64,000 nucleotides of DNA from Curvibacter sp. PAE-UM (GTDB taxonomy: Bacteria > Pseudomonadota > Gammaproteobacteria > Burkholderiales > Burkholderiaceae_C): assembly GCF_001432305.1 (NCBI RefSeq), contig NZ_KQ483358.1, forward strand, positions 2,911,710 to 2,975,709. The letters run 5' to 3'. Shown in pieces: positions 1-64,000 of this stretch. The notes beneath the pieces are model-generated. The model saw only the letters and a list, made by a program, of their open reading frames with translations, ran no database searches and was not told where the DNA came from. A program made the position numbers and the translations under genes. The first letter of the stretch is position 1; the number at the start of each line of letters is the position of its first letter.

Positions 1-1160
1 CCCAGGTCGCGCCAGAAGCGGTAGATGCCGATGGCCGAGCCGCGCCAGTTGGGGTGCGAGATGTCGGCCACGGCCGCGGAGAGGTTCGGGTACAGCAGGG
101 CCATGCCGAAACCCGACACCGCCGCCGACAGCGACCACCAGGCCACGCCCGAGCCCAGCAACATCATGGCCACGCCGGCGCCGCAGACCCACATGCCGGC
201 CACGTTGGGGAGATGGCGGCCGATGCGGTCCGACAGCTTGCCGGTGAAGAGCTGCGAGCCGCCCCACACGAAACCATAGACGCCAATGACCCAGCCCACC
301 TGCGGCAGGCTCAGGCCCTGCTGGTAGAGGAACACCGGGTAGAAGACCCAGATCAGCGCATCGACGAACTTCTCCACCAGCCCGGCCTGGCACAACGCGG
401 CCAGGCGGCGGTCACGCCAGGTCATCAGGGCAAAGATCTCCCAGGTGCTCGGCCGCGCCGGCACGTTGGCGGGATAACGCGGCACCGGCCCGCTGACCTG
501 GCCGGCGGCATGGCGCGCGCCCTCGGCCTTGGCCCAGGGCAGCGTCTCCTGCACGAAAAAAAGCGTCAGCAGCAGCGCCGAGACGATCACCACCCCGCCG
601 AAGATCAGCAGGCCCAGTCGCGGGCCGAAAGCCGTGGCCATGTAGCCGGTGACAATGCCGGCGATGGCCACGCCCACGTAACCGGCAAACTCGTTGAGGC
701 CGATGGTCAGGCCGCGCTGGTCGGCTCGCGTGATGTCGAGCTTGGAGGTCTGCGTCATGGACCAGGCGAAGCCCTGGTTCATGCCCAGCAGCACGGTGGC
801 CGCGACGATCCAGCCCCAGCTCGGGGCCCACAGGATCATGAAGGGGATGGGCAGCGCGCTGAGCCAGCCGATCAGCAGCACACGCTTGCGCCCGATCTTT
901 TCCGACAGGCGGCCGGCCACGAAGTTGAGCGTGCCCTTGACGAAGCCGAAGGCCACGACAAAGGAGATCAGCAGCATGAAGGAGCCCTTGGGCACGCCGA
1001 ACTCGGCGCTGGCCAGGGCCGGCACCACGGTGCGCATCATGCCGATGGTCAGGCCGACCAGCAGCACCTGCAGCAGCTGGTGGACGAATTGCGCCAGGTT
1101 GTGGCGGATGCCGTGCAGGACATCCTGCACCTCGTGGCGGGCGATGCTGAGTTCACTCAT
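1..1160 (-). CDS. MFS transporter (partial, C-terminus beyond left edge)
   Basis: A major facilitator superfamily permease; substrate not determinable. The reading frame opens at the ATG at 1158-1160 (MSELSIARHEVQDVLHG) and stays open through about 386 codons to the window edge, so only the C-terminus is missing. Alternating hydrophobic segments are visible. MFS motif-A-like loops appear in both halves: GRLSEKIGRKR after helix 2 and GKLSDRIGRH in the second half. It is the last visible gene of the minus-strand sulfur operon, 10 bases after the YeeE gene, so a role in moving a sulfur oxyanion or an organosulfur compound is a reasonable inference but unproven. Confidence 0.85.
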   Translation of the reverse strand, partial: MSELSIARHEVQDVLHGIRHNLAQFVHQLLQVLLVGLTIGMMRTVVPALASAEFGVPKGSFMLLISFVVAFGFVKGTLNFVAGRLSEKIGRKRVLLIGWLSALPIPFMILWAPSWGWIVAATVLLGMNQGFAWSMTQTSKLDITRADQRGLTIGLNEFAGYVGVAIAGIVTGYMATAFGPRLGLLIFGGVVIVSALLLTLFFVQETLPWAKAEGARHAAGQVSGPVPRYPANVPARPSTWEIFALMTWRDRRLAALCQAGLVEKFVDALIWVFYPVFLYQQGLSLPQVGWVIGVYGFVWGGSQLFTGKLSDRIGRHLPNVAGMWVCGAGVAMMLLGSGVAWWSLSAAVSGFGMALLYPNLSAAVADISHPNWRGSAIGIYRFWRDL

Positions 1161-1170
1161 CGATAGCTCC

Positions 1171-2205
1171 TCAGGCCTGCGTCGTGCGCAGCAGCACACG
1201 CTGGGCCAGCCAGGCCCCCAGCACCATGGCGACCACGACGAGCAGGCTGGAGACGGAAAGCGTGGCCACACCGGCCATGCCCTGGCCGATGGTGCAACCC
1301 ATGGCCAGGATGCCGCCCAGGGCCATCAGCAGACCGCCGGCCAGGTTGCGCAGCATCTGCGCCCCGCCGGGCATGGCCCAGGTGAACTGGCGCGCCATGA
1401 GCGCGCTGGCGAAGGCGCCGATGAACACGCCCAGCACCGAGGCCGAACCGAACTTCAGCGGGAAGCCCAGACGCTCCATGGCGACGAAACGCAGCAGGTC
1501 CTGCGCCGGCGCCACGAAGGCCAGCGAGCTCAGCACCGGCGTCTCGAATTCGTCGGCACCGGCAATGCTCACGTACCAGCTGGCCGCCACCAGCAGTCCG
1601 ACCAGCGCGCCCGCCAGGGGCAGGCGCCAGCCCCACCACGCCGACTGGCGCGGCGCCCGCAACAGGAAGAACACGATCAGACCGGCCAGCACCACCGTGA
1701 CCAGCCAGGCCGGCAAACCACCCAGCAGCGCCGGCAGCGAGGCGGCCGGCAACTGCACGGCCGGGCCGCTCAGGATTTCACGCACCGGCGCCAGCACGCC
1801 TTCCAGGCTGGCCATGATGGCCAGCACGAAGACCAGCCAGGTCAGCAGGGCCGCGCCCTGCCCCTGCGCGGCGCGCACGATCAGGCGGCTCGGGCAGCCG
1901 CCGGCCAGCATCATGCCGGCGCCGAACAGGACGCCGCCGACCAGCAATCCCAGCAGCGGCACGCCGGCGCGCAGATAAGGCGTGCCGGACAGATCGACCA
2001 GGCCGAAGCCGGCCAGCAGCTGCGTGCCCAGCAGGGTCACGAGCACAGCCAGCAGAAAGGCGCGCAGGCGCGCCTTGTCCTTGCCCTCGAAAGCATCGGC
2101 CAGCGCGGCGCGCGCACAAAAACTGCTGCGCTGGAGCACGATGCCCAGCAGCACACCCAGTACCAGCCCACCCCACAGGGGCAGCTTCGCAGAAGCTGTT
2201 TCCAA
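1171..2205 (-). CDS. YeeE/YedE-family (TsuA-like) sulfur transporter
   Basis: An inner-membrane protein of 344 residues, almost entirely hydrophobic, belonging to the YeeE/YedE family. Characterised members (TsuA) import thiosulfate by relaying it along conserved cysteines. The diagnostic cysteine motifs are all present: QRSSFC (Cys30), GGCPSR (Cys104) and MGCTIGQG (Cys304). It lies between the persulfide dioxygenase-like gene and the MFS gene in the same orientation, so import of thiosulfate or a related sulfane-sulfur compound fits the operon. The family assignment is firm; the substrate is inferred. Confidence 0.9.
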   Translation of the reverse strand: METASAKLPLWGGLVLGVLLGIVLQRSSFCARAALADAFEGKDKARLRAFLLAVLVTLLGTQLLAGFGLVDLSGTPYLRAGVPLLGLLVGGVLFGAGMMLAGGCPSRLIVRAAQGQGAALLTWLVFVLAIMASLEGVLAPVREILSGPAVQLPAASLPALLGGLPAWLVTVVLAGLIVFFLLRAPRQSAWWGWRLPLAGALVGLLVAASWYVSIAGADEFETPVLSSLAFVAPAQDLLRFVAMERLGFPLKFGSASVLGVFIGAFASALMARQFTWAMPGGAQMLRNLAGGLLMALGGILAMGCTIGQGMAGVATLSVSSLLVVVAMVLGAWLAQRVLLRTTQA

Positions 2206-2239
2206 ATGACTCTCCGTTGATTTTCTTGATCACGCCTGC

Positions 2240-2971
2240 TCAGGCGGCGATATTGGCCGCGACCATGCGGTCCATGTCGGCCGGGCGCGGCGGGATCTCG
2301 CGCGTCAGTTCGGCCACGAAGTCCTCGCGCTTCATGGACAGCGCCGGGTTCCAGCGCTTCTCGAAGCCGATGGTCGACGAGGGCTTGCCCGACAGACCGA
2401 CACCGCAGGCGCTGCCGGCCTGGTGGCCGGGGTAGATTTCCAGGTCGGCCGGCAGGCCCAGCAGCTTGGCCTGCAGCGAGTCGTAGAGCTGGCCCGCCAT
2501 CTCGCGCTCGCGGCCCGCCAGGTCCGGGCGGCCGACGGCGCCGACGAAGAGCGTGTCGCCCGTCACCACGAACCAGGGCGCGCCACCGCGGCGCAGGTCG
2601 GTCACCAGCAGGCAGACGCTGTCGGCCGTGTGGCCCGGCGTGTGCAGCACTTCCACCTGCACATTACCCAGGTCCAGCTTCTGGCCGTCGCGCAGGGGCT
2701 CGAAGTCGAACTTCACCACGCTGCGGTCCGCCTCGTGCAGGCAGTAGGGCACGCCCAGCATCTGTGCCAGCTTGCGCCCGCCGGAGTAGTGGTCGGCGTG
2801 GACGTGGGTGTCGATCACATGCGTGATCGACACCCCGGCCTTCTTCGCTTCATCGATGAACCATGGTTCATCCCCCGCCACGACGTCCACGGCCACCGCC
2901 TTGGCGACCGTTGCACACCCGAAAAAATAGGACAGCGACGCTTCCTTCGTCGCCAGTTGCTTGAAAAACAT
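2240..2971 (-). CDS. MBL-fold hydrolase, persulfide dioxygenase-like
   Basis: A 243-residue metallo-beta-lactamase-fold protein of the ETHE1/BLH persulfide dioxygenase type. Those enzymes oxidise glutathione persulfide to sulfite using a mononuclear iron. The metal-binding pattern is complete: HVHADH (His56, His58, Asp60, His61), GHTADS (His114), TGDTLF (Asp139) and YPGHQAG (His183). The segment PGHQAGSACG followed by PSSTIGFEKRWNP is typical of bacterial members with a tail beyond the core fold. It begins 10 bases after the DsrE gene ends and is followed by the sulfur transporter. Glyoxalase II is the main alternative, but the neighbours favour sulfide detoxification. Confidence 0.85.
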   Translation of the reverse strand: MFFKQLATKEASLSYFFGCATVAKAVAVDVVAGDEPWFIDEAKKAGVSITHVIDTHVHADHYSGGRKLAQMLGVPYCLHEADRSVVKFDFEPLRDGQKLDLGNVQVEVLHTPGHTADSVCLLVTDLRRGGAPWFVVTGDTLFVGAVGRPDLAGREREMAGQLYDSLQAKLLGLPADLEIYPGHQAGSACGVGLSGKPSSTIGFEKRWNPALSMKREDFVAELTREIPPRPADMDRMVAANIAA

Positions 2972-2981
2972 CTTGTGTCTC

Positions 2982-3332
2982 CTAGAAAACCAGTACCTTG
3001 TCGGCCTCGACCGTCCAGTCGGCCAGCTCCTTGAGGGTGGAGCGTTTGGTGCCGGCGGCCAGATCCGCGTCCTTCATGCCGCGCGCATCCATGCAGGTGC
3101 CGCACAGGCCCACTTCGCCGCTGCGCGCGACCTTGCCCAGCATGAGCTCCACGTTGTAATAACCCTCGGGCAGCTTCTGCCCGGCACGCCCGCAGCCCAC
3201 GGCATCCGCCAGCAGGAAGACGCGCACCTGCTGGCCTTCGCGGCCCGCCAGCGTGCCGGCCAGGCGCAGCGCGTTGTAGGCGCGCTCGCTGCCGTAGGGG
3301 GCTTCATTGAGGATGAACAGTGTCGATGCCAT
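2982..3332 (-). CDS. DsrE-family sulfur-relay protein
   Basis: A 116-residue DsrE/DsrF-fold protein, the type that carries or transfers sulfane sulfur on a cysteine. I place the start at 3330-3332 (MASTLFILNEAPYGSERAYN) because it has a good ribosome binding site (GGGAGGT) just upstream and matches the family N-terminus; the frame is open further upstream, into the regulator gene. Cys47 (AVGCGRAG) and Cys77/Cys80 (LCGTCMDARG) are candidate sulfur carriers, with Cys80 in the usual active-loop position. It is second in the operon after the ArsR-rhodanese regulator, consistent with persulfide shuttling between rhodanese and dioxygenase functions. Confidence 0.88.
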   Translation of the reverse strand: MASTLFILNEAPYGSERAYNALRLAGTLAGREGQQVRVFLLADAVGCGRAGQKLPEGYYNVELMLGKVARSGEVGLCGTCMDARGMKDADLAAGTKRSTLKELADWTVEADKVLVF

Positions 3333-3357
3333 GGCACACCTCCCGGGTTGATTCCGT

Positions 3358-4029
3358 TCACGCCTGCGGCGCGCGCTCCAGCGGCATACCGGCAGCCTGC
3401 CACTCGGCGACACCGTCGAGCATCTTGCGCACGCGGTAGCCCTTGCGGGACAGGAGCTTCTGCGCCTCGTCGGACAGCAGGCAGAAGGGGCCGCGGCAAT
3501 AGGCCACGATCTCGCGCCCCTTGGGCAGTTCGGCCAAGCGCCGCTCGATCTCCGCCACCGGCATGGAACGCGCATAGGGCAGATGCGCCACCTCGAATTC
3601 CTCCTCGGGCCGCACGTCGATCACGATCACCTCGCCGCGTTTGGCCTGGGCCAGCAGTTCCTTGCGGCTGGCCTGCGTGAGCTGCTCGGGCGCGGCCACC
3701 ATCTTCTGCAGGGCCAGCTGCAACTCGACCAGATGCTCCTCCGCCACCAGGCGCAGCGTGACCCAGAGCTGGGCCACGTCCTCGCCGCTGAGGCGGTAGA
3801 CCATGTACTTGCCCTCACGCCGGTGCTCCACCAGACGCGCGGCCTTGAGCGCCTTCAGGTGCGCGCTGGCCAGCTTGACGTCGATGGACAGTTCCGCGGC
3901 CAGCACCTCCACCGTCTTCTCGCCCTGGGCCAGCAACTCCAGCAGCTCCAGCCGCTTGGGGCTGGAGACGGCCTTGCCGATGCGCGCCACCTGTTCGTAG
4001 AGCAGATCCTTGAGTTCGCGTTTTTTCAT
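3358..4029 (-). CDS. ArsR-type regulator fused to a rhodanese domain
   Basis: A 223-residue two-domain protein. Residues 1-95 form an ArsR/SmtB winged helix (SSPKRLELLELLAQGEKTV, then SIDVKLASAHLKALKAARLV). Residues 120-223 are a rhodanese domain with active-site loop CRGPFC (Cys178, Cys183). Such fusions are predicted repressors of sulfur-metabolism operons. There is no cysteine in the ArsR half, unlike BigR/SqrR persulfide sensors, so any sulfur sensing would have to run through the rhodanese cysteine. It is the first gene of the minus-strand operon and starts six bases from a dyad symmetry at 4035-4062, suggesting autoregulation. Confidence 0.92.
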   Translation of the reverse strand: MKKRELKDLLYEQVARIGKAVSSPKRLELLELLAQGEKTVEVLAAELSIDVKLASAHLKALKAARLVEHRREGKYMVYRLSGEDVAQLWVTLRLVAEEHLVELQLALQKMVAAPEQLTQASRKELLAQAKRGEVIVIDVRPEEEFEVAHLPYARSMPVAEIERRLAELPKGREIVAYCRGPFCLLSDEAQKLLSRKGYRVRKMLDGVAEWQAAGMPLERAPQA

Positions 4030-4034
4030 ACAAA

Positions 4035-4062
4035 CATTCTAACGTTTATTTGAATGAATTCA
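4035..4062. promoter_or_regulatory. Candidate operator of the ArsR-rhodanese regulator
   Basis: Two overlapping dyads sit just upstream of the regulator start: CATTC (4035-4039) pairs with GAATG (4052-4056) across 12 bases, and TGAAT-GA-ATTCA is a 12-base palindrome at 4051-4062. The stretch is AT-rich in an otherwise GC-rich region. ArsR repressors bind such interrupted AT-rich palindromes over their own promoters; assignment to this regulator is inferred from position. Confidence 0.5.
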
Positions 4063-4129
4063 AGCCCACCCCGACCCACCCCCTGACGCACAATGGAACG
4101 CACCTCTGACGCCCCTTCAAAAAAAGCCC

Positions 4130-5278
4130 ATGCTGCCCCAACTGCACCGCCACCCCTGGATGGACACGGACATCGAATCCTTCCGTGACCAGCTGCGCCG
4201 CTACGTCAACGCCGAACTGCTGCCCCACCTCGACGGCTGGCGCAAGCAGGGCTACATCCCGCGCGAAGTCTGGCGCCCCTTCGGCGCGCTGGGCTTCCTG
4301 CTGCCTGAAATGCCCGAGGCCTATGGCGGCGCCGGCGCCAGCCTGGCCTACCAGCTGGTGGTGGCCGACGAGCTGGCCCGCGCGGAGATTCCCGGCACGG
4401 TGGCCGTGCACACCATCGCCGCCCACTACATCCTGGACTACGGCACCGAGGAGCAGAAGCAGCGCTGGCTGCCCGGGCTGGCCAGCGGCGAGCTGATCGC
4501 CGGCATCGCCATGACCGAACCCGGCGCCGGCTCCGACCTCAAGGCCATCCGCACCCGCGCCCGCCGCGAAGGCGACGACTACGTGGTCGACGGCAGCAAG
4601 GTCTTCATCACCAATGGCTATACCGCCAACCTGCTGGTGGTGGTGGTTCGCACCGGAGGCGAAGGCAGCAAGGGCGTTTCGCTGCTCGTGGTGGAAACGG
4701 AGAAGCTGCCGGGCTTTCGCGCCCGCATCCTGGAGAAGGTGGGCCTGCACGCCTCGGACACCTGCGAACTTTTCTTCGACGGCGCGCGCGCGCCAGTGGC
4801 GAATCTGCTGGGTGGCACGGAAGGCCAGGGTTTTGCCCAGCTCATGAGCCAGCTGCCCTTCGAACGCATGCTGCTCGCGGTGGCGGCGGCCTCGGTGATC
4901 GAACGCGCCGTGGAACTCACCGTGGACTACACCCAGCAACGCCAGGCCTTCGGCCAGCGCGTGATCGATTTCCAGAACACGCGCTTCAAGCTGGCCGAAT
5001 GCGCCACGCTGGCGCACGTGGTGCGCAGCTTCGTGAACGACTGCACCCAGCGCCTGCTCGACGGCACGCTGGACGTGGAGGCCGCCTACATGGCCAAGTG
5101 GTGGACCACCGAACAGCAGTGCAAGGTCACGGACGAATGCCTGCAACTTTTCGGCGGCTATGGCTACATGGCCGAATACCCGATTGCCCGCCTCTGGGCC
5201 GACGCGCGCGTGCAGAAGATCTACGGCGGCACCAACGAGATCATGAAGGACCTGATCGCGCGCAAGGTCTGCGGCTGA
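4130..5278 (+). CDS. Acyl-CoA dehydrogenase (long-chain/isovaleryl type active site)
   Basis: A 382-residue FAD-dependent acyl-CoA dehydrogenase that introduces an alpha-beta double bond into an acyl-CoA and passes electrons to ETF. The FAD/substrate motif MTEPGAGSDLKAI and the C-terminal YGGTNEIMKDLIAR are present. Position 2 of the YxGT motif is Gly, not the Glu of short/medium-chain enzymes. The catalytic base is instead expected at Glu245 in QLPFERMLLA, as in long-chain and isovaleryl enzymes. No strong ribosome binding site precedes the first ATG; an in-frame ATG at 4160 is an alternative. It stands alone, divergent from the sulfur operon. Its electrons would be collected by the ETF-ubiquinone oxidoreductase at 56596. 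Confidence 0.93.
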   Translation: MLPQLHRHPWMDTDIESFRDQLRRYVNAELLPHLDGWRKQGYIPREVWRPFGALGFLLPEMPEAYGGAGASLAYQLVVADELARAEIPGTVAVHTIAAHYILDYGTEEQKQRWLPGLASGELIAGIAMTEPGAGSDLKAIRTRARREGDDYVVDGSKVFITNGYTANLLVVVVRTGGEGSKGVSLLVVETEKLPGFRARILEKVGLHASDTCELFFDGARAPVANLLGGTEGQGFAQLMSQLPFERMLLAVAAASVIERAVELTVDYTQQRQAFGQRVIDFQNTRFKLAECATLAHVVRSFVNDCTQRLLDGTLDVEAAYMAKWWTTEQQCKVTDECLQLFGGYGYMAEYPIARLWADARVQKIYGGTNEIMKDLIARKVCG

Positions 5279-5355
5279 GCGAATGACGCCTTGGGGCTGG
5301 CCGCAGCCTGGCGTGGATAATCCCGGACACCCTTCACGCACACGAGACCCGCAGC

Positions 5356-5601
5356 ATGCCCGCAACCGAGATCAAAGTCACATCGGCAGGCATCGTTGCA
5401 GGCAAGGAACTGCTCATCCCGACGGGTGAGCAAGGCAGCACCCTGCCGCATGTGCAGGACTGGGTCACCAGCAGGCTCAAGACCAAGTCAGCCCTCAAGG
5501 ATGTCAGCGCCTCGGTCCTGGTCAAAGGCATCAAGCAATGGGCGGCGTACGAGGAAAAAGTCGGTTCTCAAAAAACAAGAACCGTCTTCAAGATCACCTG
5601 A
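5356..5601 (+). CDS. Small hypothetical protein
   Basis: An 81-residue basic open frame (MPATEIKVTSAGIVAGKELL) with no recognised domain, no signal peptide and no cysteine. It begins 77 bases after the acyl-CoA dehydrogenase and ends about 100 bases before the convergent flavoprotein gene. Composition is slightly less GC-rich than the neighbours. No competing frame fills this stretch and the amino-acid composition looks protein-like, but the ribosome binding site is weak, so it is a tentative gene. Confidence 0.45.
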   Translation: MPATEIKVTSAGIVAGKELLIPTGEQGSTLPHVQDWVTSRLKTKSALKDVSASVLVKGIKQWAAYEEKVGSQKTRTVFKIT

Positions 5602-5697
5602 TTTTTGAATGCCCATCCGCCGGGCAACGGCGACAGGCCGCTCCGGGCACGAAGCAGATGTCCGCCCCTGGCGGTCCCACCTCCCCGAACGACCGGA

Positions 5698-6975
5698 TCA
5701 GTCGGCTGACGCTGGCGCCGCCTCGGCCGCCGGCAGACGCACCTGGTTGTCGGTGCTGAACTGGTAGTCCTCGAAGACGTGCTGCGCGCTGAGCAGCTGG
5801 TAGCTGCCGTCGGCGTGGCGCAGGCTGGTGTCTTTCAGGCGCCAGGCCAGCTGGCCGCAGGTCCAGATGTCGAAGTTGCGCATGTGGGTGCACAGGCAGG
5901 TCTTGTCCCACACCTTGACCTTGCGCTCGCCGGGGTGGGCCGCCACTTCGCGGTTGTAGGCGTCGATGTAGGCGCACTTGCCGTTGGCGTCGAGCAGGTA
6001 GCCGTAGGCCTCGCAGTTCGGGCGGATGCCGTCGCCGATGCCGGGGCTGCCCTTGATCATGCGCATGGGATAGCCGGTGGGCGAGATCTCGTTGACCTCG
6101 ATGTCTTCCTCGTTGGCCTTGAAGTATTCCTGCTTGATGTCGTCGGGCAGGCCGCATTCCTTGCTGACGGTGAAGCGCGTGGCCACCTGCACACCGGCCG
6201 CGCCCATCTCCATGAAACGCACCGCATCGCTGCCCGTGAAGATGCCGCCCGCCGGAATGACCGGGATGCTCAACTGCTCCTGCTTCAGGTAGGCCAGAAT
6301 CTCGGCCACGATGGTGGCCAGGTCGTATTTCGCCCAGTCCATGCCGAAGCCCAGGTGGCCGCCGGCCAGCGGGCCTTCCACCACCACGTAGTCGGGCAGG
6401 CGGTTCAGGCGGCTGTTCTTTTTCAGGAAGAGCTGCAGGGCGCGCAGCGAGGAGACGATGATGCCCAGCTTGGCGTCGCGAAAGCGCGGGTTCTGCTCGA
6501 TCAGCGGAAAGGAGCCCAGGTGCAGGCCGGCCGCCAGCGTGATGCCGTCGATGCCCGCGTCCAGCGCGGCGTTCATGCGCACGCTGAGCGTCTCCTTGGG
6601 CGCGTTCATCGTCAGCTTTTCCATGCAGTTGATGAAGACCTGGCCGCTGCCGGTCTTGCGTTCCATGGTCTTGCCCACGTGCAGGCGCGTGGCTTCGGCC
6701 AGGTCGCCCAGGTCGAACTTCACGGCCGATTTGTCGGCTGATTCGACGTTGTACTGGTACTGGGCCTGCTTGGCCTTGACGAACTTGGTCTTGTAGCGAC
6801 GGTCGCTCACCGTCTTGACCATGGCATCGGAAATATGGCCCACCCCGCCCAGGCGGGCCGCCTCCAGCGCCAGGTCGGCCGAGGAGATGTCCACCCCCAT
6901 GCCGCCGATCATGATGGGCACCAGTTCCTGGCGGCCCAGGCGCATACGAAAATCATCCAGGCGTTTCATCTGCAT
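5698..6975 (-). CDS. Nitronate monooxygenase / 2-nitropropane dioxygenase-like flavoprotein with C-terminal extension
   Basis: A 425-residue FMN-dependent TIM-barrel protein of the nitronate monooxygenase/YrpB family. Seen directly: MIGGMGVDISS near the N-terminus, VEGPLAGGHLGF containing the histidine used as base in nitronate monooxygenases, and the FMN phosphate-binding stretch GGIFTGSDAVRFMEMGAAGVQVATRF. The barrel ends near residue 310. About 110 further residues carry a Cys cluster (CEAYGYLLDANGKC and CLCTHMRNFDIWTCG) that ordinary family members lack. In vivo substrate unknown; enoyl reductase activity is an alternative. It is transcribed alone. Confidence 0.85.
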   Translation of the reverse strand: MQMKRLDDFRMRLGRQELVPIMIGGMGVDISSADLALEAARLGGVGHISDAMVKTVSDRRYKTKFVKAKQAQYQYNVESADKSAVKFDLGDLAEATRLHVGKTMERKTGSGQVFINCMEKLTMNAPKETLSVRMNAALDAGIDGITLAAGLHLGSFPLIEQNPRFRDAKLGIIVSSLRALQLFLKKNSRLNRLPDYVVVEGPLAGGHLGFGMDWAKYDLATIVAEILAYLKQEQLSIPVIPAGGIFTGSDAVRFMEMGAAGVQVATRFTVSKECGLPDDIKQEYFKANEEDIEVNEISPTGYPMRMIKGSPGIGDGIRPNCEAYGYLLDANGKCAYIDAYNREVAAHPGERKVKVWDKTCLCTHMRNFDIWTCGQLAWRLKDTSLRHADGSYQLLSAQHVFEDYQFSTDNQVRLPAAEAAPASAD

Positions 6976-7156
6976 TTCTTGTAAATAGTCGGCCCAACCC
7001 GGCCGGAGCCCAGGCCCCGGCCTCCTGCCCGCGATTATGTGCCGGCTCGCTGCCGCCCGCCTTACATCAGGGGAAATCCGTCAAATGATGATCTGGCGCA
7101 GTGCCTGAGGCCCGCACAAGCGCACAATAAGCCTATCGATTCAGCTCTAGCGGCCG

Positions 7157-8092
7157 ATGAGCCAGAACTTGGCTGATCTCCCGCACCCCCTACCTGCCAT
7201 GCTCAGTTTCCTGCCTTCCCTCGTCAAAGGCATCCTCGCCTCCCTGTTGCTGGCGATCAACACGCTCTTCTGGTGCTCGCTCCTGTTCATGCTGGCGCTG
7301 GTCAAGCTGGTGTTGCCCTTCCAGGCCGTGCGGCAAGCCATCGACCCGGCCCTCAATGCCGTCGCCACTGCCTGGATCGCCTGCAACAGCGGCTGGATGT
7401 GGCTCACGCAAAAAACGCGCTGGGATGTGCAGGGCGTGGCCGATCTGCCCTACCAGGGCTGGTACCTGGTGAACTGCAACCACCAGTCCTGGGTAGACAT
7501 CTTCGTGCTGCAGCATGTGATGAACCGGCGCATTCCCCTGCTGAAGTTCTTCCTGAAGCAGCAGCTCATCTACGTGCCGGTGATCGGCCTGGCCTGGTGG
7601 GCGCTGGATTTCCCCTTCATGCGTCGCCACGGCAAGGCCGCCCTGCGCAAGAACCCGGACCTGCGCCGGCAGGACCGCGAGACCACCCGCCGCGCCTGCC
7701 AGAAGTTCGCCCGCGTGCCCACCAGCGTGATGAACTTTGCCGAAGGCACGCGCTTCACGCCGGCCAAGCACCAGTCCTCCGGCTCGCCCTACCGCCACCT
7801 GCTCAAACCCAAGGCCGGCGCCCTGGCGCTGGCGCTCAACGCCATGGGTGACCAGTTCCACGCCATGATCGACGTCACCATCGTCTACCCCGCAGGCGCC
7901 CCCACCTTCTGGCAGTTCCTGTGTGGCCGCACGCCCAAGGTGATCGTGCGCGCGCGGCAGTTGCCCATCCCGGCCGAGTTCTGCACGGGCGATTACGAAG
8001 ACGACTCGGAATTCCGCGGCCGCTTCCACCGCTGGCTGGCGGCCATCTGGGAAGAGAAGGACGCGCAGATCGACGCGCTGCTGCGGGGCTGA
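7157..8092 (+). CDS. Lysophosphatidic acid acyltransferase family protein, YihG-like
   Basis: A 311-residue inner-membrane PlsC-family acyltransferase resembling E. coli YihG along its length. The catalytic HX4D motif is NHQSWVDI, followed by FPFMRR and the acyl-acceptor motif NFAEGTRF. One or two N-terminal membrane segments (LVKGILASLLLAINTLFWCSLLF) anchor it. The expected reaction is acylation of lysophosphatidic acid to phosphatidic acid, adjusting membrane acyl composition. An in-frame ATG at 7199 (MLSFLPSLVKG) is an equally plausible start; neither has a good ribosome binding site. The gene ends 16 bases from the convergent LysR gene. Confidence 0.88.
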   Translation: MSQNLADLPHPLPAMLSFLPSLVKGILASLLLAINTLFWCSLLFMLALVKLVLPFQAVRQAIDPALNAVATAWIACNSGWMWLTQKTRWDVQGVADLPYQGWYLVNCNHQSWVDIFVLQHVMNRRIPLLKFFLKQQLIYVPVIGLAWWALDFPFMRRHGKAALRKNPDLRRQDRETTRRACQKFARVPTSVMNFAEGTRFTPAKHQSSGSPYRHLLKPKAGALALALNAMGDQFHAMIDVTIVYPAGAPTFWQFLCGRTPKVIVRARQLPIPAEFCTGDYEDDSEFRGRFHRWLAAIWEEKDAQIDALLRG

Positions 8093-8108
8093 GCGCGCGG
8101 CGCGCTCG

Positions 8109-9035
8109 TCACCCGCCGTCGTCGTCCCCACTCACCGTGGACGCCGCGTGGCTGAGGATGAAGTCCTTGAGCCGCACCAGCGACGCATCTTCCAGCGACT
8201 CCGTGCGGCACCACAGGTAGATGTTGCGCGGCATGGGGCGCACGGCGACCTCCAGCTCGCGCACACCGGAGCCGGGCCCCAGCAGGCGCATCGGGTACTT
8301 GGGCAGCACCGACAGGTGCCGCCCCTGCGCCAGGATGCGCAGCAGCATGGAGGCGTCGCCAACCAGGGTGATACCGGGACGCGCCTTGTCCACGCCGGCC
8401 TGCTGCAGCATCTCGCGCACGTTCTGGTCGAAGGGCGAGGCCGTGCCCAGGCTCACCCACTCCAGCTCCAGCCCCCGGGCCTGCGCCAGCCCGCCCGCCT
8501 GTCGCAGCGGATGAGCCTCGCCACAAAAGATGCCGATCTCGTCCTCGACGAGCAGGAAACGCTCAACGCCGGGTGGCGGCTTGTCCAGCCAGGACGGTGC
8601 GATCACGAAGTCCTGCCGGCCGTCGACCAGCTGGTCCACCAGCAGGTGGGGCCGGTCGCTCTGGATCGTCAGGGCGTAGCGGGGTTGCGCAGCGGCCAGC
8701 GCGGCCACCAGGCCGGGCACGAAGGCCAGGCCCACCAGCGGCCCGGTGCCCAGCCGGATGGTGTGCCGAAAGCCGCTGCGATGCCGCGCGCAGGCCTCGT
8801 CTGCGTCGCGCAGGCGCCGGGCGATGGCCCGGCCCTCACGCGCCAGCACCTCCCCCAGGGCCGTGCTGCGCACCCCGAAACGGCTGCGCTCGAACAGCTG
8901 CCCGCCGGCCTGCACCTCCAGCGCCTGCATGCTGTGCGTCAGCGTGGGCTGGGTCAGGTGCAGGATCTGGCTGGCCTTGCTGAGCGAGCCGCATTCCAGG
9001 ATGGTGGCGAGCTGGATGAGGTGACGCGGATCCAT
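8109..9035 (-). CDS. LysR-family transcriptional regulator
   Basis: A 308-residue LysR regulator with an N-terminal winged helix (residues 1-60: LIQLATILECGSLSKASQIL, then LTQPTLTHSMQALEVQAGGQLFERS) and a periplasmic-binding-like effector domain. It is divergent from the sulfatase and two Bug-receptor genes across a 71-base spacer holding a perfect 15-base palindrome. That arrangement is classical for LysR activators of the adjacent operon, so a sulfated or carboxylated substrate metabolised by those genes is the likely inducer. The inducer itself is not identifiable. Confidence 0.92.
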   Translation of the reverse strand: MDPRHLIQLATILECGSLSKASQILHLTQPTLTHSMQALEVQAGGQLFERSRFGVRSTALGEVLAREGRAIARRLRDADEACARHRSGFRHTIRLGTGPLVGLAFVPGLVAALAAAQPRYALTIQSDRPHLLVDQLVDGRQDFVIAPSWLDKPPPGVERFLLVEDEIGIFCGEAHPLRQAGGLAQARGLELEWVSLGTASPFDQNVREMLQQAGVDKARPGITLVGDASMLLRILAQGRHLSVLPKYPMRLLGPGSGVRELEVAVRPMPRNIYLWCRTESLEDASLVRLKDFILSHAASTVSGDDDGG

Positions 9036-9055
9036 AGAAATATTTAAATCAAAAC

Positions 9056-9070
9056 AATCGAACTTCGATT
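9056..9070. promoter_or_regulatory. Candidate LysR operator in divergent promoter
   Basis: A perfect palindrome AATCGAA-C-TTCGATT lies in the AT-rich spacer between the LysR gene and the sulfatase gene. It includes the T-N11-A layout expected of LysR boxes. The regulator assignment is by position only. Confidence 0.55.
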
Positions 9071-9106
9071 TTACGAATAGATTGATCTTTGTTAAGTTTC
9101 ACCCTC

Positions 9107-10429
9107 ATGGCACCCAACATCATCTATATCGTGGCCGACGACCTCGGCTTTGCGGACCTCGGCTGCTACGGCGGGCGCAACGCCCAGTTCGGCCCGGTCT
9201 CGCCCCACATCGACGCCCTGGCCGCTGGCGGCCTGCGCCTGACCGAGGGTTATTCGAACTCGCCCGTGTGCTCGCCCACCCGCTTCGCGCTGATCACCAT
9301 GCGTTACCAGTACCGCCTGCGCGGCGGCATGGAAGAACCCATCAACAGCCGCAGCAAGGGCAACCCCAAGCTGGGCCTGCCGCCCGAGCTGCCCACGCTG
9401 CCCTCGCTGCTGCGCGATGCGGGCTACGCCACCGCGCTCGTGGGCAAGTGGCACCTGGGCTACCCGCCCAGCTTCGGGCCGCTGCGCTCGGGCTACGACG
9501 AGTTCTACGGCATCATGGCCGGCGGCGTGGACTACTTCTCCCACTGCTCGGGCAAGGGCGACCACGACCTGTACGTCGGCGAGGAGGAACACCACGAAGT
9601 GGGTTACCTCACCGACCTGCTCTCGCAGCGCGCGGTGGACTACGTGCAGCGCCGCGCCGAAGCCGCGCGCGGCGGCCAGCCCTTCTTCCTGAGCCTGCAC
9701 TACACAGCGCCCCACTGGCCCTGGGAAACGCGGGACGACGCGCACCTGGCCGAGGAGGTGAAAGACAACCTGTTCCACCTGCACGGCGGCAGCGTGGAGA
9801 CCTACCGCCGCATGATCCACCACATGGACGAAGGCATCGGCAAGCTGGTGGCCGCGCTGCGCGCACAGGGCCTGCTGGACAACACGCTGATCGTCTTCAC
9901 CAGCGACAACGGCGGCGAGCGCTACTCCGACAACTGGCCCCTGGTGGGCGGCAAGATGGACCTCACCGAAGGCGGCATCCGCGTGCCGTGGATCGCCCAC
10001 TGGCCGCGGGTCATCCCCGCCGGCAGCAGCAGCGACCAGCATTGCATGACCATGGACTGGTCGGCCACCCTGCTCGATGTGGGTGGCGGCAAGCCATCGC
10101 CCGACTTCCCCATCGACGGCGTGTCGCTGGCGCGCGTGCTGCGCAAGCCGTCCGACACCTTCGAGCGCCCGCTGTACTGGCGCATGAACCACCGCCAGCA
10201 GCGCGGGCTACGCCAGGGGCCGTGGAAGTACCTCAAGGTGGACGAGCACGAGTACCTGTTCAACATCGCGCAAGACGCCCGCGAGCGCGCCAACCTAGCC
10301 GCACGCGAGCCCGAACGCCTGGCCCGCATGCGCCAGGACTGGCTGCGGTGGGAAACCACCGTGCCCGCCATCCCCGAGGACGCCACCGTCAGCCTGGGCT
10401 ACTCGGCCAAGGACATGCCGCAGCGCTGA
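9107..10429 (+). CDS. Sulfatase (arylsulfatase A-type, formylglycine-dependent)
   Basis: A 440-residue sulfatase hydrolysing a sulfate ester; substrate unknown. The sulfatase signature CSPTR begins at Cys55, the cysteine normally converted to formylglycine. Metal ligands lie in the N-terminal YIVADDLGFADLG and in the later VFTSDNGGER. A second conserved segment, GKWHLGY, is also present. I chose the ATG at 9107 (MAPNIIYIV) rather than 9089 because family members begin just before this strand. There is no signal peptide, so the enzyme is probably cytoplasmic. Two orphan Bug receptors follow in the same direction. No formylglycine-generating enzyme is visible in the window. Confidence 0.9.
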   Translation: MAPNIIYIVADDLGFADLGCYGGRNAQFGPVSPHIDALAAGGLRLTEGYSNSPVCSPTRFALITMRYQYRLRGGMEEPINSRSKGNPKLGLPPELPTLPSLLRDAGYATALVGKWHLGYPPSFGPLRSGYDEFYGIMAGGVDYFSHCSGKGDHDLYVGEEEHHEVGYLTDLLSQRAVDYVQRRAEAARGGQPFFLSLHYTAPHWPWETRDDAHLAEEVKDNLFHLHGGSVETYRRMIHHMDEGIGKLVAALRAQGLLDNTLIVFTSDNGGERYSDNWPLVGGKMDLTEGGIRVPWIAHWPRVIPAGSSSDQHCMTMDWSATLLDVGGGKPSPDFPIDGVSLARVLRKPSDTFERPLYWRMNHRQQRGLRQGPWKYLKVDEHEYLFNIAQDARERANLAAREPERLARMRQDWLRWETTVPAIPEDATVSLGYSAKDMPQR

Positions 10430-10465
10430 CCGAGCGCCCCCCACACACAACGACGAGGAGACACC

Positions 10466-11434
10466 ATGAACCGAACCACCACCCTGCCCGCCCTGGCCGC
10501 CGCCCTGCTGCTCGGTCTGGCCTCGCTCAACGCCCCGGCCCAGTCATGGCCCGAGCGGCCCATGCGTGTCATCGTGCCCCTGCCGCCCGCGGGGCCGAGC
10601 GACATCGTGCTGCGCGGCGCCGCGCCCAAGGTGCAGGAGATCCTCAAGCAGCCCCTGGTCATCGACAACAAGCCGGGCGCCAACGGCAACATCGGCACGG
10701 CCGAGGCCGTGCGCGCCGCACCGGACGGCTACACCTGGCTGTGGACCACCGACACCACGCTCACGGTCAACCCGCACGTCTACGAGAAGATGCCCTTCAA
10801 GGCCGCGGACTTGCAGCCCGTGATCCGCGCCAGCGCCTTCAGCCAGACCCTGGTGTGCTACCCCGGCGTCGGCCTCAGGACGGTGGCCGATCTGGTGAAA
10901 AAGGCGCGCAGCACGACGATGACCTACGCCTCGGGCGGCGCCGGATCACCCGGCCACCTCACCACCGAACTCTTCAGCACCGCGGCCGGCATCCAGATGA
11001 CGCACGTGCCCTACCGAGGCCCCGCTCCCGCCGTGCAGGACATGCTGGGCGGCCAGGTGGAGTGCGGCTTCCTCGCCGGCCCCACCGTGCTGCCGCATGT
11101 GAAGTCGGGCAAGCTGGTGGCGCTGGCCGTCTCGGGCGCCAAGCGTTCGCCCCTGCTGCCCGACGTGCCCACCGTGGCCGAAGCCGGCTACCCCGGCTTC
11201 GACGCCACCTTCTCGCTGGTGCTGTTCGCGCCCAGAAACGTGCCCGCCGCCATGGTGCAGAAGATGCACGACGCCATGGCCGTGGCACTCAAGAGCCCGG
11301 AGCTGGTGGAGCGGCTCGCACAGTCGGACCAGAGCGTGGTGGCCGGCGATGCCGCTGAAACCGCCGCGCGCCTGGCACAGGACACGCAGCGCTGGGGCGA
11401 AGTGGCCCGCCGCATCAAGCTCAAGCTGGACTGA
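10466..11434 (+). CDS. Bug-family (TTT) substrate-binding protein
   Basis: A 322-residue periplasmic receptor of the Bug/TctC family, which captures carboxylates and small polar molecules for tripartite tricarboxylate transporters. A signal peptide ends near SLNAPAQS. The family hallmarks are present: PMRVIVPLPPAGPSD, the DNKPGANGNIGT loop, APDGYT, and MTHVPYRG-APAVQDMLGGQVE. It has a strong ribosome binding site (GAGGAGA) and follows the sulfatase by 36 bases. No TctA/TctB membrane genes are nearby, so it is an orphan receptor, common in this bacterial group. Confidence 0.93.
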   Translation: MNRTTTLPALAAALLLGLASLNAPAQSWPERPMRVIVPLPPAGPSDIVLRGAAPKVQEILKQPLVIDNKPGANGNIGTAEAVRAAPDGYTWLWTTDTTLTVNPHVYEKMPFKAADLQPVIRASAFSQTLVCYPGVGLRTVADLVKKARSTTMTYASGGAGSPGHLTTELFSTAAGIQMTHVPYRGPAPAVQDMLGGQVECGFLAGPTVLPHVKSGKLVALAVSGAKRSPLLPDVPTVAEAGYPGFDATFSLVLFAPRNVPAAMVQKMHDAMAVALKSPELVERLAQSDQSVVAGDAAETAARLAQDTQRWGEVARRIKLKLD

Positions 11435-11467
11435 GCGCACAAAAAAAGAACGATCGAGGAGACCCGC

Positions 11468-12457
11468 ATGAACAAGATCCACCGCGCCCGCCGCCTGGCG
11501 CTGGCCCTGACCGGCGCCTGCCTGCTCACCCCCTGGGCCGCCAGCGCGCAAGCCCCCGCCTGGCCCAGCAAGCCGGTCACACTCATCGTCGGCACGCCGC
11601 CGGGCGGCGCCATCGACGCCTATGCGCGCGCCCTGGCCCAGCAACTGGGCAAGGTCACGGGCGGCACCTTCCTCGTGGACTACAAGCCCGGCGCCAACGG
11701 CAACATCAGCGCCGAGTTCGTGCAGAAGGCGCAGCCCGACGGCCACACGCTGTGGATCGGCACCCAGGCCATGATGACCATCAACCCCTCGGTCTATCCC
11801 AACCAGCGCTGGCAGCCAGCAGGCTTCAAGCCCATCGCCAAGGGCGTGGAGGCGCCGCTGGTGCTCGTTGCCCATCCCTCGGTGCCGGCCCACACGCTGG
11901 CCGAGCTCGTCAAGTGGGCGGCCGCGAACCCCGGCAAGGCCGCCTATGCCTCCTTCAGCCCGGGCACACCCTCGCAATTCCTGGGCTATCAGCTCAGCCA
12001 GCGTTTCAAGCTGGACATGCCCCACATCCCCTACAAGGGCTCCGCACCGCAGACCACCGACCTGCTGGGCGGCCAGGTGCCGCTGGGGTTTGCGCAATTG
12101 CAGTCGGTGATCCCGCATGTGCAGTCGGGCAAGCTCAACGCCATCGCCGTGACCAGCCCGCAGCGTTCGCGCCACCTGCCGCAGGTGCCCACGCTGGCCG
12201 AGCTGGGCTACAGGGAACTCAACACCACCGTCTGGTTCGGCCTGCTGGCGCCGGCCGCCGCGCCCAAGGCGGTGCTCGACGCCATCGCCACGGCCACGCA
12301 GAAGGCGCAGGCCGACGGTGACTACCGCGCCCGGCTGGAAGCCCAGGGTTTCGACGTGCCACAGGAATACGGCGACGCTTTCGCCGCCACCATCGCCGCC
12401 GAGACGGCGCGCTGGGCCGAGGTGGTGCGCGCCACCGGTTTCAAGGCCAACGACTGA
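11468..12457 (+). CDS. Bug-family (TTT) substrate-binding protein
   Basis: A second Bug/TctC periplasmic receptor, 329 residues, immediately downstream of the first with a 33-base spacer and its own GAGGAGA ribosome binding site. A signal peptide ends near PWAASAQA. Hallmarks: KPVTLIVGTPPGGAID, VDYKPGANGNIS, and MPHIPYKGSAPQTTDLLGGQV. The two receptors are clearly related but diverged, so they probably bind different ligands. Co-transcription with the sulfatase suggests that desulfated products or sulfated organics are the ligands (inference). Confidence 0.93.
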   Translation: MNKIHRARRLALALTGACLLTPWAASAQAPAWPSKPVTLIVGTPPGGAIDAYARALAQQLGKVTGGTFLVDYKPGANGNISAEFVQKAQPDGHTLWIGTQAMMTINPSVYPNQRWQPAGFKPIAKGVEAPLVLVAHPSVPAHTLAELVKWAAANPGKAAYASFSPGTPSQFLGYQLSQRFKLDMPHIPYKGSAPQTTDLLGGQVPLGFAQLQSVIPHVQSGKLNAIAVTSPQRSRHLPQVPTLAELGYRELNTTVWFGLLAPAAAPKAVLDAIATATQKAQADGDYRARLEAQGFDVPQEYGDAFAATIAAETARWAEVVRATGFKAND

Positions 12458-12460
12458 AGG

Positions 12461-12552
12461 CCGCGCCGCTGCGCGGCTGAGCGGTCCCGCTCAGAACTTG
12501 TGAAGGAATCGTAGCGAGCGGCCCGAGCGCAGTAGGTTTATTCGCAAGTTCT
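12461..12552. repeat. Compound inverted repeats between convergent genes
   Basis: Three dyads are stacked in the gap between the second Bug gene and the convergent stress-protein gene: CCGCGC/GCGCGG (12461-12476), CTGAGCGG/CCGCTCAG (12477-12494) and a 12-base pair AGAACTTGTGAA / TTCGCAAGTTCT (12493-12504 with 12541-12552, one mismatch). The last arm runs into the stop codon of the stress-protein gene. It may act as a two-way transcription stop or be a dispersed repeat of the genome; there is no clear T-tract. Confidence 0.6.
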
Positions 12553-12989
12553 CAGCGCGTGATCACCACCAGCACGCTACAGGGCGCGTGCTCGATCAGC
12601 GATTTGGACACCGAGCCGCGCCACCAGCGCGCCGCCCAGCTGTCCTGGTGCTGGTGCCCCAGCACGATCAGATCGGCCCGCAGACGGCCGGCCGCCTTGG
12701 CCAGCTCGTGCACCGGGTCACCGCTGAGCACCTCTCCGCGCGCCTGCAAACCCGCCTGCGCCAGGCGTTCCACCCCGGCCTCAAGGATGAGACGGTAACG
12801 CTCCCGCTCGATCTCCTCCACCTTGGGGTCGTAGAGCCCGCCCTCGGGTCCGAGAGACGCGATGGGCAGCGGCATCACGGCCACCAGCACCAGCTCGGCC
12901 TGGCTCCACTGCGCAATCTCGCAACTGCCCAGCAGGGCCTGCTGCCCGGACTCGGAGCCGTCGTAGCCCAACAGGATGCGCTTGTACAT
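12552..12989 (-). CDS. Universal stress protein (UspA family)
   Basis: A 145-residue UspA-fold protein with the N-terminal KRILLGYDGSESGQQAL and C-terminal GSVSKSLIEHAPCSVLVV. The ATP-binding signature G-x2-G-x9-G(S/T) is incomplete: the first half reads GHQHQD, lacking the second glycine, while the final GS is kept, so nucleotide binding is uncertain. Such proteins help cells survive starvation and oxidative or energy stress. It is monocistronic, with a good ribosome binding site (GGAGACC). Confidence 0.9.
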   Translation of the reverse strand: MYKRILLGYDGSESGQQALLGSCEIAQWSQAELVLVAVMPLPIASLGPEGGLYDPKVEEIERERYRLILEAGVERLAQAGLQARGEVLSGDPVHELAKAAGRLRADLIVLGHQHQDSWAARWWRGSVSKSLIEHAPCSVLVVITR

Positions 12990-13068
12990 GGCGGGTCTCC
13001 TCTGATTGGATGCACTGTGATACTTGCATCTTAGGGCGATCTATGGGAGCTGCCAACCTGGTGGTGTG

Positions 13069-13923
13069 TCAGCGGCCCAGTTTGCTTGAACCCCACTGTT
13101 CAAGCTGCCTCTGGTCATGCGCGCCTTCTGCTTCGATGGAGTCTTCAGGCAGTTGCCTGAGGCATTCCTCCAGGGCCTGGGGATCCAGTTTCTCACTTGG
13201 CGCAGGAGCGGTACGCACTTGTGGCGATTTGCCGTCCCACATGAACGGGTTGCGGAACGCCGGTGGGTCGGGCAGGCAGTCGTTTTTGTAGAGGGGCGGG
13301 CCGTCTGAATCGAAGGGTTGAAACGAAATCGTCTTCTCGAAGATCAGGGGTTTTCCGGTCGGGGTCGGCGGGAGCGGGGGCATGTTTTCGATGGCCTTGC
13401 GCGCGAGGTTTTCGGCGACCAGCGAGGTCGTCCACAAGGTTTCCACTCGTGTCAATGTTCCATCGGGGGCGATTTCAATCCGGAACCGTACGATGCCCTG
13501 ATCCGGACCTTCGACAGCCGTGCCCATCATGCTTCGGACTTGCTGCCCCCAGGTGTAGCGGTAGCGCTTGCTGTTTTTCAAGGAGTAGTTCGCTGCGAGG
13601 GCCCACTCTTGCGCGGTCGGTGCGGGTGGTGCATGCATGAACGCCGGTTGGCGGTCCGCAGCAGGCGGGGCCACCGCAGTTTCCCGGGGTGCCTGGCTCG
13701 CGGAGACGGGGCTGGGGTCAGGTGCCGGGCGGGGGGGCGCTGAAGGCGTTCGCCGCGGTGAGTCTGGCGTCACCTCCAGAAAGACGACGTCCTCCTCAGC
13801 CTTCGGGGCTTCGGGCTTGCTGATGAACGCGCCGTGGAAATGACCGGCCCCAACAATCAGCAGCGCATGCAGGACGACGGACAGGAAAACAGCGACGAAA
13901 CGGTTGAATGTGTGAATTTGCAT
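13069..13923 (-). CDS. TonB-like energy-transducing protein
   Basis: About 284 residues. An N-terminal inner-membrane anchor (FNRFVAVFLSVVLHALLIVG, carrying the SxxxH-type histidine of TonB-like proteins) is followed by a proline-rich spacer (APPRPAPDPSPVSAS) and a TonB_C-like beta-alpha-beta domain (GIVRFRIEIAPDGTLTRVE, then AIENMPPLPPTPTGKP). A further 80-residue polar tail ends the protein. TonB proteins carry proton-motive force to outer-membrane transporters. No ExbB/ExbD or TonB-dependent receptor is nearby, so the partner is unknown. The ATG at 13921-13923 is preferred because it starts right before the membrane anchor; the frame is open to 14025. Confidence 0.65.
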   Translation of the reverse strand: MQIHTFNRFVAVFLSVVLHALLIVGAGHFHGAFISKPEAPKAEEDVVFLEVTPDSPRRTPSAPPRPAPDPSPVSASQAPRETAVAPPAADRQPAFMHAPPAPTAQEWALAANYSLKNSKRYRYTWGQQVRSMMGTAVEGPDQGIVRFRIEIAPDGTLTRVETLWTTSLVAENLARKAIENMPPLPPTPTGKPLIFEKTISFQPFDSDGPPLYKNDCLPDPPAFRNPFMWDGKSPQVRTAPAPSEKLDPQALEECLRQLPEDSIEAEGAHDQRQLEQWGSSKLGR

Positions 13924-14116
13924 GAGGCGCCCTGGCCATCGTACAAGGTTGTGGGCGCGTCGGACCGCCGCTGCAGCGGGGGTGGTGAACCACCAGCGTC
14001 CGTCGCCTGACCGGCTCCGGCTCAAGAGATCACGAAGGAATGCACACGAGGCCAGCCCCGGGCTGAAGATCCGTCATCGGACCTGCCGTGGACCGAACCT
14101 CGCCGGATCAACCAAC

Positions 14117-17100
14117 CTAAGCCAGCTGCCCCGCCAGCAACTTCGCCACATGCACCGCCTCGCGCTGCGCCCCGTCGGCGATCTGGTGCCGGCAACTGGT
14201 GCCGTCGGCCACCACGATGGCATCCGCCCTGGCGCGCACGGCCGGCAGCAGATTGGCTTCGGCCATCTGCATCGACACCTCGTAGTGCTCAGCCTCGTAG
14301 CCGAAGCTGCCGGCCATGCCGCAGCAGCTGGACTCGATGAGTTCGGGTTTGGCACCGGGGATCAGGCTTAGCACCTCCATCACGGGCGTGACGGCGGCGA
14401 AGGCCTTCTGGTGGCAGTGCCCGTGCAGCAGCACGGGCTGGGCCACGGGTTTGAGCTTGGCCTTGAAGGCTTCCAGCTGGCCGGCCTTGGCCTCGCGGGC
14501 CAGGAACTCTTCGAACAGGAGCGCCTGTTTTGCGATCTGTTGTGCGCCCTCGCCCAGGCCCATGACCAGCAGTTCGTCACGCAGCGTGAGCAGGCAGCTC
14601 GGCTCCAGGCCGACGATGGCGATGCCCTTCTCCGCAAACGGCAAGAGGCTATCCACCACCTCACGCGCTTTCAGCTTGGCCTGGTCCACCATGCCGGCGG
14701 AAAGGAAGGTGCGGCCGCAGCAGAGGTGTTTGCCATCGTCTTGTTTCTTGGTGGCGACGTGTACGGTGTAGCCGGCGGCCTGCAGCACCAACAGGGCAGC
14801 GTGAGCGTTCTCGGATTCGAAAAAGCCGTTGAAGGTGTCGACGAAAAGCACCACGGGTTTGGTCGCGGCCAGCACCTCTTCACGCGTGGCGCTCTGCACG
14901 GGTGTATTGAAGAAGTGCCGGCTCTTCCACTGCGGCAGGCTGCGCTTGGCCGAGAAGCCGAAGAGCTTTTCGCTGAGCTGGGCCATGAGCGGAACCTTGT
15001 CGCGCAGGTTGAGCAGCGGGGCGATCTTCGCGGCGTGGCGCGCGTAGTCGGGCAGCTGGCCGACGAGCTTGTCTTTCAGCGTGTGGCCGTGTCTGGCCTT
15101 GTAGTGCTGCAGGAACTCGACCTTGAGCTTGGCCATGTCCACGCCCGTGGGGCAGTCGCGTTTGCAACCTTTGCAGCTGACGCACAGATCCATCGCTTCG
15201 CGCACGACTTCGCTGGTCAAGGCATCCTTGCCGTCCAGCCCCTCGATCTGGCCGCTGAGCGCCAGGCGCAGGGTGTTGGCGCGACCGCGGGTGAGGTGTT
15301 GTTCATCGCGTGTGACGCGGTAGCTCGGGCACATGGTGCCGGCGTCGAATTTGCGGCAGTGGCCGTTGTTGTTGCACATCTCCACGGCCTTGGCCAGGCC
15401 CTGGGCCGGGTCGCCGCCGGTGCCGGGGGCGGTGGTCACTTCGGTGACCGGGTCGGCCTGCACGTTCCAGGCGCTCCAGTCCAGCGCGGGCTGGATGGGC
15501 ACGACCTTGTAGCTGGGCGGGAAGCGCATCAGCGTGGTGTCGTCCATCTTGGGCGGATCGATCATGCGCTTGGGGCTGAGCCGGTTGGTCGGGTCCAGGT
15601 GCTGCTTGATCTGGGTGAAGGCCTGGGTGAGGCGCGGGCCGAACTGCCATTCGATCCACTCACCGCGGCACAGGCCGTCGCCGTGCTCGCCGCTGTAGGC
15701 GCCTTTGTACTTGCGCACCAGTTCGCTGGCCTCTTCGGCGATGGCGCGCATCTTCTTCGCGCCTTCGCGCCGCATGTCCAGGATGGGCCGCACGTGCAGC
15801 GTGCCGACCGAGGCGTGGGCGTACCAGGTGCCGCGGCTGCCGTATTTGCTGAAGACCTCGGTGAGCGCGTTGGTGTATTCAGCCAGGTGCACCAGGGGTA
15901 CAGCGCAGTCTTCGATGAAACTCACGGGCTTGCCGTCGCCGCGCAGGCTCATCATGATGTTGAGGCCGGCCTTGCGCACTTCCCACAGGTTCTTCTGCGG
16001 CGCGTCGTCGATCATCTCGACCACGCTGCCGGGCAGGCCCAGCTCGCCCATCAGGTCCACCAGTTCCTTGATCTTGGGCGCTATGTCGGCCTTGCTGGCG
16101 CCTGAGAACTCCACCAGCAGCACGGCTTCAGGTTTGCCGCCGTTGATGGCGGGCGAAAGCGCGGTTCGGATGGTGGGGGCGAAGGCCGGGTTCTGCAGCG
16201 AGAGCTCGATCATGGTGCGGTCGACCAGCTCCACGGCCGTGAGCGCCCCGCCCCGCATGTTGTGGCCCAGCTTGACGATGTGCTGGGCACTGTCCATGGC
16301 CTGGTAGAAGGTGGGGAAGTTCACCACGCCCAGCACCTTGGCCCGCGGCAGTTCGCTGAGCTGCAGGCAGAGCGAGCGCGTGAGCGCCAGCGTGCCTTCG
16401 CTGCCGATGAGCAGGTGCGCCAGGTTCACCGAGCCATCCGTCGTGTACGGTTTCTCGTTCTGGTTGTGGAAGATGTCCAGGTTGTAGCCGGCCACGCGGC
16501 GCAGCACCTTGGGCCAGCGCGCCTCGATCTCGTCGCGGTGCAGACCGGCCAGGCCACGCACGTAGTCGCCGATCTGGCGCGCGCGGCCGCTGGCCTGGTC
16601 GTAACGGCCGAAGTTCAGCAGCTCGCCGTCGGCCAGCCAGGCCTGGGCGCCGATGACGTTGTGCACCATATTGCCGTAGGCGATGGAGCGGCTGCCGCAG
16701 GAGTTGTTGCCGGCCATGCCGCCCAGCGTGGCCTGCGCGCTGGTGGAAACGTCCACCGGGTACCAGAGGCCGTGTTTTTTGAGGTCGGCGTTCAGGTGGT
16801 CCAGCACCAGGCCGGGCTCCACACGGGCCGTGCGCTGCTCGACGTTGACGTCGAGGATCTTGCGCATGTGTTTGCTGTGGTCGATGACCAGCCCCGCGCC
16901 CACGGTCTGGCCGCACTGGCTGGTGCCGCCACCGCGCGGCACGATGGGCACCTTGAGGTCACGGCAGATGTCCAGCGCCAGGCGCACGTCGGCCGCCTCG
17001 CGCGGCAGGAACACGCCCAGGGGCATGGCCTGGTAGATGGAGGCGTCGGTGGCGTAACGGCCGCGGTCGGCCGGGCTGAACAGCACCTCGCCCTTGGTCT

Positions 17101-17215
17101 CGGCGCGCAGGCGCGCGGCCAGACGCCCGGCCACTTCATTGCTGAGGCGGGAGACGGCCTCGTAGGTCTGGCTGGCGGAGGCTTGCGTGACGTTGGCGGG
17201 CAAAGGGGCATTCAT
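14117..17215 (-). CDS. FAD- and Fe-S-dependent dehydrogenase, YdiJ-like
   Basis: A large 1032-residue fusion of a GlcD/D-lactate-dehydrogenase-like flavoprotein with a GlpC/CCG-type Fe-S module, the architecture of E. coli YdiJ. In order: FAD_binding_4 domain with PRGGGTSQCGQTVGAG near residue 95; FAD-oxidase C-terminal domain to about 560; a ferredoxin-like pair of Cys clusters (NNNGHCRKFDAGTMCP and CVSCKGCKRDCP near 680); then two CCG motifs (HLCCGRTF near 830 and SSCCGMAG near 960). It probably oxidises a 2-hydroxyacid and passes electrons to quinone; the substrate (D-2-hydroxyglutarate in some relatives, or glycolate/lactate) is inferred. It starts 8 bases after the GntR gene. Confidence 0.9.
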   Translation of the reverse strand: MNAPLPANVTQASASQTYEAVSRLSNEVAGRLAARLRAETKGEVLFSPADRGRYATDASIYQAMPLGVFLPREAADVRLALDICRDLKVPIVPRGGGTSQCGQTVGAGLVIDHSKHMRKILDVNVEQRTARVEPGLVLDHLNADLKKHGLWYPVDVSTSAQATLGGMAGNNSCGSRSIAYGNMVHNVIGAQAWLADGELLNFGRYDQASGRARQIGDYVRGLAGLHRDEIEARWPKVLRRVAGYNLDIFHNQNEKPYTTDGSVNLAHLLIGSEGTLALTRSLCLQLSELPRAKVLGVVNFPTFYQAMDSAQHIVKLGHNMRGGALTAVELVDRTMIELSLQNPAFAPTIRTALSPAINGGKPEAVLLVEFSGASKADIAPKIKELVDLMGELGLPGSVVEMIDDAPQKNLWEVRKAGLNIMMSLRGDGKPVSFIEDCAVPLVHLAEYTNALTEVFSKYGSRGTWYAHASVGTLHVRPILDMRREGAKKMRAIAEEASELVRKYKGAYSGEHGDGLCRGEWIEWQFGPRLTQAFTQIKQHLDPTNRLSPKRMIDPPKMDDTTLMRFPPSYKVVPIQPALDWSAWNVQADPVTEVTTAPGTGGDPAQGLAKAVEMCNNNGHCRKFDAGTMCPSYRVTRDEQHLTRGRANTLRLALSGQIEGLDGKDALTSEVVREAMDLCVSCKGCKRDCPTGVDMAKLKVEFLQHYKARHGHTLKDKLVGQLPDYARHAAKIAPLLNLRDKVPLMAQLSEKLFGFSAKRSLPQWKSRHFFNTPVQSATREEVLAATKPVVLFVDTFNGFFESENAHAALLVLQAAGYTVHVATKKQDDGKHLCCGRTFLSAGMVDQAKLKAREVVDSLLPFAEKGIAIVGLEPSCLLTLRDELLVMGLGEGAQQIAKQALLFEEFLAREAKAGQLEAFKAKLKPVAQPVLLHGHCHQKAFAAVTPVMEVLSLIPGAKPELIESSCCGMAGSFGYEAEHYEVSMQMAEANLLPAVRARADAIVVADGTSCRHQIADGAQREAVHVAKLLAGQLA

Positions 17216-17223
17216 ATCGGTAC

Positions 17224-17904
17224 TCAGTTTTTCGCGTTCACGGCCTGGGCCGTGCGCATCTGTTCAACCACCACATCACGCTTGTGGCCCAGGTGGGCCA
17301 CAAGCTCTGTGCGCAGGGCGGCGCCGTCGCGTTTTTGCAAGGCTTCGATCATGCGGTCGTGTTCCTGCATGGCGCGCGCCCATTTCTCGCCGTCCTGGTT
17401 GGAGCGGAAGCGCAGCGCCTGCAGCCGGGCGTTGACCTGCTGGTAGGTGGCGGTGAGCACCGGGTTGCGGGCGGCGGCGTTGAAGGCGCGGTGGATGGCG
17501 GCGTTGAGCCGGTAATAGGCCGAGAGGTCGCGCCGGGTGTAGGCGGCCTTCATCTCGTAGTGCAGGGCCTCGATCTCGGCCAGTTCCTCAGGCGTGATGC
17601 GTTGCGCCGCCAGTTCGCCCGACAGGCCTTCCAGCCCGGCCATGACCTCGAAGGTGTTGAGGATGTCGTCTTCGCCCAATTCCACGGCGATGGCGCCGCG
17701 ATTGGGCAGCAACTCCACCAGGCCTTCGGCGGCCAGGGTCTTGATGGCTTCGCGCAGCGGCGTGCGCGAGACTTTCATCTGCTCGCACAGTTGGCGCTCG
17801 TTGAGCTTGGCACCGGGGGCAATCTGGCCCTCCACCAGCAGCAGGCGCAGGCGCTGGGTGACCTGCCCGTGCAGGGCGGTCGGCATGGTCAGGATTTCAG
17901 CCAT
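17224..17904 (-). CDS. GntR-family regulator (FadR/FCD subfamily)
   Basis: A 226-residue regulator with an N-terminal winged helix (LNERQLCEQMKVSRTPLREAIKTLAAEGLVELLPNRG) and a helical FCD effector domain, which often binds organic acids through a metal. It forms an operon with the YdiJ-like dehydrogenase and is divergent from the aminotransferase operon. Two copies of TTTGTATnCAAA lie in the 113-base divergent region, one close to each gene, and are its likely operators. A 2-hydroxyacid or glyoxylate-pathway intermediate is the probable effector (inference). Confidence 0.92.
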   Translation of the reverse strand: MAEILTMPTALHGQVTQRLRLLLVEGQIAPGAKLNERQLCEQMKVSRTPLREAIKTLAAEGLVELLPNRGAIAVELGEDDILNTFEVMAGLEGLSGELAAQRITPEELAEIEALHYEMKAAYTRRDLSAYYRLNAAIHRAFNAAARNPVLTATYQQVNARLQALRFRSNQDGEKWARAMQEHDRMIEALQKRDGAALRTELVAHLGHKRDVVVEQMRTAQAVNAKN

Positions 17905-17912
17905 GGATATGC

Positions 17913-17986
17913 TTTGTATTCAAAAAGATCGTGATTTCAGGCGATTTTAGGGTCTTTCTGGTTGACAAACAAATTTTGTATGCAAA
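17913..17986. promoter_or_regulatory. Paired GntR operators in divergent promoter
   Basis: TTTGTATTCAAA at 17913-17924 and TTTGTATGCAAA at 17975-17986 share the pattern TTTGTATnCAAA, close to the TTGTATACAA consensus of VanR/FadR-type GntR proteins. A TTGACA -35-like hexamer lies at 17962-17967, so the second site would cover the promoter of the aminotransferase operon and the first that of the regulator. Confidence 0.65.
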
Positions 17987-18017
17987 AAATGCGTCTATTC
18001 CTTATCCACTATTTGCC

Positions 18018-19253
18018 ATGCTGACCACCGATTTCCACCCCACCGGCCGCCACTTCCTGCAGATTCCGGGCCCTTCCCCCGTGCCCGACCGCGTGCTGCG
18101 CGCCATGAGCCTGCCCACCATCGACCACCGCGGCCCCGAGTTCGGCGCCATGGGCCTGAAGATCCTGGCCGACATCCAGAAGATCTTCCAGACCAAGCAC
18201 CCGGTCATCATCTACCCGGCCTCGGGCACCGGTGCCTGGGAAGCCGCGCTGACCAACACCCTCTCCCCGGGCGACCACGTGCTCATGTATGAGACCGGCC
18301 ACTTCGCCTTCCTCTGGAACCGCCTGGCCACGCGCCTGGGCCTCAAGGCCGAGGTCATCGCCCTGCCCGGCACCGACAACGGCGTGCCGGCCAGCTGGCG
18401 CCGCGGCGTGTCGGCCGAGCTGATCGAGCAGCGCCTGAAGGCCGACACGGGCCACAGCATCAAGGCTGTCTGCGTGGTACACAACGAAACCTCCACCGGC
18501 GCGACCAGCAACATCGCCGCGGTGCGCAAGGCGATCGACGCCGCCAAACACCCGGCCCTGCTGCTGGTGGACACCATCTCGGGCCTGGCCTCGGCCGACT
18601 ACCGCCATGACGAATGGGGTGTGGACGTCTCCATCAGCGGCTCGCAAAAAGGCCTGATGCTGCCGCCGGGCATGAGCTTCAACGCGCTCTCGCCCAAGGC
18701 CATCGAGGCCAGCAAGAGTGCCAAGCTGCCGCGCAGCTTCTGGGCCTGGGACGAGATCATCGAGATGAACAAGACGGGCTACTGGCCCTACACGCCCAAC
18801 ACCAACCTCATGTACGGCCTGAGCGAAGCGGCCGACATGATCCTGGGCCAGGGCCTGGACACCGTGCTGGCGCGCCACCAGCGCTGGGCTGCCGGCGTGC
18901 GCGCCGCCGTGAACGCCTGGGGCCTGCCCATCCAGTGCGCCGACGCCAGCGTGCACTCGCCCATCCTGACCGGCGTGATGACACCCGAGGGCGTGGACGC
19001 CGACGCCATCCGCAAGATCATCTACGAGCGCTTCGACTGCTCGCTGGGCACTGGCCTGGGCAAGATCAAGGGCCGCATGTTCCGCATCGGCCACCTGGGT
19101 GACAGCAACGACCTCACGCTGATCGGCACCGTGGCCGCCTGCGAGATGGGCCTGAAGCTCGGCGGCGTCAAGCTGGCCGGCTCGGGCGTGCAGGCCATCA
19201 TGGACTACTACGCCGGCCACCCGGCGGCCGTGCCCCAGCGCAAGGCTGCCTGA
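18018..19253 (+). CDS. Class V aminotransferase, serine/alanine-glyoxylate type
   Basis: A 411-residue PLP enzyme of the serine-glyoxylate/alanine-glyoxylate aminotransferase group. Family features: N-terminal FLQIPGPSPVPDRVLRAM, the glycine-rich YPASGTGAWEAAL, DTISGLASADYRHDEWGVD, and SGSQKGLMLPPGM with the PLP lysine at Lys211. The ATG at 18018 gives the usual N-terminus. It would make glycine from glyoxylate using serine or alanine. It heads an operon with a Bug receptor, crotonase and CoA-transferase, opposite the 2-hydroxyacid dehydrogenase, pointing to catabolism of a C2-C4 hydroxyacid via glyoxylate (inference). Confidence 0.9.
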   Translation: MLTTDFHPTGRHFLQIPGPSPVPDRVLRAMSLPTIDHRGPEFGAMGLKILADIQKIFQTKHPVIIYPASGTGAWEAALTNTLSPGDHVLMYETGHFAFLWNRLATRLGLKAEVIALPGTDNGVPASWRRGVSAELIEQRLKADTGHSIKAVCVVHNETSTGATSNIAAVRKAIDAAKHPALLLVDTISGLASADYRHDEWGVDVSISGSQKGLMLPPGMSFNALSPKAIEASKSAKLPRSFWAWDEIIEMNKTGYWPYTPNTNLMYGLSEAADMILGQGLDTVLARHQRWAAGVRAAVNAWGLPIQCADASVHSPILTGVMTPEGVDADAIRKIIYERFDCSLGTGLGKIKGRMFRIGHLGDSNDLTLIGTVAACEMGLKLGGVKLAGSGVQAIMDYYAGHPAAVPQRKAA

Positions 19254-19294
19254 TCGACAAGCAGAATTTCTACAACGACCCGAGGAGACAAACC

Positions 19295-20272
19295 ATGAAA
19301 CGCAGAACTTTCGTCACGGCCACGGCCGCCACCGCAGCCACCCTGGCCGCCCCCATGCTCCAGGCGCAGAACCTGCCCAACGGCCCGGTGCGCATCATCG
19401 TGGGCTTCGCCCCCGGCGGCGGCACCGACGTGCTGGCCCGCATCGTCGGCCAGAAACTGCAGGCCATGTGGAACACCACGGTCGTGATCGAGAACAAGGC
19501 CGGTGCCTCCGGCGTGATCGCGGCCGACTTCGTGGCCAAGGCGCCGGCCGACGGCAACACCCTGCTGATGGCCCACATCAACAGCCACGCCCTGGCCCCC
19601 GGGCTCATGCCCAAGCTGGGTTATGTGGTGGAGCGCGACTTCACGCCGCTGACGCTGGTGGGCGTCACGCCCAACCTGCTGATCGCCAATACCAACCTGC
19701 CCGCCAAGACCGTGGCCGACGTGGTGGCCCATTGCAAGGCCAACCCGGGCAAGGTCAGCTTCGGCTCGGCCGGCCAGGGTTCGGCCCAGCACCTGGCCAT
19801 GGAGTCCTTCAAGCTCGCTGCCGGCGTGGATGCGCTGCACGTTCCCTACAAGGGCTCGGGCCCCATGCTGGTCGATCTGATCGGCGGCCAGATCCAGTAC
19901 TCCTTCGACACCATGACCGCCGCCACCCCGCACGTGAAGAGCGGCAAGGTGCGCGCCATCGCCCAGACGCGCGCCAAGCGCGCCTCGGGTCATCCGACGG
20001 TGCCGACCATGGCCGAAGCTGGTTTCCCCGGCTTCGAAGCCACCACCTGGTATGGTCTGGTGGGCCCGGGCAAGATGCCGGCCGCCATGGCCCAGCGCAT
20101 GAACGAAGACATCAACAAGGTGCTGGCCATGCCTGACGTGAAGGAAAAGCTGGACCTGTACGGCGCCGAAGACGGCGGCGGCACGGCCCAGCAGTTTGCC
20201 GACTTCATCCGCGCGGAGCAGCAGAAGTGGGCCAAGGTGATCAAGGATGCCAAGGTCACGGTAGAGAGCTGA
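19295..20272 (+). CDS. Bug-family (TTT) substrate-binding protein
   Basis: A 325-residue periplasmic Bug/TctC receptor. A Tat-like signal (KRRTFVTATAATAATLAAPMLQAQ) precedes the mature domain. Family loops: PVRIIVGFAPGGGTDVLARIV, IENKAGASGVIAADFV, and LHVPYKGSGPMLVDLIGGQI. A strong ribosome binding site (GAGGAGA) precedes the start, 41 bases after the aminotransferase. A hairpin with a T-rich tail follows. As an orphan receptor inside the glyoxylate-type operon it probably supplies the carboxylate that the operon degrades. Confidence 0.93.
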   Translation: MKRRTFVTATAATAATLAAPMLQAQNLPNGPVRIIVGFAPGGGTDVLARIVGQKLQAMWNTTVVIENKAGASGVIAADFVAKAPADGNTLLMAHINSHALAPGLMPKLGYVVERDFTPLTLVGVTPNLLIANTNLPAKTVADVVAHCKANPGKVSFGSAGQGSAQHLAMESFKLAAGVDALHVPYKGSGPMLVDLIGGQIQYSFDTMTAATPHVKSGKVRAIAQTRAKRASGHPTVPTMAEAGFPGFEATTWYGLVGPGKMPAAMAQRMNEDINKVLAMPDVKEKLDLYGAEDGGGTAQQFADFIRAEQQKWAKVIKDAKVTVES

Positions 20273-20287
20273 TCCCCTCCCCCCATC

Positions 20288-20330
20288 CGTTCGCCCTGCG
20301 CCCGACCGAGGGCCGGGGCGAACGTATTTT
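20288..20330 (+). terminator. Rho-independent terminator after the Bug gene
   Basis: A hairpin with arms CGTTCGCCC (20288-20296) and GGGCGAACG (20316-20324), with additional pairing possible in the GC-rich loop, is followed by TATTTT. It lies between the Bug gene and the crotonase gene, so the latter may be only partly co-transcribed. Confidence 0.65.
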
Positions 20331-20346
20331 GTGAACATGTTTTCCC

Positions 20347-21138
20347 ATGATTGATGCAGGCCAAGTCCACCTGAGCATCGAAGCCGGTGTGGCTTCGGTG
20401 CTTTTTGACCGCCCCCAGGCGCGCAATGCGATGACCTGGGCCATGTACGAGCAGCTGATGGCGATCTGCCGCCAGCTCAAGGACGACGCCAGCGTGCGTG
20501 TCGTCACCTTCCGCGGCGCCGGCGGCGAGGCCTTCGTGGCCGGCACCGACATCTCTCAGTTCCAGAATTTCGGCAGCGGCACGAAGGGTGGCGAGGACGG
20601 CGTGGGCTACGAGCGCCAGATCGACGCCTGCATGGAACTGCTGGGCAGCCTGCCCATGCCCACGTTGGCCGTGGTCGAAGGCTGGTGCGTCGGCGGTGGT
20701 GTGGCCATCGCGACGGGCTGCGATTTCCGCATCGCCACGCCCTCGGCCAAGTTCGGCGTGCCGATTGCGAAAACCCTGGGCAACTGCCTCTCGGTGGCCA
20801 ACCTGGCGCGCCTGTCGGCCGCCTTCGGCATGCAGCGCGTGCGGCGCATGCTGCTGCTGGCCGAGATGATCAACGCCGACGAGGCCCTGGCCTGCGGTTA
20901 CCTGCAGGAAGTGAGCGCGCCCGCCGAGCTTGACGCTGCCGTGTTGCGCCTCACGGGCAAGCTCGCGGCCCTGGCTCCGGTGACACAACGTGTCAGCAAG
21001 GAAGGCCTGCGCCGCCTGACCGTGCACAGCCTGCCCGACGGTGAGGACCTGGTGCGCGCCGCCTATGGCAGCGCCGACTTCCGCGAGGGCGTGAGCGCTT
21101 TCGTTGAGAAGCGCCCCCCAAGCTGGAAAGGAAAGTGA
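20347..21138 (+). CDS. Enoyl-CoA hydratase/isomerase family protein (crotonase fold)
   Basis: A 263-residue crotonase-fold protein: VLFDRPQARNAMTWAMYEQL, the oxyanion-hole segment AGGEAFVAGTDISQF, and VGGGVAIATGCDFRIATPSAKFGVPIAKTLG. The two acids of true enoyl-CoA hydratases are missing: the GGGCEL-type Glu is replaced by GGGVAI and the second, PE, by PI. It is therefore unlikely to be a standard hydratase and may be an isomerase, hydrolase or lyase on an acyl-CoA. Its stop overlaps the CoA-transferase start (TGATG), so the two are translationally coupled and probably act on the same CoA ester. Confidence 0.88.
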   Translation: MIDAGQVHLSIEAGVASVLFDRPQARNAMTWAMYEQLMAICRQLKDDASVRVVTFRGAGGEAFVAGTDISQFQNFGSGTKGGEDGVGYERQIDACMELLGSLPMPTLAVVEGWCVGGGVAIATGCDFRIATPSAKFGVPIAKTLGNCLSVANLARLSAAFGMQRVRRMLLLAEMINADEALACGYLQEVSAPAELDAAVLRLTGKLAALAPVTQRVSKEGLRRLTVHSLPDGEDLVRAAYGSADFREGVSAFVEKRPPSWKGK

Positions 21139-22352
21139 TGACGAACAAGACCACACGCCCCGGCCCCCTGGCCGGCCTGCGCGTGCTCGAACTCACGCAG
21201 ATCATGTCGGGCCCGACCTGCGGCCAACTGCTGGCCGACATGGGGGCCGACGTGATCAAGGTCGAGAAGCTGCCCGGTGGCGACGATGCACGCGCCTACC
21301 GCGACCCGCTCGTGAACGGCGTCTCGGCGCCCTTCATGATGATGAACCGCAACAAGCGCGGCATCGCCATCGACCTCAAGCACGCCGACGGCAAGGCCGT
21401 GCTGCTGCGCATGGTCGAGAAGTCCGACGTGCTGGTGGAAAACTTCCGCGGCGGCACCATGGACAAGCTGGGCCTGGGCTATGAGGAACTTGCGAAGGTC
21501 AATCCGGGCCTGATCTACTGCGCCATCACGGGTTACGGCCGCAACGGGCCGTATGCCGGCAAGGGCGGGTTTGACCTGATCGCGCAGGGTTTTGCCGGCC
21601 TGATGTCCATCACCGGCGAACCCGGCGGCGCGCCCGCCAAAAACGGCAACGCGGTGTCGGACATGAACGCCGGCATCCTGGGCGCCCTGGGCATCGTCGC
21701 GGCCTATGTGCACAAGCTCAAAACCGGCGAAGGCCAGATCGTCGACACCTCGCTGTCGGACGCCGCCTTGCAGCAGCTCTACTGGCACGCGGCCATCTTC
21801 TTTGCCACCGGCAAATCGAGCGAGCCCACGGGCTCGGCCCACATCCTGACCGCGCCCTACCAGGCCTTCGAGGCCAGCGACGGCTGGATCAATATCGGCG
21901 GCGCCAACCAGGCCAACTGGGAGCGCATCGCCGAAGTGCTGGGCCACCCCGAATGGCGCAGCGATGCGCGCTTTGCCACCAACAGCGACCGCATGGCACA
22001 CCGCGAGGAACTGGTGGCCTTGATGAACACCGTGCTGCGCACACGTACACGCGCCGAGTGGCAGGCCGCCTTCGACAACGCAGGCGTGCCGGCCGGCCCG
22101 GTGCATACCGTGGGCGAGGCGCTGAGCCACCCGCAGACCCTGGCACGCGGCATGGTGGTGGAGCTGGACCATCCGCAGGCCGGGCTGACACGCGCGCTGG
22201 GCTGCCCCATCCATTTCTCGGCCACGCCAGCCCAGGTCACCCGCCCCGCGCCCCTGCTGGGCCAGCACACACGCGAACTGCTCAAAGAGTTCGGCTATAG
22301 CGATGCACAGGTTGATACATTCATAAGTACTAACGCTATCGCCGAATCCTGA
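21138..22352 (+). CDS. CaiB/BaiF-family (class III) CoA-transferase
   Basis: A 404-residue class III CoA-transferase that moves CoA between carboxylic acids. Typical segments: GLRVLELTQIMSGPTCGQLLADMGADVIKVE, NRNKRGIAIDLKHADG, ENFRGGTMDKLGLGYEEL, and SDMNAGILGALGIVAAY with the catalytic aspartate at Asp175. I use the ATG at 21138, which overlaps the previous stop, rather than the GTG one codon earlier. It would activate a carboxylate for the crotonase-fold neighbour; oxalate/formate, citramalate or mesaconate types are possible, and sequence alone does not decide. Confidence 0.92.
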   Translation: MTNKTTRPGPLAGLRVLELTQIMSGPTCGQLLADMGADVIKVEKLPGGDDARAYRDPLVNGVSAPFMMMNRNKRGIAIDLKHADGKAVLLRMVEKSDVLVENFRGGTMDKLGLGYEELAKVNPGLIYCAITGYGRNGPYAGKGGFDLIAQGFAGLMSITGEPGGAPAKNGNAVSDMNAGILGALGIVAAYVHKLKTGEGQIVDTSLSDAALQQLYWHAAIFFATGKSSEPTGSAHILTAPYQAFEASDGWINIGGANQANWERIAEVLGHPEWRSDARFATNSDRMAHREELVALMNTVLRTRTRAEWQAAFDNAGVPAGPVHTVGEALSHPQTLARGMVVELDHPQAGLTRALGCPIHFSATPAQVTRPAPLLGQHTRELLKEFGYSDAQVDTFISTNAIAES

Positions 22353-22410
22353 TACACATGTCACCATAAGGCGTCGCAAGCCTTGGCGATGCCTTTATGG
22401 GTGACTGCTT

Positions 22411-23523
22411 ATGCGTACAAAAATAGCGGCGCTGCTCGTCGCGTTGGGAACCCTTGTTCATGGCAGCCTGATGGCCCAGACCGCCTGGGTCGTCGGCCAG
22501 TCTGCGCCCCTGAGCGGCAGCAACGCCGTGTTCGGCAAGGACATCCGTGACGGTGCCCTGGCCTGGTTCAAGATGGTCAACGCCCAGGGTGGCGTGGGCG
22601 GCGCGCCCATCGAGCTCGTCACGCTGGATGACCAGAACCAGCGCAAGATCGCCGGCGAGAACACCACCCGGCTGCTGCAGAACCGCAATCTCGTGGCGCT
22701 GTTCGGCTACGCCTCGGCCACACTGAGCCTGGACGCCATGCCCCAGGCCGAGAAAGCCGGCATGCTCTTCTTCGCCCCCTTCTCCGGCGCCAACCCGGTG
22801 CGCAAGCCCAGCCCCGTGGTCCACACCCTGCGCGCCTCCTACGGTGACGAGCTGGAAAAGATGCTGGCCTTCTGGACCGGGCTGGGCATGAAAGAGGTGG
22901 TGGTGGTGCACTACGACGACGAGGTCGGCATCCAGAACCTGGGGGTGGTCAAGGATTACCTGGCGCGCCAGGGCAAGCAGCCGCAGGCCTTCGCCCTGGA
23001 GCGCAATGCCAAGCTGGACGACGCCCGCTTCACGCAGCTGGCCGCGCTCAAGCCCGAAGTCATCATCAACACCGTACTCTCCGGCCCGGCCGCCGAGATC
23101 AGCAAGCAGCTGGTGGCGCGCGGCATGTACATCCCCATGTCCAGCCTCTCCTTCGTCGGCGCGCAGCAGTACATCGACGCGGCCGGCGATGCTGGCGCCG
23201 GCGTGTCCATCTCGCAGGTGGTGCCCAGCACTGGTGCCTCGCTGCCCGTCGTGCGCGAATGCGGCAAGGCCCTGCAGGAGTCCGGCGTCACCAAGGCCAT
23301 GAACAGCACGCACCTGGAAGCCTGCATCGCCGCCAAGGTGCTGACCGAGGCCATGCGCCGCAGCAAGAAACCCGGCGATCACAAGGCCCTGCTGAGCGCC
23401 TTGAGGAACCTGGGCAGCTTTGATGCGGGCGGTTTCACCGTCACCTACGGACCGGAGCAGAACCACGGCAGCAAGTACGTGGAACTGGGCATGGTCACGC
23501 GCGGCGGCAAGCTGCGCAACTGA
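22411..23523 (+). CDS. ABC-type Leu/Ile/Val-like substrate-binding protein (copy 1)
   Basis: A 370-residue periplasmic ligand-binding protein of the Peripla_BP_6 (LivJ-like) family. A signal peptide (KIAALLVALGTLVHGSLMAQ) precedes AWVVGQSAPLSGSNAVFGKDI. Other landmarks are VTLDDQNQRKIAGENTTRL, PFSGANPVRKP and NSTHLEACIAAKVL. It belongs to a tandem pair with the next gene; the two proteins are nearly identical in long blocks. No permease or ATPase gene is adjacent, so the receptor either serves a transporter elsewhere or acts as a sensory binding protein. The ligand is unknown. Confidence 0.9.
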   Translation: MRTKIAALLVALGTLVHGSLMAQTAWVVGQSAPLSGSNAVFGKDIRDGALAWFKMVNAQGGVGGAPIELVTLDDQNQRKIAGENTTRLLQNRNLVALFGYASATLSLDAMPQAEKAGMLFFAPFSGANPVRKPSPVVHTLRASYGDELEKMLAFWTGLGMKEVVVVHYDDEVGIQNLGVVKDYLARQGKQPQAFALERNAKLDDARFTQLAALKPEVIINTVLSGPAAEISKQLVARGMYIPMSSLSFVGAQQYIDAAGDAGAGVSISQVVPSTGASLPVVRECGKALQESGVTKAMNSTHLEACIAAKVLTEAMRRSKKPGDHKALLSALRNLGSFDAGGFTVTYGPEQNHGSKYVELGMVTRGGKLRN

Positions 23524-23551
23524 TTCTTGAAACAATTGCTTACGCGGCTGC

Positions 23552-23569
23552 ACACCTGCACACAGGTGT
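23552..23569 (+). terminator. Possible weak hairpin between duplicated genes
   Basis: Arms ACACCTG (23552-23558) and CAGGTGT (23563-23569) flank a four-base loop, followed by TTCC rather than a full T-tract. It may attenuate transcription between the two binding-protein copies. Confidence 0.3.
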
Positions 23570-23630
23570 TTCCGTTTCGGCCCTAGTCCTGAAACAAGTT
23601 CAGGCCCACCATGGAGACATCAAGTTATCC

Positions 23631-24773
23631 ATGGGACCGATCATGTTCACTCGACACTTCAAGCGCCTGGGCCTGGCCACTCTGCTCTGGACGCTGGGCG
23701 GCTTGCTGCACACCACCGCCCAGGCCCAGAACGCCTGGGTCGTCGGCCAGTCCGCACCGCTCTCCGGCAGCAACGCCGTCTTCGGCCAGGACATCCGCGA
23801 CGGCGCCCTGGCCTATTTCAAGATGCTCAATGCCCAGGGCGGCGTGGCTGGTGCCCCGGTCGAGCTGCTCACCCTGGACGACCAGAACCAGCGCAAGCTT
23901 GCAGGTGAGAACACCAGCAAGCTGCTGCAGACCAAGGGCCTGGTGGCCCTGTTCGGCTACGGCTCGGCCACGCTGAGCCTGGACGCCATGCCCCAGGCCG
24001 AGAAGGCCGGCATGCTCTTTTATGCGCCCTTCTCCGGCGCCAACCCGGTTCGCAAGCCCAGCCCCGTGGTCTACACCCTGCGCGCCTCCTACGGCGACGA
24101 GCTGGAGAAGATGCTGACCTTCTGGATGAGCCTGGGCATGAAACAGGTGGTGGTGGTGCACTACGACGACGAGGTCGGTGTGCAGAACCTGGGGGTGGTC
24201 ACCGACTACCTGGTGCGCCAGGGCAAGACGCCGAAGGCCTTCGCCCTGCAGCGCAATGCCGGCATCGATGCGGCCAGGATGAATGCCCTGATGGCCCTCA
24301 AGCCCGAGGTCATCATCAACACCGTGCTCTCCGGCCCGGCCGCCGACATCAGCAAGCAGCTGACCGCACGCGGGCTCTACGTGCCCATGTCCAGCCTGTC
24401 CTTTGTCGGGGCGCAGCAGTACATCGACGCCGCCGGTGCGGCCGGCGCCGGCGCATCCATTTCACAGGTGGTCCCCAACGCCTCCGCCTCGCTGCCCATC
24501 ATCCGCGAGTGCGGCAAGGCCCTGCAGGACGCCGGCATCAGCAAACCCATGAACAGCACGCACCTGGAGGCCTGCATCGGCGCCAAGGTGCTGGCCGAGG
24601 CCATGCGCCGCAGCAAGCGCGTCGGTGATTCCAAGGCCATGCTGGCGGCGCTGCGTAACCTGGGCAGCTATGACGTCGGCGGTTACACCGTGCACTATGG
24701 GCCCGAGCAGAACCACGGCAGCAAGTACGTGGAACTGGCCATGGTCACGCGCAACGGACGGCTGCGCAATTGA
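23631..24773 (+). CDS. ABC-type Leu/Ile/Val-like substrate-binding protein (copy 2)
   Basis: A 380-residue paralogue of the preceding gene. After the signal peptide (ATLLWTLGGLLHTTAQAQ) it repeats NAWVVGQSAPLSGSNAVFGQ and shares most of the sequence, including ASYGDELEKMLTFW and RNLGSYDVGGYTVHYGPEQ. The longest identical DNA blocks (for example around ACAACGACGACGAGGTCGG-type codons) show that duplication is recent relative to other paralogues here. An ATG at 23643 (MFTRHFKRLG) is an alternative start; GGAGA at 23613 favours the region near 23631. A strong terminator follows. Confidence 0.9.
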   Translation: MGPIMFTRHFKRLGLATLLWTLGGLLHTTAQAQNAWVVGQSAPLSGSNAVFGQDIRDGALAYFKMLNAQGGVAGAPVELLTLDDQNQRKLAGENTSKLLQTKGLVALFGYGSATLSLDAMPQAEKAGMLFYAPFSGANPVRKPSPVVYTLRASYGDELEKMLTFWMSLGMKQVVVVHYDDEVGVQNLGVVTDYLVRQGKTPKAFALQRNAGIDAARMNALMALKPEVIINTVLSGPAADISKQLTARGLYVPMSSLSFVGAQQYIDAAGAAGAGASISQVVPNASASLPIIRECGKALQDAGISKPMNSTHLEACIGAKVLAEAMRRSKRVGDSKAMLAALRNLGSYDVGGYTVHYGPEQNHGSKYVELAMVTRNGRLRN

Positions 24774-24800
24774 TTGCCGGGAGTTTCCAGAGGGAATTGC

Positions 24801-24827
24801 AAAGGGCGCCGATGGCGCCCTTTTTTT
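24801..24827. terminator. Bidirectional terminator between convergent genes
   Basis: AAAGGGCGCC-GAT-GGCGCCC followed by seven T residues; A residues on the other side make it usable for the minus-strand transglutaminase-like gene as well. Confidence 0.85.
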
Positions 24828-24851
24828 ATGCCGTCACAGTGGGCAACGGAC

Positions 24852-25964
24852 TCAGACCGTGAGTTCGCGCGCCGTGATCTGGTACCTGAAGGCGTCGGGC
24901 GAATAGGAGTCCAGGCGCTCGTCGGCGGTCTCGGCCACCGGGTACATCAGGAAGCCCAGCCTGGGGCCCTGGGCGCCGGGCAGCGCCACGTCGTGCGCCA
25001 TGTTCCAGGCCAGCCAGTTGCCCTCCCAGCCGCCGAACAGCGCCTGGTTGACCGGCGCCACCACCGGGTCGGTGGTGTTCTTGATCCACTGCGGGGTCTC
25101 CAGCCGCATGACCTTGGCCACGTCGGCCGGGTCCATGGCCACCCAGCCATGGTCCTTGAGCCAGACCTCGGCACGGCAGTGCTGCGCACCCTTGAGGCTG
25201 GCCGGGTTGCCGCTGAGTTCCTTGTAGCCGAAGGCCGAAGGCACCAGGCGCAGGCCGTAGACGTCGCGCGCGGGCAGGCCAACGGCACGGCACAGGCCGA
25301 CGAAGACGGCGTTCAGGTCGGCGCACTTGCCGCCCAGGTCGCCGGTCTCCAGCATGGCCTTGATGTCGCCCTCGCCACAGCCGCGCACCTTGGGCTCGCG
25401 CCAGGTATTGGCCACCACCCAATCGTAGATCTTCTTCGCCTTCTCGGCGTCGGTCTTGGCGCCGCGGGTGGCCTCCAGCGCGGTCTTGCGCACGATGCCG
25501 TCGGTGGGCAGCAGGGCCGTGGGCCGGGTCCAGAACTGCAGATTGGCCGCGGCCTCGGGGACCGGCTTTTTGGCCGCCCAGTTCACGGCACGGTTGTTGG
25601 TCTGGATGCGGCTGCTCAGCTCGACCCAGGGATTTTTCTCGCCGGGCGAAAAATCCACCTGCAGCAGCCGGGCACCGTAGACCGCGTCGCTGCCCATGCG
25701 GGCTTGGCCATTGCTGGCATAGCTGTTGCCCAGCGAACGCTGCCAGTCGGCATCGACCGAGGGCACCGGCAACCAGACGCGCGTGGCGCCTTCGGCCTGC
25801 AGGATGTCGACGCGGGTCGTCACCTCGAAGGTGCGCCAGGCGCCGGGCTGGGGATTGAACTGGCGCTGCGCCGGCGCGGTCTGCGCCAGGCCCAGGGCCG
25901 GCAGCGTGTAGGCGGCTGACAGGCCAACCGCGTTCTTCAGGAATGTTCGACGTTCGATGGTCAT
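24852..25964 (-). CDS. Tat-exported transglutaminase-like cysteine protease-fold protein
   Basis: A 370-residue periplasmic protein with a twin-arginine signal (ERRTFLKNAVGLSAAYTLPALGLAQ) and a transglutaminase/papain-like core. The catalytic triad is intact: Cys214 in LGGKCADLNAVF, His262 in AQHCRAEVWL, Asp278 in VAMDPADV. The start at 25962-25964 is chosen because the twin-arginine signal begins there, although the frame stays open far upstream. Bacterial members are usually peptidases or cross-linkers of envelope proteins. It is divergent from a Tgl-like gene, so two unrelated transglutaminase-type proteins sit back to back. The exact reaction is unknown. Confidence 0.85.
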   Translation of the reverse strand: MTIERRTFLKNAVGLSAAYTLPALGLAQTAPAQRQFNPQPGAWRTFEVTTRVDILQAEGATRVWLPVPSVDADWQRSLGNSYASNGQARMGSDAVYGARLLQVDFSPGEKNPWVELSSRIQTNNRAVNWAAKKPVPEAAANLQFWTRPTALLPTDGIVRKTALEATRGAKTDAEKAKKIYDWVVANTWREPKVRGCGEGDIKAMLETGDLGGKCADLNAVFVGLCRAVGLPARDVYGLRLVPSAFGYKELSGNPASLKGAQHCRAEVWLKDHGWVAMDPADVAKVMRLETPQWIKNTTDPVVAPVNQALFGGWEGNWLAWNMAHDVALPGAQGPRLGFLMYPVAETADERLDSYSPDAFRYQITARELTV

Positions 25965-26090
25965 CAAGAGAGCTCCGTCATGGTGGGGAAAACGCCGCCG
26001 GGGCAGGTCAAGATGCCCCGGAACGGCGTGCATACGGCTCAAATAGCCGTGGCAACCCAGATTATCGAACCCGCCCCACCCCGGAGTAAT

Positions 26091-26125
26091 CCCCAAGCTA
26101 AACCCCACGAAGCTTGGGGTATATT
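26091..26125. promoter_or_regulatory. Palindrome overlapping a promoter in the transglutaminase divergon
   Basis: Arms CCCCAAGCT (26091-26099) and AGCTTGGGG (26111-26119) are separated by 11 bases and run straight into TATATT (26120-26125), a good -10 hexamer for the plus-strand Tgl-like gene. It could be an operator for an unidentified regulator or a hairpin. Confidence 0.5.
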
Positions 26126-26138
26126 GATCGCCATACCT

Positions 26139-27314
26139 ATGAGAAAGCTGCTGGAGACTTACACCACGATGGAGCAGACAGGGCAAGGCCCCGTCAGTCG
26201 CGGCATCCTGCTGCGCGGCCTGGGCACCCATAGCACCGAAAGCGTGCGCCGTGTCGTCCTGGAGCGGCTGGACGCCAGCGACCTGGCCGCGCAGATCCAT
26301 GCCGAACCCGGCCAGGGCCCGCAGGGCTATGGGGTGCGGCTCTGGCTGGACCACCCCACCAGCCGGGCCTGGGCGCCGGGCCACAGCACCATGCAGCTGG
26401 CCAGCACCCTGGGCTTGCGCACGCTGGACAGCGACACCGACCTGCAGCGCGAGATCCTGGTGACCCTGCTGATGAGCCCGACCGGCCTGGACTTCCCCAG
26501 CCTGGACGAGTTCGAGTCGGCCATCCACATCCGCCGCAACATCGTGCAGGCCGCGCGCCGCACCACGCTGGCCTTCGACACCGAAGCCGCCGAGCGCCCC
26601 CAGGACTGCTGGATCTACGATGAAGACCGGGGCTTCACCCTGTTGCCGGACGTGCCGCTGATCGACGCGCTGATCAAGACCACGCAGCCCGAGGTTTCGG
26701 GCCGGCTCTACTCCTTCTCCTGCTACCGTGCCACCGAATACGTGACGCTGCTGGGCATCGCCCAGGAGCTGGCGCGCAGCAACACCGAGCTGTTCGAGCG
26801 TCTGCAGGACGTCTGGCGCCAGCGCGCCATCATGTCGGAAGAATTCCACACCGTCTTCCTGCGCGAGCAGGGTTCGATGGAAGCGCCGGTGCCCCCGCTG
26901 TATTACGTGCCGGGCGACCGCGTCTGGTTCCGCAACCCCGACGAGGCCTCGGCAGACGCCTGCGGTTTCGAGGGCTCCTGGGTCATGTACCTGGGCAACG
27001 GCCTGTTCACCAACTTCTGGAAACAGCACCAGCCCTACACCCTCACCCGCAAGTGCGTCGAGATCTACCACTGGCGCCACGGCCTGTACCGCGACGAAAA
27101 AGGCGAGTCGCAGATCGACGAAGTCCGCATCGAACCCCTGATCGAGGCCACACTCGCCAACCCGGACGAGTTGGCGCAGGTCATGGCGCGCATGACCCGC
27201 TGGCGCGAGCCGCGCGGCGTCTACACCGAAGCCGGCGGCTGCATGGACACCACACGCGAGTTCGCGCGCTGGGTGCGCCCCGGCACCTCGGACATGCCCA
27301 TCCCCCACACCTGA
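26139..27314 (+). CDS. Bacillus Tgl-like protein-glutamine gamma-glutamyltransferase homologue
   Basis: A 391-residue protein whose residues 130-310 follow the pattern of the Bacillus spore transglutaminase Tgl. Matching blocks are RRNIVQAARR, then YSFSCYRATEYVTLLGI with the nucleophile-position Cys195, then PGDRVWFRNPDEA and GSWVMYLGNGLF. The N-terminal 120 residues and C-terminal 80 residues have no Bacillus counterpart. From memory of Bacillus Tgl, the catalytic partner glutamates (just before the Cys, and in a later RGEN segment) correspond here to serines, so activity is uncertain. No signal peptide. The start at 26139 (MRKLLETYTTMEQ) follows a TATATT -10; 26169 is an alternative. An acyltransferase gene follows after 5 bases. 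Assignment is by pattern, not by a search. Confidence 0.6.
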   Translation: MRKLLETYTTMEQTGQGPVSRGILLRGLGTHSTESVRRVVLERLDASDLAAQIHAEPGQGPQGYGVRLWLDHPTSRAWAPGHSTMQLASTLGLRTLDSDTDLQREILVTLLMSPTGLDFPSLDEFESAIHIRRNIVQAARRTTLAFDTEAAERPQDCWIYDEDRGFTLLPDVPLIDALIKTTQPEVSGRLYSFSCYRATEYVTLLGIAQELARSNTELFERLQDVWRQRAIMSEEFHTVFLREQGSMEAPVPPLYYVPGDRVWFRNPDEASADACGFEGSWVMYLGNGLFTNFWKQHQPYTLTRKCVEIYHWRHGLYRDEKGESQIDEVRIEPLIEATLANPDELAQVMARMTRWREPRGVYTEAGGCMDTTREFARWVRPGTSDMPIPHT

Positions 27315-27319
27315 TCCGC

Positions 27320-28366
27320 ATGCAGGCACGGCAGACGCACATCGATGCGCTCAAGTGCATCGGTTCGCAGCTGATCGTGCTGCATCACTTCTCGGCCTAC
27401 GGCCCCGTAGCCGACGCGGCGGCCCTCGCCGCCCCCGCGCTCATGGGCTGGCTCTACGACTACGCCCGCATGGCGGTGCAGATCTTCCTGGTGCTGGGGG
27501 GCTACCTGGCCATGCAGGGCCTGCTGCCGGCCATGCGAGGTGACACCGCCCAGCTGGGACGCGCCGTGCTGCTGCGTTACCTGCGCCTGGCCCTGCCCTT
27601 CTGCGTGGCCATCGTGCTGGCCGTGGCCTCGGCCGCCGTGGCGCGCCAGGGGCTCCACGCCGATTTCATCCCGGCGGCGCCAGGCTGGGGCCAGGCCCTG
27701 GCGCACCTGCTCCTGCTGCATGACGTGGTGGACGCCGAAGCCCTGTCGGCCGGGGTCTGGTACGTGGCCATCGACCTGCAGCTCTACGCCCTGCTCGCGC
27801 TGCTGCTGTGGCTGGGCCAGCGTGGTGCGCGGCCCGCAGCGGCCCTGTGGCTGGTGGCCGGGCTCATGCTCGCCTCGCTGCTGCATTTCAACCGCGACGC
27901 CGGCTGGGACGACTGGGCGCCTTATTTCTTTGGCAGCTACGCACTCGGCGCGCTGGCCTGGTGGGCGGCACGCTCGCCCCATGCCCTGCGCTGGCTGGGT
28001 CTGCTGGCTGCACTCGGTGTGCTGGCCCTGCTGCTGGACTGGCGCACCCGCATCGCACTGGCGCTGGGTGTAGCCCTGCTGCTGATCACGCTGCATTGGC
28101 GTGGTCCTGCGGGGCACACACTGCCAGCCGCCTTCGCGCGGCCGCTGCACGCGCTGGGCCGCACGTCCTACGCGCTCTTTCTTGTGCACTTCCCGGTGCT
28201 GATGCTGGGCAATGCGCTGTACGCACGACTGGGTGGCAGCCAACCTGGCGAGGCCGTGGTTGCGTTGGTCCTCAGCGTGCTGGCCAGCGTGGCGCTGGCC
28301 TTCGTGTTCGAGCGTCGCATCGAGGCGCCGCTGGGGCGCTGGATCAGCTCACGGCGCCGGGCCTGA
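27320..28366 (+). CDS. Acyltransferase family 3 membrane protein (OafA/YrhL-like)
   Basis: A 348-residue polytopic membrane protein with about ten hydrophobic segments. It has the acyltransferase-3 N-terminal pattern (HIDALKCIGSQLIVLHHF, with the conserved histidine pair) and the RTSYALFLVHFPVLML segment near the C-terminus. Members O-acylate envelope glycans or lipids. I start it at 27320, 5 bases after the Tgl-like gene, although the frame is open upstream. The end overlaps the convergent TlpA-like gene by 23 bases. The acceptor is unknown. Confidence 0.88.
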   Translation: MQARQTHIDALKCIGSQLIVLHHFSAYGPVADAAALAAPALMGWLYDYARMAVQIFLVLGGYLAMQGLLPAMRGDTAQLGRAVLLRYLRLALPFCVAIVLAVASAAVARQGLHADFIPAAPGWGQALAHLLLLHDVVDAEALSAGVWYVAIDLQLYALLALLLWLGQRGARPAAALWLVAGLMLASLLHFNRDAGWDDWAPYFFGSYALGALAWWAARSPHALRWLGLLAALGVLALLLDWRTRIALALGVALLLITLHWRGPAGHTLPAAFARPLHALGRTSYALFLVHFPVLMLGNALYARLGGSQPGEAVVALVLSVLASVALAFVFERRIEAPLGRWISSRRRA

Positions 28367-28879
28367 CCCGCGCACGCAGCAGCGGCTCCACCAGGGCCTG
28401 CGCCTCGCGGCCGCTCCAGTCCACTTCGCCGCGCACGCGCTGGCGCGGCCGGCCCTCGGCATCGATCAGGATGGTGGTGGGCAGCACGTTGGCACCCCAG
28501 GCTTTGGCCGCCTCGCTTTGCGGGTCCATCAGTACCGTGAGGTTCAGGCCGCTGGACTGCAGGTACTGGGTGATGCGCCGTGGCCCCTCACCCACGTTGA
28601 GGGCCAGCACCAGCAACTGCTCCGGGCCGTAGATTTCGGCCAGCTGCTGCAGCGAGGGCATCTCGGCGCGACAGGGCGGGCACCAGGTGGCCCAGAAGTT
28701 CAGCACGACGGCGCGGCCGCGCAACTCGGCCAGGGTCCAGGTCTTGCCCTGCAGGTCGAGCGCACGCAGTGCGGGCGCCGGCCTGTTGGCCGGCCAGGGC
28801 GTCACGTCATAACCGCGCTGGGCCAGCACCGGGCCGGCCAGCGTGGCCAGGGTGAGGCCCAGGAGATCGCGACGCTGCA

Positions 28880-28880
<1 letters not shown>
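28344..28880 (-). CDS. TlpA/ResA-type periplasmic thioredoxin
   Basis: A 178-residue secreted thioredoxin-fold protein. A Tat-like signal ([20 protein letters not shown]) precedes an AhpC/Redoxin domain with [23 protein letters not shown] is the redox motif of reductive TlpA/ResA proteins that reduce periplasmic disulfides, often for cytochrome c or copper-site assembly. The start ATG at 28878-28880 overlaps the alaS stop (TGATG), so it is translationally coupled to alaS. The one-codon-earlier TTG is not needed. Confidence 0.9.
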
Positions 28881-31501
<2,621 letters not shown>

Positions 31502-31690
31502 GGTTTTCCAGGACTGGGCGGCCATTCCCCCGGGGATCGCGGCGCGCACGTAACTGCTTGATTTATTTGAACTATCGATTATAAGTTTGAGGGCGGAGCG
31601 CACCGGCTGTCACCCCTGTGATGCCCCCACACCCGACACACTGGCAAAATCATCCGCCACGCCCCCATACCACCATCGAAGAGACACACC

Positions 31691-33184
31691 ATGGACATGA
31701 AGACCTCCCCCCTGGCCCTGCTCAAGGACCCGACCTTGCTCAAGACCGACGCGCTGATCAACGGCCAGTGGGTCAAGGGCGCGGCCGGCACGCGCTTCGA
31801 CGTGCTGGACCCCTCCAACGGCCGCAAGCTGGCCGACGTGGCCAACCTGGGCCCGGCCGATGCCGAAGCCGCCATCCAGGCGGCCAACGCCGCCTGGCCG
31901 GCCTGGCGCGCCAAGACGGGCAAGGAGCGCAGCATCATCCTGCGCAAGTGGTTCGACCTGCTGATGGCCAACCAGGAGGACCTGGGCCGCATCATGACGG
32001 CCGAGCAGGGCAAGCCCTTCCCCGAAGCCAAGGGTGAGGTGGCCTACGGCGCCAGCTTCGTCGAATGGTTCGCCGAGGAAGCCAAGCGCGTCAACGGTGA
32101 AACCCTGCCGCAGTTCGACAACAACCGCCGCCTGATGGTCATCAAGCAGCCCATCGGTGTCTGCGCCGCCATCACGCCCTGGAACTTCCCCCTGGCCATG
32201 ATCACGCGCAAGGTGGCCCCGGCCCTGGCCGCGGGCTGCCCGGTCATCATCAAGCCGGCCGAACTCACGCCGCTCACGGCCCTGGCCGCGGCCGAGCTGG
32301 CCATCCGCGCCGGCATCCCGGCCGGCGTGCTCAACATGCTCACCGCCGACGGAGACAACTCCATCGCCGTGGGCAAGGTCTTCTGCGCCAGCGAGGTGGT
32401 GCGCCACATCAGCTTCACCGGCTCCACCGAGGTGGGCCGCATCCTGATGCAGCAGAGTGCCCCCACGGTCAAGAAACTCAGCCTGGAGCTGGGCGGCAAC
32501 GCGCCCTTCATCGTGTTTGACGACGCCGACATCGACTCGGCGGTGGAAGGCGCCATGGCCAGCAAGTACCGCAATGCCGGCCAGACCTGCGTCTGCGCCA
32601 ACCGCATCTACGTGCAAGAGGGCGTGTATGACCAGTTCGTGCAGAAGTTCGCCGCCAAAGTGGCGGCCGTGAAGATCGGCAACGGCTTCGAGGACGGCGT
32701 CTCGCAGGGCCCGCTGATCGAGCCGGCCGCGCTCGACAAGGTGGAGCGCCACGTGGCCGACGCCGTGGCCAAGGGCGGCAAGGTCCTGACCGGCGGCAAA
32801 CGCGCCACCGACGTGGGCACCCAGTTCTTCCAGCCCACCGTGCTGGCCGAAGCCAAGCAGAACATGCTGTGCGCCACCGAGGAGACCTTCGGCCCCTTCG
32901 CCCCGGTGTTCCGCTTCAAGACCGAGCAGGAAGTCGTGGAGATGGCCAACGCCACCATCTTCGGCCTGGCCAGCTATTTCTACAGCCGCGATGTGGGCCG
33001 CATCTTCCGCGTGAGCGAGGCGCTGGAGTACGGCATGGTCGGCATCAACGTGGGCGTCATCGCGACCGAGCACGTGCCCTTCGGCGGCGTCAAGCAGTCC
33101 GGCCTGGGCCGCGAGGGCTCGCATCACGGCATGGACGACTACGTGGAACTGAAGTACCTCTGCCTGGGCGACATCCTCAAGTGA
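31691..33184 (+). CDS. gabD: NAD(P)-dependent succinate-semialdehyde dehydrogenase
   Basis: A 497-residue aldehyde dehydrogenase of the GabD group, oxidising succinate semialdehyde to succinate, the last step of GABA and 4-hydroxybutyrate breakdown. Signatures: TPWNFPLAMITRKVAPALAAGC, FTGSTEVGRILMQQ, LELGGNAPFIVFDDAD with the general base Glu, and NAGQTCVCANRIYVQ with catalytic Cys300 and the neighbouring Cys302 known as a redox switch in the family. The GAGAC ribosome binding site precedes ATG 31691; the next ATG (31697) is also possible. Glutarate-semialdehyde dehydrogenase is the main alternative. Confidence 0.92.
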   Translation: MDMKTSPLALLKDPTLLKTDALINGQWVKGAAGTRFDVLDPSNGRKLADVANLGPADAEAAIQAANAAWPAWRAKTGKERSIILRKWFDLLMANQEDLGRIMTAEQGKPFPEAKGEVAYGASFVEWFAEEAKRVNGETLPQFDNNRRLMVIKQPIGVCAAITPWNFPLAMITRKVAPALAAGCPVIIKPAELTPLTALAAAELAIRAGIPAGVLNMLTADGDNSIAVGKVFCASEVVRHISFTGSTEVGRILMQQSAPTVKKLSLELGGNAPFIVFDDADIDSAVEGAMASKYRNAGQTCVCANRIYVQEGVYDQFVQKFAAKVAAVKIGNGFEDGVSQGPLIEPAALDKVERHVADAVAKGGKVLTGGKRATDVGTQFFQPTVLAEAKQNMLCATEETFGPFAPVFRFKTEQEVVEMANATIFGLASYFYSRDVGRIFRVSEALEYGMVGINVGVIATEHVPFGGVKQSGLGREGSHHGMDDYVELKYLCLGDILK

Positions 33185-33191
33185 TGGCCGC

Positions 33192-33677
33192 GTGAACACC
33201 GCCCTGCTCCGGATCAGCCGTCGCCTCGCGCTGGTCGCCCTGCCGTTTCTGCTGGCCGGCTGCGCCGCGCTGGCGCCCGACAACGCGCCCCAGGTCGAGG
33301 TGGCGGCCATCGAGCCGCTGCCCTGGCGGGGCCCGGAACTGCGCATGCTGGTCCGCCTGCGCATCGTCAACCCCGGCAACGTGCCCATGCAGTACGACGG
33401 CGCTTACCTGGAAATCAACGTGAACGGCCAGCGTTTCGCCAGCGGCGTCACGGACGAACAAGGCAGCGTGCCGCGCTTCTCCGAGACGATGCTTGAAGTC
33501 CCCGTCACCGTGACGACCATGGCCCTGGTGCGCCAGGCCCTGGCCATCACCTCGGTCGAGAACAGTTCAACGATGAGTTACCAGCTGCGCGGCAAGCTCT
33601 CCGGCCCCATCTTCCGAAGCCACCGCTTCGAGTCCGCCGGCGAGTTGAAGCTGCCGACGCCACCGCACCTGCGCTGA
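33192..33677 (+). CDS. LEA2/WHy-type lipoprotein
   Basis: A 161-residue predicted outer-membrane or inner-membrane lipoprotein. The signal ends at the lipobox LAGC (RRLALVALPFLLAGC). The remainder is a single immunoglobulin-like LEA type 2/WHy domain (ELRMLVRLRIVNPGNVPMQYDGAYLEINVNGQRFASGV). The start is a GTG at 33192, since no ATG in frame gives the signal. Role unknown; the family is linked to desiccation or envelope stress. It begins 7 bases after gabD but is functionally unrelated. Confidence 0.8.
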   Translation: MNTALLRISRRLALVALPFLLAGCAALAPDNAPQVEVAAIEPLPWRGPELRMLVRLRIVNPGNVPMQYDGAYLEINVNGQRFASGVTDEQGSVPRFSETMLEVPVTVTTMALVRQALAITSVENSSTMSYQLRGKLSGPIFRSHRFESAGELKLPTPPHLR

Positions 33678-33730
33678 GACCGCCCGCGGCGGCTCCGGCC
33701 GCCGGCCTTCCGCTAGAATCACGCACTATC

Positions 33731-33804
33731 GCGGGTGTCGTTCAATGGTAGGACTCTTGCTTCCCAAGCAAATAACGTGGGTTCGATTCCCATCACCCGC
33801 TCCA
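33731..33804 (+). tRNA. tRNA-Gly (anticodon CCC)
   Basis: A 74-base cloverleaf with encoded CCA: acceptor GCGGGTG/CACCCGC, D-stem GTTC/GGAC, anticodon loop TTCCCAA with CCC at 33763-33765, and T-loop TTCGATT. The first anticodon-stem pair (C27-A43) is mismatched. The next gene starts only 10 bases after the CCA end, with no terminator between. Confidence 0.95.
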
Positions 33805-33814
33805 GTCATATCCC

Positions 33815-34588
33815 ATGTCTAGCACACCATCCGGCGCATCCGAACCCGAGTTCGATGCGCCGTTTGTTTTTACGGCTGACGGCCACAAGTCCCTCTATTT
33901 CACCCTCGACCAGCTGCAAAGCCGCATGAGCAGCGAGCACCCCACGCAGCTGGAGGTGGACTACACCCGCACCATGATGGGTTTCCTGCTGCTGGACAGC
34001 CAGCCGGCCAGCATCGCCATGATCGGACTGGGCGGCGGCTCGCTGCTCAAGTTCTGCCACCGGCACCTGCCCGCAGCGCAATTCACGGCGATCGAGGTCA
34101 ACCCCCATGTCATCGCGCTGCGCCAGGAGTTCGAAATCCCTGAAGACGACGAGCGCCTGCGGATCATCTGCGCCGACGGGGCCGACTTTGTCCGCGCCCT
34201 GCCCGAGGAGAGCGCCGGCCGCTACGACGTGCTGCTGGTGGACGGCTACGATGGTCTGGGACAGTCCACCAGCCTGTGCTCGCAGCGCTTCTATGACGAC
34301 TGCTTCCGGGCGCTCAGCCCCGGCGGCGTCCTGGTCGTCAACCTGCACCACGACCACCCCGAGCATGGGGTGTACACAGGGCGGATCAGGCTGGCTTTCG
34401 ACGGCAATGTGCTGGAGGTTGCAAGCATGGAGAAAAGCAACAGCATCCTCTTTGCCCGCAAGAACCAGCGCCTCTGCATCGATGAACTGCGGCAAAGCCG
34501 GCCGCTGGAGAACTTCGCCCCGGAAGTGCGCGCCCAGCTCCAGCAGGAGTTCTCGCGCATCGGCTGGGACATCAGGCAAGCCGGCTAG
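33815..34588 (+). CDS. Spermidine synthase-like (aminopropyltransferase-fold) protein
   Basis: A 257-residue Rossmann-fold protein of the polyamine-synthase-like methyltransferase family. The SAM/dcSAM-binding loop is IAMIGLGGGSLLKFCHRH, followed by FTAIEVNPHVIAL (acid after strand 2) and YDVLLVDGYDG (catalytic-region Asp). The usual polyamine-pocket tail is short, so it may not be a true spermidine synthase. Its start codon is 10 bases from a tRNA-Gly and has no clear ribosome binding site. It precedes creB by 42 bases. Function unknown. Confidence 0.8.
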   Translation: MSSTPSGASEPEFDAPFVFTADGHKSLYFTLDQLQSRMSSEHPTQLEVDYTRTMMGFLLLDSQPASIAMIGLGGGSLLKFCHRHLPAAQFTAIEVNPHVIALRQEFEIPEDDERLRIICADGADFVRALPEESAGRYDVLLVDGYDGLGQSTSLCSQRFYDDCFRALSPGGVLVVNLHHDHPEHGVYTGRIRLAFDGNVLEVASMEKSNSILFARKNQRLCIDELRQSRPLENFAPEVRAQLQQEFSRIGWDIRQAG

Positions 34589-34630
34589 CCCCTGCGCCCT
34601 CCCCGGCTTCGGCGCCGTTACCATACCGCC

Positions 34631-35356
34631 ATGGTCCACAAGCCGCGCATCCTCATCGTTGAAGACGAATCAGGCATCGCCGATACGTTGCAGTACGTCT
34701 TGGCGACCGACGGGTTTTCCCCGGTCTGGTGCAGCACGGCAGCTGAAGCCATGCACCAGTTCGAAACCGACCTGCCGGCACTGTGCGTGCTGGATGTCGG
34801 ACTGCCGGACCTCAATGGCTTCGACCTGTTCAAGCGCCTGCAAGCGCTGCCGGGCGGTGCGCAGGTTCCCATGCTGTTCCTGACCGCGCGCAGCGACGAG
34901 ATCGACCGGGTGGTGGGCCTGGAGCTCGGGGCCGATGACTACATCGCCAAACCCTTCTCGCCGCGCGAACTGGTGGCGCGCGTGCGCAGCATCCTGCGGC
35001 GCAGTGTGCGCCAGGGGGCGGCCCCCGCTGCGCCCGCCGCCACCCCGCTGGCACGGCCTTTTGCGCTGGATGAAGAGCGCCACCAGATCCGCTTCTACGG
35101 GCAGCTGCTGGAGCTCTCGCGCTACGAGTACGGCCTCCTGCGTCTGCTGGTCCAGCGCCCGGGCCGCGTGTACACCCGCGACGAGTTGCTGAGCAAGGTG
35201 TGGGATGAAACGAGCGCGAGTTTTGACCGGACGGTGGACGCCCACATCAAGACCCTGCGCGCCAAGCTCAAGGTCATCGCCCCCGGCACGGACCCCATCC
35301 GCACGCTGCGCGGCACGGGCTACGCCCTGAGCGAGAACCTGCCGGACTCGGTATGA
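34631..35356 (+). CDS. creB: CreB-like OmpR-family response regulator
   Basis: A 241-residue two-component regulator with a receiver domain (RILIVEDESGIADTLQYVL; phosphoacceptor Asp55 in LDVGLPDLNG; Lys in YIAKPFSPRE) and an OmpR-type winged helix (LLVQRPGRVYTRDELLSKVW, ending TLRGTGYAL). It resembles E. coli CreB throughout and its stop overlaps creC (ATGAGC). The promoter of the downstream VIT-domain gene has three TTCAC-N6 repeats, the CreB tag, so this regulator most likely drives the exosortase operon. Confidence 0.9.
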   Translation: MVHKPRILIVEDESGIADTLQYVLATDGFSPVWCSTAAEAMHQFETDLPALCVLDVGLPDLNGFDLFKRLQALPGGAQVPMLFLTARSDEIDRVVGLELGADDYIAKPFSPRELVARVRSILRRSVRQGAAPAAPAATPLARPFALDEERHQIRFYGQLLELSRYEYGLLRLLVQRPGRVYTRDELLSKVWDETSASFDRTVDAHIKTLRAKLKVIAPGTDPIRTLRGTGYALSENLPDSV

Positions 35357-36807
35357 GCAAGCGCAGCCGGATCTTCATCGGCATCATCCTGATCTACACG
35401 GCCAGCATCGCCTTCATGCTTTACCGCGTGGTCGCCGACCTGGACCCGCGCTACCGCGAATCGGCCGAGGAATCGCTGGTGGAGACCTCGCAGCTGCTGG
35501 CCAGCCTGATCGAGCAGGACGTGCGGGATGGCGCCCTGGACACGGCGCGTCTCGAACCCGTGTTCCAGTCGCTGTATGCGCGTCGCTTCAACGCCCAGAT
35601 CTTCGGCGTCACCAAGACCCGTGTCGAGCTGCGGGTCTACGTGACGGACCGCGGCGGGCGGGTGGTGTTCGACTCCACCGGACAACTGCTCGGTACAGAT
35701 TTTTCCCAATGGCGCGACGTGCGCATGGCCCTCAAGGATGAATACGGCGCGCGCACCACGCCGGATATCGCGGGCGATGCCAACAGCTCGGTGATGTACG
35801 TCAGTGCCCCGGTGCGCTCCCTGCCCGGGGGGAATGGCGAGATCATCGGCGCGGTCACGGTGGGCAAACCGGTGCAGAGTTTCGGGCAGTTCGTGGTGGC
35901 CGCCCGCAACAAGACGCTGTACGTCGGGCTGGTGTCCGTGGTGGCCGTGCTGGTGCTGGTCGTGATGGTCTCGGTCTGGCTGGTGCGCCCCTTCGGCCTG
36001 ATTTCAGACTATGTGCGCTACGTGCGGACACAACGGCGTTTCAGCCCGGCGCGCCTGCTGCGCCGCGCCATGGATGTGTTCAGTGCGGCCTACGACGAGA
36101 TGCGCGACGCGCTGGCCGGGCGCAACTACGTGGCCGACTATGTGCAGACCCTCACCCACGAGGTCAAAAGCCCCCTGTCGGCCATCCGTGGCGCCGCCGA
36201 ACTGCTGCAGGAACCCATGTCCGAAGCGCAGCGCCAGCGCTTCCTGGACAACATCCAGCGCGAAACCGGGCGCATCCAGGAGATGGTGGACCGCATGATG
36301 GAGCTCACCGCGCTGGAAACCCGGCGCGTGCTGGAGCGCGTCCAGCCCGTCGACATGAAGCCCCTGCTCGAAGAGCTGGCCGCCTCGGCCCAGGGCGCCG
36401 CAGCCCAGCGCGGCATCCGCATCGAACTGGACGCGGCGGAAAATGCCACGGTGGAAGGCGACCCCTTCCTGCTGCGCCGCGCCCTGAGCAACCTGCTGGA
36501 CAACGCCCTGGATTTCTCGCCCGAGGGCAGCGTCGTGCAACTGTCGCTGGCGGTCAGGCGGCGCCACGTGATCATCACCGTGCGCGACCAGGGGGCCGGC
36601 ATCCCCGACTACGCGCAGGACAAGGTGTTCGAGAAGTTCTACTCGCTGGCGCGCCCGCACACGCTCAAAAAGAGCACGGGCCTGGGCCTCTCCTTCGTCA
36701 AGGAAATCGCAGCGCTGCACCACGGGCGCATCGAACTGCACAACCGCCCTGACGGCGAGGGACCGGGCGCCATCGCCAGCCTGACCCTGCCCCGCGCGCC
36801 CGGCTAG
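35353..36807 (+). CDS. creC: CreC-like sensor histidine kinase
   Basis: A 484-residue membrane sensor kinase matching CreC. It has an N-terminal membrane segment (FIGIILIYTASIAFMLYRVV), a periplasmic sensor region (about 30-190, including VYVTDRGGRVVFDSTGQ and SSVMYVSAPVR), and a second membrane segment near 195-218. A HisKA domain follows, with phosphoacceptor His269 in LTHEVKSPLSAIRGAAELL, then a catalytic domain (NLLDNALDFSPEG, DQGAGIPDYAQDKVFEKFYS, TGLGLSFVKEI). It overlaps creB by four bases. The periplasmic ligand is unknown; envelope or metabolic state is suggested by E. coli. Confidence 0.92.
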   Translation: MSKRSRIFIGIILIYTASIAFMLYRVVADLDPRYRESAEESLVETSQLLASLIEQDVRDGALDTARLEPVFQSLYARRFNAQIFGVTKTRVELRVYVTDRGGRVVFDSTGQLLGTDFSQWRDVRMALKDEYGARTTPDIAGDANSSVMYVSAPVRSLPGGNGEIIGAVTVGKPVQSFGQFVVAARNKTLYVGLVSVVAVLVLVVMVSVWLVRPFGLISDYVRYVRTQRRFSPARLLRRAMDVFSAAYDEMRDALAGRNYVADYVQTLTHEVKSPLSAIRGAAELLQEPMSEAQRQRFLDNIQRETGRIQEMVDRMMELTALETRRVLERVQPVDMKPLLEELAASAQGAAAQRGIRIELDAAENATVEGDPFLLRRALSNLLDNALDFSPEGSVVQLSLAVRRRHVIITVRDQGAGIPDYAQDKVFEKFYSLARPHTLKKSTGLGLSFVKEIAALHHGRIELHNRPDGEGPGAIASLTLPRAPG

Positions 36808-36839
36808 GCGCTGGCCGCCCCACCGGGGCATGGCAGCAC

Positions 36840-36866
36840 TTCACACGGACTTCACGCCGTTTTCAC
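36840..36866 (+). promoter_or_regulatory. Triple CreB-type tag (TTCAC direct repeats)
   Basis: TTCAC occurs at 36840-36844, 36851-36855 and 36862-36866, each separated by exactly six bases, in the 150-base gap between creC and the VIT-domain gene. E. coli CreB binds TTCACnnnnnnTTCAC, so this is two overlapping full tags. Spacing of 11 bases places the three half-sites on one face of the helix, as needed for OmpR-type dimers in tandem. Confidence 0.8.
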
Positions 36867-36957
36867 ACAGCGCTGCCGCACTTCCAACTGTCTTCTCATT
36901 GGCCCCGGATGCTAGGGACACCGTGCACTTCCGCACGCATGTTCAGGAGCAAGCATC

Positions 36958-39039
36958 ATGGCCACCGTCTTCCCCCACGCCCCCCACGACAGCGCCAGCG
37001 CCGCCCTGGCCCGCTGGACCTGGATGGCCACCACCAGCCTCTCGGTCGCGTGTTTCGTGGGGCTCATCGCCCAGCCCGTCCATGCGCGGGACGACGACAG
37101 CCCGCGCCTGAAAACCGAGAGCCCGTACTTCTTCGTCAAGAGCGAAGACCCCGAGCTCGACCAGCTGCCGCTCAAATCCACCCGGGTGGATGTGCGCATC
37201 TCGGGCGTGATCGCCGATGTGACGGTGACGCAGCACTACAGGAATGAAGGCCAGCGCGCCATTGAAGCCAGGTACGTGTTTCCCGGCTCCACCCGGGCCG
37301 CCGTGCACGGCATGAACGTGCGGCTGGCCGACCGCCTGATCACGGCCCAGATCCGCGAGAAGAACCAGGCCCGCATCGACTACGACAAGGCGAAAAGCGA
37401 GGGCAGAACGGCAGCCCTCCTGGAGCAGCAATTGCCCAATGTGTTCCAGATGAACGTGGCCAACATCCTGCCCGGCGACGACGTGAAGGTCGAGCTGCGC
37501 TACACGGAACTGCTGGTGCCCACCAGCGGCAACTACCAGTTCGTCTTCCCCACCGTGGTCGGCCCGCGCTACAACAGCCCGCAGTCCGGCCAGGCCCAGG
37601 CGCCCTGGGTCAGCCAGCCCTACCTGAGCGCTGGCGAAGCCTCCCCCGCCGGCTTTGACATCCGCGTGGCGCTGCACACGCCCATCGGCATCAAGGAGGT
37701 GCGCTCCCCCTCGCACGACATCCGCCGTGACAAGGAAGAAGGCAGCGCGATCGAGGTGGGCTTGAGCCCAGGCGCGCGCGCCGCCAACAACCGCGATTTC
37801 ATCCTGGACTACCGCCTCGCGGGTGACCGCATCGAATCCGGCGTGCTGCTCTACAAGGGTGGTGAGGAAAACTTCTTCCTGGCGATGATCGAGCCGCCCA
37901 AGGCGGTGCCGGCCAGCGCCATCTCACCGCGCGAGTACATCTTCGTGGTGGACATCTCGGGCTCCATGCACGGCTTCCCGCTGGACACCGCCAAGACCCT
38001 GCTGCGCGAGTTGATCGGCAACCTGCGCCCCAGCGACACCTTCAATGTGCTGCTGTTCTCCGGCAGCAACCGTTTCCTGAGCCCGCACCCGGTCCCGGCG
38101 ACGGGTGCCAACATCCAGCAGGCCATCCGCACCATCCAGGAGATGGGCGGTGGCGGCAGCACCGAGCTGATCCCCGCCCTCAAGCGCGTCTACGCCCAGC
38201 CCAAGGCGGCCGACGTGTCGCGCACCGTGGTGGTCGTGACCGATGGCTATGTGACCGTCGAGCGGGAAGCCTTCGAGCTGATACGCAAGAACCTCTCGCA
38301 GGCCAATGTGTTCTCCTTCGGCATCGGCTCCTCGGTCAACCGCCATCTCATGGAAGGCATGGCGCGCGCGGGCATGGGAGAGCCTTTCATCATCACCCGG
38401 CCTTCGGAAGCCGCCGCGCAGGCGGCCCGCTTCCGCAAGATGATCGAATCGCCGGTACTCACCAGCGTCAAGGCGCGCTTCGACGGCCTGGATGTCTACG
38501 ACGTGGAGCCGCAGCAACTGCCCGATGTGCTGGGCGAGCGCCCGGTGATCGTCTTCGGCAAATGGCGCGGCGAAGCCCGGGGCAAGCTCATCATCGAAGG
38601 CCAGACGGCCAACGGGCCTTTTCACCAAGCCCTGCCCGTTGGCAGCAGCGGCGACACCAGCCCGTCCAGCAGCACGGCGGCCCTGCGCCACCTGTGGGCA
38701 CGCCATCGCATCGCCAGCCTGTCGGACCAGGAGGCACTCGAAGGCGGTGGTGCCCTGGGCCAGCGCATCACCGAACTGGGCCTGAAGTACAAGCTGCTCA
38801 CGCAGTACACCAGTTTTGTCGCGATCGACCAGCTGGTGCGCAACCCGGCCCCGCACAACGGCGCCAGCGTGAACCAGCCCTCGCCCCTGCCTGAAGGAGT
38901 GAGCAACCTGGCGATCGGTACCGAGGTGCCCGGCACGCCCGAGCCGGCGACCTGGGGCGCCGTCCTCGTGCTGCTGTCGGTGCTGGCCCTGCTGGCCCGA
39001 CGCGCCCGCCGCCATCACCCCCACCGTTACACGGCCTGA
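36958..39039 (+). CDS. VIT and von Willebrand A domain protein with PEP-CTERM-like exosortase sorting tail
   Basis: A 693-residue secreted protein. A signal peptide lies near residues 20-43 (TSLSVACFVGLIAQPVHA). The VIT domain follows, about residues 55-180 (DVRISGVIADVTVTQHYRNEG, FPGSTRAAVHGMNVRL). Then comes a von Willebrand A domain, 325-500, with an intact MIDAS (Asp332, Ser334, Ser336 in DISGSMHG). A PEP-CTERM-like tail ends the protein: PEP at 661-663, a hydrophobic helix, and a basic RRARRHH cluster. This is the substrate layout of an exosortase, which is encoded 2 bases downstream. It parallels the VIT/vWA targets of dedicated sortases in marine proteobacteria. Probably a surface adhesin or metal-dependent protein binder. 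Confidence 0.9.
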   Translation: MATVFPHAPHDSASAALARWTWMATTSLSVACFVGLIAQPVHARDDDSPRLKTESPYFFVKSEDPELDQLPLKSTRVDVRISGVIADVTVTQHYRNEGQRAIEARYVFPGSTRAAVHGMNVRLADRLITAQIREKNQARIDYDKAKSEGRTAALLEQQLPNVFQMNVANILPGDDVKVELRYTELLVPTSGNYQFVFPTVVGPRYNSPQSGQAQAPWVSQPYLSAGEASPAGFDIRVALHTPIGIKEVRSPSHDIRRDKEEGSAIEVGLSPGARAANNRDFILDYRLAGDRIESGVLLYKGGEENFFLAMIEPPKAVPASAISPREYIFVVDISGSMHGFPLDTAKTLLRELIGNLRPSDTFNVLLFSGSNRFLSPHPVPATGANIQQAIRTIQEMGGGGSTELIPALKRVYAQPKAADVSRTVVVVTDGYVTVEREAFELIRKNLSQANVFSFGIGSSVNRHLMEGMARAGMGEPFIITRPSEAAAQAARFRKMIESPVLTSVKARFDGLDVYDVEPQQLPDVLGERPVIVFGKWRGEARGKLIIEGQTANGPFHQALPVGSSGDTSPSSSTAALRHLWARHRIASLSDQEALEGGGALGQRITELGLKYKLLTQYTSFVAIDQLVRNPAPHNGASVNQPSPLPEGVSNLAIGTEVPGTPEPATWGAVLVLLSVLALLARRARRHHPHRYTA

Positions 39040-39041
39040 TC

Positions 39042-39932
39042 ATGGCACTGCCCCGCCTGCTCCAGATGCCGGGTTTCGTGCGCTATGGCATCCGCATCGA
39101 CACCACCCCCGAGTGGCGCTGGCTGGCCCTGCTGGCCGCTGCACTCTGGCCCACCTGGTGGTGGATGGGCCAGCGCATGTTCGACGGCTCGGATGACCCG
39201 CTGGGCCTGCTGGCCCTGGCCGCGCTCGGCCTGCTGGTCTGGCAGCACCGCCGACTGCTGCGTCCGGCCCCCCGGCTGGGCTGGCTGGCCATCGCCCTGG
39301 CCTGTGCGCTGGCAGCAACCGTCACGCGCACGCATCTGCCGCCCCTGGTCAGCGCCCTCGTGGCCTTGCTGGCGCTCTCGGCCGCCCTGGCGGCCTTTCT
39401 GCCGCCGCATATCGCCACCCTCCCAGTATTGGGCTTGTCCGTGCTGTCGCTGCCGCTGCTGGCATCGCTGCAGTTCTACGCCGGGTACCCCCTGCGTGTC
39501 ATCACGGCCGAAGCCACGCGCTGGCTGCTGGGCCTGCAGCACGAGGTGGCCCGCAGCGGCAGCAGCCTGCTGGTCAATGGGCATCTCGTCATCGTGGACG
39601 CGCCCTGCTCCGGCGTGCAGATGGTCTGGCTGGGTTATTTCACGGCCTGCGTCGTCGCGCTGCACGGCCCCCGCGCAGGCATGGCCGGCCCCAGGCTCGG
39701 CAACCGGGCCTTCCTGGCGCGGCTGCCTGCCGTGAGTGCGCTGGTGCTCACGGGCAATGTGGTGCGCAACACGCTGCTGGTGGCGGCCGAGGCGAGCGAC
39801 CGGCATCTGCCCGGCTGGGCGCACGACACCGTGGGCCTGCTGGTGCTGGCGGTCGTCTGTGGCGGCATTGGATGGGTCATGGGAAAAGCAACCGGGCAAC
39901 ACACTTGCGGAGGCCGGCATGCGTCTGTTTGA
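39042..39932 (+). CDS. Exosortase/archaeosortase family membrane transpeptidase
   Basis: A 296-residue polytopic inner-membrane protein with about eight hydrophobic helices. It has the exosortase active site: Cys189 in VDAPCSGVQMVWLGYF, Arg242 in GNVVRNTLLV and His261 in GWAHDTVGLLVL. Such enzymes cut PEP-CTERM-type tails and attach the protein to the envelope. It begins 2 bases after the VIT/vWA gene and overlaps the EpsI-like gene by 14 bases, so the three form a unit. I do not assign an Xrt letter. No exopolysaccharide genes are nearby, unlike EpsH systems. Confidence 0.9.
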   Translation: MALPRLLQMPGFVRYGIRIDTTPEWRWLALLAAALWPTWWWMGQRMFDGSDDPLGLLALAALGLLVWQHRRLLRPAPRLGWLAIALACALAATVTRTHLPPLVSALVALLALSAALAAFLPPHIATLPVLGLSVLSLPLLASLQFYAGYPLRVITAEATRWLLGLQHEVARSGSSLLVNGHLVIVDAPCSGVQMVWLGYFTACVVALHGPRAGMAGPRLGNRAFLARLPAVSALVLTGNVVRNTLLVAAEASDRHLPGWAHDTVGLLVLAVVCGGIGWVMGKATGQHTCGGRHASV

Positions 39933-40479
39933 CAACCTCTTCCTCAACCGCGTGCTGCACAAAAGCCTGTGGCTCCTGCTGCTGCCCTTGTGTGCGATCT
40001 GGGGCGCCGTGCAGACCTTCGGCAACGGCCCGCCGGATGACACCCCGGAGATCGGCGCCGGCATCTGGGCCGAATTTCCCGCCCAGTGGAACGGGGCCAC
40101 CCTGCGCCCACTGGCCTTGAGCGAGGTCGAGCACCGGTTTGCGCAACGCTTTCCGGGCACGATCGCGCGCCTGACCGATGGCCGGCATGTGCTGGTGCTG
40201 CGCACGGTGAACCGGCCCACCCGCATGCTGCACCCGGCCGCCGACTGCTACAAGGGGCTCGGCTACCGCATCAGCGACGAACGGCTCGAAGCCATGACGG
40301 GTCAGGCCAGGTGGCGCTGTTTCATCGCCGAACGTGGCGGCCAGCAGCTGCGCGTGTGCGAACGCATCGAGGATGCGCAGGGCCAGACCTTCACCGACAC
40401 CTCGGCCTGGTACTGGGCTGCCGTCGCCGGAAAATCCACCGGCCCGTGGCGGGCCGTGACGGTGGCAAGGCCACTGTGA
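39919..40479 (+). CDS. EpsI-like exosortase-associated protein
   Basis: A 186-residue protein with one N-terminal membrane helix (LHKSLWLLLLPLCAIWGAVQTF) and a periplasmic domain (RPTRMLHPAADCYKGLGYRISD, RWRCFIAERGGQQLRVCERI, TDTSAWYWAAVAGKSTGPW). EpsI/DUF3485-type proteins are encoded beside, or fused to, exosortases and share an HPxxCYxxxGW-like core; here HPAADCYKGLGY. It overlaps the exosortase gene, implying translational coupling and a joint role in processing the VIT/vWA protein. Exact biochemical role unknown. Confidence 0.75.
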   Translation: MRLFDNLFLNRVLHKSLWLLLLPLCAIWGAVQTFGNGPPDDTPEIGAGIWAEFPAQWNGATLRPLALSEVEHRFAQRFPGTIARLTDGRHVLVLRTVNRPTRMLHPAADCYKGLGYRISDERLEAMTGQARWRCFIAERGGQQLRVCERIEDAQGQTFTDTSAWYWAAVAGKSTGPWRAVTVARPL

Positions 40480-40586
40480 AGGACTCGCATGCCCGACGGC
40501 GCCAGCGTGATCTTTTTCACATGTAGTCCGGCATCGACAAGGGCTATTCCCCTTCCAGATAATCGGTCCCAACAGGAGACGACCCC

Positions 40587-41009
40587 ATGCTGATCCAGCT
40601 GACCTACGCCAGCCACTCTTCCCGCGCACTCGGCCCGGCCGACGTGAAAGACATACTGCAAACCTCGCAGCGCAACAACTCCGCCGTCGGCGTGACCGGC
40701 GCGCTGTGCCTGGCCAACGGCCTCTTCCTGCAGCAGCTCGAAGGCGACCGTGACGTGGTCAACCAGGTCTACCTGCGCATCCTCAAGGACAGCCGCCATA
40801 CCGAGCCGTCCATCCTGGACTTCGGCGAGATCGCCTCACGCCGCTTCAGCAACTGGAACATGGGCCTGATCTCCTCGATCGCCGAGAACCGCCAGATCTT
40901 CCTGAAGTACTCGCGCAAATCCGAGTTCGATCCCTACAGCATGAGCCCGTCTTCGCTGCGCGGCTTCTTCGACGAGATCGTGCAGGGCGGGGTGCGCTGG
41001 ATCGGGTGA
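40587..41009 (+). CDS. BLUF-domain blue-light sensor
   Basis: A 140-residue stand-alone BLUF photoreceptor binding FAD. Photochemical residues are in place: Tyr7 (LTYAS), Asn30/Asn31, Gln49 in FLQQLEGD, and Trp90/Met92 in FSNWNMG. The core ends near residue 95, followed by a short helical C-terminal cap. No output domain is fused, so it should act through a protein partner, as PixD/YcgF-type short BLUFs do. Its own GGAGACGA ribosome binding site and monocistronic layout are clear. c-di-GMP enzymes elsewhere in the window are possible, but only speculative, partners. Confidence 0.95.
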   Translation: MLIQLTYASHSSRALGPADVKDILQTSQRNNSAVGVTGALCLANGLFLQQLEGDRDVVNQVYLRILKDSRHTEPSILDFGEIASRRFSNWNMGLISSIAENRQIFLKYSRKSEFDPYSMSPSSLRGFFDEIVQGGVRWIG

Positions 41010-41010
41010 T

Positions 41011-42003
41011 TCAGATCCTGAACGACTCCAGCGTCTGCGGCGCAAACAGCTCCCTGGGCTCCAGCAGGCGTCTGGACAGGCCCTGCTCATAGGAATAGCG
41101 CAGGAAAGTGCGCAGGGTGGCCTCATTCTTCTCGAAGCCATAGGGCCAGAAGTCGTCTCCCATCTCGCGCTTGGCCTGCTCCACATGGGCCGTCAGCCAG
41201 GGCAGCATGGTCTTGAGGGCCGCCGTCTCGTACAGGTCTTCGTAGCTGCGCTGCTGGGACGCCACCAGCGCCTTCATCATGGACTGCGCGATCCAGGGAT
41301 GGGCCTCGTACACGTCACGGCGCAGGGCCACCGTGTGCATGATGGGAAAGATGCCGGTTTCCCTGAAGTAGTTGCGCTCCACCGGCTCGTAGTCCTCGAA
41401 CAGGCGCCTGACCTTGCCCCCGCCTTTCAAAAAACTCGAGGGCATGCGTGCCGTGTAAAGCGCATCGATCTCGCCATCGAGCAGCATCTGCGACAGGGTC
41501 TGCTCCGGCCCGATGGGCTTGACCTTGATGTTGGGCGGCAGATCAAGCCTGATTTTTTCGGAGCGACCGGGCTCCTCCTCGCCCCCCGTGTAGTACGTCA
41601 CGCTGTCCACCGGCACGCCGTAATGGTCGGACAGGATGCCGCGTATCCACACCGGCGCCGTCATCTGGTACTCGGGGTTGCCCACGCGCTTGCCGATCAG
41701 GTCCTTCGCCTCACGGATGCCGGCATTCGCGTTCACGTAGATGCATGAATGGCGGAAGAACCGCGACGGGAAGACCGGGATGGCGACAAACGGCCGCGGC
41801 TCACGGAACATCGACACCGTGTAGGAGGAGAGCGACATCTCCGCCATCTCGAACTCCTGGTGCCGCAGCATGCGAAAAAAGGTCTCCTCCACCGGCAGGT
41901 TGAGGTAATTCAGATCGATGCCATCCGGCTGGATGCTGCCATCCATCAGGGCGCGGGTACGGTCGTAATTCCAGCAGGCGAAGGTGAGCTTGAGTTTGGA
42001 CAT
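41011..42003 (-). CDS. 4,5-dihydroxyphthalate decarboxylase-family protein
   Basis: A 330-residue protein with a periplasmic-binding-like fold, of the family that includes 4,5-dihydroxyphthalate decarboxylase (Pht5). Recognised by LKLTFACWNYDRTRALMDGSIQPDGIDLNYL, EMAEMSLSSYTVSMFRE, ALYTARMPSSF and FPIMHTVALRRDVYEAHPW. It has no signal peptide, so it is a cytoplasmic enzyme rather than a receptor. It ends one base from the BLUF gene end and is 9 bases after a Bug receptor gene, with which it forms an operon opposite a MarR regulator. An aromatic carboxylate substrate is plausible but unproven. Confidence 0.82.
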   Translation of the reverse strand: MSKLKLTFACWNYDRTRALMDGSIQPDGIDLNYLNLPVEETFFRMLRHQEFEMAEMSLSSYTVSMFREPRPFVAIPVFPSRFFRHSCIYVNANAGIREAKDLIGKRVGNPEYQMTAPVWIRGILSDHYGVPVDSVTYYTGGEEEPGRSEKIRLDLPPNIKVKPIGPEQTLSQMLLDGEIDALYTARMPSSFLKGGGKVRRLFEDYEPVERNYFRETGIFPIMHTVALRRDVYEAHPWIAQSMMKALVASQQRSYEDLYETAALKTMLPWLTAHVEQAKREMGDDFWPYGFEKNEATLRTFLRYSYEQGLSRRLLEPRELFAPQTLESFRI

Positions 42004-42012
42004 GAAACAGAT

Positions 42013-42996
42013 TCATTCGGTCTTGAGACCTGCGGCGCTGATGGCCTGGGCCAGGCGCGCGATTTCACCCTGGATGGCCTGGTCGAATTCCGCCGGCCCG
42101 GCCCCCACGGCCACGATGCCTGCGCTGTTCAGGCTCTGAACCAGTTCCGGCAAGCGGGCCACGTTGGCCATCTCCGCGCTGAAGCGCTCGATGACGCTGG
42201 CTGGCGTGCCCCGGGCAGCAAAGACACCGATGGTGGGGGCGAAGTCAAACCCCGGGATCGTCTCGGCAATCGCCGGCACGCCCGGTTCCTGGCTGGAGCG
42301 CTGCGCCGCGTTGTTGCCCAGCAGCCTGACCTGGCCGTTCTTGACGAAGCCCGAGAGCGAGGGCAGCGCCGAGAACGCGACATCCACCTGCCCCCCGATC
42401 AGCGCCGGCACCGACTGGCTGCTGCCCTTGTAGGGGATATGCCGCAGGTCGATGCCCAGCGCGCTCTTCATCGCTTCCATGGTCAGGTGATGGGTGCTGC
42501 CCACCCCCGAGGAACCGTAGGTCAGGGCACCCGGCCTGGCCTTGGCCAGCGCGATCAACTCCTGCAGGGTGCTGACCCCCACCTTGGGGTGCACGGCCAG
42601 GTACAGCGGCGCGCGGGCCGCCAGCGACACCGGCATGAAATCACGCTGGTAGTCGTAGTTCAGGTTCTTGTAGATGGCAGGGTTGATGGAGAACATGGAG
42701 CCATCCGTCACCAGGTAGGTGTAGCCGTCGGCGGGCGCCGTCGCCAGGGCCTGCGCGGCCACCACGCCATTCGCACCAGGCTTGTTGTCCACCACCACGG
42801 GCTGCCCCAGGCGCTCGCCCAGGCGCTGCGCGAACAGGCGGGCCACCGTGTCGGGCAAGCCCCCCGCCGGGGTGGGCACGACCAGCCGGATGGTCTTGTT
42901 CGGATACGGGGCCTGCGCCTGGGCCAGGCCCAGCGGGGCCAGCACGGCGGCCGCAGACAGTGCGCACCCCCACAGCATGGAACGACGTGTACTCAT
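42013..42996 (-). CDS. Bug-family (TTT) substrate-binding protein
   Basis: A 327-residue periplasmic Bug/TctC receptor with signal peptide MSTRRSMLWGCALSAAAVLA (ending LGLAQAQA). Hallmarks: KTIRLVVPTPAGGLPDTVARL, VDNKPGANGVVAAQAL, LRHIPYKGSSQSVPALIGGQVD. It has a strong ribosome binding site (GGAGAC) and a near-consensus promoter with an adjacent palindrome upstream. It heads a two-gene operon with the decarboxylase-family gene, suggesting uptake of the aromatic or dicarboxylic acid which that enzyme handles. Confidence 0.93.
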   Translation of the reverse strand: MSTRRSMLWGCALSAAAVLAPLGLAQAQAPYPNKTIRLVVPTPAGGLPDTVARLFAQRLGERLGQPVVVDNKPGANGVVAAQALATAPADGYTYLVTDGSMFSINPAIYKNLNYDYQRDFMPVSLAARAPLYLAVHPKVGVSTLQELIALAKARPGALTYGSSGVGSTHHLTMEAMKSALGIDLRHIPYKGSSQSVPALIGGQVDVAFSALPSLSGFVKNGQVRLLGNNAAQRSSQEPGVPAIAETIPGFDFAPTIGVFAARGTPASVIERFSAEMANVARLPELVQSLNSAGIVAVGAGPAEFDQAIQGEIARLAQAISAAGLKTE

Positions 42997-43049
42997 GGTT
43001 TGTCTCCTGGTTGCTCCGGCTGGGGCCGATGGCCGGTTGCCGATTTTTA

Positions 43050-43092
43050 CTTAGGGAACTAAGATAATAGGCCATGCTTTCAGACCCGTCAA
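43050..43092 (-). promoter_or_regulatory. Minus-strand promoter with MarR-type operator
   Basis: On the minus strand, TTGACG (43092 to 43087) and TATTAT (43069 to 43064) are spaced by exactly 17 bases, a near-consensus sigma-70 promoter for the Bug-decarboxylase operon. Immediately downstream is the dyad CTTAG-GGAA-CTAAG (43050-43063), well placed for repression by the divergent MarR protein. Confidence 0.7.
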
Positions 43093-43159
43093 ACCTGTGC
43101 CGGTACCTCACACCACCTGATCGTGAGACCGCACACGCACCAGGACATCCCCCTGAGCC

Positions 43160-43687
43160 ATGAGCCATGACACCCAGAACATCCTGCGACGCTGGCGCGA
43201 AGCCGTTCCCAACGACCGCCTGGCGCACCTGATCCGCGACACGGAACGCGCCTTCCGCAAGTCCCTGCAGGTTCGCCTGGCCGCGCACGCCGTGCCCTTC
43301 GGCCACTGGGCCTTTCTGCGCATCCTCTGGGAAAAGGATGGCCTGACCCAGAAGGAACTGAGCGAACGCGCCGGCGTGATGGAGCCCACCACCTTTGCGG
43401 CCATGAAGGCGATGGAGGCGCAGGGTTACATCCTGCGCAAGCAGTTACCGACGAACAAGAAGAATGTGTACGTCTACCTGAGCGCCCAGGGCCGCGCGCT
43501 GCGCAAGAAACTGGTACCGCTGGCCGAGGACACCAACAGCATCAGCACCCGAGACATCTCGCCGGACGAGCTGCTCACGACCCGCCGGGTCCTGCTGAAG
43601 ATGATCGAGAACCTGGCCGAAGACGAGTTGGCCTGGGAAACTGCGCCGCAGCGCAAATCCCCCCGCCTAAAGCGCACCGAAGCGTGA
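43160..43687 (+). CDS. MarR-family transcriptional regulator
   Basis: A 175-residue winged-helix regulator: HWAFLRILWEKDGLTQKELSERAGVMEPTTFAAMKAMEAQGYI is the DNA-binding segment, and NKKNVYVYLSAQGRAL the wing. It resembles regulators of aromatic acid catabolism in Burkholderiales and lies opposite the Bug/decarboxylase operon, with a CTTAG/CTAAG palindrome over that operon's promoter. Expected to be a repressor released by the aromatic ligand. Its last 21 bases overlap the convergent small gene. Confidence 0.92.
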   Translation: MSHDTQNILRRWREAVPNDRLAHLIRDTERAFRKSLQVRLAAHAVPFGHWAFLRILWEKDGLTQKELSERAGVMEPTTFAAMKAMEAQGYILRKQLPTNKKNVYVYLSAQGRALRKKLVPLAEDTNSISTRDISPDELLTTRRVLLKMIENLAEDELAWETAPQRKSPRLKRTEA

Positions 43688-44020
43688 GGACGCAGCCCCG
43701 GGATGATGGTCCTTGAACAGGGCGGTCAGCCCCGTCATGCACACACGCGCCCTGGCTTCCCCGCGCCGCGCCGCCATGGCGTTCATGATTTCCGGGCGCA
43801 GGTACCACAGGCTCTCGATGTCATGCGCAAAGTGCACCTGCTGCTTGAGCTCCTGCCCTTCCGGGCCGAGGTGCTCGACCAGCGCGCTCAGCATGGCGCC
43901 GCGCACGCGCTCCACCACCGCCTCGGGGGCTTCGGTTGCGGGCTGGCCCAGCAGGGCCCAAAAACTGTTTCTCAAACGCATGGGATTCGTATCCGGACGG
44001 ACTTCACTGTCGATCTTCAT
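43667..44020 (-). CDS. Hypothetical protein
   Basis: About 117 residues, no recognised domain. The interior is helical (FWALLGQPATEAPEAVVERVRGAMLSALVEHLG, then DIESLWYLRPEIMNAMAARRGE). An in-frame ATG at 43979-43981 (MRLRNSFWALLG) gives a 104-residue alternative. It is convergent with, and overlaps, the MarR gene by 21 bases, and lies downstream of the CoA-transferase terminator, so it is its own unit. The amino-acid composition looks genuine, but I cannot name a function. Confidence 0.55.
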   Translation of the reverse strand: MKIDSEVRPDTNPMRLRNSFWALLGQPATEAPEAVVERVRGAMLSALVEHLGPEGQELKQQVHFAHDIESLWYLRPEIMNAMAARRGEARARVCMTGLTALFKDHHPGAASSRFGAL

Positions 44021-44100
44021 GATGACGGACCCCGGGCCAGGCAATGGGGGCAGGAACGGTCTAATCACGGGCCAATTCCGCATTTCGGAAACCCGCCATG

Positions 44101-44125
44101 AAAAAAGGCCCCGACGGGGCCTTTT
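44101..44125 (-). terminator. Terminator of the CoA-transferase operon
   Basis: On the minus strand, AAAAGGCCCC-GTC-GGGGCC followed by six T residues, 18 bases after the subunit B stop codon; the stem is nearly all G-C. Confidence 0.85.
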
Positions 44126-44142
44126 CCTGAAGCAGTCGCCGC

Positions 44143-44781
44143 TCAGACCAGCGGCACGCCCGTCTTGGACTGGATGAACTCGCGCGTCACGCCCGGGGCC
44201 AGTTCCACCAGTTTGAGGCCCTGCGGGGTGATGTCCATCACGCCCAGGTCGGTGATGATGCGGTCGATCACAGCCTTGCCGGTCAGCGGCAGCGTGCATT
44301 CGGGCAGGATCTTGAAGTCTTCCGTGCCGTCCTTCTTCTTGGCCACGTGCTCCATCAGCACGATGCAGCGCGGCACGCCGGCCACCAGGTCCATGGCACC
44401 GCCCATGCCCTTGACCATCTTGCCGGGGATCATCCAGTTGGCCAGGTCGCCCTTGCCGCTGACCTGCATGGCGCCCAGGATGGACAGGTTGATCTTGCCG
44501 CCGCGGATCATGGCGAAGCTGTCGTGGCTGCCGAAGATGGCCGAGCCCTTGATGGTGGTGACGGTCTGCTTGCCGGCGTTGATCAGGTCGGCATCCACCT
44601 CGTCCTCGTAGGGGAAGGGGCCGATGCCCAGCATGCCGTTCTCGCTCTGCAGCCACACCTCGATGTGGTCGGGCACGAAGTTGGCCACCAGCGTCGGGAT
44701 GCCGATGCCGAGATTCACATAGAAGCCGTCCTGCAGCTCCTGCGCCGCACGCGCGGCCATTTGTTCCTGGGTCCAGGGCAT
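44143..44781 (-). CDS. scoB: 3-oxoacid (succinyl-CoA:acetoacetate) CoA-transferase subunit B
   Basis: A 212-residue beta subunit of a class I CoA-transferase. The catalytic glutamate lies in the [12 protein letters not shown] motif; [20 protein letters not shown], and [24 protein letters not shown] are further family blocks. With subunit A it moves CoA from succinyl-CoA to acetoacetate or 3-oxoadipate. Ten bases separate it from subunit A, upstream. The 3-oxoadipate version (PcaJ) is an alternative; no beta-ketoadipate genes are nearby, which favours ketone-body or PHB-cycle use. Confidence 0.92.
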
Positions 44782-44791
44782 GTTCTTCTCC

Positions 44792-45496
44792 TCAAACTTT
44801 ACGGTCGCGGGTGGTGCGCTTCTCGATGCGCTTCTCGGGCGTGGGGTTGTGCACGATGCGGTGCACGTAGATGCCCGGCAGGTGGATGTCGTCGGGCGCC
44901 AGCTCGCCGGTGGCGACGATGCGCTCCACTTCCACGATGCAGATCTTGCCGGCCATGGCAGCGGCCGGGTTGAAGTTGCGCGCCGTCAGATTGAAGCGCA
45001 GGTTGCCCGAGCGGTCGGCGATGTCGGCCTTGATCAGCGCCACATCGGGCAACAGGGCACGCTCCATCACATAGGTCTCGCCGTCGAACTCGCGCAGCTC
45101 CTTGCCCTCGGCCACGATGGTGCCTACACCGGTTTTGGTGAAGAAGGCCGGGATGCCCGCGCCGCCGGCGCGCAGCTTCTCGGCCAGCGTGCCCTGGGGC
45201 GTGAACTCCAGCTCCAGCTCGCCGGCCAGGTACTGGCGCTCGAACTCCTTGTTCTCGCCCACGTAGCTGGAGATCATCTTCTTGACCTGGCGGGTCTGCA
45301 GCAGCTTGCCCAGGCCGAAATCGTCCACGCCGGCGTTGTTGGAAATGGCGGTGAGGTTCTTGGCGCCGCTGTCGCGCACGGCATCGATCAGGGCCTCGGG
45401 GATGCCGCACAGGCCGAAGCCGCCCACGGCCAGCAGCTGGCCGTCGCGGATCACGCCTTCGATGGCCTTGGCCGCACTCGGGTACACCTTGTTCAC
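44792..45496 (-). CDS. scoA: 3-oxoacid (succinyl-CoA:acetoacetate) CoA-transferase subunit A
   Basis: A 234-residue alpha subunit: [39 protein letters not shown] is the diagnostic N-terminus, with the CoA-binding GGFGLCGIP loop, and [21 protein letters not shown] further on. It pairs with the adjacent subunit B and is divergent from a PAS-LuxR regulator across 89 bases. A GGAGAA ribosome binding site is present. Regulation by the divergent regulator is likely, through a dyad at 45543-45564. Confidence 0.93.
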
Positions 45497-45542
45497 GCTG
45501 TTCTCCTTTAAAAAATCTTTGAAGCAGCAACCCCGTGACGAT

Positions 45543-45564
45543 ACTACTTATCAGAATACGTAGT
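45543..45564. promoter_or_regulatory. Candidate LuxR-type dyad in divergent promoter
   Basis: ACTAC (45543-45547) and GTAGT (45560-45564) flank 12 bases within TACTACTTATCAG...ACGTAGTTA. The AT-rich dyad lies between the CoA-transferase operon and the PAS-LuxR gene; ownership by that regulator is inferred. Confidence 0.4.
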
Positions 45565-45585
45565 TATGCCTAGAATCCGTCCCCT

Positions 45586-46140
45586 ATGGACATCGATTAC
45601 CGCCTCGCCTTCGAATACGCGCCCATCGGCATGGTGCTCTCACGCGACCGCGTCATCATCGACTGCAATCGCCAGTTATGCGACATGTTCGGAACGCAGC
45701 GTGAAGAACTGGTGGGGCAGTCCTTCCAGGTGCTCTACCCCAGCGCCGAGGAGTTCGAACGCATCGGCGCGCGCATTGCCCCCATCATGAACCGCCAGGG
45801 CAGTTATGCCGACGACCGCATCATGAAGCGGGTCGACGGCCGTTTCAAGGGGGAGGTGTTCTGGTGCCACGTCACCGGCCGTGCCCTGGACCCGGCCGAG
45901 CCGCTCGGCGCCGGCATCTGGACCCTCGAAGACCTCAGCTCGCGCCGCGCGGTCAAGGCCGAGCTCACAGCGCGCGAGCGCGAGGTGGCCGCCCACCTGC
46001 TGGAGGGCCTGACCTCCAAGGAGATCGGCAAGGCCCTGGCCATCAGCTACCGCACGGTGGAGATCTACCGCGCCCGCCTGATGCGCAAGTACAAGGCCAG
46101 CACCACGGCCGACCTGGTGCACAAGCTCACCGCCGGCTGA
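45586..46140 (+). CDS. PAS-LuxR-type transcriptional regulator
   Basis: A 184-residue regulator with a PAS domain (residues 5-115: FEYAPIGMVLSRDRVIIDCNRQLCDMFG, then FWCHVTGRALDPAEPLGAGIWTLEDLS) and a C-terminal LuxR/FixJ helix-turn-helix (LTAREREVAAHLLEGLTSKEIGKALAISYRTVEIYRARLMRKY). It lacks a receiver domain, so the PAS domain itself must sense a ligand or redox state. Such regulators often sit opposite short-chain acid or alcohol catabolic genes; here they face the 3-oxoacid CoA-transferase, its likely target. Confidence 0.92.
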   Translation: MDIDYRLAFEYAPIGMVLSRDRVIIDCNRQLCDMFGTQREELVGQSFQVLYPSAEEFERIGARIAPIMNRQGSYADDRIMKRVDGRFKGEVFWCHVTGRALDPAEPLGAGIWTLEDLSSRRAVKAELTAREREVAAHLLEGLTSKEIGKALAISYRTVEIYRARLMRKYKASTTADLVHKLTAG

Positions 46141-46413
46141 CCCCGCGCCGTTACCGGGCCGTGCCGGCCGCGCGCATCGCCCAGGCCCTGCTCGCCGGCG
46201 CGCTGCGCGAGCAGCCGGGTGTAGGCATCGTCGAATCCGGACGGCTGCAAGCCTGAAGCCAGTGTGACTTCTTCATCACTTCGGCGCCTGGCGAAACCGG
46301 GCCAACTCGACGTCGCCGGGGATATGCATTAAAGTGTATACACGTTCCAGGGACTTCCTGCAGAGCGCCACAGGCGCCTGGAAAAACAAGAGCGAGTCGT
46401 TAGGAGTTCCGGT
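46141..46413. other. Intergenic region upstream of diguanylate cyclase
   Basis: No gene recognised in these 273 bases. It contains a 10-base palindrome GTGTATACAC at 46334-46343 in an AT-rich patch, probably part of the promoter or an operator of the diguanylate cyclase gene, and a TAGGAG ribosome binding site near 46401. Confidence 0.5.
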
Positions 46414-47901
46414 TTGCAGCGTCTGAAAGACTGGCTGATCGCGCGGTCGAGCGGGGTCAACCACCGCATCGTCTACGGGCTGGTGGGGGGCTTGCTCCTG
46501 TGCCTCTGGGGTTTCGTCGGCTTCTGGTCCTGGTGGGAGCGCAGCAGCACCCTGGCGGCCAATGCGCAGGTGCTGGAGCAGCTCACCACCGCCGTCCACG
46601 AGCAGACCCGCAACCTCTTCAAGCAGGCGGAAACCTCCCTCACCGTGGCCAGCCTCTGGATGGCCGAGCACCCCGATCAGGACCCCGGCAAGGCGCCCGG
46701 CTTCATCCGGCTGGTCGAGAACCTGCGCCAGGCCTCCGACAAGCTGATCGACATCCGTATGGTCACGCGTGACGGCACGCTGCGCTACGTCCCCGATCGT
46801 GGCCAGACGAACCGGACCAATGTCGCAGACCGCGACTACTTCCAGGCCCAGTTCAACGAGAAGACCCGCGGCCTCTACGTGGCCCAACCCGTGATCAGCC
46901 GCGTCACCGGCAAGCTGGGCATTCCCATCTCCATCCCGGTGACCCAAGCCGGTGGCGATATCGCTGTCCTCTTCGCCGCCATCGAACTCGACCGCATCGC
47001 CGGCACCTTCGAGGCCGAGCGCATCCAGCCCCAGGGCACCATCGCCATCATCCGGAACGACGGCCTCTTTCTCTTCCGCAGCCCCATGGACGACAAGATC
47101 ATCGGCTCCAACGTCGCGCAGTCCCCCATGTGGCAGCGGAACATGGGCGTGCTGCACCGGGGTTACTACGAGTCCGACCGCAGCCCGATTGATGGCCGGT
47201 CCCGCGCGGTGGCCTTTACCCGCGTGCAGGACTACCCCCTGGTGGTGGCCGTCACCGCCTCGCTCGACGACCTGCTGCGCGCCTGGCGCATGCACACCCT
47301 GATCCTGGTGTCGATCGCGCTCCTCATCTCGATCGCCTGCGTGCTGCTCGCCACCACCCTGCTGCGCAGCATGCGCGGCGAGGCGGCCGTGCGCCGCACG
47401 CTGGAACACCTGATGCTGACCGACCCGCTGACCGGGGTCGGCAATCGCCGCATGCTGGATCTGCGACTGGACGAAGAAATCCTGCGGGCCCAGCGCTACC
47501 GCCGCACCCTCACGGCCGTCTACTTCGATCTGGACCATTTCAAGCTGGTCAACGACAACTACGGTCACGACGTCGGTGATACGGTGCTGCGCCAGGTGGC
47601 CGACAGCCTGGTGGCCAATGTGCGCCAGAGCGACCACGTCGCGCGCCTGGGCGGCGAGGAATTCGTGGTGCTGCTGACCGAAACCGACATCAACGCTGCC
47701 GTGACGCTGGTGGAGCGCATGCGCGCGGCCGTGGCGGCTCTGCATACCCCGGGACTGCCCAGACACATCACCATCAGCGCGGGCCTGGCCCAATGGCGCG
47801 AGGGCGAGAACGCCGAATCGCTGCTGCGCCGGGCCGACCGGGCCCTCTACCGCGCCAAGGCATCGGGCCGCAACAGCGCCTTCACCGACCTGGAAGACTG
47901 A
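46414..47901 (+). CDS. Membrane-bound diguanylate cyclase with Cache sensor
   Basis: A 495-residue enzyme making c-di-GMP from two GTP. It has an N-terminal membrane helix (IVYGLVGGLLLCLWGFVGFWSWW), a periplasmic double-Cache sensor region (about 50-295; VADRDYFQAQFNEKTRGLYVAQPV), a second helix (LILVSIALLISIACVLLATTLL) and a GGDEF domain. The active site reads GGEEF near residue 412, which is functional. An RxxD inhibitory site (RQSD) lies five residues before it, so product feedback is expected. The start is TTG at 46414, supported by TAGGAG eight bases upstream; no ATG gives the full helix. Confidence 0.92.
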   Translation: MQRLKDWLIARSSGVNHRIVYGLVGGLLLCLWGFVGFWSWWERSSTLAANAQVLEQLTTAVHEQTRNLFKQAETSLTVASLWMAEHPDQDPGKAPGFIRLVENLRQASDKLIDIRMVTRDGTLRYVPDRGQTNRTNVADRDYFQAQFNEKTRGLYVAQPVISRVTGKLGIPISIPVTQAGGDIAVLFAAIELDRIAGTFEAERIQPQGTIAIIRNDGLFLFRSPMDDKIIGSNVAQSPMWQRNMGVLHRGYYESDRSPIDGRSRAVAFTRVQDYPLVVAVTASLDDLLRAWRMHTLILVSIALLISIACVLLATTLLRSMRGEAAVRRTLEHLMLTDPLTGVGNRRMLDLRLDEEILRAQRYRRTLTAVYFDLDHFKLVNDNYGHDVGDTVLRQVADSLVANVRQSDHVARLGGEEFVVLLTETDINAAVTLVERMRAAVAALHTPGLPRHITISAGLAQWREGENAESLLRRADRALYRAKASGRNSAFTDLED

Positions 47902-47942
47902 GTCCGCGCCCGATAATGCGGCATCCACCCGTCGGAGACCGC

Positions 47943-48518
47943 ATGAACCGCTACCCCCATCCCGAACTCAAGGACCTGCCCGAGGACATCCGTGCGCGGA
48001 TCCTGGAGGTGCAGGAGAAATCCGGCTTCATCCCCAACGTCTTCCTGGCACTGGCGCGCCGCCCGGCCGAATGGCGCGCCTTCTTCGCCTACCACGACGC
48101 GCTCATGCTCAAGGAGGACTCGGGCCTGAGCAAGGGCGAGCGCGAGATGATCGTCACCACCACCAGCGCGGCCAACCAGTGCCTGTACTGCGTGGTGGCG
48201 CACGGTGCGATTTTGCGCATCTACGAGAAAAAGCCCCTGGTGGCCGACCAGGTGGCGGTCAACTACCGCAAGGCCGACATCACGCCGCGCCAGCGCGCCA
48301 TGCTGGACTTCGCCATGAAGGTCTGCCTGCGCTCGGATGAAATCGGCGAGGACGACTTCGCCGCCCTGCAAGCGCACGGCTTCAGCGACGAAGACGCCTG
48401 GGACATCGCCGCCATCACGGCCTTCTTCGGCCTCTCCAACCGCATGGCCTCGTTCAGCAACATGATGCCCAACCCCGAGTTCTATCTGCTGGGCCGTGTC
48501 CCGAGGGAAAAGAAGTAG
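47943..48518 (+). CDS. AhpD-like/carboxymuconolactone decarboxylase-family protein
   Basis: A 191-residue all-helical AhpD-fold protein of the uncharacterised peroxidase-related type. The redox motif is CLYCVVAHGAI, i.e. CxxC followed by His as in AhpD. Further family blocks are IPNVFLALARRPAEWRAFFAYHDALM and ITAFFGLSNRMASF. Likely a hydroperoxide- or disulfide-reducing activity. The ATG at 47943 is preceded by CGGAGA; the frame extends upstream into the cyclase gene but without a fitting start. Confidence 0.88.
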   Translation: MNRYPHPELKDLPEDIRARILEVQEKSGFIPNVFLALARRPAEWRAFFAYHDALMLKEDSGLSKGEREMIVTTTSAANQCLYCVVAHGAILRIYEKKPLVADQVAVNYRKADITPRQRAMLDFAMKVCLRSDEIGEDDFAALQAHGFSDEDAWDIAAITAFFGLSNRMASFSNMMPNPEFYLLGRVPREKK

Positions 48519-48565
48519 GCCCCGCCACGGGTGGGACCGTCCGACGGGCCGCCTGAACGGCCCCC

Positions 48566-49690
48566 TCAGAAGCGCAGTGCGCCGTCGAGCGACACCACGC
48601 CCGTGTTCACGTAGACAGAACCATCACGACTCTTGGGTGAGAAGTTGATTTCGTAACCGCCCAGGTCGAGCTTGCGGATGTCTTCGAGCACATCCACCAG
48701 TTTTTCGGGGGTCAGGTTGTTGCCGGCACGGCGCAAGCCCTCGACCAGCACCTTGGCCGACACATGGGCCTCCAGCGTGGTGTAGTTGGGTGTGGCCTCG
48801 GGTGCGTACTCCTTGAGCAACTGGTAATGCTCCTTGACCAGCTTGAACTGCGTGCGGCTCGGGTTCGGCAGCACCTCGCTGAGGATCAGGCCTGGCGCCT
48901 TGTCCTTGAGTTCCTCGATCACCTTGATGCCGGCAAACGAACTGGTGACGAACTGCCCGCCATAGCCTTTGGCACGCAGGCCCTGGATGATCTTCACCAG
49001 CGGCACGCTGTTGGTGATGAACACCACGACCGCGGGATTGGCCTTGTGCAGCTTGTCGATGGCGGCATTGAAATCCAAGGCATTCCGGTTCACGGGCGTC
49101 TCGATCAGGGCGCTCAGGTTGTGGAGCTTGAGCGCATCGTGCATCGCCTTCGCATTGCCTGGCCCCACGTCATCCAGATACACCAGGCCAAAGCTCCTGA
49201 GCCCCATCGTGGCCATGTTGCCGATGACCTTTTTCATCTCGGCGTCATAGCCCGCACGGGTATGGAAGAGGTTCCTGTGCAGGCTGGCCCGGATGCCCAT
49301 ATTGCCCGTCATGGGCGACAGCATGGGCACCTTGATCTTGTCGAGATAGTCGAGTGACTCCTCCACGCCAGCGCCGCTGGTGTAGCCGATCAACGCCAGC
49401 ACACGATCGGTCTCGACCAGTTTCTTCGTATTGGCCAGCACATTGGATTTTTTGCCGCCGTCATCCTCGACGAGCAGCTTGATCGGCCGGCCATTGATGC
49501 CGCCGTTCTTGTTGACATGGCTGAAATAGGCTTCCAGCCCTTTGCGCACATCCGCGCTGTAGGCCGACTGGCCGCCGCTCAGGCCCGCGCTCTGGCCGAT
49601 CAGGATCGGTTCGCCCCCCTTTTGCGCCAGGGCGGGCACCCCGGTGGCCGACAACAGCAGGCCCAAAGCCGCATTCAAAAAAATCCGCAT
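48566..49690 (-). CDS. ABC-type branched-chain amino acid-like substrate-binding protein
   Basis: A 374-residue Peripla_BP_6 receptor with signal peptide RIFLNAALGLLLSATGVPALAQ. Mature landmarks: PILIGQSAGLSGGQSAYSADV, KLLVEDDGGKKSNVLANTKK, and LEAHVSAKVLVEGLRRAG. It is related to, but clearly distinct from, the tandem pair at 22411 and 23631. I start it at 49688-49690, with GGGAG six bases upstream. Again no permease or ATPase genes are adjacent; ligand unknown. Confidence 0.9.
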   Translation of the reverse strand: MRIFLNAALGLLLSATGVPALAQKGGEPILIGQSAGLSGGQSAYSADVRKGLEAYFSHVNKNGGINGRPIKLLVEDDGGKKSNVLANTKKLVETDRVLALIGYTSGAGVEESLDYLDKIKVPMLSPMTGNMGIRASLHRNLFHTRAGYDAEMKKVIGNMATMGLRSFGLVYLDDVGPGNAKAMHDALKLHNLSALIETPVNRNALDFNAAIDKLHKANPAVVVFITNSVPLVKIIQGLRAKGYGGQFVTSSFAGIKVIEELKDKAPGLILSEVLPNPSRTQFKLVKEHYQLLKEYAPEATPNYTTLEAHVSAKVLVEGLRRAGNNLTPEKLVDVLEDIRKLDLGGYEINFSPKSRDGSVYVNTGVVSLDGALRF

Positions 49691-49842
49691 GAAAACTCCC
49701 ATCTCTTTTTGGTTTGAGGATGGGCGCAAGGTTATGGAACCGTCGTCGGATTGACCAGAACTTCAGGGCCAATTAATAGGTCGACATATGAATTTGTGCA
49801 CATAAGCCGGGTTGTTACATATACCCATACCCGTAGCAGCTT

Positions 49843-49876
49843 GCTCAGACTTGTCGTCCCGCGGACAAGTCTGAGC
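49843..49876. repeat. Perfect 13-base inverted repeat
   Basis: GCTCAGACTTGTC (49843-49855) and its exact complement (49864-49876) flank an eight-base loop, in the 291-base gap upstream of the binding-protein gene and downstream of the Lon-like gene. There is no T-tract. It might be a terminator, an operator or the relic of a mobile element. Confidence 0.6.
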
Positions 49877-49981
49877 GAACAGGGTCCAGCCAGCACAGGC
49901 ATCTGCTGGAAATACCCGGTCCAATGGCGCGCAGCACGGCAGGCGCGTCACGTCACCTGGGCCATCTGGAACGGATGAAAG

Positions 49982-52405
49982 CTACTTGAGCGTGCGCGGC
50001 CGCCGCTCGGGTTTCGCGCCGGCGGCCTGGGTGGCCTTGCGGTAGTCCTGCAGCGTCTTCTGGGCGCGGCCCAGCACCGTGTCGGCCGGGTAGCCGGCGG
50101 GGCCGAGTTCGCCAAAGCGCTGGCCGCAGAGCAGTTCCATGCCCTCGCCGGCGCTGTCGGCCGTCCAGATCTGGAAGCGCCCCTGCGCCACCGCCTCCAC
50201 CACACGGTGCTCCAGCATGAGGTGGCGGCGGTTGCGCCGCGGGATCAGCACGCCCTGGCGGCCCGTGAGGCCCATCAGCTCGCAGCTGCGGAAATAGCCT
50301 TCGATCTTCTCGTTGATGCCGCCCACCGGCAGCATCTCGCCGTGCTGGTTCACCGCGCCCGTCACGGCAATGCCCTGGCGTAGCGGCAGGCCTGAGAGCG
50401 AGGACAGCAAGGCGTAGAACTCGGCACAGGAGGCCGAGTCACCCTCCACCCCGCTGTACTCCTGCTCGAACACCACCGCGGCATTGAGTGCCAGCGGTGC
50501 GATGTGCGCGAACAGCGCGGCCAGGTAGCTGTTGAGGATGAGCACGCCCTTGTCGTGGATGGGGCCCGAGAGCTCCACCTCGCGCTCGATGTTGAGCAGC
50601 CCCTCGTCGCCCGCGTGCGTGCGCGCCGTGACGCGCACGGGGAAACCGAAGCGGTAGTCGCCCAGGTCCACCACCGTCAGGCCGTTGACCTGCGCCACCT
50701 TCTCGCCGTCCACGTCCAGCAGGCGCTCGCCATCGGTGATGGTCTCCTGCAGGCGCTGCTCGGGGTAGTCGTGGCGGTGGATGCGCGCCTGCCGTGCGGC
50801 CAGCACGTCGATGGCCTCCACCAGCGCCGCGCCGCGTGCGCGCGCCATGGCTGCGGCCTCCATCACCAGCGCCTCGCTGTGCGCGAAGATGGCGCTCTGG
50901 CGCGCCTGGTCCTCGGCCTCGCGGTGGGCCTCCTCCAGCAGCGCGGCCACGGCCGGCGCGCTGAAGTGCGGCAGGCCCAGCTTGCGGCAGGTATGGGCCA
51001 CGAAGATGGCGGTGGCCTGGCGGGTCTGGGCACTGGCCGTGAAGCTCTCGGCAAAGTCCACCTTGCAGCGAAAACGCCGCGCAAACTCCGGGTCACCTTC
51101 CTGCACGGCGTAGTACTCCTCCACCGAAGCCACCAGGATGATCTTCACGTCCACGTCCACCGGCTCGGGTTGCAGGGAGACCGCGGCGATGGGCGCATAG
51201 AGCATGCCCGGCTCCTCGATCTGCAGGCGACCGCTGCGCAGGAAACGGCGCAGTTTCTCCCACACCGGCTCGTCGGCCAGCAGGTCGCGCAGGTGCAGCA
51301 TGATGAAGCCGCCGTGCGCGCGCAGCAGGCTGCCGGCGCGGATGCGTGAGTAGTCCGTCACCAGCACGTCGTTCTCGTTCTGGTACTCGACGCTGCCGAA
51401 CAGGGTGCGGAACAGGGGGTTGTCCTCGACGATCACCGGCGCGCCGGCGTGGCCCTGGTTGTCCACCACCAGGTTCACGCTGTAGCGCGTCAGCACGCTG
51501 GCCAGCGCTTCGGCGCGCACGCCATCCTCGTCGCCGTCGCCGGGCTGGAACAGCTCCAGGTTCTCCAGCACGTCGTGCGCCACCTGGTCCAGGTAACCGC
51601 CCAGCTTGACGGTGTCCTTGATCTGCTTGCGCAGCTCGTTGCGGATCTCCTGCAACTCGTGCTCCAGCAGGGGCTTGATGACCTGGCGGCGCAGCGCGGC
51701 CAGGCCCTCGTTCATCACACGCTCCAGGGCCCGCGACTTCTCCAGGTAGCGTGTGATCTCGCCGCGCAACTCTTCCTCCAGCCGGTCGGTCTCGGTACGT
51801 TTTTCCTTCGGCAGCGCCAGCAGCTTGCCCTCGGTCATGGGCTCGCCCTTCTCGTCGCGCAGGGTCAGCACCAGGTGGCCCTCGTCGCGGATCAGGGCGA
51901 AATGGCGCGCCTCGGCATAGGCGTCCAGTTCGGCGTAGACGCGCTGGTCCTCGGCCTTGTAGGCCTTCAGCAGATGGGCGCTCTCGGCCCGGAAGTCCTC
52001 GCCGTCCAGGCGCTTGGCGATTTCGGCCTGCAGGGTCTTGACCAGCTGCTGCATCAGGCTGCGCAGCTGGCGGCCCTGGCCGGGCGGCATGCGCAAGGCG
52101 CGCGGGCGTTCGGGCGCGTCGAAGTTGTGCAGGTAGCACAGGTCGGGCGGCACCGGCCGCGTGGCCGCCACCTCGCGCATCATCTGCGCCAGCAGCGTGG
52201 TGCGGCCACTGCCCACCTCGCCCAGCACAAAGAGGTTGTAGTCCGGCGCATCCATCTGCAGGCCGAAACGCGCCGCCTGCTCGGCCCGCTCCTGGCCGAT
52301 CCAGGGCAGCGGCTGACCCAGCAGCTCGGAGGTGTCGGCAAAACCCAGCGTCCTGGCGTCGACGGCCAGGCGCAACTCGGCGGGCGGGACTTGGGCGATG
52401 GGCAT
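49982..52405 (-). CDS. Lon-family (S16) ATP-dependent protease, LonB/YcbZ-like
   Basis: An 807-residue AAA+ protease with the Lon peptidase domain at the C-terminus. A Walker A loop (LGEVGSGRTTLL) lies near residue 60, a long coiled-coil insert spans about 130-270, and the second half of the ATPase (ADEPVWEKLRRFLRSGRLQIEEP) follows. The proteolytic dyad is Ser657 (EGDSASCAEF) and Lys700 (GGINEKIEGYF). It lacks the Lon N-terminal domain and resembles E. coli YcbZ. Protein quality control is the expected role; physiological substrates are unknown. Confidence 0.9.
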   Translation of the reverse strand: MPIAQVPPAELRLAVDARTLGFADTSELLGQPLPWIGQERAEQAARFGLQMDAPDYNLFVLGEVGSGRTTLLAQMMREVAATRPVPPDLCYLHNFDAPERPRALRMPPGQGRQLRSLMQQLVKTLQAEIAKRLDGEDFRAESAHLLKAYKAEDQRVYAELDAYAEARHFALIRDEGHLVLTLRDEKGEPMTEGKLLALPKEKRTETDRLEEELRGEITRYLEKSRALERVMNEGLAALRRQVIKPLLEHELQEIRNELRKQIKDTVKLGGYLDQVAHDVLENLELFQPGDGDEDGVRAEALASVLTRYSVNLVVDNQGHAGAPVIVEDNPLFRTLFGSVEYQNENDVLVTDYSRIRAGSLLRAHGGFIMLHLRDLLADEPVWEKLRRFLRSGRLQIEEPGMLYAPIAAVSLQPEPVDVDVKIILVASVEEYYAVQEGDPEFARRFRCKVDFAESFTASAQTRQATAIFVAHTCRKLGLPHFSAPAVAALLEEAHREAEDQARQSAIFAHSEALVMEAAAMARARGAALVEAIDVLAARQARIHRHDYPEQRLQETITDGERLLDVDGEKVAQVNGLTVVDLGDYRFGFPVRVTARTHAGDEGLLNIEREVELSGPIHDKGVLILNSYLAALFAHIAPLALNAAVVFEQEYSGVEGDSASCAEFYALLSSLSGLPLRQGIAVTGAVNQHGEMLPVGGINEKIEGYFRSCELMGLTGRQGVLIPRRNRRHLMLEHRVVEAVAQGRFQIWTADSAGEGMELLCGQRFGELGPAGYPADTVLGRAQKTLQDYRKATQAAGAKPERRPRTLK

Positions 52406-52477
52406 GCGACTATTGTGCGCCGCCGAGCGGGGCCTGGCTTGACGAGGATCAAGAAACGCCGGGCCGCGCCCTGGCCG

Positions 52478-55400
52478 TCAGCCCGGCCGCCTGGCCCAGG
52501 GCTGCTGCGCCTGCCACTGGCTGAGCCAGCGTGGCACGTCCGCCGCCGGCATGGGACGCGCGATGCCATAACCCTGGCCCAGCAAGCACCCCAGGGAGAG
52601 CAGCATGCGGCCGTGCTCCACGGTTTCCACGCCCTCGGCGATCACCTTGCGGTTGAAAGCCTTGGACAGGCCGATCACGCCCTCGACGATGGCCAGGTCG
52701 TCCCGGTCTTCCAGCATGTCGCGCACGAAGCTCTGGTCGATCTTCAGCAATTGGGCGGGCAGCTTCTTCAGGTAGGTCAGGGACGAGTAGCCGGTGCCGA
52801 AGTCGTCCAGCGCAAAGCGCACGCCCAGCCCGGCGCAGGCATGCATGAGGCTGGAGACCTGGGGGATGTCCTGCAGCGCGCTGGTCTCGACGATCTCCAG
52901 CTCCAGCCGCTCGGGCGCGACGGAAGGGTGAGCCGCCAGCAGCGCCTGCAGCTTCTGCACGAAATCCTCCTGCTGCAGCTGCCGGGAGAACACGTTCACG
53001 CTCACGGGCAGATGCAGGCCCATGCCCTGCCACTGTTCCATCTGCACCAGTGCCATGTCCAGCACCATCTCGCCGATGGCGATGGCCACCTCCTGGTCCT
53101 CGATCACCGGCAGGAAAATGCCCGGCCCCAGCAGGCCGCGCTGCGGATGCAACCAGCGTATCAGCGCCTCCATGCCGACCACCTCGCCGGATTGCATGTT
53201 GACCTGCGGCTGGTAGAACAGCACGAACTCCCGCCGCCGGTAGGCGGCCTTGATCTGCTCCAGGCTCTCGCGCTTGGTCCGGATGGCGGCATCGTTCACC
53301 ACGTCGAAGACGTGGTAGCGGTTCTTGCCGGCCTGCTTGGCCAGGTACATGGCCTGGTCGGCATGCCGCACCAGCTGCTCGGAGCTTGAGCTGTCCGTCG
53401 GGTAGAGGGTGACGCCGATGCTGGCCGACACCTGGAGCGGGTGGCCGTCGATCTGCACCGGCTCGGCCGCCACCTGCAGCAGCCGGCGCAGCAGGGGCTC
53501 GCAGTCCTGCTCGTTCGCCAGGTCCGTCATGACGGCGACGAACTCGTCGCCCCCGATGCGGGCCAGCGTGTCGCCGTCGCGCAGCACGGACTTGAGCCGC
53601 CTGGCTATGGCCACCAGGAAGTCGTCACCCGTCGCATGCCCGTGCCGGTCGTTGATGTCCTTGAAGCCGTCCAGGTCCAGGAAGGCGATGCCCACGGACT
53701 TGTCCCGCCGCGCGGATTGCGCCATGGCCTGCTGCAGGCGGTCCGACAGCAGCACCCGGTTGGGCAGATGGGTCAGCATGTCGAAGTGGGCGACTTCGGC
53801 CAGCTGCTCGTTGACGCGGCGCATTTCGGTATTGGCGGCTTCCAGCTCGGCCTGGCTGCGCAGGCGCTCGGTCATGTCGCGCAGGATCATGCTGCTGTAC
53901 TGGCCGCCCTGGCTGTCCTGGTAGAGGCTGGAGCTGATCTCCACCGTGAACCGGCTGCCGTCGCCGCGGATCATCGTCAGCAGGCCGCCCGCCCGTCCCG
54001 TCGCCGATCGCTTCGCCAGCAGTTCATGGAGCCGGGGATCGGCGGCGTCCGTCAGGCCGGCCCGCCCCTTCGCGATGAGCTGCGCCTCGCTCAGCCCGAA
54101 GAGCTGGCACGCCGCGCGGTTGGCGGCCAGCACCCGGCCATCGGGCACGGTCAGCAGCACGGCGTCCATGCTGTTCTCGAACAGGGCCTTGAACTTCAAC
54201 TCGCGGTCCTGCAGTTCCGAGGTCAGCTGGCGCCGCATGGTGATGTCGACAAAGGTCACGACGATCTGGTCCAGCTGACCGGCTGCGCTTATCCAGGGAT
54301 CGGCACGGCACAGCACCCAGCTGATGTCGGCGCCCTCCGATTTCACGATGCCGGCCACGAGGTCCTTGACGGGCTGCCGGGTCGTCAGCACGCGCGAGGC
54401 CGGGTAGTCGGTCACCGCCATGGTGCTGCCGTCCTCGTTCAGGAAACGCCAGGCCGGGTCGATCAGATGCTTGCCCGTCATCTGCTCGAAGCTCAGGCCC
54501 AGGAGTTTGCTGGCCTCGTTATTGCAGCGCAGGACGGCGCCTGCCGCGTCATGGACGACGACGCCCGTCATCAGGTTGTCGATCAGGAAACGCTGCTCCG
54601 CCTCGCTCGCGCGCAGTGCCGCATCGGCGGCCATTCTTTCGGCTTCGCTCCTGCGTGCCTGCTCGACCAGTTTCCAGGAAACCAGCCTGATCGACACCAG
54701 CAGCAGGATCAGCATGACCAGCGGGGTCCCGATGCCCGCAAACCACAGGTAGACGATCTGGTGCTCGGGCTGGGCGACGAAGGCCGTCACCGGGAAGCTC
54801 TCCAGCCGGTAGAAGACGTTCACGTAGTCATCCCCGCCGGAGAGCGAGGTGGGGCCCGTCACCCGCCCGTACCAGGGGAAGTCATGCTGCTTCAGATAGC
54901 TGTAGAGCGCCCCCGTGCGGGGGGTGCCGAACACATCTTCCTTGCGGACCGTCGGGGGCAGGGGGTAGCGCGACAGCAGGTAGCCGTCGTCCCGCATGAT
55001 GCCCACCAGGAGCCGTTCGACCATGGGCGCCTCTTTCCACACCGACACCATGAAATCCGTGGGAAAGACATCCGTCAGCACGGCAATGCCCTTGCCCGTG
55101 CGATCACGCAGCACATAACGCAGCGAGAAAGACCATTGCCCCGTCAGCATCCCCACCTGGGGCCGCCCCAGGTAGACGCCACGCGTGTTGTCGTACTCGG
55201 ACTGGAAGACCTTGAAGGAGGGCTGGTCGCCGATGCTCGGGAGCTGGCGCAGCTCCCGCGTATGGGACGAGGCCAGAAACTGCCCGCGCATGTCCGTGAC
55301 GAAAGCCAGGCTGATGTCCTGCCGGTGCTTCTTGTAATCCTCCAGCAGGTGCTGCATCCCGGCCCGGTTGCCCGGGCCGCCGGGCAGCTTGTCGATCGCC

Positions 55401-55624
55401 TCGGCCAGGGTCAGCATGCCGGCCTGCTTGGAGAGGAAATAGGTGTCCAGCGTCCTGGCCATGAGCACCAGGATGGACTCCATGTGCTGGTCTTCCCGGG
55501 CCTTGACCTTCCGCCAGGAATCGAGGGCGTAGAAAACAAACAGCAGCAGAACCAGGGCGATGACCACATTGGTCACCCGGTTCAGGGTATGCGAGGCGTC
55601 ACCGCCCTGTCGTGGCTGGCTCAT
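52478..55624 (-). CDS. PAS-GGDEF-EAL c-di-GMP turnover protein
   Basis: A 1048-residue membrane protein. Two membrane helices (TNVVIALVLLLFVFYAL; PLVMLILLLVSIRLV) bracket a periplasmic Cache-like sensor. PAS domains (about 345-590) precede GGDEF and EAL. GGDEF is intact (ARIGGDEFVAVM) with an RxxD I-site (RDGD). EAL is intact too: MEALIRW, then ELEIVETS, LDDFGTGYSS, KIDQSFV and AEGVET. So both synthesis and breakdown of c-di-GMP are possible. Transcribed alone, upstream of the Lon-like gene. Likely links an extracytoplasmic signal to biofilm or motility decisions. Confidence 0.93.
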   Translation of the reverse strand: MSQPRQGGDASHTLNRVTNVVIALVLLLFVFYALDSWRKVKAREDQHMESILVLMARTLDTYFLSKQAGMLTLAEAIDKLPGGPGNRAGMQHLLEDYKKHRQDISLAFVTDMRGQFLASSHTRELRQLPSIGDQPSFKVFQSEYDNTRGVYLGRPQVGMLTGQWSFSLRYVLRDRTGKGIAVLTDVFPTDFMVSVWKEAPMVERLLVGIMRDDGYLLSRYPLPPTVRKEDVFGTPRTGALYSYLKQHDFPWYGRVTGPTSLSGGDDYVNVFYRLESFPVTAFVAQPEHQIVYLWFAGIGTPLVMLILLLVSIRLVSWKLVEQARRSEAERMAADAALRASEAEQRFLIDNLMTGVVVHDAAGAVLRCNNEASKLLGLSFEQMTGKHLIDPAWRFLNEDGSTMAVTDYPASRVLTTRQPVKDLVAGIVKSEGADISWVLCRADPWISAAGQLDQIVVTFVDITMRRQLTSELQDRELKFKALFENSMDAVLLTVPDGRVLAANRAACQLFGLSEAQLIAKGRAGLTDAADPRLHELLAKRSATGRAGGLLTMIRGDGSRFTVEISSSLYQDSQGGQYSSMILRDMTERLRSQAELEAANTEMRRVNEQLAEVAHFDMLTHLPNRVLLSDRLQQAMAQSARRDKSVGIAFLDLDGFKDINDRHGHATGDDFLVAIARRLKSVLRDGDTLARIGGDEFVAVMTDLANEQDCEPLLRRLLQVAAEPVQIDGHPLQVSASIGVTLYPTDSSSSEQLVRHADQAMYLAKQAGKNRYHVFDVVNDAAIRTKRESLEQIKAAYRRREFVLFYQPQVNMQSGEVVGMEALIRWLHPQRGLLGPGIFLPVIEDQEVAIAIGEMVLDMALVQMEQWQGMGLHLPVSVNVFSRQLQQEDFVQKLQALLAAHPSVAPERLELEIVETSALQDIPQVSSLMHACAGLGVRFALDDFGTGYSSLTYLKKLPAQLLKIDQSFVRDMLEDRDDLAIVEGVIGLSKAFNRKVIAEGVETVEHGRMLLSLGCLLGQGYGIARPMPAADVPRWLSQWQAQQPWARRPG

Positions 55625-55643
55625 GCGAGCGATACGCGGGGCC

Positions 55644-56426
55644 TCAGACCGCGAAGCCGTCGTCGGCCTGGATCACCGCGCCATTGATGAAATGGCTCTC
55701 GTTGGAACACAGCATCACCAGCACTGCGTCCAGGTCGGCCGGCTGGCCCACGCGCTTGCGCGGCAGCATGGCGATGAGCTTCTGGCCCTGCTCGGTCTGC
55801 CAGTGGTGGTGGTTGATCTCGGTGTCGATGTAACCCGGGCACAGCGCGTTGACGTTGATGCCGAACTTGCCCCACTCCATGGCCATGGCCCGCGTCATGT
55901 GCACCACGGCGGCCTTGCTCATGCAGTACACGCCGATCTGCGGCAGCACCTTGAGCCCGGCCATGGACGCGATGTTCACGATACGCCCGCCAGTGAACGT
56001 GCCCGGCGCCGCCCCCTTGGCGCGCGCCAGCATGCGCTTGCCCACTTCCTGCGCCACGAAGAAGGCGCCCTTGGTGTTGGTGTCCAGCACGAAGTCGTAG
56101 TCTTCCTCCGTCACGTCCACGATGCGCTGGGTCGTGGAGACGCCCGAATTGTTGATGAGGATGTCGATGGAACCCACCTCGGTCTCGGCGTGCGCCACGG
56201 CCGACTTGATGGAGCCGATGTCCGTCACGTCGAGCTCCACCACGTGGGCGTCGCCACCCTCGCCCTCGATCTGCGCGCGCAGCTCCTTGAGCTTCTCGAT
56301 GCGCCGCGCCGCCAGCACCACGGCCGCGCCGGCACGCGACAGGGTGCGCGCAAACTGGGCACCCAGGCCGCCCGAGGCGCCGGTGATGAAGGCCACGCGG
56401 CCGGAAAGATCGATGCTGTAAGCCAT
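55644..56426 (-). CDS. Short-chain dehydrogenase/reductase
   Basis: A 260-residue classical SDR: cofactor loop TGASGGLGAQFARTL, NNSG structural motif, catalytic Tyr167/Lys171 in YCMSKAAV, and substrate-loop CPGYIDTEIN. RR after the second strand (LAARRIEKL) suggests NADPH preference. The start is set at 56424-56426 (MAYSIDLSGRVAF), with AAAGGG upstream. The closest general role is 3-oxoacyl or 3-hydroxyacyl reduction. It is divergent from the ETF-ubiquinone oxidoreductase gene; a TetR-type palindrome lies between, suggesting shared control with fatty acid oxidation. Confidence 0.92.
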   Translation of the reverse strand: MAYSIDLSGRVAFITGASGGLGAQFARTLSRAGAAVVLAARRIEKLKELRAQIEGEGGDAHVVELDVTDIGSIKSAVAHAETEVGSIDILINNSGVSTTQRIVDVTEEDYDFVLDTNTKGAFFVAQEVGKRMLARAKGAAPGTFTGGRIVNIASMAGLKVLPQIGVYCMSKAAVVHMTRAMAMEWGKFGINVNALCPGYIDTEINHHHWQTEQGQKLIAMLPRKRVGQPADLDAVLVMLCSNESHFINGAVIQADDGFAV

Positions 56427-56454
56427 GACAGGCCCTTTCTGAGTCAGACCAAAC

Positions 56455-56478
56455 AAAATAGAACGACCGTTCTATTTT
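56455..56478. promoter_or_regulatory. Perfect TetR-type operator palindrome
   Basis: Arms AAAATAGAACG (56455-56465) and CGTTCTATTTT (56468-56478) surround AC, with no mismatch. The AGAACGnnCGTTCT core is typical of TetR-family repressors. It is 29 bases from the SDR start and 118 bases from the ETF-QO start, so it can control both. The cognate regulator is not in the window. Confidence 0.75.
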
Positions 56479-56595
56479 TATCTTAAACCGGCATAAAATC
56501 AGTCGCAAATCCGACAGGCCGGGTGAGCGTTTACCCCTAACATCCGACCCCACGACAGCCCCATTATCAAGCGACTTCATACGAAAGCAGCCGCC

Positions 56596-58281
56596 ATGAC
56601 GAACGAAGAAATCCTTGCCCAGTTCGGCCCCCGCGAGGCCATGGAATACGACGTGGTCGTCGTCGGCGGCGGCCCCGGCGGCCTGTCCACGGCCATCCGC
56701 CTCAAGCAGCTGGCCGCTGAAAAAGGCCAGGACGTCTCGGTCGTCGTGCTGGAAAAAGGCGGCGAACCCGGCGCCCACATCCTCTCCGGCGCGGTGATGG
56801 ACCCCATCGCCCTCAACGAACTCTTCCCCAACTGGAAAGAGATGGGCGCCCCCCTGCACCAAGCCGTGACCGGCGACGACGTGCTCTTCCTCAGCGAAAC
56901 CGGGGCCAAGCGCACCCCCAACTTCCTGGTGCCCGACTGCTTCCACAACGACGGCAACTACGTCATCAGCCTGGGTGTGCTCACCAAATGGCTGGGCGAG
57001 CAGGCCGAAGCCCTGGGTGTGGAAATCTTCCCCGGCTTCACCGCCGCCGAGGTGCTCTACAACGAGGACGGCTCCGTCAAGGGCGTGGCCACCGGCAACC
57101 TGGGCATCGGCAAGGACGGCCAGCCGCATGACGGCTTCCAGCTCGGCATGGAACTGCACGCCAAGTACACCGTGTTCGCCGAAGGCGCGCGCGGCCACCT
57201 GGGCAAGCAGATCATCGCCAGGTTCAAGCTCGACGAAGGACGGGACCCGCAGAGCTACGCCCTGGGCATCAAGGAACTGTGGGAAGTGCCGGCCGCCCAG
57301 GCTCAGCCCGGCCGCGTGGTGCACACCGCCGGCTGGCCCATGGACAACAGCACCTATGGCGGCGGCTTCCTCTACCACCTGGAAGGCAACAAGGTCACCC
57401 TGGGTTTCGTCACCGGCCTGGACTACCAGAACCCCTGGCTCAGCCCCTTCGAGGAAATGCAGCGCTGGAAGACCCACCCCGCCATCCGCAAGCACATCGA
57501 AGGCGGCAAGCGCATCGGCTACGGCGCGCGCGCCATCACCGCCGGCGGCCTGCTGAGCCTGCCCAAGGTGGTCTTCCCCGGCGGCGCCCTGGTGGGCTGC
57601 GACGCGGGTTACCTCAACGCCAGCCGCATCAAGGGCAGCCACGCCGCCATCAAGAGCGGCATGCTGGCCGCCGAGGCGCTGTACGGTGCGCTGACCAGCG
57701 GCCGCCAGCATGACGAAGTGACCGCCTACCCGGTCAACTTCGCGCAGAGCTGGCTCTACGACGAACTGCACAAGTCGCGCAACTTCAAGCAGTGGTTCAA
57801 GAAGGGCAACCTCATCGGCGCCATCATGACCGGCATCGAAAACTGGTTCCTGCCCAAAATCGGCATCAAGAGCCCGCCCTGGACCATTCACCGCGAGGAA
57901 GCCGACCACACCCGCCTCAAGCCCGCGGCCGAGTGCGCGCAGATCGCGTATCCGAAGCCGGACGGTAAGCTCACCTTCGACCGCCTGAGCAGCGTCTTCA
58001 TCAGCAACACCAACCACGCCGAAGACCAGCCCGCGCACCTGACGCTGAAAGACGCCAGCGTGCCCGTGAGCATCAACCTGGCCAGGTACGCCGGCCCCGA
58101 AAGCCGCTACTGCCCGGCTGGCGTCTACGAGTTCGTGAAGAACGCCGACAACAGCGACCGCCTGCAGATCAACGCGCAGAACTGCGTGCACTGCAAGACC
58201 TGCGACATCAAGGACCCCACGCAGAACATCGTGTGGGTCACGCCGGAAGGCGGCGGGGGGCCGAATTACAGCGGGATGTGA
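56596..58281 (+). CDS. etfD: Electron transfer flavoprotein-ubiquinone oxidoreductase
   Basis: A 561-residue membrane-associated FAD/4Fe-4S enzyme passing electrons from ETF to ubiquinone during fatty acid and amino acid oxidation. FAD loop VVVGGGPGGLSTAIRLKQL, then GGGFLYHLEGNKVTLGFVTGLDYQNPWL, GCDAGYLNASRIKGSHAAIKSGMLAAEA. The cluster ligands are Cys506, Cys530, Cys533 and Cys536 (YCPAG, NCVHCKTCDIKDP). It would serve the acyl-CoA dehydrogenase at 4130 and others. Preceded by a TetR-type palindrome, followed by a strong terminator. Confidence 0.97.
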   Translation: MTNEEILAQFGPREAMEYDVVVVGGGPGGLSTAIRLKQLAAEKGQDVSVVVLEKGGEPGAHILSGAVMDPIALNELFPNWKEMGAPLHQAVTGDDVLFLSETGAKRTPNFLVPDCFHNDGNYVISLGVLTKWLGEQAEALGVEIFPGFTAAEVLYNEDGSVKGVATGNLGIGKDGQPHDGFQLGMELHAKYTVFAEGARGHLGKQIIARFKLDEGRDPQSYALGIKELWEVPAAQAQPGRVVHTAGWPMDNSTYGGGFLYHLEGNKVTLGFVTGLDYQNPWLSPFEEMQRWKTHPAIRKHIEGGKRIGYGARAITAGGLLSLPKVVFPGGALVGCDAGYLNASRIKGSHAAIKSGMLAAEALYGALTSGRQHDEVTAYPVNFAQSWLYDELHKSRNFKQWFKKGNLIGAIMTGIENWFLPKIGIKSPPWTIHREEADHTRLKPAAECAQIAYPKPDGKLTFDRLSSVFISNTNHAEDQPAHLTLKDASVPVSINLARYAGPESRYCPAGVYEFVKNADNSDRLQINAQNCVHCKTCDIKDPTQNIVWVTPEGGGGPNYSGM

Positions 58282-58293
58282 TGTTCATGAGGC

Positions 58294-58333
58294 ATCAAAG
58301 AGAGCGGGGCCGAAAGGCCCCGTTCTCTTTGAT
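58294..58333 (+). terminator. Terminator of the ETF-QO gene
   Basis: An 18-base-pair stem (58294-58311 with 58316-58333, one G-T pair) with a GAAA tetraloop, 12 bases after the stop. The arm contains GCGGGGCC / GGCCCCGT and ends in TTCTCTTT. Confidence 0.85.
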
Positions 58334-58471
58334 ACCCGCTTCCGACCCGTCACGGCCAGTCGGCAAGATCAAGTTAATGACGGCATTGCAGCGATTGCTG
58401 CCGGTTGCTACGGAATCCTGAGAGGCTTGTTGCGGCTACATAGCGGTCGCATAGCGCCCGAAAGATCAGAC

Positions 58472-58561
58472 CCTCAACGTGGAAGTGACCGGTGACCAAG
58501 GAACTCGTAGCGCCGAAGGCGCGGACTTCCTTGGGCGTCTGTGTTGACTGCCTTGTTAGAC
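58472..58561 (-). repeat. attC-like recombination site (cassette B)
   Basis: On the minus strand the site opens with GTCTAAC (58561 to 58555), which contains the TAA stop of the cassette gene, and closes near ACGTTGAGG. Between them is an imperfect palindrome: CCAAGGAA.. and ..TTCCTTGG, with an inner GCGCC-GAA-GGCGC. The outer left box departs from the consensus by one base. This matches the architecture of an integron attC of about 90 bases. Confidence 0.7.
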
Positions 58562-59086
58562 CGCGACGGACCAAACGCGCCTGAAGTCATCTTTCATTTT
58601 CCGAAGGACAGGTATGAACAGGTTAGGCTCGAAAGCGTACAAACCTTTCCAGTCTTTCCCGGTCTTCTTGTCTACAGGATAGCGGAAAAGGATACTGTGG
58701 TGAGCGTCTCGCATCTTCTGGAATTCAGCCTTCTGCGCTGGTGTGATTCCTGCAGAATATACCGTCTTGAACGGGATATCCCACTGATACTCCGGCTCAG
58801 GAAAGCTCAGGCAGTACCCCTCCCACGCGCTTTCAAGGTCGTGCCCCAGATCCCAAACAAGTTCTTCTGGGACGCGTTTAAGCAACATTGCCTTCAGAAA
58901 GAGCTCTGTGGCATGCGAGGACATCATCAAGACCACAGCTCCGTCAGGCCACGAATACGCAGATGACTGCGCAAGCTCATCGCAGAGTGCGAGCGCACCC
59001 CGCGCGTACGACGTCGCATAAGCGAACATCTTTTCGGGCACCGGGAGGTTCCGAATCTCTGTATCCGTAACCAGTCGCCATGCCAT
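58556..59086 (-). CDS. Cassette-borne HEPN-like hypothetical protein
   Basis: A 176-residue soluble protein. The segment SSHATELFLKAMLLKRVPEELVWDLGHDLESAW resembles HEPN domains, which bundle helices and often act in RNA cleavage or toxin-antitoxin systems, but I cannot see the R-x4-6-H nuclease motif, so this is a tentative likeness. The stop codon lies inside an attC-like site and a second attC-like site is 4 bases before the start, with no room for a promoter: a typical integron gene cassette. Base composition is visibly less GC-rich than in the flanking housekeeping genes. Confidence 0.65.
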   Translation of the reverse strand: MAWRLVTDTEIRNLPVPEKMFAYATSYARGALALCDELAQSSAYSWPDGAVVLMMSSHATELFLKAMLLKRVPEELVWDLGHDLESAWEGYCLSFPEPEYQWDIPFKTVYSAGITPAQKAEFQKMRDAHHSILFRYPVDKKTGKDWKGLYAFEPNLFIPVLRKMKDDFRRVWSVAV

Positions 59087-59090
59087 TGCG

Positions 59091-59156
59091 GTCTAACGTG
59101 GAGATAACCGGCCTGCGCGGCTCTTCGCGCAGGTCCGGTGGAATGATGGGTTAGCC
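59091..59156 (-). repeat. attC recombination site (cassette A)
   Basis: A 66-base imperfect palindrome bounded by GTCTAAC (59091-59097) and GTTAGCC (59150-59156) on the plus strand. On the minus strand it reads GGCTAAC...GTTAGAC, the correct cassette orientation. Inner arms ACCGG-CCTGCGCG and CGCGCAGG-CCGGT surround a six-base loop. It lies exactly between two cassette genes. Confidence 0.85.
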
Positions 59157-59666
59157 CTATGGATAGAGGCGCTTGAGATAGGAAACAATTTGACTCTCCC
59201 TAGCTTGGCGCCGCGAGGCGTCTGTTGTTTGGCTGGCATCAGCATCAACTACGAAGAACTGGACATTTGCGACGGGCGACAAGTAGTTGCGGATATCCTG
59301 AATTCTGAGTTCGGCGTGGAAATCCCATTTGTATTTCAGTAACAGGAGGTGGATTTCGTCGAAGCCTGAGAATGGCTTGCCTTGGAGAATGCGCCGCGAA
59401 TCGTTGTCGTCCTCTCGGGTCGGGCAGAACGCACAAAAGATATCTTTCTCCACCGGTGGCGATTGAGCGATTCGATCCTTCACGGCCTCGACGAAACGGT
59501 CTTCACCGAAATCGTCGTTCGAGTGCGACTCTACGGTGAATTGTCCGTTCACTCCTGGGATGGAATAGGTGCTCCCCATGTAAAAGCGAGAGCGCCCGAA
59601 CATGCTGTAGATGTGAGTTGTCTTGCCCCAGTTGTTGAAGCCAGTGATCAGGATTGCTCTCTTCAT
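59157..59666 (-). CDS. Cassette-borne P-loop hypothetical protein
   Basis: A 169-residue protein beginning MKRAILITGFNNWGKTTHIY; GFNNWGKTT (residues 9-17) is a Walker A loop, so a nucleotide-binding protein is likely. VQFFVVDADASQT may hold the Walker B strand. No family is recognised. AGAGGAG is placed 11 bases before the ATG. The stop codon borders the attC site at 59091-59156 and the start is 24 bases from a GGCTAAC recombination core, so this is the first cassette of the array. Codon and base composition are atypical for the window. Confidence 0.7.
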   Translation of the reverse strand: MKRAILITGFNNWGKTTHIYSMFGRSRFYMGSTYSIPGVNGQFTVESHSNDDFGEDRFVEAVKDRIAQSPPVEKDIFCAFCPTREDDNDSRRILQGKPFSGFDEIHLLLLKYKWDFHAELRIQDIRNYLSPVANVQFFVVDADASQTTDASRRQARESQIVSYLKRLYP

Positions 59667-60153
59667 GGTGGTGAATGCTCCTCTTGATAGGGCTAACGTG
59701 ATGTAGATCGCAAAACTTGCGAAATAAAACGGAGCCTGCGTGATAAACCGTCCATTGGATCCACCCTAAAGGCTTGTCACTATTGAAGAAATCTCAATTC
59801 TTGTGGCTGTTTGTACAGGTATAAATGAAACCGTCAAACCACGCAGCGTTCTGGACAGATTCTAGGAAGCCGATGCACAGGGCGATATCCCCCAAAAGGG
59901 TCATAGAGCGACAGTTTCTGGCCCCAATCTTGGTCGACCGCTATCGGCACTAGCGGTCATCAGTCCGCGAAATTTGACCGGCAGCAACCAGCCTAGACCG
60001 GACCTACACTCGCCCGAGCCAAGCGCTTGCTCTTGGCCGCAACAAGTCCTCGACGACGGCACACCAAGGCCGGAACCACACGCATCCATGAACAACGGGG
60101 CCCACGGCCCCGTTGCAATTCCAGCACAGAGCGATCGCCCTGCAGTCGCCCGC
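59667..60153. other. Gene-poor region with possible attI and degraded integrase start
   Basis: No intact gene. GGCTAAC at 59691-59697 is a recombination core; next to it is TCGCAA-AAC-TTGCGA (59708-59722), which could belong to an attI. At 59824-59862 one frame reads NETVKPRSVLDRF before a stop, reminiscent of the start of integron integrases, with EA resuming after it, but nothing further matches. An inverted repeat GACCGCTA/TAGCGGTC lies at 59936-59958. A hairpin CAACGGGGCC-CAC-GGCCCCGTTG (60093-60115) may terminate the SQR-like gene. Confidence 0.5.
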
Positions 60154-61290
60154 TCAGCGGTACTTCCTCAGATACATGCCTTCGAACCAGCGTTTGGCCC
60201 AGTGGAACAGGCGGCTGGGTGGCAGGATGATGTTGCGCGTGGGGGTGCGCCACACCAGCGTGCCTTGGCTCAGGGCATCGATGATGCACATCAGTTCCAC
60301 CTTGAAGGTGGCCGTGGGTGTCTGGCCGCGCAGGCCGGCCAGCAGGTTCTGCGCGGCGGCGGCGGCTTGCAGGTCGGCCATGTGCGCCTGCTTGGGCATC
60401 CAGTCGGGGCCGGGGAAGCTGCCCGAGTCGCCCACCACGTAGACCTGCTCGGCGCCTTGTACGCGGCACTGCGCGTCAGCCTGCAGCAGGCCGCCGGGGG
60501 AGCGCGCCAGCGCCGTCTGGTCGAACCAAGCATTGCCCGTCATGCCGGGCATGAAGAGGATGAGGTCGGCTTTGAGTTCGCCGCCTTCGGTGACGACCTT
60601 GTCCGCCTCGAAGCGCAGCATCTTGTGGCCCAGGTGGGTGCGGATCTTGCGCCGCGCCATCTCGTCCAGCAGATGCTGCACAGCCTTGGGGCCCAGGCGA
60701 TTGCCGGGCTCCTTGCTCGGGTTGAAGAAAACCAGCTCGAACTGGTCACGCCGGCCCTCGCGCTTGAGCTGTTCGTCGATGCCGAAGAGGAACTCGAACA
60801 TGGGCCCGCCGCGCACCGCGCTGGGCTCGTTCGGATTGCCGGCGAAACCCACGGCAATGGTGCCGCCTTTCATCGCGCTCAGGCGGTCGCGGATCTGCTC
60901 GGCCGCAGCGATGCCCTCGCAGGGCGTGATGGCGTGTTCGATGCCCGGCAGCTTCTTGATGAAGCGCCCGCCGCTGGCGATCACCAGCGCATCGTTGTGC
61001 ACCTCGCCGGCCGTGGTGTCCACCAGGCGGCCGCCTTCGCGCAGGCCGGTCACCTCGGCGGCGACGTGCGTCACCTGCATGCGGGCGAAGAAATTGGCCA
61101 GCGGCAGCACCAGCTGCTCGCGCGTGCGCAGGCCGCTGGGGATCCAGATGATGCCGGGCAGGTAGTGCAGCTCGGCGCGCGGCGAGACCAGCGTGATCTG
61201 CACGGCCGGGTCGCGCCGCCGGATCTCGCGCACGCTGGACAGGGCGCCGAAGCCGGCGCCAATGACGGTGATACGGTGGGGTGTGCTCAT
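60154..61290 (-). CDS. Sulfide:quinone oxidoreductase-like flavoprotein
   Basis: A 378-residue FAD-dependent disulfide-reductase-fold protein resembling SQR/FCC-type enzymes: RITVIGAGFGALSSVREIRRR (FAD loop), LHYLPGIIWIPSGLRTREQL, VYVVGDSGSFPGPDWMPKQAHMADLQA, and a C-terminal ILPPSRLFHWAKRWFEGMYLRKY typical of membrane-surface binding. Candidate redox cysteines are in TPCEGIAAA and LMCIIDALSQGTLV; the full three-cysteine SQR set is not obvious, so sulfide may not be the substrate. Transcribed alone, away from the sulfur operon at 1-4029. Confidence 0.82.
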   Translation of the reverse strand: MSTPHRITVIGAGFGALSSVREIRRRDPAVQITLVSPRAELHYLPGIIWIPSGLRTREQLVLPLANFFARMQVTHVAAEVTGLREGGRLVDTTAGEVHNDALVIASGGRFIKKLPGIEHAITPCEGIAAAEQIRDRLSAMKGGTIAVGFAGNPNEPSAVRGGPMFEFLFGIDEQLKREGRRDQFELVFFNPSKEPGNRLGPKAVQHLLDEMARRKIRTHLGHKMLRFEADKVVTEGGELKADLILFMPGMTGNAWFDQTALARSPGGLLQADAQCRVQGAEQVYVVGDSGSFPGPDWMPKQAHMADLQAAAAAQNLLAGLRGQTPTATFKVELMCIIDALSQGTLVWRTPTRNIILPPSRLFHWAKRWFEGMYLRKYR

Positions 61291-61478
61291 GCGGGTCTTC
61301 TTCTTTCCTGTGGAATGCTGGGGCTTGGTCCGGGAGTGTAATCACCTCTGCACACCGCACGACAGCGGGGTGCCAGGCGCCGGATCGTCGGTACAGGCGG
61401 GCCCGGCTGCCAAAATCCGCGCAGTGCCACCCCGTCGCTGCTACCATTCGCCGCCTATCACTCGTCTTGGGTCATCAC

Positions 61479-62120
61479 ATGTTCTTTGGAATCAGCCATC
61501 TGGTCGTGCCGGTCAAGGATCTGGAACGCGCCGCCCGCTTGTGGCGCGATGTCATGGGTTTTGCCGAGTCGCGCCGCGGCGAGGGCTACCTGGACATCGA
61601 CACCGGCAACGTGGCCATCCGCCTGCTGCAGGTGCCCGCCATCGAGTCCAGGGTCTCGCTGCGCCTGACGGTCGGCAATGTGCAGGAGGCCTATCAGGCC
61701 CTGCTGGCCGCCGGCGCCGCGGCCCGCTACGAGCCCATGCGCACGCCGGAGCTGGAGGAGATGGCCTGCGTCAGCGACGCCGACGGCCACTCCATCGTGC
61801 TGTGGCGCGCGCTGACCGAAGACGAGTGGGGCTTCGTGCCCGAGCTGCCCAAGCAGGGCCAGTGGTATCCCGACGCCGAGCAGCTGCTGCAGCGCCTGCT
61901 GGCCCATGTGCCGGCCCTGTTCCGCATGCTGGCGCGACGCAAGACCACCCGCGTCATCGAACTGCTGGCCAGCGAAATGCACAGCCCGGTGACGCGCGAG
62001 ATCGTCATCAAGGGCTACATCACCGCCTCCGCCAAGGTCACGCGTTATCGCCTGGTGGAGCCGCTGCGCGCGGAGGGGATCAATCCCGATGATTACCGCG
62101 AGGATTTTGACTACGAGTGA
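61479..62120 (+). CDS. Glyoxalase/VOC domain fused to PCP_red-like domain
   Basis: A 213-residue protein. Residues 1-118 form a VOC (glyoxalase/bleomycin resistance) module: MFFGISHLVVPVKDLERAARLWRDVMGF, then GEGYLDIDTGNVAIRLL and DADGHSIVLWRAL. Residues 125-190 resemble the PCP_red helical domain from the light-independent protochlorophyllide reductase B subunit (WYPDAEQLLQRLLAHVPALFRMLARRKTTRVIELLASEM, then VTREIVIKGYI). No photosynthesis genes are nearby. I start at 61479 since this is the normal VOC N-terminus. Metal ligands His7 and a later acid are plausible. Function unknown. Confidence 0.75.
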   Translation: MFFGISHLVVPVKDLERAARLWRDVMGFAESRRGEGYLDIDTGNVAIRLLQVPAIESRVSLRLTVGNVQEAYQALLAAGAAARYEPMRTPELEEMACVSDADGHSIVLWRALTEDEWGFVPELPKQGQWYPDAEQLLQRLLAHVPALFRMLARRKTTRVIELLASEMHSPVTREIVIKGYITASAKVTRYRLVEPLRAEGINPDDYREDFDYE

Positions 62121-62143
62121 GCTGGAGCGCGAGCGCCAAGGAG

Positions 62144-62172
62144 AACGGGGCCGAAAGGCCCCGTTTTGTTCT
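62144..62172 (+). terminator. Terminator after the VOC-fusion gene
   Basis: AACGGGGCC-GAAA-GGCCCCGTT followed by TTGTTCT, 23 bases after the stop codon. The stem-loop core matches the ETF-QO terminator. Confidence 0.8.
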
Positions 62173-62328
62173 GAATGTCTCTTGCCAACCCGTTGCGGAC
62201 GGTTGCAATCAGTGAAGCAGTCGCTCTACGTTCGAGCCAAGCGAACCGCGCTGGCATGGCGCCTGAGCCGCGAGGCGGATGATGACACTGGCCGCCTGCG
62301 CCACCGAAACGCCGCGCCCGGTGACCAA

Positions 62329-62835
62329 TCAGGGATTGCCCAGATAGTCCCGCTTGCCGATCTCCACGCCGTTGTGCCGCAGGATGGCGTAGGTGGTGGT
62401 GACGTGGAAGTAGAAGTTGGGCACGGCGTGGCCCAGCATGAACTGCATGCCGGTGTAGCGGGTTTCCTTGTCGCCGCGCTTGATGACGATTTCCTTGTCT
62501 TCCGTGCCGTCGATCTGCGCGGGCTTGAAGCTCTGCAGGTAGGCGATGGTCTTGGCGATGCGGGCCTGCAGTTCGGCCATGGTCTTCTCCGTGTCTTCGT
62601 AGACCGGGATCTCCACGCCGGCCAGGCGCGCGGCCAGGCCCTTGGCGGTGTCGGTGACGATCATGACCTGGCGGGCCATGGGCAGCATGTCGGGGTAGAG
62701 GCGAAAACCGGTGAGCGCGGTCTCGTCCAGCTTCTTCGCCAGCACATGGGCCTGCGCCTTGTCCAGGATGGCGCTGAGGTTGCCGAGGATGTTGATGAAA
62801 CGCGGCACGCTGGCCTGGTACATGGAAATGCTCAT
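62329..62835 (-). CDS. DUF1993 family protein
   Basis: A 168-residue DinB-like four-helix protein of DUF1993: SMYQASVPRFINILGNLSAILDKA, FRLYPDMLPMARQVMIVTDTAKG, and MLGHAVPNFYFHVTTTYAILRHNGVEIGKRDYLG. The C-terminal HxxPNFYFHxxTxYxxLR pattern is diagnostic, and the two histidines could bind metal. Function unknown. It lies on its own, downstream of DUF2789 in the same direction. Confidence 0.9.
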   Translation of the reverse strand: MSISMYQASVPRFINILGNLSAILDKAQAHVLAKKLDETALTGFRLYPDMLPMARQVMIVTDTAKGLAARLAGVEIPVYEDTEKTMAELQARIAKTIAYLQSFKPAQIDGTEDKEIVIKRGDKETRYTGMQFMLGHAVPNFYFHVTTTYAILRHNGVEIGKRDYLGNP

Positions 62836-62926
62836 GGAAGTCTCCGGGGTGATGGCAATGAAACAGCGCGCATTGTGGTGCCGCCGGCCAGCACCTGCTG
62901 GCGCAAGGGCTTTGCCGCGGGGCGTT

Positions 62927-63169
62927 TCAGGGCCGGGCGGCGCGCAGGGCCAGGTTGAGCTGGTCGGTCACTTCGGCCCAGTCGGCATCGTCCACCAGCT
63001 GCTCGCGCAGCAGCGCAGCCTGGGCCGGCGTCCAGAAGGGCGCGTCTTCCAGCCGGGTGGCGGGGGGCAGCGGCGAATGGCTCTGGATGAAGGCGGCGAT
63101 GCTGGGCACATCGGCGGGCAGGCCCAGCTGGGCGAACAGTTCACAGAACCGGTGGTAGTGGGGCGACAT
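62927..63169 (-). CDS. DUF2789 family protein
   Basis: An 80-residue protein: MSPHYHRFCELFAQLGLPAD, IAAFIQSHSPLPPATRLEDAPFWTPAQAALLREQL is the family pattern. Start placed at 63167-63169 with a GGAAA ribosome binding site; a longer frame is open upstream but overlaps the fumC promoter region. Function unknown. Divergent from fumC. Confidence 0.85.
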   Translation of the reverse strand: MSPHYHRFCELFAQLGLPADVPSIAAFIQSHSPLPPATRLEDAPFWTPAQAALLREQLVDDADWAEVTDQLNLALRAARP

Positions 63170-63290
63170 GACAGGTTTCCTTTCTGGCCGTGCCCGGCAG
63201 TGCCGGGGGCACAGGCTGTATTGAACCCGCATCTGGCGCGGCGCACAATGGTGGCGGTGGAATGACCCACCGCAGCACGGGAGCATCACC

Positions 63291-64000
63291 ATGTCCCTCA
63301 GCACCCCCCCTCCCCCCGCGCCCACACGCACCGAGCACGACAGCTTCGGCCCCATCGAGGTACCCACCGGGCGGCTCTGGGGCGCGCAGACGCAGCGCTC
63401 GCTGGCCTGCTTCGACATCTCCACCGAGCGCATGCCGGTGGAGATCGTCCAGGCGCTGGCCATGGTCAAGCTGGCCAGCGCCCGCGTGAACCTGGAGCTG
63501 GCCCTGCTGGCGCCCGACAAGGCCATGGCCATCGCCAGCGCGGCGGAAGAAGTGCTGGACGGCGAGCACTACGCCGAGTTCCCGCTCTCGGTCTGGCAGA
63601 CCGGCTCGGGCACGCAGAGCCACATGAACATGAACGAGGTGCTGGCCAACCGGGCTTCCGAGCTGCTGGGCGGCCCGCGCGGCGCCGCCCGGCTGGTGCA
63701 CCCGAATGACGACGTGAACCTGGGCCAGTCGTCCAACGACGTGTTCCCCACGGCCATGCACCTGGCGGCGGCGCACAGCATCTCCGTGTCGCTGCTGCCG
63801 GCGCTGGCCCGGCTGCGTAAGACGCTGACGGCCAAGGCGGCGGACTTCGGCGACATCGTGAAGATCGGCCGCACCCACCTGCAGGACGCGACGCCGCTGA
63901 CGCTGGGCGACGAATTCTCGGGGTATGCGGCGCAGCTGGAGCATGCGCAAACGCTGATCCACGCCACGCTGGCCTCGCTCTACCCGCTGGCCATCGGCGG
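63291..64000 (+). CDS. fumC: Class II fumarate hydratase (partial, C-terminus beyond right edge)
   Basis: The first 236 codons of fumarase C, which hydrates fumarate to L-malate in the TCA cycle. Segments: [77 protein letters not shown] and [25 protein letters not shown]. These hold active-site Thr, Ser and His residues of the fumarase/aspartase superfamily, and NRA-type and NLGQSSND blocks point to fumarase rather than aspartase. The ATG at 63291 gives a 12-residue proline-rich lead before the conserved start. Cut by the window end. Confidence 0.95.

What the first reader, a model, noticed from the sequence alone, without database searches (positions are those of the whole stretch)
34631..40479. 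A CreBC-like two-component system wired to a single-target exosortase system
creB and creC are followed directly, in the same orientation, by a VIT/vWA protein with a PEP-CTERM-like tail, an exosortase (Cys189/Arg242/His261) and an EpsI-like partner, with overlaps of 2 to 14 bases. In enterobacteria creBC is followed by creD; here an exosortase module takes that place. Known VIT/vWA sortase-target systems of marine proteobacteria use a classical sortase and their own two-component pair, so this looks like a convergent version built with an exosortase. I see only one candidate substrate and no exopolysaccharide genes. The biological role of the surface-anchored VIT/vWA protein is open.
Basis: partly seen in the sequence, partly recalled or inferred. 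Interest (0 to 1): 0.85.

Follow-up and report, generated by a model that had tools for sequence, protein, structure and literature searches.

The report
CreB-controlled single-target exosortase cassette
A stress-sensing gene pair (creBC) sits next to, and very probably switches on, a small cassette that makes one envelope protein and the dedicated membrane enzyme that processes it; the same switch sequence lies before that cassette in nearly all relatives examined, even in several where the sensor genes lie elsewhere.

Summary
The exosortase belongs to a named family, exosortase Q (NF012182). In 107 assessable distinct loci from relatives, 100 have an exact tag before the VIT gene (101 with one hand correction); the other 6 have one mismatch. 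XrtQ occurs in 48 of 299 relatives; 47 of these have CreC (75 of the other 251 do). Of 122 CreC genomes, 120 have CreD, XrtQ or both. In this genome XrtQ is the only exosortase found and the VIT protein its only clear substrate. A CreC tree corrects "takes creD's place": XrtQ goes with its own CreBC lineage; a same-genus relative has the other lineage with creD. Most likely mechanism: CreC senses an envelope or growth signal, CreB~P activates the cassette, XrtQ cleaves and sorts the VIT/vWA protein. Regulation and cleavage are inferred from sequence. New variant of a known kind; the protein's role is open.

The parts
34631..35356 (+). creB, response regulator (receiver + winged helix)
   Evidence: NF008296 309.5 bits over cut-off 273; PF00072, PF00486
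35353..36807 (+). creC, sensor histidine kinase, of the XrtQ-associated CreC lineage
   Evidence: NF008312 587.7 bits over cut-off 356; tree position
36840..36866 (+). three TTCAC half-sites (36840, 36851, 36862), i.e. two overlapping exact cre tags TTCACN6TTCAC, 118 and 107 bp before the VIT start codon
   Evidence: motif from PMC3660660 (passages); an exact tag at the like place in 100 of 107 distinct loci of relatives
36882..36897 (+). second, degenerate pair TTC-N8-TTC (TTCCAACTGTCTTCTC), possibly a weaker CreB site near the promoter
   Evidence: such a pair found in 97 of 101 sequences (window included), offsets mostly 19-22 and 30-31; 1.4% in shuffles
36908..36913 (+). possible -10 element (GATGCT); weak guess from position only
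   Evidence: sequence; the promoter scan found no sigma-70-type site here
36958..39039 (+). VIT/vWA envelope protein, 693 aa: signal-peptide-like start, VIT, vWA with DISGS motif, C-terminal tail
   Evidence: PF08487 120 bits, PF13768 66.3 bits; sequence match to PARP4 and ITIH chains; fold match of a modest model to ITIH1 6fpy
37951..37965 (+). codons for D-I-S-G-S (residues 332-336), metal-ion-dependent adhesion site motif of vWA domains
   Evidence: D332, S334, G335, S336 invariant in 107 aligned proteins; the motif's meaning is recalled
38920..39036 (+). PEP-CTERM-type sorting tail (VPGTPEPATW + TM helix + RRARR)
   Evidence: in this genome tail-model E 2.0e-20, next best 0.045
39042..39932 (+). 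exosortase Q (XrtQ), only PF09721 match in the genome
   Evidence: NF012182 376.5 bits over cut-off 270; single match in G000; C189/R242/H261 invariant
39919..40479 (+). XrtQ partner, 186 aa: one N-terminal helix plus alpha/beta domain; related to the C-terminal part of exosortase T
   Evidence: NF033770 4.5e-9, 31 of 31 members; fused to XrtQ in one frame in 12 of 124 locus entries; model pLDDT 89.6; no PDB fold match at E<=0.001

Best explanation
This is a dedicated exosortase cassette that is a direct CreB target. CreC (inner-membrane kinase) phosphorylates CreB; CreB binds the tandem TTCAC repeats about 105-120 bp before the VIT gene and activates one transcript, VIT/vWA-xrtQ-partner. The VIT/vWA protein is exported by its signal peptide and held by its PEP-CTERM tail; XrtQ (Cys189/Arg242/His261) cleaves at the PEP motif, with the partner protein, and releases or re-anchors the ectodomain in the envelope. 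The ectodomain, built like an ITIH heavy chain with a metal-site vWA, then acts as an envelope-maintenance or adhesion factor. Shown by sequence: gene order, tag, its conservation, co-occurrence, lack of other clear substrates. Inferred: CreB binding and activation, one transcript, XrtQ cleavage, final location, function. The confidence is for 'CreB directly controls the cassette and XrtQ serves this one protein'.
For: Tag: two exact overlapping copies in the creC-VIT gap, 4 in the whole genome, 0 for the reversed pattern. Conservation: exact tag within 250 bp before the VIT start in 100 of 107 assessable distinct loci of relatives; L077, whose start the script mis-picked, makes 101; the other 6 have one mismatch at like distance; out-of-place tags: 3 in 1.86 Mb, one of them L077's own. 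By genome: 41 of 44 assessable XrtQ genomes (window and L077 included), among them 9 of 11 in which creC is not within the fetched 9 kb and 23 of 26 without creD. Median distance to start 118.5 bp, 10-90% 105-128. Positive control: creD, the textbook CreB target, has an exact tag upstream in 26 of 38 fetched CreD-type loci, one mismatch in 10, none in 2. Co-occurrence: CreC over cut-off in 47 of 48 XrtQ genomes versus 75 of 251 others. Of 17 CreCs not wholly inside the fetched XrtQ stretches, 16 fall in the XrtQ-type CreC group. Substrate: VIT matches over 400 bits occur in 45 of 299 genomes, all XrtQ genomes; tail model 2.0e-20 for VIT, next best 0.045 in this genome. Outside the family: G607 has creBC-VIT-xrtQ-partner with an exact tag.
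Against: No binding, expression or cleavage data. The co-occurrence and CreD/XrtQ Fisher tests are confounded by descent: on the CreC tree XrtQ needs only 2 changes. In S. maltophilia the creD promoter is negatively regulated by CreBC (PMC4689548, abstract), so the sign of control could differ. G188 has XrtQ but only a CreD-type CreC and a one-mismatch tag; G205 and G079 also lack an exact tag; in G017 the VIT gene matches only in its last part and no tag lies in the fetched stretch. Exact tags over 48 genomes number 230 against 81 for the reversed control, so a single tag elsewhere may well be chance. The named loci are the best 80 of 227, a choice that favours close relatives.
Confidence: 0.82

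Rival explanations
1. The tag before the VIT gene is a creD promoter element: it belongs to a divergent creD, or is left from one, and the VIT cassette merely sits beside it.
For: In 52 of the 127 locus entries (duplicates included) a creD lies in the fetched stretch on the strand opposite to VIT; in Variovorax paradoxus L130 creD and VIT diverge across the tag.
Against: 23 of 26 assessable XrtQ genomes with no creD keep an exact tag before VIT; the window's genome has no creD.
Confidence: 0.08
2. Chance adjacency or simple co-inheritance of a gene block without regulation.
For: XrtQ needs only 2 changes on the CreC tree, so the block could have travelled as one unit.
Against: The tag stays in 9 of 11 genomes where creC is not within the fetched 9 kb; out-of-place tags are nearly absent from 1.86 Mb.
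Confidence: 0.05
3. CreB regulates the cassette, but XrtQ also processes other proteins, so it is not strictly single-target.
For: In G000 weak tail-model matches exist at E 0.045-0.18 and 3 PF07589 matches, best 0.0147. G098, 99% complete and with XrtQ as its only exosortase, has a PF07589 match at 8.1e-7.
Against: PF07589 at this threshold also rings in 6 of 14 control genomes, none over cut-off; large sets of PEP-CTERM tails occur mainly in genomes with a second exosortase.
Confidence: 0.12

Closest known systems
Exosortase Q (XrtQ), NCBIfam NF012182
   Same: The window enzyme is a member (376.5 bits, cut-off 270).
   Different: The family model names the enzyme; a link to CreB control was not found in the papers searched. 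The full NCBIfam text on the family was not seen.
Proteobacterial dedicated sortase system (TIGR03784/03785/03787/03788)
   Same: VIT/vWA target homologous to TIGR03788; model names show an own two-component pair. The LPXTG member occurs once per genome beside its sortase (PMC3237569, passages).
   Different: Here the enzyme is an exosortase, the tail PEP-CTERM, and the pair is CreBC (creB: 309.5 bits for CreB, 135.3 for TIGR03787).
XrtN system with VIT-domain target (TIGR04476/TIGR04477)
   Same: Exosortase plus VIT-domain target.
   Different: The window VIT protein does not match TIGR04477 at E<=0.01 and its enzyme scores 41.5 bits for XrtN (cut-off 200). Two distant loci (L168, L169) combine XrtN-like targets with XrtQ-like enzymes.
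CreBC-CreD regulon (E. coli, Pseudomonas, Aeromonas BlrAB)
   Same: CreB and CreC over their cut-offs; TTCACN6TTCAC tag (PMC3660660, passages).
   Different: Output is a sorting cassette and creD is absent; the CreC belongs to a separate lineage.
Exosortase T (NF033770)
   Same: Its C-terminal part is related to the partner; 12 of 124 locus entries have XrtQ and partner fused in one frame.
   Different: In the window they are two genes; XrtQ scores 32.1 bits for XrtT (cut-off 250).

Membership tests
Exosortase Q (NF012182) | score over curated cut-off | tested here: met
   376.5 against 270 bits
Exosortase Q (NF012182) | catalytic Cys/Arg/His of exosortases | tested here: met
   C189, R242, H261 invariant in 39 sequences; catalytic role recalled
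CreBC two-component system | CreB and CreC models over cut-off | tested here: met
   309.5/273 and 587.7/356
CreBC two-component system | cre tag before a target gene | tested here: met
   36840-36866
CreBC two-component system | creD present as neighbour or target | tested here: not met
   no CreD in G000
CreBC two-component system | CreB binds tag and changes transcription | not testable with these tools
   needs bench work
Proteobacterial dedicated sortase system | target over TIGR03788 cut-off | tested here: not met
   424.6 against 551.65
Proteobacterial dedicated sortase system | classical sortase TIGR03784 beside the target, LPXTG tail | tested here: not met
   the enzyme beside the target is an exosortase and the tail PEP-CTERM-like; the rest of the genome was not searched for TIGR03784
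PEP-CTERM substrate | signal peptide plus PEP motif, TM helix, basic end | tested here: met
   read from sequence, 33-row tail alignment; no signal-peptide program was run
PEP-CTERM substrate | match to PF07589 model | tested here: not met
   no match at E<=0.01 in the protein scan
EpsI | match of partner to an EpsI/DUF3485 family | tested here: not met
   no Pfam match at E<=10; in NCBIfam at E<=1 exosortase T (31 of 31) and U (10 of 31) recur, no EpsI family

The most novel reading that the evidence does not exclude
There are two CreBC lineages with alternative membrane outputs: one drives CreD, the other drives a dedicated exosortase cassette whose VIT/vWA protein does CreD's job of guarding envelope integrity, so that an exosortase is here an inducible part of an envelope-stress response rather than of exopolysaccharide export.
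Probability: 0.35. Interest if true: 0.8.

Novelty: new variant of a known kind. Interest (0 to 1): 0.64.

Why it matters
Exosortases are mostly known (recalled) from exopolysaccharide settings with many substrates, which makes their purpose hard to test. Here one enzyme, one clear substrate, one partner and one regulator with a known DNA motif form a minimal system, present in culturable bacteria such as Variovorax paradoxus. It would also give CreBC a second conserved output and a clue to what CreD does: 120 of 122 CreC genomes have CreD, this cassette, or both.

Tried and rejected
Rejected: (a) literal exchange of creD for the exosortase behind the same creBC: the CreC tree puts CreD-only and XrtQ genomes in two groups. 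(b) Fisher tests (p 2.7e-20 for XrtQ with CreC; p 1.5e-13 for CreD against XrtQ) as independent proof: they ignore descent. (c) A wider cre regulon in this genome: of the two other tags one lies 18 bp from the start of a minus-strand gene that I read as vWA CoxE-like, on the opposite strand, and one inside a gene that I read as formate-dehydrogenase-like; neither gene was family-scanned. (d) Fold of the partner: good model (pLDDT 89.6) but no PDB match at E<=0.001. (e) Fold of the VIT protein: modest model (pLDDT 64.9), best match ITIH1 over 602 columns, TM 0.46. (f) sigma-70 promoter scan: no hit in the creC-VIT gap. (g) The first genome search (PF13505) served only to get the genome handle. 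(h) Paper searches with nothing on the system.

Rows dropped before counts: one search used 47 genome loci plus 80 named loci (best 80 of 227 found); 3 had no VIT, 13 were duplicates, 4 lacked a start or 200 bp upstream; the window is not among the 107. One search used 71 CreC sequences: 31 on the XrtQ side (window and G129 included) and 40 of the 73 CreD-only genomes; one search added 23. One search left out G017, G104, G148, G118 as not assessable. Tree method was quick (SH-aLRT, no bootstrap).

Full report
1. What is there. On the + strand: creB 34631-35356, creC 35353-36807, a VIT/vWA gene 36958-39039, exosortase 39042-39932 and a partner gene 39919-40479. creB and creC pass their curated NCBIfam cut-offs; the exosortase is exosortase Q (NF012182, 376.5 bits, cut-off 270); the VIT/vWA protein resembles the target of the dedicated sortase system (TIGR03788, 424.6 bits) but fails its cut-off of 551.65. 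The stated overlaps are wrong at one joint: creC and the VIT gene are 150 bp apart.

2. The missed element. That gap holds TTCAC-N6-TTCAC-N6-TTCAC at 36840-36866: two overlapping exact copies of TTCACN6TTCAC, the cre/blr tag of CreB-regulated promoters (PMC3660660, passages). The window has 2 matches, shuffles give 0.02; the whole genome has 4, the reversed pattern 0. The other two look non-functional: one lies 18 bp before a minus-strand gene on the opposite strand, one lies inside a long open frame.

3. Conservation. XrtQ matches at E<=1e-30 in 48 of 299 genomes of the family, 46 of them over the cut-off; 27 of 141 genera. I fetched the stretch around XrtQ in the other 47 and 80 named loci (the best 80 of 227; Variovorax, Rhodoferax, Polaromonas, Xenophilus, Ramlibacter and others). 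In the 124 of these 127 entries that hold all three, VIT, xrtQ and partner stand in that order on one strand. creB, creC and VIT are together in 87 entries; in 86 creBC lies upstream on the same strand, but within 600 bp of the VIT match in only 26; the exception, L149, has creBC on the other strand. Of 107 distinct loci with an assessable start, 100 have an exact tag within 250 bp upstream; L077 has one before what I read as the true start, which my script mis-picked; the remaining 6 have a one-mismatch tag at like distance. Out-of-place tags number 3 in 1.86 Mb, one of them L077's. The last tag starts 105-128 bp before the start codon in the middle 80%. Further on lies a second, degenerate pair (TTC-N8-TTC) in 97 of 101 sequences, 1.4% in shuffles; tandem sites suggest cooperative CreB binding (inference).

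4. Linkage without adjacency. Counting genomes: 41 of 44 assessable XrtQ genomes have the exact tag (window, and L077 by hand, included); of the 11 in which creC is not within the fetched 9 kb, 9 have it; of the 26 without creD, 23 have it. Some of these gaps reflect fragmented assemblies or distances near 10 kb, but in G091 (about 45 kb) and G267 (about 40 kb) creC and xrtQ are well apart on one contig, and in G005, G193 and G105 they lie on different contigs. CreC over cut-off occurs in 47 of 48 XrtQ genomes (exception G104, 76% complete) and in 75 of 251 others.

5. CreD and XrtQ. Of 122 CreC genomes, 73 have CreD only, 29 XrtQ only, 18 both, 2 neither. One of the two (G266, 84% complete) has an XrtQ-type CreC on a 4.1-kb contig with a tag about 1.2 kb behind it; the other (G129) has the tag right after creC, then a short stretch and a transglycosylase-domain gene (PF00912, 141.9 bits). 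In CreD-type genomes the tag stands before creD: exact in 26 of 38, one mismatch in 10, absent in 2. This is the positive control for reading the tag as a CreB site in this family. In 52 of 127 locus entries creD lies in the same stretch as the cassette on the opposite strand; in Variovorax paradoxus the two diverge across the tag.

6. Against a simple swap. On a tree of 71 CreC proteins all 40 CreD-only rows form one side of a branch (SH-aLRT 100) and all XrtQ rows, with G129, the other; XrtQ needs 2 changes, CreD 8. With 23 more rows the split stays except for one row (support 91 and 86): of 17 CreCs not wholly inside the fetched XrtQ stretches 16 fall on the XrtQ side; G188, an XrtQ genome, falls on the CreD side. 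So the window's creBC is a separate lineage that goes with XrtQ; its same-genus relative G145 carries the other lineage with creD, while the other three same-genus genomes searched (G014, G229, G298) have no XrtQ, no CreC over cut-off and no CreD. The Fisher tests are therefore not independent evidence; the tag in unlinked loci is better evidence.

7. One substrate. XrtQ is the only exosortase match in this genome. A model of XrtQ-target tails finds the VIT tail at E 2.0e-20 and nothing better than 0.045 elsewhere in it. Genomes with many PEP-CTERM matches are mostly those with a second exosortase; exceptions are G104 and G281 (8 and 6 matches, 76% and 89% complete), G163 (3, 70%), and G098, 99% complete with one exosortase and a match at 8.1e-7. 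VIT matches over 400 bits occur in 45 genomes, all with XrtQ; the three XrtQ genomes without one are G017, G104 and G148. G015 and G126 hold a second such protein.

8. The proteins. The ectodomain aligns by sequence with PARP4 (5.5e-32) and ITIH4 (1.5e-20) and its model with ITIH1; the vWA motif DISGS is conserved. The partner has an N-terminal helix and a compact alpha/beta domain related to the C-terminal part of exosortase T in 31 of 31 members, with invariant R102, L104, H105, P106 and C110. In 12 of 124 locus entries (one pair is a duplicate) XrtQ and partner share one open frame, so the partner looks like a detachable C-terminal domain of a long exosortase (inference).

9. Wider occurrence. 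In a class-wide draw XrtQ passes its cut-off in 2 of 369 genomes, the window's and G607 of another family, which has the same order of genes and the tag. Two distant loci (L168, L169), below the cut-off, pair XrtQ-like exosortases with XrtN-like VIT targets and a divergent two-component pair; for L168 the best family models of the pair are CreB and CreC, both below cut-off; no exact tag was found there.

10. Known and new. Enzyme, kinase pair, tag and the VIT/vWA family are each known. A 2011 paper described VIT/vWA proteins with LPXTG, GlyGly-CTERM or PEP-CTERM tails and the notion of a dedicated one-target system (PMC3237569, passages). I found no paper with both exosortase and CreBC, no relevant paper with XrtQ or 'exosortase Q', and only one unrelated listing with exosortase and inter-alpha-trypsin (PMC6168606, listing); further searches listed nothing on such a system beyond PMC3237569. 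The library holds open-licence papers only, and the exosortase survey PMC3256604 is not held. CreD maintains envelope integrity in S. maltophilia (PMC4689548, abstract), and in P. aeruginosa loss of PBP4 activates CreBC (PMC2654508, passages); this is the basis for proposing an envelope role, which is inference.

Noticed in passing
L171:7441-9070 (G129): A CreC genome with neither CreD nor XrtQ has an exact cre tag just after creC, followed by a gene with a peptidoglycan transglycosylase domain (PF00912): perhaps a third CreBC output.
   Followed up: partly
L130:3734-7672: In Variovorax paradoxus a gene with PBP transglycosylase and transpeptidase domains follows creD on the minus strand, between creBC and the VIT cassette.
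   Followed up: partly
L168:3429-9768 and L169:1522-8358: Other gammaproteobacteria pair an XrtN-like VIT/PEP protein, an XrtQ-like exosortase and partner with a divergent two-component pair (CreBC-like in L168) and no exact cre tag.
   Followed up: partly
L051, L058, L064, L068, L076, L078, L103, L124, L125, L146, L148, L160: XrtQ and its partner lie in one open frame, as in exosortase T.
   Followed up: partly
G015:C1:2770953-2772683 and G126:C111:84110-85837: Second copies of the VIT/vWA protein (428 and 417 bits) in two XrtQ genomes; the tail search listed no second tail there better than E 0.1.
   Followed up: no
L067 (G017): The VIT gene matches only over its last 293 codons and no cre tag was found in the fetched stretch, although xrtQ and partner are present; creC is about 1.9 Mb away.
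   Followed up: no
L082:7501-7516: An exact cre tag 18 bp before the start of a gene that I read as vWA CoxE-like, on the opposite strand; probably chance.
   Followed up: partly
window 40587-41009: A BLUF blue-light sensor gene (PF04940) follows the cassette on the same strand; a promoter-like site at 40534-40563 precedes it, at a number no higher than chance.
   Followed up: no
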